From a virus: a DNA stretch of 21,161 nucleotides. Within the stretch, counting starts at the first letter, position 1, and each line of letters starts with the position of its first letter. The stretch covers positions 1 to 21,161 of IMG/VR virus record IMGVR_UViG_3300030110_003950; one strand, written 5' to 3'. Below the pieces are notes generated by a model. That model saw nothing but the letters and a program-made list of their open reading frames with translations, searched no databases and was not told the origin of the DNA. Below, piece by piece: positions 1-21,161 of this stretch. The position numbers and the translations under genes are program-made.

Positions 1-2
1 AT

Positions 3-1082
3 ACTAATAGAAATCAAATAGCAGGATCAGGAACTTACACAGAAGCTTTAGGTTTTGGTGGAGATTTAGGTCCTCCAGGTACATCAGCTGATACAGAGTT
101 GTGGAATGGAACTAACTGGACTGAACAAGCAAATTTAAGTGCTGGAAGAAGAGCACTAGCTGGTACAACTTCAGGAGGAATTACTGCAGCTTTAGCTTTT
201 GGTGGAGAAGGACCACCATTATCAACAGCAACAGATAAATGGACAGGTGCAGGTGCACCAGTCGGTGCTTGGTCAACTAGTACAAGTATGAATACAGCAA
301 GACAAGTTGATGGAGCTGGTCAAGCATCTACATTAGCTATAGCTTTTGGATATGGTGCAGTGGCTACGGAATCTTGGAGTGGCTCTGCTTGGACTGAAGT
401 TAACGATACAAATACAGCAAAACCACTTGATGCAGGTTTTGGAGATTATAATTCTGCTATAAATTGTGGTGGAGAAGTATCTTCTTCTAACTCGGCATTA
501 ACAGAATTATGGAATGGAACAAATTGGACTGAGGTTAATGACATGAACACTGGAAGATATGGTTTAGCGGCAGCAGGTGTAAGCAATAGTTCTGGTATAG
601 TATTTGGTGGTGCAAACCCTAATTATGATAATGCTGAAACTTGGAACGGAACTAACTGGACCGAAGTGGCTGATATGAATACAGCAAGAAAATATCATTC
701 AGGGTTAGGGACACAAACAGCTGCTTTAGCTTTTGGTGCACATCCACCTTCAGGAGATACAGAATTATGGAATGGATCAAATTGGACAGAAGTAAACAAT
801 TTAAATACAGCTAGAAGAAAACTTGGAGGTGCTGGAACTACAACAGCTGGTTTAGGATTTGGTGGTTATAATGGTAGTAATCCAGTAGCAAACACAGAGG
901 ATTGGAATGGAGCTAGTTGGGTAGAAGTAGCAGATTTAAATACAGCTAGAGAACATCCAGGTGATGCTGGAACAGCGACAAGTGCTTTAGGTTTTGGAGG
1001 TAGTCTTCCTCCTGGATCAGGAAGTTCAGCAACAGAAGAGTGGAGTTCTGCTTCAAATGTGGTAAAAACTTTAACAGATTAA
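3..1082 (+). CDS. Kelch-like repeat tail fibre protein, 5' truncated by window edge
   Basis: The reading frame is open from base 3 to the stop at 1080-1082, so the gene starts to the left of the window. The TTG at 99 is internal to a repeat and is not a real start. The protein is a chain of about 43-residue units with the core WNGTNWTEV, then NDxNTAR, then GxGTxTAALxFGG. The first two visible units end at a DKWTGAGAPVGAWST hinge, after which a complete six-unit module follows (270-1043). The tail TEEWSSASNVVKTLTD matches the C-termini of the two neighbouring fibre genes. The Trp/Gly-Gly pattern resembles Kelch beta-propellers, so a receptor-binding or fibre role is inferred. Its N-terminal virion anchor is not visible. 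The repeat reading is certain; the function is moderately sure. Confidence 0.85.
   Translation, partial: TNRNQIAGSGTYTEALGFGGDLGPPGTSADTELWNGTNWTEQANLSAGRRALAGTTSGGITAALAFGGEGPPLSTATDKWTGAGAPVGAWSTSTSMNTARQVDGAGQASTLAIAFGYGAVATESWSGSAWTEVNDTNTAKPLDAGFGDYNSAINCGGEVSSSNSALTELWNGTNWTEVNDMNTGRYGLAAAGVSNSSGIVFGGANPNYDNAETWNGTNWTEVADMNTARKYHSGLGTQTAALAFGAHPPSGDTELWNGSNWTEVNNLNTARRKLGGAGTTTAGLGFGGYNGSNPVANTEDWNGASWVEVADLNTAREHPGDAGTATSALGFGGSLPPGSGSSATEEWSSASNVVKTLTD
270..1043 (+). repeat. Six-unit Kelch-like module in the first fibre gene
   Basis: Six consecutive units begin TSMNTAR, NDTNTAK, NDMNTGR, ADMNTAR, NNLNTAR and ADLNTAR. The module opens with AWSTSTS and closes with TEEWSSA. The opening and closing half-motifs together would make one complete WNGxxW hairpin, as in beta-propeller ring closure. 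The module is about 258 residues long. Confidence 0.8.
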
Positions 1083-1097
1083 TAAAAGGAGAAAACT

Positions 1098-1397
1098 ATG
1101 GCAAAAACATATCAATACTGTGTAGCAGAAAACTGGGGAAAGGGTTTCATCGATCACGTTGAATCTCAAAGAATCACGTTTGCTGGCTATCCAGCTAATG
1201 TTTGGCAAGTTCCTGCATACAACAAACATGCTAACCTTTGGATTGCCAAAGTAGCGGGTGTCGTTAAAACAAAAGACGAAGCTCAAGCATTAGTTGATGC
1301 AGAGGTTCAAGCGGCTCAAGCTGTTTGGGATGCGTTACCTGAAGAAGAAAAAACAGATAACAATCCAAGACCTGCTGATATAACATTGGAGGAATAA
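1098..1397 (+). CDS. Small conserved-looking phage protein between fibre genes (99 aa)
   Basis: This is a small soluble protein with no signal peptide or membrane segment. The start at 1098 is supported by a strong AAAGGAG ribosome site at 1085-1091. Residues about 50-80 (KVAGVVKTKDEAQALVDAEVQ and onward) look like an amphipathic helix rich in Ala, Glu and Gln, followed by WDALPEEE and an acidic Pro-containing tail. It lies 15 bases after one fibre gene and 7 bases before the next. It uses more G and C than the repeat genes around it. I do not recognise a catalytic motif. Its place inside the fibre block suggests a fibre-associated part or an assembly helper, but that rests on position only. 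Confidence 0.85.
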   Translation: MAKTYQYCVAENWGKGFIDHVESQRITFAGYPANVWQVPAYNKHANLWIAKVAGVVKTKDEAQALVDAEVQAAQAVWDALPEEEKTDNNPRPADITLEE

Positions 1398-1404
1398 AAA
1401 TTAA

Positions 1405-3219
1405 ATGTCTGAATATAAAGACATCATTGGTACAAAGATTAAAAATTATACAACCAATCCTGATAATGCAGATACAGGACAGGTATGGTATAATGAAACG
1501 GATAATGTTTTAAAGTTTCAATTTGTTAATTTTAATACAGCTGGTTCATGGTCTAGTGGTGGAAATGTAAATACTGCAAGAGTAAATGTAGGTGCATCGG
1601 GTACAAAAACATCGAGTTTAGTTTTTGGTGGAAATACTCCACCAAACACGGCTAAAACAGAATCTTACGATGGAACAAGTTGGACAGAGGTAAACGATTT
1701 AAATACTGCAAGAAGGGCTTTAGGTGGTTCAGGTGTATCAAATACATCTGCATTAGCTTTTGGTGGTGTTGATCCATCGCCAGCAAACACTGGTGCTACA
1801 GAATTATGGGGTGGAACTAACTGGACTGAAGTAAATGATATGAATAATGCAAGACAACTTATAGTTGGTGGTGGAACAACAACTTCTACTTTAGCTTTTA
1901 GTGGATGGAATCCATATAAATCAGAAACAGAATCTTGGAATGGAACCAACTGGACTGAAGTAAATGATTTAAATGAAGCAAGATATTATGCAGCAGGAGC
2001 AGGTTCGTCTAACACTGAAGGTTTATGTTTTGGTGGAATTGATCAACCTGGTGGATCAAAAGTAGCAAACACAGAATCTTACAATGGAACAAACTGGACT
2101 GAAGTAAATAATTTAAATGCTACAAGACAAGCTTTCGCAGGTTTTGGATCAGCTACATCTGCGTTAGCTTTTGGTGATGAACCAGCTTCAGCAGCAACAG
2201 AATTATGGAATGGTACAAACTGGACTGAAGTAGCAGATTTAGCTACAGCTAGATTTGAATTAGGGGGAGCTGGACCTAGTAATGCAGGTGGTTTAGCTAT
2301 AAGTGGATCTGCTCCACCTTATACAGCAGCAACAGAAGAATGGTCAGGTGCAGGCACCGTTGCAGTCGGTGGTTGGTCTACCGTTAATAGTATGAATACA
2401 GCAAGATCAGATTTAGCAGGAGTAGGAATTTACACAGCAGCTTTAGCGGCTTTTGGAAATCCAACCCCTCCTGCAAATACTTCAGTTAAAACTGAATCTT
2501 ATAACGGATCAAATTGGACTGAAGTAAATGATGCAAACACCACAAGAAGACTTGTTTCAGGAGCAGGGACTCAAACTGCAGCAGTGGTTATGGGTGGAAG
2601 AAATGTTCCTAGCAGTAGTGTAAATAATACGGAAACTTGGAATGGAACGAACTGGACAGAGGTTAATGATTTAAATACTAGTAGAGGTTATACAGCAGGG
2701 TTCGGAACTAGCACAGCAGCTATATGTGCAGCTGGATTTGTTACTACAGCACAAGACGTAACAGAGTCTTGGAATGGAACAAATTGGACAGAGGTTAATG
2801 ATACCAATACGGCTAGATATAGTATGGTAGGTTTTGGATCACCGTATACTGCAGGAATAATAGGTGGTGGATCAACTCCTTCACGTACTGGTAATACAGA
2901 AACTTGGAATGGAACTAATTGGACAGAGGTTAATAATTTAAACACAGCTAGATCTTATATAGCTGGTTGTGGAACACAAACTGCAGGTTTAGGTTATGGT
3001 GGTAATTCTCCTGCAGATCCAGCGATTGTAGCGAATACAGAGGAATGGAACGGAACTAATTGGTCAGAACAAAATGATTTAAACAGTGCAGTTAACAGAC
3101 AAGGTGGAGCAGGGACAACAACTAATGCATTAAGTTTTGGAGGAACACCACCTCTTACATCACAAACAGAAGAATGGGGAATTCCATCATCAACAACTAA
3201 AACAATAAGCACAGATTAA
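1405..3219 (+). CDS. Kelch-like repeat tail fibre protein with two six-unit modules (604 aa)
   Basis: The first 45 or so residues (GTKIKNYTTNPDNADTGQ then VWYNETDNVLKFQ) match the N-terminus of the next fibre gene and look like a short virion-anchoring segment. The rest is 12 Kelch-like units in two modules of six, at 1549-2343 and 2374-3177. They are separated by the hinge EEWSGAGTVAVGGWST, which resembles the hinge in the upstream gene. The C-terminus TEEWGIPSSTTKTISTD is shared in style with both neighbours. A GGAGG at 1388-1392 sits about 12 bases before the ATG. The likely fold is a tandem pair of beta-propellers, and the likely role is host recognition at the tail. Units share near-identical DNA cores, so recombination between units and genes is plausible. 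Confidence 0.88.
   Translation: MSEYKDIIGTKIKNYTTNPDNADTGQVWYNETDNVLKFQFVNFNTAGSWSSGGNVNTARVNVGASGTKTSSLVFGGNTPPNTAKTESYDGTSWTEVNDLNTARRALGGSGVSNTSALAFGGVDPSPANTGATELWGGTNWTEVNDMNNARQLIVGGGTTTSTLAFSGWNPYKSETESWNGTNWTEVNDLNEARYYAAGAGSSNTEGLCFGGIDQPGGSKVANTESYNGTNWTEVNNLNATRQAFAGFGSATSALAFGDEPASAATELWNGTNWTEVADLATARFELGGAGPSNAGGLAISGSAPPYTAATEEWSGAGTVAVGGWSTVNSMNTARSDLAGVGIYTAALAAFGNPTPPANTSVKTESYNGSNWTEVNDANTTRRLVSGAGTQTAAVVMGGRNVPSSSVNNTETWNGTNWTEVNDLNTSRGYTAGFGTSTAAICAAGFVTTAQDVTESWNGTNWTEVNDTNTARYSMVGFGSPYTAGIIGGGSTPSRTGNTETWNGTNWTEVNNLNTARSYIAGCGTQTAGLGYGGNSPADPAIVANTEEWNGTNWSEQNDLNSAVNRQGGAGTTTNALSFGGTPPLTSQTEEWGIPSSTTKTISTD
1549..2343 (+). repeat. Six-unit Kelch-like module I of the 604-aa fibre
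   Basis: Units begin GNVNTAR, NDLNTAR, NDMNNAR, NDLNEAR, NNLNATR and ADLATAR. The module opens with SWSSGGN and closes with TEEWSGAG. It is about 265 residues, or roughly 44 per unit. Confidence 0.8.
2374..3177 (+). repeat. Six-unit Kelch-like module II of the 604-aa fibre
   Basis: Units begin NSMNTAR, NDANTTR, NDLNTSR, NDTNTAR, NNLNTAR and NDLNSAV. The module opens with GWSTVNS and closes with TEEWGIP. It is about 268 residues, again with six units. Confidence 0.8.
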
Positions 3220-3221
3220 TT

Positions 3222-4229
3222 ATGACAACATATAAAGTATTAAAAGGAACAAATATTCAAGCGGTATCATCTGATCCGTCTAATCCTATTGAAGGACAGG
3301 TTTGGTATAATACAACTGATAATGTTACAAAAGGTCAAGCGGTTACAACTGCAGGAGCTTGGTCTACAGCAACTAATATGAATACTGCCAGAACCACTTT
3401 AGCAGGTTCTAATGCTGGAAGTTACACAGCTGCATTAGGTTTTGGTGGTAACGGTCCTAGTGGTTATACAGCTGTAACAGAAAATTATAATGGAACTAAC
3501 TGGACAGAAGTTAACGATTTAAATACAGCTAGAGCATATCAGGTTGGCACTGGAACTTCTACGGCGGCTCTGTGCATAGCAGGTTATCGTACTCCTCCAG
3601 CAGGTAACGTGCAACTTGTTGAACAATGGAATGGAACTAACTGGACAGAAACAACTGATATAAACGGAACGCAAGGACAATCTTCTGGAGGTGCTGGATC
3701 ATCTACTGCAGCACTAAATTATGGTGGATTTGATTATTCTGTACCAGGTGTTTCTGCCAAAACAGAACAATGGAATGGATCAAACTGGACTGAAGTCAAT
3801 GATTTAAATGCTGGAAAATATTTGCTAGGAGGAAATGGTACTTCTTACACTAGTTGTTTAGCAGTAGGTGGAGATGCCGCTCCAGGAATTCGAGATACTG
3901 TAGAAGAATGGAATGGCACAAATTGGACTGAAGTAAACGATTTAAGTACTGCAAGAAGCGGAGTTACATGTATAGGAACTAATACAGAGGCTATGCTCGC
4001 TAGTGGTGGTGTTTTACACCCACCTTCAAAAACTGGTAAGACAGAAGAGTGGAATGGAACTAATTGGACTGAAGTAAACGATTTAAATACGGCAAGATCT
4101 AATTCGGCTGGATCAGGTTCAAGCACTGCAGGATTGCTTTTTGCTGGAAACGAACCTGCTAAATCAAACAAAACAGAAGAGTGGAATGCTGCAGGTGCGG
4201 GTCAAACAAGAACATTTACTGACTCGTAA
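3222..4229 (+). CDS. Kelch-like repeat tail fibre protein with one six-unit module (335 aa)
   Basis: The N-terminus (VLKGTNIQAVSSDPSNPIEG followed by QVWYNTTDNVTKGQ) is a clear paralogue of the N-terminus of the preceding fibre gene. It is followed by a single six-unit Kelch-like module at 3360-4184 and the closing tail TEEWNAAGAGQTRTFTDS. The ATG lies two bases after the preceding stop and has no recognisable Shine-Dalgarno sequence, so translation probably depends on ribosomes finishing the upstream gene. The role is probably a second, shorter receptor-binding or fibre subunit. With the two upstream genes it forms a paralogous fibre block, the last before the intergenic dyad at 4234-4263. 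Confidence 0.87.
   Translation: MTTYKVLKGTNIQAVSSDPSNPIEGQVWYNTTDNVTKGQAVTTAGAWSTATNMNTARTTLAGSNAGSYTAALGFGGNGPSGYTAVTENYNGTNWTEVNDLNTARAYQVGTGTSTAALCIAGYRTPPAGNVQLVEQWNGTNWTETTDINGTQGQSSGGAGSSTAALNYGGFDYSVPGVSAKTEQWNGSNWTEVNDLNAGKYLLGGNGTSYTSCLAVGGDAAPGIRDTVEEWNGTNWTEVNDLSTARSGVTCIGTNTEAMLASGGVLHPPSKTGKTEEWNGTNWTEVNDLNTARSNSAGSGSSTAGLLFAGNEPAKSNKTEEWNAAGAGQTRTFTDS
3360..4184 (+). repeat. Six-unit Kelch-like module in the 335-aa fibre
   Basis: Units begin TNMNTAR, NDLNTAR, TDINGTQ, NDLNAGK, NDLSTAR and NDLNTAR. The module opens with AWSTATN and closes with TEEWNAA. It is about 275 residues. The third and fourth units are the most diverged. Confidence 0.8.
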
Positions 4230-4233
4230 GACT

Positions 4234-4263
4234 TGTAATATATTTTAAATAATATATATTACA
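4234..4263. promoter_or_regulatory. 10-bp perfect inverted repeat in the gap after the fibre genes
   Basis: The arm TGTAATATAT at 4234-4243 is matched exactly by ATATATTACA at 4254-4263, with a 10-base AT-only loop. The gap 4230-4285 is the longest one between complete genes. No T-run follows the right arm, so a classical intrinsic terminator is not supported. The stem is almost pure A-T and would be a weak hairpin. It may be an operator, a processing site or part of an AT-rich promoter for the downstream cassette. A good ribosome site, AAAGGA at 4273-4278, follows for the gene at 4286. Confidence 0.5.
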
Positions 4264-4285
4264 CTTAACTATAAAGGATAAAGAT

Positions 4286-4963
4286 ATGAAAAAAGATGTT
4301 AAAGAAGTAATACAAGGTGAAGAACCACATTTAAATAATTTATTAACACAAGAAGATCTATTATCGTTTAAAGGTATGGTAGACGAGCTTCGTGACACAT
4401 GGACCAAGAAACAAATGTTTCGAACAGAAACAGAAGCAAGGTTTTCTGTATTACAAGATAATAGATATCCAACTAAAGCATCAAAGTATTGGCAATGTGT
4501 TAGAGAACAATCATCATACTTAGATAATCTTATGACCTTATCGTTTGACTATAGAAGAAACGAGGCAAAGATAACTTGGTTAGAAAAAAAGATTGATAAA
4601 GAAGAAGATGAATATAAGAAAACAAAATATCAAATAGATTTAGATGAATGTAGATTTGCAAAAGCTTCTATGGAAAAAGTTGCAAAACATAGAATGAGAG
4701 AGATTAAGATGTGGTCTAAATTAAAAAGTGAATTTAATGACGGATCATTTAATGACAAAGATGTTAATGTGCACCAATTAGAATCATATGGATTACAATA
4801 CCATGAAAAAGCTAAATCATTAAATGCAAACTCATCAGAGGCAGAAGTATTTAATGTAATGGGACAATTACAATCATTACAAAGAATTAGAAAGTCAGGT
4901 GAATTAGAAAGCAGTTACAAAGAAAGAGAACAACTTGAACAACATGGAAAACCAAAACCGTAA
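4286..4963 (+). CDS. Uncharacterised helical/coiled-coil protein (225 aa), first gene of the oxygenase cassette
   Basis: The protein is rich in Lys, Glu and Gln, with long predicted helices (about residues 85-150, containing LEKKIDKEEDEYKKTKYQID) that look like a coiled coil. No signal peptide, membrane segment or catalytic motif is visible. The start is supported by AAAGGA at 4273-4278, seven bases before the ATG. Its 3' end overlaps the sulfotransferase by 20 bases, so the two are probably translated together. I do not recognise the family. Because it heads the sulfotransferase and oxygenase genes, it could be a scaffold or adaptor for those enzymes, or an unrelated virion protein. Position is the only evidence for either. 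Confidence 0.8.
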   Translation: MKKDVKEVIQGEEPHLNNLLTQEDLLSFKGMVDELRDTWTKKQMFRTETEARFSVLQDNRYPTKASKYWQCVREQSSYLDNLMTLSFDYRRNEAKITWLEKKIDKEEDEYKKTKYQIDLDECRFAKASMEKVAKHRMREIKMWSKLKSEFNDGSFNDKDVNVHQLESYGLQYHEKAKSLNANSSEAEVFNVMGQLQSLQRIRKSGELESSYKEREQLEQHGKPKP

Positions 4964-5729
4964 GTTATTTTTCTTAATTGCATTACCTAGATCTGGAAAT
5001 ACTTTGTTTGCAAGTATTATAAATCAGAATCCTGAAATAGCAACAACGGCTAATTCTATAACCTTAGAAATAATGAAAGATTTATGTTTCTTAAAGACAA
5101 CAGATACTTTTCACAACTTTCCTGACCATAAATCGTTAGATAATGTATTAGATAATGTGTATAATTTATATTACAAAGATTGGCCACAACGAGTAATTAT
5201 AGATCGTGCACCTGTAATGACTGAAGAAAACTTTGAGTTAATGCAAAAACATTTTAAACCTCGTTTTAAATGTATCATTCTACTTAGGGATTTAATGGAT
5301 GTATTAGCTAGTTACATGCAGTGGTATACAGAAAACCCTAATTCATTTGTTAATAAATTTAATTTAGAAACAGATGAACAAAAATTATTAATGCTTATGA
5401 ATGATGAGGGTGCTATTGTAGAATCTTTAAAAGCAATTAAAAATTCATATAATTATCCCGATATATGTTATCATGTAAGATACGATGATGTAGTCATAAA
5501 TCCGGAACAAGAGTTTAAAAAAATTTATGATTTTATTGGAGAACCTTATTTTAATCATCGTTTTAATAATTTAGATCAAATAAAAATAAATGGTTTGTCT
5601 TACGATGATAGAGTAGTGGGTGATAATATGCATAAATTATTTGATGGACCTATTAGAAAAGTGTATAATCCTTACATAGAAAAAATACCAAAAAGAATTA
5701 GAGAAAGATATGAGCACATTAAAGTTTGA
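4944..5729 (+). CDS. Sulfotransferase-family protein (PAPS-dependent type)
   Basis: The N-terminus contains LFFLIALPRSGNTLFASII at about residues 8-26. LPRSGNT at residues 14-20 is the 5'-phosphosulfate-binding loop of PAPS sulfotransferases. CIILLRDLMDVLASYMQWY at about 110-128 is the matching 3'-phosphate-binding region, with Arg115 and Ser123 in the expected places. The expected reaction is transfer of sulfate from PAPS to a hydroxyl or amine acceptor, and the acceptor is unknown. I chose ATG 4944 (261 residues); a TTG at 4935, in frame three codons upstream, has a closer AAAGAGA and cannot be excluded. The gene overlaps the upstream gene by 20 bases and the downstream oxygenase by 20 bases. 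It is sited directly before five hydroxylase-type genes. Confidence 0.82.
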   Translation: MENQNRKLFFLIALPRSGNTLFASIINQNPEIATTANSITLEIMKDLCFLKTTDTFHNFPDHKSLDNVLDNVYNLYYKDWPQRVIIDRAPVMTEENFELMQKHFKPRFKCIILLRDLMDVLASYMQWYTENPNSFVNKFNLETDEQKLLMLMNDEGAIVESLKAIKNSYNYPDICYHVRYDDVVINPEQEFKKIYDFIGEPYFNHRFNNLDQIKINGLSYDDRVVGDNMHKLFDGPIRKVYNPYIEKIPKRIRERYEHIKV

Positions 5730-6369
5730 TTTTATATTCTTAGGACAATCAGTTTTAAAGTATCAGGTACCGCTTGATATATTTAACTCTATTAATTATA
5801 TTTATGAAACTAATTATCATAATTTGGCACCAGCTAATGATCAATTAGTTGGCAAAATAGAAAAAGAACACTCCTTATTTTATTCTGGTGAAGATGAATC
5901 TAAGATGAAAAATCATAATATGTTACCAAAAGATGTAACAAATTATTTTATGGAAATGTTTAAACATTATTTAGCATTTAATAAAATAAGAGATTATGAG
6001 CTACACCTTAATTCTATTTGGGTTAATGAAATGAAACAACACGAATACAACCCAGCACATATTCATAGGGGTACGTTATTTACAGGTCTATCTAGTGTTA
6101 TGATTTTAAAACTACCATCAACTTTTGGTAAAGAATATTCAAATGCTGAAGTGCCACAAAATGGCAGACTACAGATATTAGGTGCAGCTAATGGTCAATT
6201 TTCTAAAATAGATTATCAACCGCCAATGAATATTAGAGACTTTTACATCTTTCCATATGACATGAGGCACTGCGTATATCCATTTAATGGAACGGATGAG
6301 GTAAGACGAACTCTTGCTGCAAATTGTGATGTGCATTTTGATCCAATAAAAAACAGAGGTGCTACTTAA
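5710..6369 (+). CDS. 2OG-Fe(II) oxygenase-like protein 1 (219 aa)
   Basis: The C-terminal half carries the pattern WVNEMKQHEYNPAHIHRG (about residues 104-120), then GRLQILG, then FYIFPYDMRHCVYPF and RRTLAANCDV. His117/His119, His187 and Arg199 or Arg200 would be the iron and 2-oxoglutarate ligands of a jelly-roll dioxygenase. The layout matches the fourth oxygenase of the cassette, which has HLH, an FPAWLWHCVEPN segment and RISVSFN. The expected chemistry is oxygen-dependent hydroxylation with succinate and CO2 as products. The substrate is unknown. The ATG overlaps the end of the sulfotransferase gene by 20 bases with GAGAAAG just upstream, and its stop overlaps the next ATG (TAATG). It is less canonical than the other four because the acidic ligand is not obvious. 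Confidence 0.7.
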   Translation: MSTLKFDFIFLGQSVLKYQVPLDIFNSINYIYETNYHNLAPANDQLVGKIEKEHSLFYSGEDESKMKNHNMLPKDVTNYFMEMFKHYLAFNKIRDYELHLNSIWVNEMKQHEYNPAHIHRGTLFTGLSSVMILKLPSTFGKEYSNAEVPQNGRLQILGAANGQFSKIDYQPPMNIRDFYIFPYDMRHCVYPFNGTDEVRRTLAANCDVHFDPIKNRGAT

Positions 6370-6947
6370 TGGATAAAAAATATTATATAGATAATCATAT
6401 TGGTTTGTTTAAAAATTTTATGCCTAATAAATTAATAGAAGGTTATGTAGATTACTTTAATAAATGTGAACAAGAAGGTGCAGTCTATCCAAGAAAAGTA
6501 GATGAAACACTAGTATCAGACAATGGGATTGATACCATACGAGATTTAAATGTTTCTATGACTTATGTTAATAAACCTTTTATAGAAATGTTTTTTAACG
6601 AAGTATATCCATTATATGTAAAAAAATATTCTTATCTAAAACAATTAGCTAAACATTATATATTAGAAGTTAAGATACAGAAAACCAAAGTAGGTGAAGG
6701 TTATCATTCTTGGCATTGTGAAAATGCTGAGATGAAAGCAAGAAATAGAATACTAGCTTTTATGGTTTATCTTAATGATGTTACAGAAGGTGGAGAAACA
6801 GAATTTTTATATCAGAAGTGCAGATTTAAACCTGAAAAAAATACAATGTTAATATGGCCTGCAAATTTTACGCACGTTCATAGAGGAAACCCACCTCTAT
6901 CAAATGATAAATATATAATAACAGGATGGGTAGAATACGGATATTAA
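6369..6947 (+). CDS. 2OG-Fe(II) oxygenase 2, prolyl-4-hydroxylase-like (192 aa)
   Basis: The catalytic region GYHSWHCEN (residues 111-119) supplies His116 and an acidic residue, Glu118, in place of the usual Asp. It is followed by FMVYLNDVTEGGETEF (about 131-146), which is typical of P4H-type enzymes. IWPANFTHVHRGNPP then gives the distal His169, and DKYIITGW gives Lys181 where the 2-oxoglutarate-binding basic residue belongs. An HxE rather than HxD motif and Lys rather than Arg are acceptable variants within the superfamily. The substrate is unknown; the class hydroxylates proteins or small molecules. It is coupled to the upstream oxygenase through a one-base TAATG overlap and lies one base before the next gene. 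Confidence 0.85.
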   Translation: MDKKYYIDNHIGLFKNFMPNKLIEGYVDYFNKCEQEGAVYPRKVDETLVSDNGIDTIRDLNVSMTYVNKPFIEMFFNEVYPLYVKKYSYLKQLAKHYILEVKIQKTKVGEGYHSWHCENAEMKARNRILAFMVYLNDVTEGGETEFLYQKCRFKPEKNTMLIWPANFTHVHRGNPPLSNDKYIITGWVEYGY

Positions 6948-6948
6948 T

Positions 6949-7536
6949 ATGATAACAGAGCCACGTTGGAAATCTTATATAGTAGAAACTACAAACCCAA
7001 TCTTTACACCTAAACAATGTCAGATGATTATTCAAGCTGGACGTTCTGAACCTAGAAACAATGCAGAAGTTGGTCATGACAAAAAAGGAATTAAGGGTGG
7101 AATAATAAATACTAAAACAAGAACCTCACACATTAGTTGGATACCCTTTAAAAAAATGACACAGATGTATAAAGATATTGAACTTATTATGAAGACTACC
7201 AATGGTAATCATTTTGGTTTTGATGGAATGACTATAACTGAAATGGCACAATACACAGAATATCCAGAAGGAGGATTTTATGATTGGCACGTAGATAATG
7301 ATGTTAACTGTGCACACGAACCACCAGTTCGAAAAATATCTATGACTTGTCTGTTATCTCCTGAGAATGAATTTGAAGGTGGAGATCTAGAACTAATGGC
7401 TGAGGGTAAAGTTGCAAAAATAAAACAAGGACATGCTGTATTTTTTGCATCGTTTATTAGACACAGAGTAAAACCTGTTATACGTGGCAACAGAAAATCT
7501 TTAGTTATGTGGTTTGGAGGCACACCTTTTAAATGA
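6949..7536 (+). CDS. 2OG-Fe(II) oxygenase 3, PKHD/P4H-type (195 aa)
   Basis: All core elements are visible. YPEGGFYDWHVDND gives His114 and Asp116, FEGGDLEL is the conserved strand after the first ligands, and FASFIRHRVKPVIRGNRKSLVMWFGG gives His172 and the 2-oxoglutarate-binding Arg182. This is the most canonical of the five and is similar in outline to PKHD-type hydroxylases such as PiuC-like proteins. The target is unknown. The start ATG follows the preceding stop by one base, and its TGA overlaps the next start (ATGA), which implies coupled translation. Confidence 0.88.
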   Translation: MITEPRWKSYIVETTNPIFTPKQCQMIIQAGRSEPRNNAEVGHDKKGIKGGIINTKTRTSHISWIPFKKMTQMYKDIELIMKTTNGNHFGFDGMTITEMAQYTEYPEGGFYDWHVDNDVNCAHEPPVRKISMTCLLSPENEFEGGDLELMAEGKVAKIKQGHAVFFASFIRHRVKPVIRGNRKSLVMWFGGTPFK

Positions 7537-8123
7537 TTAAAGCTGCATACTTTCCAACTATTATATATGCTAAAGACGTTAATTTAGATAATAGACTTTT
7601 TGAAAGAGAAGTTCTTGCTTGGGCTGATAAAGACAAAGGAGTTACAAGAACTAATGTGAATGGTTGGCATAGCACAACTAACATGCATGAGATACCTGTA
7701 TTTAAACCATTGGTCGATGAATTATTTAAAATGCAAAGTGAAATATTTAAAGAAGAATGGTTAGATAGCGAACCTATTTTGGGAAATATGTGGGCCAACA
7801 TAAATCCACCAGGTGGTTATAATAGACCACACTTACACCCTAACTCTCATTTTAGTGGTGTGTATTATATTAAAGCGCCTAAAAACTCTGGACAGATAGT
7901 ATTTAATGAACCAAGATCTGGAGCACATATGGTTATGCCAAAAAGAAAAGAAAATAAAGGAGAACCACCTTCACATTTATGGAGAGAAGTTCGTGTAGAT
8001 CCAAGAGAGGGTAGAATAATTATATTTCCTGCATGGCTATGGCATTGTGTTGAACCAAACAAAAGTAATGATATAAGAATATCAGTATCATTTAATTTTA
8101 TACAGAAAGGATTTAATGTTTAA
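7533..8123 (+). CDS. 2OG-Fe(II) oxygenase 4, TIGR02466/2OG-FeII_Oxy_5-like (196 aa)
   Basis: The N-terminus (AAYFPTIIYAKDV) and the core NPPGGYNRPHLHPNSHFSGV (about residues 91-110) followed by YYIKAP are the hallmarks of the TIGR02466 family. HLH at 100-102, the distal His171 in FPAWLWHCVEPN and Arg182 in RISVSFNF are the expected metal and cosubstrate ligands. A GGAGG at 7515-7519 lies 13 bases before the start, inside the upstream gene. The chemistry is probably hydroxylation, with unknown substrate. Its sequence layout is like that of oxygenase 1, so those two may be distant paralogues, while 2, 3 and 5 are of different subtypes. Confidence 0.87.
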   Translation: MIKAAYFPTIIYAKDVNLDNRLFEREVLAWADKDKGVTRTNVNGWHSTTNMHEIPVFKPLVDELFKMQSEIFKEEWLDSEPILGNMWANINPPGGYNRPHLHPNSHFSGVYYIKAPKNSGQIVFNEPRSGAHMVMPKRKENKGEPPSHLWREVRVDPREGRIIIFPAWLWHCVEPNKSNDIRISVSFNFIQKGFNV

Positions 8124-8754
8124 ATATCACGTTATTAAAAAAGCTTTATCTTTTGAACTAGCTAATTTTATATTTAATTATTTTTTATTAAAAAGAGAGG
8201 CAGTTGATTTTATGTATAGACATAACATACATTCACAGTCCCCGATGCTTGGAACATGGACCGATCAACAAGTGCCTAATACATACTCTTGTTATGCTGA
8301 TTTTGTAATGGAAACATTATTAATGAAAATGCTACCTGTAATGAAAAAAGAAACAGGGTTGGATTTAATACCTACTTATTCTTATTCTAGAGCATATAAA
8401 AAAGGGGATATATTAAAAAGACACAAAGATAGACCAAGCTGTGAGATATCTACGACTCTAAACCTTGGTGGAGATCCTTGGCCTATATTTATCGATGGTA
8501 CGGGGTCTGACAACGTCATAGACGAGTATAAGAACATACATAAGCCCAATGCACCCAAAGGCACAAAAGTCGTGCTTGATGTGGGGGATATGTTGGTATA
8601 TAGTGGTTGCGAACTTGAACATTGGCGAGAGCCGTTTGAGGGCAACATTTGTGGTCAAGTATTTCTACATTATAACCATGTGAATGGCCCATTTGCTAGT
8701 AAGAATATGTTTGATGGAAGACCAAAGCTGGGTCTACCATCTTATGTAAAATAG
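8116..8754 (+). CDS. 2OG-Fe(II) oxygenase 5 (212 aa), compositionally mosaic
   Basis: The catalytic half reads SYSRAYKKGDILKRHKDRPS (about 90-109, with His103 and Asp105), followed by CEISTTLNL, then GDMLVYSGCELEHWREPFEG with distal His169, then QVFLHYNH. This pattern resembles phage-encoded oxygenases of the HKDRPSCEIS type. The 2-oxoglutarate-binding Arg is not obvious. AGAAAGG at 8104-8110 supports the ATG at 8116, and the gene overlaps the previous one by 8 bases. Base composition changes within the gene: by hand count about 20% GC around 8101-8220 and about 46% GC around 8521-8640. That suggests the catalytic part was acquired from a different genome or is under different codon selection. 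Confidence 0.83.
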   Translation: MFKYHVIKKALSFELANFIFNYFLLKREAVDFMYRHNIHSQSPMLGTWTDQQVPNTYSCYADFVMETLLMKMLPVMKKETGLDLIPTYSYSRAYKKGDILKRHKDRPSCEISTTLNLGGDPWPIFIDGTGSDNVIDEYKNIHKPNAPKGTKVVLDVGDMLVYSGCELEHWREPFEGNICGQVFLHYNHVNGPFASKNMFDGRPKLGLPSYVK

Positions 8755-8771
8755 TATTATAATGGAGTCAT

Positions 8772-10955
8772 ATGTTACAAAAGATAGGGTTTCAACCTGG
8801 AATCAATAAACAAATCACACCAACTGGAGCTGAAGGGCAATGGATTGATTGTGATAATGTTAGATTTAGATATGGTACACCTGAAAAGATAGGTGGTTGG
8901 AAACAATTAGGTGAAAGTAATTTGACTGGTGCAGGACGTGGTCTTCATCATTATGTAAATAGTTTAGGTAGAAAATACGCAATCATTGGTACAAACAGAA
9001 TTTTATATGCATACTCGGGTGGTGTGTTTTATGACATACATCCGATTAAATCTACAAACACGTTAACAAGTGCATTTACCACGACTAACGGATCATCCAC
9101 TGTTACAATAACATTTGGTAGCGCTCATGGTATTAGTGAGTCTGATATCGTATTGTTAGACAACTTTTCTACAATTACAGGTTCTAACTTTGGATCTTCT
9201 GATTTTGATAACAAAAAATTTATGGTGACCACTGTACCAACATCTACAACAATCACTATTACTATGCCATCAAACGAATCTGGATCTGGTGCAACTACAT
9301 CAGGTGGTATTAGAGTTCAACACTATTATACTGTAGGTCCAGCTGTACAAGCAAAAGGTTTTGGTTGGTCACTTGGAACTTGGGGTGGTGAAGAAGTAGG
9401 AGCTTTTACTACAACATTATCAGGTGCAATAAATGCATCAGCTACAACAGGTATTACACTAGCAGACCCCTCACAATTTCCAGACTCTGGTACAAACTTT
9501 GTTTTGATAGGTACAGAAGAAATATCATACACAGGTATAAATACATCTAACGAATTAACTGGTGTTACAAGAGGTGTAAGAAACACGACAGCTGCATCTC
9601 ATGGTGCAGGAGATACAGTAACTAGTACAGCCAATTATGTAGCGTGGGGTGAAGCCGCATCTGGTGACTTAGTATTAGAACCAGGTATGTGGTCATTAGA
9701 TAACTTTGGTGACAAAGCTATTTGTTTGATTCACGATAGCGCTGTATTTGAATGGAACTCTGCTGCATCAAATGCAACAGACACAAGAGCCACAATTATA
9801 TCTGGTGCACCAACAGCATCAAGACATATGTTAGTATCTACACCGGATAGACACTTAGTATTTTTTGGAACAGAAACAACGATTGGAGATACATCTACAC
9901 AAGATGATATGTTTGTAAGATTTTCAGATCAAGAAGATATAAATACGTATGTACCAACAGCAACTAATACAGCTGGTACACAAAGACTGGCCGACGGATC
10001 ACAGATCAGAGGAGCGATCAGAGGTCGTGATGCAATCTATGTTTGGACTGATACAGCATTATTCACACAACGTTTTGTTGGTCAACCATTTACGTTTGCG
10101 TTTGCACAAGTTGGAACTAACTGTGGACTCGTTGGACAGAATGCATGTGTAGAAGTTGATGGTGCTGCATACTGGATGTCAGAAAATGGTTTCTTTAGAT
10201 ATGCTGGTAAATTAGAATCACTACCTTGTTTAGTAGAAGATCACGTTTACGATAATATAAATTTAGATTCTGGTAATCAGATGGTATCAGCAGGATTAAA
10301 TAATTTGTTTGGTGAAGTTATTTGGTTTTATCCAACAACAGGGTCTTCTGTTGTAAATAGAATGGTTGCATATAATTATTTTGATTCATCACCTCAAAGA
10401 CCTGTATGGACAAATGGAACATTAGCTAGAACTATGTGGGAAGACTCTGCAGTATTTGGATCACCACATGCTTTAGAATACGATGCAGCTACAGATACAT
10501 CTTTTGATGTTGTGGGCAACACAGAAGGTAGAACAACATACTATCAACATGAAACAGGAACTGATCAAGTTAAAGGTGGAACTGTTACAGCTATTACAGC
10601 AAACATTGCTTCTGGAGATTTTGATATAAGTCAAAGAAGAAGTGCATTAGGTCAAACAACAGGTGCTGCTGATCTTAGAGGAGATGGAGAGTTTATAATG
10701 AAAATAAGAAGATTTATACCTGACTTTATATCTCAAACTGGTAATACACAAGTTACATTACAATTAAGAGACTTTCCAAATGATAGTCAGGCAAGCTCAG
10801 CATTAGGACCATTTACTGTTTCATCCTCTACTAAAAAAGTAGATACACGTGCAAGAGCGAGAGCTATTGCATTAAAAGTAGAAAACACAGCGTCAGCTCA
10901 AAGTTGGAAGCTAGGAACTTTTAGATTAGACATACAACCGGATGGACGTAGATAA
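8772..10955 (+). CDS. Large beta-rich tail/DNA-stabilisation-type virion protein (727 aa)
   Basis: The N-terminus has the pattern GFQPGINKQITPTGAEGQWI followed by DCDNVRFRYGTPEKIGGWKQ, seen at the start of many podovirus head-tail or tail proteins. Residues about 95-180 (SSTVTITFGSAHGISESDIV and ITITMPSNESG) and about 209-284 (LSGAINASATTGITLADPSQ through EEISYTG, LTGVTRG, AASHGAGDTV) look like two small beta domains inserted in the main fold. The later part resembles a propeller-like hub (ASRHMLVSTPDRHLVFFGTE, VEVDGAAYWMSENGFFRYAG). I infer a tail nozzle or P22 gp10-like stabilisation role. GGAG at 8764-8767 precedes the ATG by four bases, and the stop overlaps the next ATG. Confidence 0.75.
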   Translation: MLQKIGFQPGINKQITPTGAEGQWIDCDNVRFRYGTPEKIGGWKQLGESNLTGAGRGLHHYVNSLGRKYAIIGTNRILYAYSGGVFYDIHPIKSTNTLTSAFTTTNGSSTVTITFGSAHGISESDIVLLDNFSTITGSNFGSSDFDNKKFMVTTVPTSTTITITMPSNESGSGATTSGGIRVQHYYTVGPAVQAKGFGWSLGTWGGEEVGAFTTTLSGAINASATTGITLADPSQFPDSGTNFVLIGTEEISYTGINTSNELTGVTRGVRNTTAASHGAGDTVTSTANYVAWGEAASGDLVLEPGMWSLDNFGDKAICLIHDSAVFEWNSAASNATDTRATIISGAPTASRHMLVSTPDRHLVFFGTETTIGDTSTQDDMFVRFSDQEDINTYVPTATNTAGTQRLADGSQIRGAIRGRDAIYVWTDTALFTQRFVGQPFTFAFAQVGTNCGLVGQNACVEVDGAAYWMSENGFFRYAGKLESLPCLVEDHVYDNINLDSGNQMVSAGLNNLFGEVIWFYPTTGSSVVNRMVAYNYFDSSPQRPVWTNGTLARTMWEDSAVFGSPHALEYDAATDTSFDVVGNTEGRTTYYQHETGTDQVKGGTVTAITANIASGDFDISQRRSALGQTTGAADLRGDGEFIMKIRRFIPDFISQTGNTQVTLQLRDFPNDSQASSALGPFTVSSSTKKVDTRARARAIALKVENTASAQSWKLGTFRLDIQPDGRR

Positions 10956-11119
10956 TGGCAAAGATAGTACAAGTATTAACAAGACCAAGTAAAGAATATG
11001 ATTTACCAACAGCAGAAGCTCAAATAAGAGATCTTGATGCAATCGTAGAAAAATTAAACACAACGTTTCAAGAAGAACTAAAAGATGAGGTAGAAGCATT
11101 TAACTTCTTTATAAATTAA
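10955..11119 (+). CDS. Small acidic helical protein (54 aa)
   Basis: The ATG shares its A with the stop of the large tail gene (TAATG at 10953-10957), and its own stop shares a base with the next ATG at 11119. It encodes MAKIVQVLTRPSKEYDLPTA and continues with a charged helix (EAQIRDLDAIVEKLNTTFQEE) to FNFFIN. There is no membrane segment. Tight coupling on both sides and normal codon use argue that it is a real gene. The function is unknown; a small virion or assembly component is possible from context only. Confidence 0.75.
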   Translation: MAKIVQVLTRPSKEYDLPTAEAQIRDLDAIVEKLNTTFQEELKDEVEAFNFFIN

Positions 11120-11460
11120 TGGCTAATAGTTTTATAAATAAAAAAGTAGATTTAACTACAACAGATTTAACGACACTATACACAGTGCCTAGTTTCAAAT
11201 CTGCTGTTGTAAAATCATTGCTAGTATCCGAGGATGCTGGATCAGGATCTACCATAACTATAACACTAGTTAACTCTAGTGGCACTATATTTAATTTATT
11301 TAAAGATAAAGCTATAGCATCCAAGGCAACAACAGAACTTTTAACTCAACCTCTTGTAATGGAGGAGAGTGAGGTATTAAAAGTACAAGCTGCTGACGCG
11401 AACGAGCTGCACGTCATAGCTTCTATATTAGAAATACAGCCGCGAGAGGTAACAACATAA
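11119..11460 (+). CDS. Small beta-rich virion protein candidate (113 aa)
   Basis: Alternating hydrophobic and Thr/Ser-rich segments (VDLTTTDLTTLYTVPSFKSA followed by VVKSLLVSEDAGSGSTITIT and LVNSSGTIFNLF) suggest a compact beta-sandwich. Thr-rich N-termini of the type NKKVDLTTTDLTTLYTVP occur in small phage decoration or tail accessory proteins. It is joined to both neighbours by TAATG overlaps, at 11117-11121 and 11458-11462. The exact role (decoration, head-tail or tail accessory) cannot be told from sequence alone. Confidence 0.8.
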   Translation: MANSFINKKVDLTTTDLTTLYTVPSFKSAVVKSLLVSEDAGSGSTITITLVNSSGTIFNLFKDKAIASKATTELLTQPLVMEESEVLKVQAADANELHVIASILEIQPREVTT

Positions 11461-11639
11461 TGAAAGATATCCCAGTAATAGAACCAAAAGAGATTATAAC
11501 AACAATTACAAATATGAAGACAGGCGAAGTATATAAGGACGATTCTGAGTGGAAAGTTAAGAATATACCAGAATCTGACATAAGAAAAGATGTTAGAGTT
11601 ATCATGCCAAGCCTTGATTTATTTGGAGAAACAAAATAG
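11460..11639 (+). CDS. Small hypothetical protein (59 aa)
   Basis: Translation from the ATG that overlaps the previous stop gives MKDIPVIEPKEIITTITNMK, then TGEVYKDDSEWKVKNIPESD and IRKDVRVIMPSLDLFGETK. The segment NMKTGEVYKDDSEW looks like a short beta-hairpin. The TNMKTGEVYKD style recurs in small phage proteins, but I do not recognise a family. Nine bases separate its TAG from the next ATG. It is supported as a gene mainly by coupling and by filling the space between two structural genes. Confidence 0.7.
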   Translation: MKDIPVIEPKEIITTITNMKTGEVYKDDSEWKVKNIPESDIRKDVRVIMPSLDLFGETK

Positions 11640-11648
11640 AATAGATAA

Positions 11649-13262
11649 ATGGCCATAACTAAATCACAACAAGCAAGACAGATGTTAAAAACAGCGGGAG
11701 CTGTAAAACAAGATGGAGTTTTAAATTACATAAAAAACTCTGAATCTGTAACTGTACCAAAAGAGTTTAAAGCTAGAAAAAATGCACCAGCAACAAAACT
11801 AGCATACATCACAGCTGAGGAAGCTAAGATGTTGAAGAAAATGAAAAAAGGTACACCGCACAAAGGACCAAAAGGTATACCTAGTTATGACTCATTTGAT
11901 GCACAAGGTGGTTTTACATCTGGTGCTGCGATGAGTGCAGCTGAAACAGGTAGTAGAAATCAAAGAGATAGAGCAGAAGTTAGAGCTAGTAACATAGGAG
12001 CACCTAGGGGTGCAGGTCCTGGTGTTAGATCTAAAGCAGAACAAGATTTAAGATCGTCTGTTATCGCTGCAGGTGCAGGACAAAGAGTTAATCCAGGTTT
12101 TTTTGATAGTAGAAATGTTGTATCACCAGCTGAGTTAGCAAGAGCTAAAGCATTTGCACCAAGAGCATTCGCTAAATCAAGACGTGGTAGTATTTTAGAT
12201 TTTATTACAGGGGGTGGAATAACAGGCGCTTTAATTAGAGGGTTAGGACAAAGATTTGGTTTGGGTAAAAGATTTGATCAACCAACGTATGATATGTCTA
12301 GATTTAGTGGTTTACCTTTAGGTGGATCTGCTTCTTTTCAAAATCTAGATATTAGAGATAAATTTGACAGAAGAAATATTGATGATGATGAAGATGAAAA
12401 CATAAATTTAAATGACTATCAAGGTCTAACAAATTTAGATTTCATAAATAGAATAAGTGAAAGCGATATGAGCTTAACACCAGAACAAAGACAATTAATA
12501 GAAGACGAACAACTTGGTGACATTAGAGATATAATGGCAGCAGATGGCGGTATGATAGGTGGAGGCATCATGGATGCTGCAGGTAGACAAGGATATTTTT
12601 TTGGTAAGTTAGTTAAGAAAGCTAAAAGAGCAGTTAAGAAGATAGTTAAGAGTCCTATTGGTAAATTAGGATTAGGAGCTTTAGCTTTAAAATTAGGTGG
12701 TGGTTTTGCTGCGGATGGTTTTTTAAGAAAAACAGCGTTACCATTTTTAATGGATAATAAAGCATTAGCTCTTGGTGCAGGACTAACAGCAGCACCATTC
12801 TTATTTCAAGAAAAAGAAGACGAAGGAGAAAAATTAGCAAGTATGGGATCAGTCGGTGGTGATATAGATCCAAGAGCATACACAGATCCTTATGGTGTTT
12901 TATTTTCTGCTTTCAAAGCTGAAGGTGGTTCTATGAAAGATGAGCCAGTAGCTAAAAGAACTATGCCACTATTAGATATGGGTGGACAAGAAATGGATCT
13001 AAGAGCTGAGGGTGGTTTTGTACCAATAGGTAAAATGGAAAAGGCTGACGATGTACCAGCTAGACTATCTAAAAATGAATTTGTATTTACAGCTGATGCT
13101 GTAAGAAATGCAGGTGATGGAGATGTGGACAAGGGTGCAGAAGTCATGTATAACATGATGAAGAATCTCGAATCCGGAGGTGACGTATCAGAAGAATCGC
13201 AAGGATTAGAAGGCGCACGTCAAATGTTTCAAACATCAAAAAGACTTGAGGAAGTAATATAA
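11649..13262 (+). CDS. Virion-associated protein with hydrophobic segment and VPARLS..EFV motif (537 aa)
   Basis: The N-terminal third is basic and Ala/Gly-rich (GTPHKGPKGIPSYDSFDAQG). Residues about 327-390 combine a Lys-rich stretch (KLVKKAKRAVKKIVKSPIGK) with hydrophobic segments (LGLGALALKLGGG, LALGAGLTAAPFLF) that could contact membrane. Three AxGG elements occur near residues 297, 424 and 453. The last is followed by DDVPARLSKNEFVFTADAVR at about 470-490, a motif repeatedly seen in large virion proteins of marine and other phages. The C-terminus is acidic. I infer an internal or tail-associated virion component. The one-base overlap with the next gene (13260-13264) and the shared context of internal proteins fit this. 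Confidence 0.72.
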   Translation: MAITKSQQARQMLKTAGAVKQDGVLNYIKNSESVTVPKEFKARKNAPATKLAYITAEEAKMLKKMKKGTPHKGPKGIPSYDSFDAQGGFTSGAAMSAAETGSRNQRDRAEVRASNIGAPRGAGPGVRSKAEQDLRSSVIAAGAGQRVNPGFFDSRNVVSPAELARAKAFAPRAFAKSRRGSILDFITGGGITGALIRGLGQRFGLGKRFDQPTYDMSRFSGLPLGGSASFQNLDIRDKFDRRNIDDDEDENINLNDYQGLTNLDFINRISESDMSLTPEQRQLIEDEQLGDIRDIMAADGGMIGGGIMDAAGRQGYFFGKLVKKAKRAVKKIVKSPIGKLGLGALALKLGGGFAADGFLRKTALPFLMDNKALALGAGLTAAPFLFQEKEDEGEKLASMGSVGGDIDPRAYTDPYGVLFSAFKAEGGSMKDEPVAKRTMPLLDMGGQEMDLRAEGGFVPIGKMEKADDVPARLSKNEFVFTADAVRNAGDGDVDKGAEVMYNMMKNLESGGDVSEESQGLEGARQMFQTSKRLEEVI

Positions 13263-14368
13263 TGGCTATACAAGAAACTAGAACATTACCCGCACCATTT
13301 GTAGATAAATTAGGCACGGACCTTGCAACACAGATCACGGCCCAAGCACAAGTACCTGTTGTTGCACCGGGAAAAGAAGGTATATCACAATTAACAGGTG
13401 AATCAGCTGAAGATTTTGCGAAAAGACAACAAGCAGCACAACAGTTCGATATTAGACAACAGAGTTTAGCGGGACTTGCACCACAAGTTGCAGGTTTAAG
13501 TGGATTAGAAGCACAAGCTAGAGGTTTAGCACAACAAGGTTTAGGTTCTTTTCAACCATTTGTAGATGCAGCAAAATCTCAAGCACAAACTGCAGGAGGA
13601 ATATTAGGAGATGCAGGAACAGGTTTAGATAGAGCAGGAGTAGATTTAGGTTTTTCACAAGCAGTTTTAGGAAGCACACCATTAGGAGCAGCTACATCAC
13701 AAGAGATACAACAATTTATGTCCCCGTATCAATCACAAGTAATTGATGCAACACTTTCAGAGTTTGATCGTAATCAAGCTATTAGAGAACAAAGTATACG
13801 AGATCAACAAACAGCTTTGGGTGCGCTCGGCAGTGGTCGAGCGGGAGTGCAACTCGCAGAGTTTGGCACAGGGGCTGCAAGAGAAAGAGCTTTATTACAA
13901 GCTAATCTCTTGCAACAAGGTTTTGGTCAGGCACAAGCAGCCAGACAACAAGATATTCAAAATAGATTTGGTTTGGGTCAAGCCTTTGCAGGTACAGCTG
14001 GACAAAGAGCAGGATTTGCAGGGCAAAGAGCAGGTTTAGCAGGAGCACAATTAGGACAAGCACAGTTTCAAACAGGACTAGCATCATTAGTTCCTGGATT
14101 ACAAAGAGCAGATGTCGGACAACTTGGAGCATTGGGCGCAATCGACAGATCATTAAGCCAAGCACAACTTGATGCAAGCAGACAAGCCGCAACAACAGCA
14201 GCATTCCAACCACAACAACAGTTAGATAGATACGCTGCACAAGTAACAGGTCTAATGGGTGGTTATCCAGGTGGAACAAGGCAGGAGTTCATACCACAAC
14301 CTACACCATTACAATCTGCTTTAGGTATCGCAACTACATTAGGAGGCCTATATTTAGGAACTAGATAA
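13262..14368 (+). CDS. Gln/Ala/Gly-rich internal virion protein candidate (368 aa)
   Basis: After a short Pro-rich start (TRTLPAPFVDKLGTDLATQI) the protein is a long helix-prone chain dominated by Gln, Ala and Gly. It includes QQFMSPYQSQVIDATLSEFD followed by RNQAIREQSIRDQQTALGAL and GSGRAGVQLAEFGTGAARER. The pattern of FMSPYQ..VID..L.E..R, then Gln/Ala helix, then ALGSGRAG is known from internal or ejection-associated proteins of marine phages. A perfect seven-residue tandem repeat (GQRAGFA, GQRAGLA) lies at 14000-14041. No catalytic motif is visible. It is linked to both neighbours by TAATG overlaps, and the C-terminus ends GIATTLGGLYLGTR. Confidence 0.72.
   Translation: MAIQETRTLPAPFVDKLGTDLATQITAQAQVPVVAPGKEGISQLTGESAEDFAKRQQAAQQFDIRQQSLAGLAPQVAGLSGLEAQARGLAQQGLGSFQPFVDAAKSQAQTAGGILGDAGTGLDRAGVDLGFSQAVLGSTPLGAATSQEIQQFMSPYQSQVIDATLSEFDRNQAIREQSIRDQQTALGALGSGRAGVQLAEFGTGAARERALLQANLLQQGFGQAQAARQQDIQNRFGLGQAFAGTAGQRAGFAGQRAGLAGAQLGQAQFQTGLASLVPGLQRADVGQLGALGAIDRSLSQAQLDASRQAATTAAFQPQQQLDRYAAQVTGLMGGYPGGTRQEFIPQPTPLQSALGIATTLGGLYLGTR
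14000..14062 (+). repeat. Three tandem 21-base coding repeats
   Basis: Consecutive units encode GQRAGFA (14000-14020), GQRAGLA (14021-14041) and the more diverged GAQLGQA (14042-14062). They lie in frame within the Gln/Ala-rich protein, so copy-number changes would keep the frame. Confidence 0.75.
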
Positions 14369-15204
14369 TGAGAAGTAGAACTTTAATGAGACCCATGTTT
14401 AGAATAGGTGGTTCTGCAGGAACTGGTATAGCATCAGGACTTGATAGACCAGGATATGCTAATGGAACTAGACCAAATATGCTAGATGTTGCTGGAAGAT
14501 CATTACCAGGTAATGCACCTGCTGATAAGATATCTTCAAATATAGATAGAAAACCAACTGGTATTGGTATGGGAACATTACCAGGATTCTTGACAAGTTT
14601 AGGTTTAAATATAGCCAGCGCTCAACCAACAGGAAATATATTTTCTACTATTGCAGGAGCAGCGAAAGAACCATTTGAAACTTTCCAACAAGCTAAGTTT
14701 GCAGAGGCAAAAGAAGAACGAGAGTTTGAACAAGAAGAAAAATTACAATTATTAAAAAATCTAGATGAAGATAGTAGAATTCAAATACAAAAAGAAGCAC
14801 AAGTTTTAGCTGACAACCCAGAAAGTGAATTTTTTGGTGAATACAATAAAGCATTAAACATGTTAGCACAGAAAAAAGTATATGGTGTACAGTTTATGCC
14901 AGGTGAAGAACGTAAAAAAGCAATTGAAAATAACGCAGCAATCATATCTCAAAATATGAGAGTTAATAATTTAGTTGCTACTAGAATGGCAACTTTTGAA
15001 TACGACTTTGATAGTATACAAAAGAAAAACGACGACCTTTCATTTGATATTGAAGATCCTTACTGGAATCCAAATAAAAAAAATTACAAAGAAGGTTTTA
15101 CTTATCATGATGCAATTTCAGGTAAATACTTTAGAAGAGATTCAGATGCACCAGGTGGTGATGGTGTACCACAAGGTTTTGTTGAAGTAGAAATTAATAG
15201 ATAG
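14368..15204 (+). CDS. Virion-associated coiled-coil protein with MRPMFRIGGS motif (278 aa)
   Basis: The N-terminus RPMFRIGGSAGTGIASGLDR followed by PGYANGT is a signature I associate with marine phage proteins (RPMFR.GGS...GI.SGL.R..Y..G), apparently an N-terminal tag shared by unrelated proteins. A short hydrophobic stretch (LPGFLTSLGLNIASAQ, about 71-86) is followed by a charged coiled coil (about 105-150, FQQAKFAEAKEEREFEQEEK). The C-terminal part contains FRRDSDAPGGDGVPQGFVEV. It sits between the Gln-rich protein and the large ejection-type protein, which suggests a member of the internal core. The start overlaps the previous stop (14366-14370). Confidence 0.7.
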   Translation: MRSRTLMRPMFRIGGSAGTGIASGLDRPGYANGTRPNMLDVAGRSLPGNAPADKISSNIDRKPTGIGMGTLPGFLTSLGLNIASAQPTGNIFSTIAGAAKEPFETFQQAKFAEAKEEREFEQEEKLQLLKNLDEDSRIQIQKEAQVLADNPESEFFGEYNKALNMLAQKKVYGVQFMPGEERKKAIENNAAIISQNMRVNNLVATRMATFEYDFDSIQKKNDDLSFDIEDPYWNPNKKNYKEGFTYHDAISGKYFRRDSDAPGGDGVPQGFVEVEINR

Positions 15205-15212
15205 GATCTACC

Positions 15213-18200
15213 ATGGTACAAAAGTACGATAGATTCGCAATTCAAGAGCCCGAATCAGAAACAAATTTAGCTGTATCTGTTGCAGCAGGAATAGGTTCCG
15301 GTTTAATAAAAGTACCTTTAGGTTTAATTTCAGTAGCTGCAGAATTATATGATGCAACACAAGGTGAAGGTGTAAACTATGATGAAAGTGCTGTTGCAAG
15401 ACTAGAAAAATTTATTGATGACAGTGTTGTAGGTGATGTTATTAACGGTTTAGAAGACAAAGCAAGGGATACCGCAGCAGGTAGAATAACAGAAGCATTG
15501 GTACAAGTTGGTGTGCCTGCAGCAAGAGCTGCAAAACTTGCTGGTAATATAGCTGTTAAAGTAGTCGGTGGTATACAAAAAGGTAAAAGAGTTTCTGTAA
15601 CAGGTAAACAAGGTAAAAATTTATTAAAAGGTGCACAGAAAGCAAACGAATTAAATAAAACAGCAAGATATACTAAATATGCTGCAACTAGTCTTGGTGG
15701 TGCCGCAGGTGCAGCTGCTGTTTATGATATAGAAGATATTGGAACTTTTGGTGATGTTGCACCGGCTATAGGAACAGGTTTAGATAGAGACGCTACAAAA
15801 GATACGGAAGATGATGCTATTAGAAGATTAGAAAATAGAGCAAAGTTTTTTGCAGAAGGTGTTTTATTAACACCTTTTGTGTATGGCATTGGACAAGGTG
15901 CAAAATTTTTAGGTAGGAAAGGTAAAGAACTTGCATACAGTAATTCTAAATTTGAAAGAATATTAGATAAATTTGCATCTACATTTAGACCTAGAAGTAA
16001 AAAGTCACAAGAGTTATTCGAAGCACAAATGAGAGTTGAAGGACAAGAAGGTGCAGCAGCCATTGTTGCAAAAGATTTAGTAAGAGATATTGATGATTCT
16101 TTTAAAACTATATTTGATAAATCATTTACAGCAGCTGAAAGAGTAAAAAATACGGATGCTATACTAGAACAAATGGATGGCCTAATCAGAACTGGTAAAG
16201 ACACTATTGTAAAAAATGAAGTAGTTTTTAGAAACTTTGACAAAAAACGATTAACAGATTTTAAAAAATCATTGACTAATCTTAAAATACCTGCAGCAAA
16301 ACAAGATGAATTAGTGGCTGCAGTTACTAATTCTAAAAAAGCTTTTAACAGATTACAGACAGATCTATTACAAGGTGGTAATCTAACTACAACAAACAAA
16401 GACGAGTTATTAGATTTTTTTAGTCAAAGATTAAACTCAACACTATCAAACGATTACAAGATATTTCAAAATAATAAAATAGTAAAAACAACGAATTACA
16501 TACCATCAGACGAAAAAAGACAGGCTGTTGCACAGGTGTTTATGAACTATGCAAAAAACAATAAAGTTAGAGGCTATACAGATAAAGACGCTTTATTAGA
16601 TGTAGATAGAGTTCTTGAAAACGTAAAAATGGATCCTGTAACAAAGTCACCAGCGTTTAGATTTGAAAGTAAAAGTGCACTTTACGATGGTGTAACACAA
16701 GAGATAAACATCTCTAAAATGATATCTACGAATAAGTTTGATCCTAAAGATTTAATTACAAGTCAAAAAGATTTAAAAGCATTTAGAGAATTATTTGGCG
16801 AGATAAAAGACGCAAGAAGAACAATTATTAATAACATGCAGGCAATGTCAGCAATTACCGCAAGAGATAAATTTTATAATACAATCGTGCAAAGTGGTAA
16901 GATTGTTTTTGATAACCCATCACAGGCACAGTTAAATTTACCTAATAGACCGGGATATACTATGGGTAGAAATGGTATGCAGATAAAATCACCTCTTGGA
17001 GAAGAGATATATACTAACCCTATGAACGGTAAATTTACTTCATCAGAGTTTGAACAAGCAATAAAATTTGCAGAAGAGATGCCACTAGATGGTTTAATGA
17101 AATCTTCTTTATATAGATATTTAATAGCAGTGCCAAAAGCAGGAGCACAAGTTGCTAAAACAGTATTAAGTCCATTCACACACATGCGTAACTTTACAAG
17201 TGCCGTTGCATTTAGTGCAGGTACAGGTAATTTATTTAAAGACCCAAGATTTATTTTAAGAAGTTTTAAACAATCGTTTAATACAATACAGCCACAGATA
17301 GCATATAGAAACCTACCAGAGGACCAAGCGTTCTACAGATTTTTACTTGATGAAGGTGTGGTTAATTCAAGTTCTACATTTCAAGATGTGCAAGGATTAC
17401 TAAAAGATATTGCAAAAGGTGGTGATTTTGTGGAAAGAGCTTTTGGTAAATTAGGTAAAAGAATGAACAAAGTGTTTAGAGGAGCACAAGATTTGTATGT
17501 TGCAGAGGATGATTTTTACAAAATATATAATTATCTTGCAGAGTTTGATAATCTAAAAAATGCTTATAAAGGTACAAAACCTGATATAGAACTTGCGAAA
17601 CAGGCTGCAAGTATTGTTAGAAATACAGTGCCAAACTATGCATATGTATCAGATTTTATAAAAGGTTTACGTAGATCGCCTCTTGGTAACTTTGTATCGT
17701 TTCCTGCTGAGATAGTTAGAACAACATTTAATATTACAGAACAAGGTTTAAAAGAATTAGCAGATCCTGCACTACGTAGTATAGGTGCAAGAAGATTAAT
17801 TGGTTTAGGAACTACCTTAGCAATAATACCTCCAGCTGTTGTTGAAACTTTTAGAGGTATTTATGGTATTACAAGAGAAGAGTTGGCAGCTATGCGAAGA
17901 TTTTTACCTGAGTGGTCTAGAGAATCTACAATCATACCTAACAAAGATAAAGAGGGTAATCTATATTATACAGACTTCAGTCATGGTTTTGCTTACGATA
18001 CAGTTGTAAATCCTATTCAATCTGTCATAGCAAATGTAGAGGCTGGTAAAGAAAGACCTTTGATTGAAGGAATGATACAAGGAACAGGAAGAGCATTAGG
18101 CAGATTTCTTGATCCATTTGTTAGTGAATCTATCTGGGTTCAAGCATTAAATGACTTATATTCTAGAGGTGGTAGAACAGATACAGGTTCAGAAGTATGG

Positions 18201-18998
18201 AACCCGAGAGATCCAGAGGGCGATAAGATGGCTAAAGGTATTAAACATTTGGTTGAAGCACTTGCACCACTATCATTACCACAGATATCAAGAACTGTAA
18301 AAGCAGGTATCTATGGAGAAGATCCTGAAACAGGTAGAGATTTAAGTCTAACAGGTGAACTTGGTGGTTTCTTTGGATTTAGAAATCAAAAAATGGATTT
18401 TGAAGAATCTCTTGGTTACAAGATATCTGATTACAACGGAGCATTAAGAGATAGTAGAAAATTTTTACCAAGACCAAGAGGTAATGTAGATGCACAAGAT
18501 ATATTAAAAGAATTAGTTCAAGGAAATGCATCTTGGTTTGAAGCACAAAAAGATATGAAACAAGATATCGAAGCCATGAAAACTTTAGGCTACACTGATC
18601 AACAAATAGGAACTATATTTGACAGACGTGGAAAAGGAAAAGATTTTAATGCACTACGTGCAAATAAATTTACACCTTTTAATATACCTGAAGGATTAAT
18701 TGATGAGTATATTAGAAACGCAGAAGTAAATGGATATACAAATCCCATGACACAAAGCACATTTGGAGTTATCAATAGTGTTCTTAGAGAACTTAATAGA
18801 CTATATTTAGATAACGATTTTCCTTTAGATTTGATAAAAGAGTTTACAATAGGTAATGTATCAGCATTGCCACCAACACCAATGCCAAATATAAACACAG
18901 TAAATACAACACAAAATGTTGACCCAAGAACTAACTTGACACGTACGGAGACTGCTCTATTATCTCCTGAAGAACAAGTAATAGCGAGTAGAACATAA
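15213..18998 (+). CDS. Large internal/ejection-type virion protein (1261 aa)
   Basis: At 1261 residues this is the largest gene here and lies where podovirus-type phages keep their largest core or ejection protein. Hydrophobic, Gly/Ala-rich stretches at about 19-45 (LAVSVAAGIGSGLIKVPLGL), 155-170 (YAATSLGGAAGAAAVYD) and 855-885 (LIGLGTTLAIIPPAVVETFR) may insert in or span the host membrane during DNA entry. The rest is helical and Lys/Asn-rich. I see no lysozyme, protease or transglycosylase motif, unlike T7 gp16, so any wall-degrading role would be elsewhere. AGGA within 15203-15207 supports the start. The 3' end contains a candidate lysis promoter at 18936-18963, and its stop overlaps the holin candidate. 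Confidence 0.75.
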   Translation: MVQKYDRFAIQEPESETNLAVSVAAGIGSGLIKVPLGLISVAAELYDATQGEGVNYDESAVARLEKFIDDSVVGDVINGLEDKARDTAAGRITEALVQVGVPAARAAKLAGNIAVKVVGGIQKGKRVSVTGKQGKNLLKGAQKANELNKTARYTKYAATSLGGAAGAAAVYDIEDIGTFGDVAPAIGTGLDRDATKDTEDDAIRRLENRAKFFAEGVLLTPFVYGIGQGAKFLGRKGKELAYSNSKFERILDKFASTFRPRSKKSQELFEAQMRVEGQEGAAAIVAKDLVRDIDDSFKTIFDKSFTAAERVKNTDAILEQMDGLIRTGKDTIVKNEVVFRNFDKKRLTDFKKSLTNLKIPAAKQDELVAAVTNSKKAFNRLQTDLLQGGNLTTTNKDELLDFFSQRLNSTLSNDYKIFQNNKIVKTTNYIPSDEKRQAVAQVFMNYAKNNKVRGYTDKDALLDVDRVLENVKMDPVTKSPAFRFESKSALYDGVTQEINISKMISTNKFDPKDLITSQKDLKAFRELFGEIKDARRTIINNMQAMSAITARDKFYNTIVQSGKIVFDNPSQAQLNLPNRPGYTMGRNGMQIKSPLGEEIYTNPMNGKFTSSEFEQAIKFAEEMPLDGLMKSSLYRYLIAVPKAGAQVAKTVLSPFTHMRNFTSAVAFSAGTGNLFKDPRFILRSFKQSFNTIQPQIAYRNLPEDQAFYRFLLDEGVVNSSSTFQDVQGLLKDIAKGGDFVERAFGKLGKRMNKVFRGAQDLYVAEDDFYKIYNYLAEFDNLKNAYKGTKPDIELAKQAASIVRNTVPNYAYVSDFIKGLRRSPLGNFVSFPAEIVRTTFNITEQGLKELADPALRSIGARRLIGLGTTLAIIPPAVVETFRGIYGITREELAAMRRFLPEWSRESTIIPNKDKEGNLYYTDFSHGFAYDTVVNPIQSVIANVEAGKERPLIEGMIQGTGRALGRFLDPFVSESIWVQALNDLYSRGGRTDTGSEVWNPRDPEGDKMAKGIKHLVEALAPLSLPQISRTVKAGIYGEDPETGRDLSLTGELGGFFGFRNQKMDFEESLGYKISDYNGALRDSRKFLPRPRGNVDAQDILKELVQGNASWFEAQKDMKQDIEAMKTLGYTDQQIGTIFDRRGKGKDFNALRANKFTPFNIPEGLIDEYIRNAEVNGYTNPMTQSTFGVINSVLRELNRLYLDNDFPLDLIKEFTIGNVSALPPTPMPNINTVNTTQNVDPRTNLTRTETALLSPEEQVIASRT
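18936..18963 (+). promoter_or_regulatory. Candidate sigma70-type promoter for the lysis genes
   Basis: A perfect TTGACA (18936-18941) is separated by 16 bases from TATTAT (18958-18963, five of six matches). The predicted start is near 18970, about 28 bases before the holin-candidate ATG. It lies inside the 3' end of the large virion gene. A chance match in an AT-rich window of this size is possible. Confidence 0.4.
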
Positions 18999-19177
18999 TG
19001 GCGAGAAAATCGGCACTACAAAAAATTGAATCACACGAGAAGCTTTGCAGGATAATGCAAAAGCAAACCTTTGAACAAATCAAAGAAATGCAAGATAGAA
19101 TTAAAAGATTAGAATATTGGATAGTTGGAGGTATGGGAGCTGTCCTTATAACTTTACTAACAGACATCTCAAAATAA
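18998..19177 (+). CDS. Holin candidate, single membrane segment (59 aa)
   Basis: The ATG overlaps the stop of the large virion gene. About 38 charged, helical residues (ARKSALQKIESHEKLCRIMQ and KQTFEQIKEMQDRIKRLE) are followed by one hydrophobic segment, YWIVGGMGAVLITLLT (about residues 40-55), and a short tail DISK. A coiled-coil head with one C-terminal membrane helix is the layout of XhlA-type or small holin-like lysis proteins. It lies immediately before the endolysin with a one-base overlap (19175-19179), the classic lysis pairing. A different membrane accessory of lysis (for example a pinholin or spanin-like part) cannot be excluded. Confidence 0.72.
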   Translation: MARKSALQKIESHEKLCRIMQKQTFEQIKEMQDRIKRLEYWIVGGMGAVLITLLTDISK

Positions 19178-19656
19178 TGGAACTTACACGTAATTTTACT
19201 TTAGAAGAGTTAACCAAATCGGACACTGCAATACGAAAAGGTATTAATAATAATCCTAATGCAGAGCAGATAGAAAAATTAAAAACACTTTGTGAAAAAA
19301 TATTACAGCCAGTACGTGATCACTTTGGCAGAGTTAAGGTGACTAGCGGATTTCGTTCACCTGAATTATGTGTTGCTATTGGCAGCTCTATCAATTCACA
19401 GCACGCCAAAGCTGAGGCCGCAGATTTCGAAGTTGTAGGCGTGGACAACTGTGAGCTCGCTGACTGGATACATAGAGAATTAGAATGGGATCAATTGATC
19501 CTCGAGTACTATGTTCCTGGCGAACCTAACTCGGGGTGGATACACTGCAGTTTTACAGAAGGCATGCCAAGAAAATCTTTTTTACATGCATTTCGACAAG
19601 AGGGTAAAACAAAATACAAACCTATTCTTGGTAAAGCAAAAGATATATTTGTTTAA
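19177..19656 (+). CDS. Endolysin, D-Ala-D-Ala carboxypeptidase-like peptidase M15 (159 aa)
   Basis: Motifs of the M15 zinc-peptidase family are visible. SGFRS (57-61) is followed by SQHAKAEAADFE with His76 and Asp83, and WIHCSF gives the third zinc ligand His123. The N-terminal MELTRNFTLEELTKSDTAIR is the usual start of phage M15_3 endolysins. There is no signal peptide, so release presumably relies on the upstream holin candidate. I chose ATG 19177, which overlaps the holin stop; an alternative upstream start would add 20 residues inside the holin gene. The catalytic stretch is locally GC-rich (about 48% by hand count in 19381-19500). The 3' end overlaps the convergent helicase gene by four bases. 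Confidence 0.9.
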   Translation: MELTRNFTLEELTKSDTAIRKGINNNPNAEQIEKLKTLCEKILQPVRDHFGRVKVTSGFRSPELCVAIGSSINSQHAKAEAADFEVVGVDNCELADWIHRELEWDQLILEYYVPGEPNSGWIHCSFTEGMPRKSFLHAFRQEGKTKYKPILGKAKDIFV

Positions 19657-21083
19657 ATCCAATCTCTTAACTCTTCACCTAACACTTCAGATGCAATATT
19701 AATTTTTTTACGTAATGACTCTTGTATTTTTTCATCAACAGTATCTTCTGCAATAATATCTATATAAGTTACATTTTTTTTCTGTCCAATACGGTGTGCT
19801 CTGTCTTCTGACTGTAAACGCTTCTCTAGGTCATATCCGTTAGAATAGTAAATTACGGTGTTTGCAGCCGTCAAAGTTATCCCATAGCCGCCCGTAGACG
19901 GCGTTCCTACCATAAACCGGCACTTAGGGTCGGACTGAAATTGACGTATATTATCTTGTCTTTCTTCTTGTGGTGTGAGTCCATAATAACTAACTACGGA
20001 TCCCGGACCATAAATTTTTTCGATTTCATCTACAATATTTTTTATATCTTTTTGCCAGTGGCCCCATATAATAGCTTTACCTTCTGTTTCACTTAACACA
20101 TCTACTAACTCTGTAATTCTATTACTTTTTATTTCTTGTGTAGTGCCATCATCAGCAACAAAATGACCACAAGTTATTTGTTGTAATCTCATTAACTGTG
20201 TAATCACTGTCATAGTAGAAGTAACTTTACCATTCAAAGTAGCAAGAGCTGTTTTTTTCATTTCATCATAAACTTTTTGTTGTTCTTTACTTAAAGTAAT
20301 ATGACGTTTAATCCAATTTTTAGGAGGCAAGTCTAAACAATCTTCTTTTAACACTCTGTAAGAAAAATCTTGTAATTTATCTGATAACTCTGAAAGATTT
20401 TGAAAAGCATGTACAACCTGTATTGTTCTACCTCTTACATGCATAGATTTCATAACAGCATATCTATTTCTAAAAGAATAATAAGATGCATGATCTAAAA
20501 GATAAGGATCTAAAAAATAACATTGAGTATATAAATCTAAAGGATTTTTTGTAACAGGAGACCCTGTCATTATTCTCCTATATTTTGCATATTCGCTAAG
20601 ATCAATAATGTTTTTAGTTCTTTTAGCTGTTGGTGTTTTAATTGTTGTAGATTCATCAATAGCCATTAATACTTTGTGAGAGTTTAAAAATTTAGTTGCA
20701 AACTTAATACCTTTTTCTGTGCTAAACGCTTCAACATTCATAACTAAAATATGTAAAGCAGTTTCTATTTCAAACAATGACTCTAATTTTTCTTGTTGTT
20801 TTTTTGTAATATTAGGCTGCCATAATACAGTCACATTTTCTATATGATTTGGTAGGTGTGTAGGTATCTCTTGCTCATACCAGGTTTTTATAACACCTTT
20901 TGGAGCAATAATAAGTGCACCATCTATTTTGCCTTTGTCATAAAGCATGGCCATGTTATCAATTAAAACTTTTGTTTTACCTGTACCCATTTCCATAAAG
21001 TACGCGTACGTTTCTTTATTCCATGACTTTTCTAAAGCAGTCAACTGATGCTTGTATGGCTTTGTCTTAAATTTATAATTCAT
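19653..21083 (-). CDS. SNF2-family (superfamily 2) DNA helicase/ATPase (476 aa)
   Basis: The start KTKPYKHQLTALEKSW is the Q-like motif. EMGTGKT (31-37) is Walker A, AIDEST (141-146) is motif II in a DEST form, and TGSPVTKNP (173-181) is motif III. GTPSTGGYGITLTAANTVIY and QSEDRAHRIGQ (424-434) are motifs V and VI, so all main helicase motifs are intact. SNF2-type phage helicases probably remodel or translocate on DNA during replication or repair; the exact role here is unknown. It is the only gene on the minus strand and is convergent with the endolysin. The ATG has AGAAAG directly against it, too close for a normal ribosome site, which fits a short leader from the promoter at 21099-21127. 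Confidence 0.9.
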   Translation of the reverse strand: MNYKFKTKPYKHQLTALEKSWNKETYAYFMEMGTGKTKVLIDNMAMLYDKGKIDGALIIAPKGVIKTWYEQEIPTHLPNHIENVTVLWQPNITKKQQEKLESLFEIETALHILVMNVEAFSTEKGIKFATKFLNSHKVLMAIDESTTIKTPTAKRTKNIIDLSEYAKYRRIMTGSPVTKNPLDLYTQCYFLDPYLLDHASYYSFRNRYAVMKSMHVRGRTIQVVHAFQNLSELSDKLQDFSYRVLKEDCLDLPPKNWIKRHITLSKEQQKVYDEMKKTALATLNGKVTSTMTVITQLMRLQQITCGHFVADDGTTQEIKSNRITELVDVLSETEGKAIIWGHWQKDIKNIVDEIEKIYGPGSVVSYYGLTPQEERQDNIRQFQSDPKCRFMVGTPSTGGYGITLTAANTVIYYSNGYDLEKRLQSEDRAHRIGQKKNVTYIDIIAEDTVDEKIQESLRKKINIASEVLGEELRDWI

Positions 21084-21090
21084 CTTTCTA

Positions 21091-21120
21091 TTGACATTTA
21101 TATATAGGATGTTATATGAT
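21091..21120 (+). promoter_or_regulatory. Candidate sigma70-type promoter facing right, overlapping the helicase promoter
   Basis: TTGACA at 21091-21096 and TATGAT at 21115-21120 are 18 bases apart. Predicted transcription starts near 21127 and proceeds out of the window. Its -35 lies next to the minus-strand -10 and vice versa. Confidence 0.5.
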
Positions 21121-21127
21121 TTGTCAA
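21099..21127 (-). promoter_or_regulatory. Candidate sigma70-type promoter for the helicase gene
   Basis: Read on the minus strand, TTGACA (21127-21122) is followed after 17 bases by TATATA (21104-21099). The predicted start near 21092 gives a leader of only about 9 bases before the helicase ATG. The consensus -35 and optimal spacing make this the best promoter in the window. Confidence 0.6.
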
Positions 21128-21161
21128 TGTCAGAAAGTAATAAATATGAAATTTTACAAAG
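21127..21161 (+). CDS. Possible start of a divergent rightward gene, truncated by window edge
   Basis: An ATG at 21127 opens a frame to the window end reading MSESNKYEILQ. The predicted transcript start of the rightward promoter coincides with this ATG, so a leaderless message is possible. A second candidate ATG at 21146 (MKFYK) has AGAAAG at 21132-21137 as a ribosome site and is in another frame. Only about 11 codons are visible, so either choice is tentative. Confidence 0.3.
   Translation, partial: MSESNKYEILQ

Follow-up and report, generated by a model that had tools for sequence, protein, structure and literature searches.

Among the 'auxiliary' genes of marine phages that lack an explanation, those for 2OG-Fe(II) oxygenases rank with the commonest, and a single genome can carry up to 24 of them (PMC9602691). 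As the closest described system, Wittmers et al. 2022 reported co-located 2OG-Fe(II) oxygenases and 'ferrochelatases' in HTVC023P-type pelagiphages, where the genes lie nearby though not adjacent and were tied to heme/iron (PMC9599517). Head-to-tail runs are found in the T4-like phages HTVC008M (five genes, gp68-72), Mosig EXVC030M (a comparable run) and S-CREM1 (nine); they include a relative of the gene termed Ox5 below and, in HTVC008M and Mosig, lie inside or beside the structural module (PMC9599517, PMC9964418). Five oxygenases in a row are therefore not unusual, contrary to what the earlier note on this DNA had supposed.

The window, i.e. the whole 21,161 nt stretch of viral DNA analysed here, appears to derive from an uncultured marine podovirus related to the HTVC023P-type phages, judged from its tail protein, which is 44–49% identical to those of 023Pt_psg01, HTVC027P and HTVC023P. 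It carries one sulfotransferase (ST) and five 2OG-Fe(II) oxygenases (Ox1–Ox5) head to tail, and coordinates and profile matches confirmed both this arrangement and its placement between fibre genes (k604 and k335 upstream) and a tail gene (Tail727 downstream), as initially noted (Table 1). Neighbouring genes overlap by 20 nt (G1/ST and ST/Ox1), 1 nt (Ox1/Ox2), 4 nt (Ox3/Ox4) and 8 nt (Ox4/Ox5), while Ox2 and Ox3 are separated by 1 nt and Ox5 ends 17 nt before the tail gene. The locus shares with the HTVC023P-type phages its gene families, a 'ferrochelatase' near 2OG oxygenases and a related tail protein, but differs from their description in strict adjacency, in kelch fibres, in a 'ferrochelatase' with a predicted 2OG fold and in a proposed substrate residue. 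HTVC008M, Mosig and S-CREM1, in contrast, are myoviruses with other members in another order, and no kelch fibre was found near their runs.

Table 1. Coordinates and assignments of the cassette genes and their neighbours in the window.
Feature	Position	Strand	Assignment	Evidence
k604	1405..3219	+	fibre gene	kelch-type repeats; tblastn conservation
k335	3222..4229	+	fibre gene	N-terminal domain + kelch beta-propeller (predicted)
G1	4286..4963	+	conserved gene	phrog_1409 E=9e-6
ST	4944..5729	+	Sulfotransfer_3; optional	PF13469 E=1.2e-14, 55.5 bits
Ox1	5710..6369	+	PF13759 type, HxH...H; core	PF13759 E=4.6e-8, 33.8 bits
Ox2	6369..6947	+	prolyl-4-hydroxylase-like, HxE...H...K; optional	PF13640 E=1.3e-13, 52.2 bits
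Ox3	6949..7536	+	PKHD/PiuC-like, HxD...H...R; core	PF13640 E=3e-15, 57.3 bits
Ox4	7533..8123	+	TIGR02466-type, HxH...H...R; core	PF13759 E=5e-29, 101.1 bits; TIGR02466 E=1e-41
Ox5	8116..8754	+	2OG-type oxygenase fold (predicted)	phrog_2954 E=5e-48; AF2/Foldseek
Tail727	8772..10955	+	virion structural / stabilization-type protein; downstream boundary	phrog_3287 E=4e-99

All five proteins fall in the 2OG-Fe(II) superfamily, Ox1–Ox4 by profiles, each exceeding the Pfam cut-off of 27 bits, and Ox5 by its modelled fold. The metal- and 2OG-binding residues are conserved as HxE/H/K in Ox2 and HxD/H/R in Ox3, while Ox1 and Ox4 carry HxH/H/R like PDB 3bvc, which matches Ox4 (E=2e-17); further PDB matches are the prolyl-4-hydroxylases (P4H) 3itq/5hv0 for Ox2 (E=1e-6) and 3dkq for Ox3 (E=8e-7). 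The subtypes, at first described as dissimilar, are not all independent, since Ox2 and Ox3 belong to one Pfam family (PF13640) and Ox1 and Ox4 are detectably related (profile-profile E=1e-4), the only clear link in a comparison based on shallow alignments. ST has the profile and motifs predicted for a PAPS-dependent sulfotransferase, with PRSGNTL and LRxLxDVxAS (5'/3' phosphosulfate) conserved. Metal-site residues are conserved to at least 98% and purifying selection acts on every cassette gene (median dN/dS 0.10–0.32), which together argue that these are real genes and, as far as sequence tells, active-looking ones.

Ox5 is named 'ferrochelatase' in PHROGs, in GenBank and in one paper. A Pfam search returned no family at E<=1 for it, ferrochelatase included. 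Its AlphaFold2 model (mean pLDDT 82.7) gave 604 Foldseek matches at E<=0.001, and all 50 PDB matches listed belong to the 2OG-type oxygenase superfamily, with a Pseudomonas prolyl-4-hydroxylase (acting on EF-Tu, 4iw3) as the best fold match among them (E=2.5e-8) and no ferrochelatase fold. The ferrochelatase assignment was thus dropped; the model indicates a 2OG-type oxygenase (double-stranded beta-helix) fold. H103-x-D105 and H169 are invariant, whereas Q181 sits about 12 residues on, where R/K is usual, the nearest basic residue being R171. The heme/iron reading of such clusters rests on this misleading label, which is now removed.

For conservation, several queries each matched more than 590 IMG/VR loci, of which 80 per query were fetched. 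Since ST had served as the query for part of the first sample, its frequency was counted again using only loci fetched with Ox5. The cassette is a conserved operon-like unit between fibre genes and tail gene, in the constant order fibres-G1-[ST]-Ox1-[Ox2]-Ox3-Ox4-Ox5-tail; G1 of relatives (53–97% identity by tblastn) overlaps ST or Ox1. Ox1, Ox3, Ox4 and Ox5 form a core kept together in 92/92 Ox5-fetched loci. Among these, ST (25/92) and Ox2 (34/92) are optional and independent of each other (ST in 9/34 loci with and 16/58 without Ox2), and ST was never seen without oxygenases in the relatives examined. In a few loci, ST and Ox1 flank a nucleotide kinase with a weak match to APS kinase. Two unrelated fibre types adjoin such cassettes, the second being Gly-rich with an NTPPVxPPQG motif (33/33 for this type). 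Phages that lack kelch fibres likewise have relatives of Ox5, Ox3 and Ox4, so the core enzymes would need another or a more general substrate.

What is new here is that the fibres of this locus are predicted kelch beta-propellers and that Ox2 co-varies almost perfectly with a particular blade residue, the second Asn of the hairpin W-N-G-T-N-W (position 5, hence N5). The k335 model (mean pLDDT 91.9) indicates a kelch propeller, its best Foldseek match being the kelch domain of NS1-BP (E=6e-16) and a profile match KLHL3 (E=3e-29); its N5 residues (aa 93, 140, 188, 234 and 281) each close a hairpin turn that reads NGTN in all blades but one (NGSN). In k604, N5 is present in 9/10 W/Y-N-G-T-N-W anchors.

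An exploratory scan (20 residues, 2 labels) brought up the signal, which was then tested on loci outside the discovery set. Within the discovery set, the N5 fraction was 0.40–1.00 in the 31 loci with Ox2, one exception apart, and at most 0.25 in the 44 without; among 88 new loci, means were 0.74 with Ox2 (62/65 at least 0.35) and 0.05 without (0/23). Over all 189 loci, N5 fibres accompany Ox2 in 98/102 cases and its absence in 0/87, and the fibre paralogs all behave alike. Ox2 and N5 changed about 12 and 13 times on a G1+Ox1+Ox3 tree and 18 and 19 times on the G1 tree, no tree being exact because phages recombine. Pagel's test gave LR 88 (p=3e-18) for Ox2-N5, compared to weaker associations of ST-N5 (LR 21) and Ox2-ST (LR 17). 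N5 was the top positive of 276 residue signals (AUC 0.986; +0.71 over 48 phylogenetic pairs), and in seven flanking proteins the best column-residue paired difference was 0.65 vs 0.94 for N5. Repeat positions N10 and T4 also track Ox2, less strongly, and within Ox2-bearing genomes N5 repeats co-select W1, N2 and T4. AT-bias as a source of extra Asn was rejected, GC of the fibre region being equal (39.5 vs 39.7%). Although Ox2 is P4H-like in sequence, fibre proline content does not track it, and in the variable B-C loops neither proline content nor PP motifs showed an association; Ox4 type, a sixth oxygenase (Ox6) and ParB-like inserts (the last two with 9 pairs each) gave nothing like N5 at fibre positions. 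None of the isolates carries the kelch fibre.

A co-variation of this kind could also arise if fibres and Ox2 moved together on one recombining stretch, N5 marking a fibre lineage instead of a substrate. The two lie within a few kb and Ox2 changes least often (8 times) when mapped onto the tree of Ox1, its direct neighbour, yet we consider this unlikely, since no match to Ox2 is seen for the intervening G1 (18 changes; its best column reaches a difference of 0.47, N5 one of 0.94), ST is closer to the fibres and follows N5 less well, one turn position switches in all paralogs, and N5 goes with its enriched W1-N2-T4 context inside Ox2-bearing genomes. That Ox2 acts on a host molecule, both Ox2 and N5 fitting one host type or habitat, appears quite improbable: such a common cause would have to explain several independent switches of one residue in most blades of every fibre, while other features that depend on the host, among them the variable loops, give no such Ox2 signal.

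The earlier note had further suggested that the oxygenases create hydroxyl groups which ST then sulfates. Its first half gains from the Ox2-fibre co-variation, which points to the fibre as the Ox2 substrate; the coupling itself we rate as having only a slim chance. ST was never encountered without oxygenases and the kinase beside it in a few loci could help to make PAPS, but ST is present in 25/92 loci only, irrespective of Ox2 in that sample, no fibre residue follows it comparably (largest listed paired difference 0.15 vs 0.71), and its weak PDB resemblances include Tyr sulfotransferases, which do not need prior hydroxylation. Tyrosine sulfation itself, examined via fibre tyrosine content, was discarded as well (raw p=1e-5, p=0.86 after phylogenetic pairing). 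Equally remote appears a role in auxiliary metabolism, with oxygenases drawing down 2-oxoglutarate or modifying host metabolites, as proposed for cyanophages (Sullivan 2010, PMC3037559): oxygenases do abound in phages with different fibres, but one enzyme would be enough to consume 2OG, whereas an unvarying set of several enzymes, each with a conserved active site of its own, sits here inside a structural module, and Ox2 co-varies with the fibre.

We therefore propose that the run is probably a fibre-linked protein-modification cassette in which Ox2 hydroxylates N5, or a neighbour in the turn, on the phage's own fibre, as the co-variation, being replicated, phylogenetically paired and above flanking columns, is best read as that of an own-fibre hydroxylase. 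Ox2 would be made together with the virion proteins and would act on Asn5 of most blades, or on a turn neighbour with N5 as recognition residue; at lower confidence, the four core oxygenases may hydroxylate other virion-protein sites and ST may add an optional modification. The variable B-C loops, which would bind the receptor, are located apart from the C-D turn in a kelch propeller, so that the modified turn may rather alter adhesin stability or packing. FIH (ankyrin repeats) and AspH (EGF-like repeats) hydroxylate repeat proteins at one Asn/Asp of a turn, repeat after repeat, and the proposed Ox2 action would be analogous to theirs, although these are eukaryotic enzymes acting on host proteins and Ox2, P4H-like by sequence, lies outside the JmjC and AspH families. 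Against an Asn hydroxylase stands that 3itq and 5hv0, the closest solved sequence relatives of Ox2, are bacterial prolyl hydroxylases. Their substrates are prolines; the residue co-varying with Ox2 is Asn, and Ox2 has HxE. More tentatively, and on balance doubtfully, each oxygenase may hydroxylate its own defined virion-adhesin site (Ox2 the kelch Asn5) in a stepwise decoration of the fibre by dedicated enzymes, orthologous and additional members serving the Gly-rich NTPPVxPPQG fibre.

Ox2-N5, predicted from co-variation, is the first indication of a specific substrate for this cassette. Such residue-level co-variation points away from host metabolism and towards virion maturation as the setting of these oxygenase genes and, if the reading is confirmed, some marine phage fibres would bear hydroxylations that are missed by sequence-based models of host range and adhesins.

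In the window, the sulfotransferase gene (ST) and the five oxygenase genes (Ox1–Ox5) lie head to tail, with overlaps of 1–20 nt or a 1-nt gap at the junctions, confirming the positions and order given in the earlier note. ST passed the Pfam cut-off for Sulfotransfer_3. Against a minimum of four of five proteins set beforehand, profile search placed Ox1–Ox4 in 2OG-Fe(II) families; Ox5 gave no Pfam match and was placed by fold, all 50 PDB matches listed for its AlphaFold2 model (pLDDT 82.7) being 2OG-type oxygenases. The HxD...H site of Ox5 is invariant among its relatives, with Gln where the 2OG-binding Arg/Lys usually stands. Metal-site and PAPS-motif residues are conserved in relatives, and median dN/dS is 0.10–0.32 across the cassette genes. 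Since neither a ferrochelatase profile in Pfam nor such a fold among the PDB matches listed was found for Ox5, the name 'ferrochelatase' that it bears in databases and GenBank is very likely wrong. The PHROG names on 2OG oxygenases of the window ('ferrochelatase', 'DNA endonuclease V', 'DNA endonuclease'; matches to phrog_2954, phrog_3531, phrog_274 and phrog_2297) likewise look like wrong labels spread into GenBank phage records.

Features of the window and of collected phage loci (L-numbers)
Feature	Location	Strand	Remark
Fibre gene k335	window 3222-4229		kelch fibre
G1	window 4286-4963		conserved gene
ST	window 4944-5729	+	sulfotransferase
Ox1–Ox5	window 5710-8754	+	oxygenases; 8116-8754 among the PHROG matches
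Tail727	window 8772-10955		tail gene
Endolysin	window 19117-19656	+	phrog_894; ordinary phage gene, right end
SNF2-type helicase	window 19653-21083	-	PF00176; ordinary phage gene, right end
Sixth oxygenase	L015:9499-9993		PF13759 type, between Ox4 and Ox5; 16 more loci
ParB_N-like small proteins	L346:1855-2187, L071:5021-5458		between Ox4 and Ox5; ~37 loci
Small P-loop kinase	L234:719-1105		between ST and Ox1; four loci
Tryptophan halogenase (or halogenase-like)	L164 gp79, L166 ORF69, L236:3740-5365		adjoining or within oxygenase clusters of several different phages

Relatives in IMG/VR share the order fibres-G1-[ST]-Ox1-[Ox2]-Ox3-Ox4-Ox5-Tail727. Checking conservation, as the earlier note had proposed, we found the core oxygenases together in constant order: in loci fetched via Ox5 and spanning G1 to Ox5, Ox1, Ox3 and Ox4 occur in 92 of 92, while Ox2 (34/92) and ST (25/92) are optional and independent of each other. 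Loci in all counts are fragments, at most 80 per query among the matches listed, and phages recombine. Some carry inserts, namely extra oxygenases, ParB-like genes, a methyltransferase or the small kinase. Besides the sixth oxygenase, the extra ones (L114, L139, L149) include PF13640 types and, in L149, a single Aspartyl/Asparaginyl beta-hydroxylase (PF05118). The kinase is a weak match to APS kinase (PF01583, 24.5 bits vs a 21.1 cut-off) and could supply PAPS to the sulfotransferase. The phage collection yielded no isolate of this kelch-fibre lineage; Tail727 is 44–49% identical to HTVC023P-type phages, and a SAR11 host is therefore possible.

The fibre genes directly upstream encode repeats of ~46 residues with [WY]-N-G-T-N-W-T-E-V-N-D-L-N. 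The k335 profile matches KLHL3 (E=3e-29). In its model (pLDDT 91.9), k335 is a kelch beta-propeller, which Foldseek matched to kelch domains (E=6e-16). By DSSP on this model, N5, the Asn at position 5 of the blade hairpin W-N-G-T-N-W, ends a four-residue turn joining two strands of the blade; a variable Pro-containing segment lies after GG in the B–C loop, on the face by which kelch domains usually bind.

An exploratory composition scan with phylogenetic pairing showed higher Asn content in fibre repeats of Ox2-carrying phages, the excess mapping to repeat position 5. In loci not used for discovery, collected with three other queries, the mean N5 fraction was 0.74 with Ox2 (at least 0.35 in 62/65) vs 0.05 without (0/23). 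When the 189 nonredundant loci are taken together, 0.35 is reached in 98/102 with Ox2 vs 0/87 without. The four exceptions (L361, L278, L367 and L055, the last with an Ox2 that looks intact) may have acquired Ox2 recently, with fibres yet to adapt. Joint switches number ~12 on the G1+Ox1+Ox3 tree, at least 11 with weak nodes collapsed, and a dependent model was preferred over an independent one (LR 88, p=3e-18); its fitted rates have N5 arising only where Ox2 is present and disappearing very fast where Ox2 is absent. N5 was the top positive signal among 276 position-residue features (AUC 0.986, paired +0.71), seen at each of the three fibre positions that precede G1; with ST or Ox4 type as labels, these features gave no comparable signal. 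Seven flanking proteins, which together offer several thousand column-residue features, gave a paired difference of 0.65 at best, vs 0.94 for N5; G1, between fibres and Ox2, reached 0.47. No GC difference was found with vs without Ox2. Inside Ox2-carrying genomes, W1, N2 and T4 are enriched in N5 repeats vs repeats without N5, which looks like a recognition motif.

With fold, gene order and co-variation established, the simplest account is that Ox2 would modify the fibre of its own phage in the W-N-G-T-N-W turn, N5 itself being the likeliest residue; reaction, site, timing and benefit we infer. The earlier note had proposed, as an idea to test, that the oxygenases hydroxylate a virion protein such as the fibre or a host surface molecule, which ST then sulfates. 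Its fibre substrate gains support for Ox2. For subsequent sulfation, weak ST–N5 and Ox2–ST associations appear in the pooled, ST-enriched set, and ST was never seen without the oxygenase cassette among the relatives collected; the optional ST, its independence of Ox2 in the loci fetched via Ox5 and the lack of an ST signal comparable to N5 leave this possible step unsupported.

Nor is five in a row very unusual, as had been thought: HTVC008M has a run of five, one an Ox5 relative, Mosig a comparable run adjoining tail fibre and neck genes, and S-CREM1 nine. Published totals are ten for S-CREM1 and 24 for S-SCSM1, and for HTVC023P-type pelagiphages a 2022 study (PMC9599517) reports eight 2OG oxygenases that are not orthologous to one another and lie together with 'ferrochelatases'. 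In the literature on these clusters we found neither the strict order seen here nor any substrate described.

The case for fibre modification is less strong for the four core enzymes (Ox1, Ox3–Ox5), since Ox3, Ox4 and Ox5 have relatives that also adjoin a different, Gly-rich fibre type with a repeated NTPPV[ST]PPQG motif, plausibly a prolyl-hydroxylase site. Such proteins occur in L160 (HTVC023P gp59-62), L161 (HTVC033P gp62, gp64), L163 and L407-L486. An oxygenase lies within 5 kb of the motif in all 33 loci with enough downstream sequence. The general rule may therefore be 'oxygenases beside adhesins', with differing substrates.
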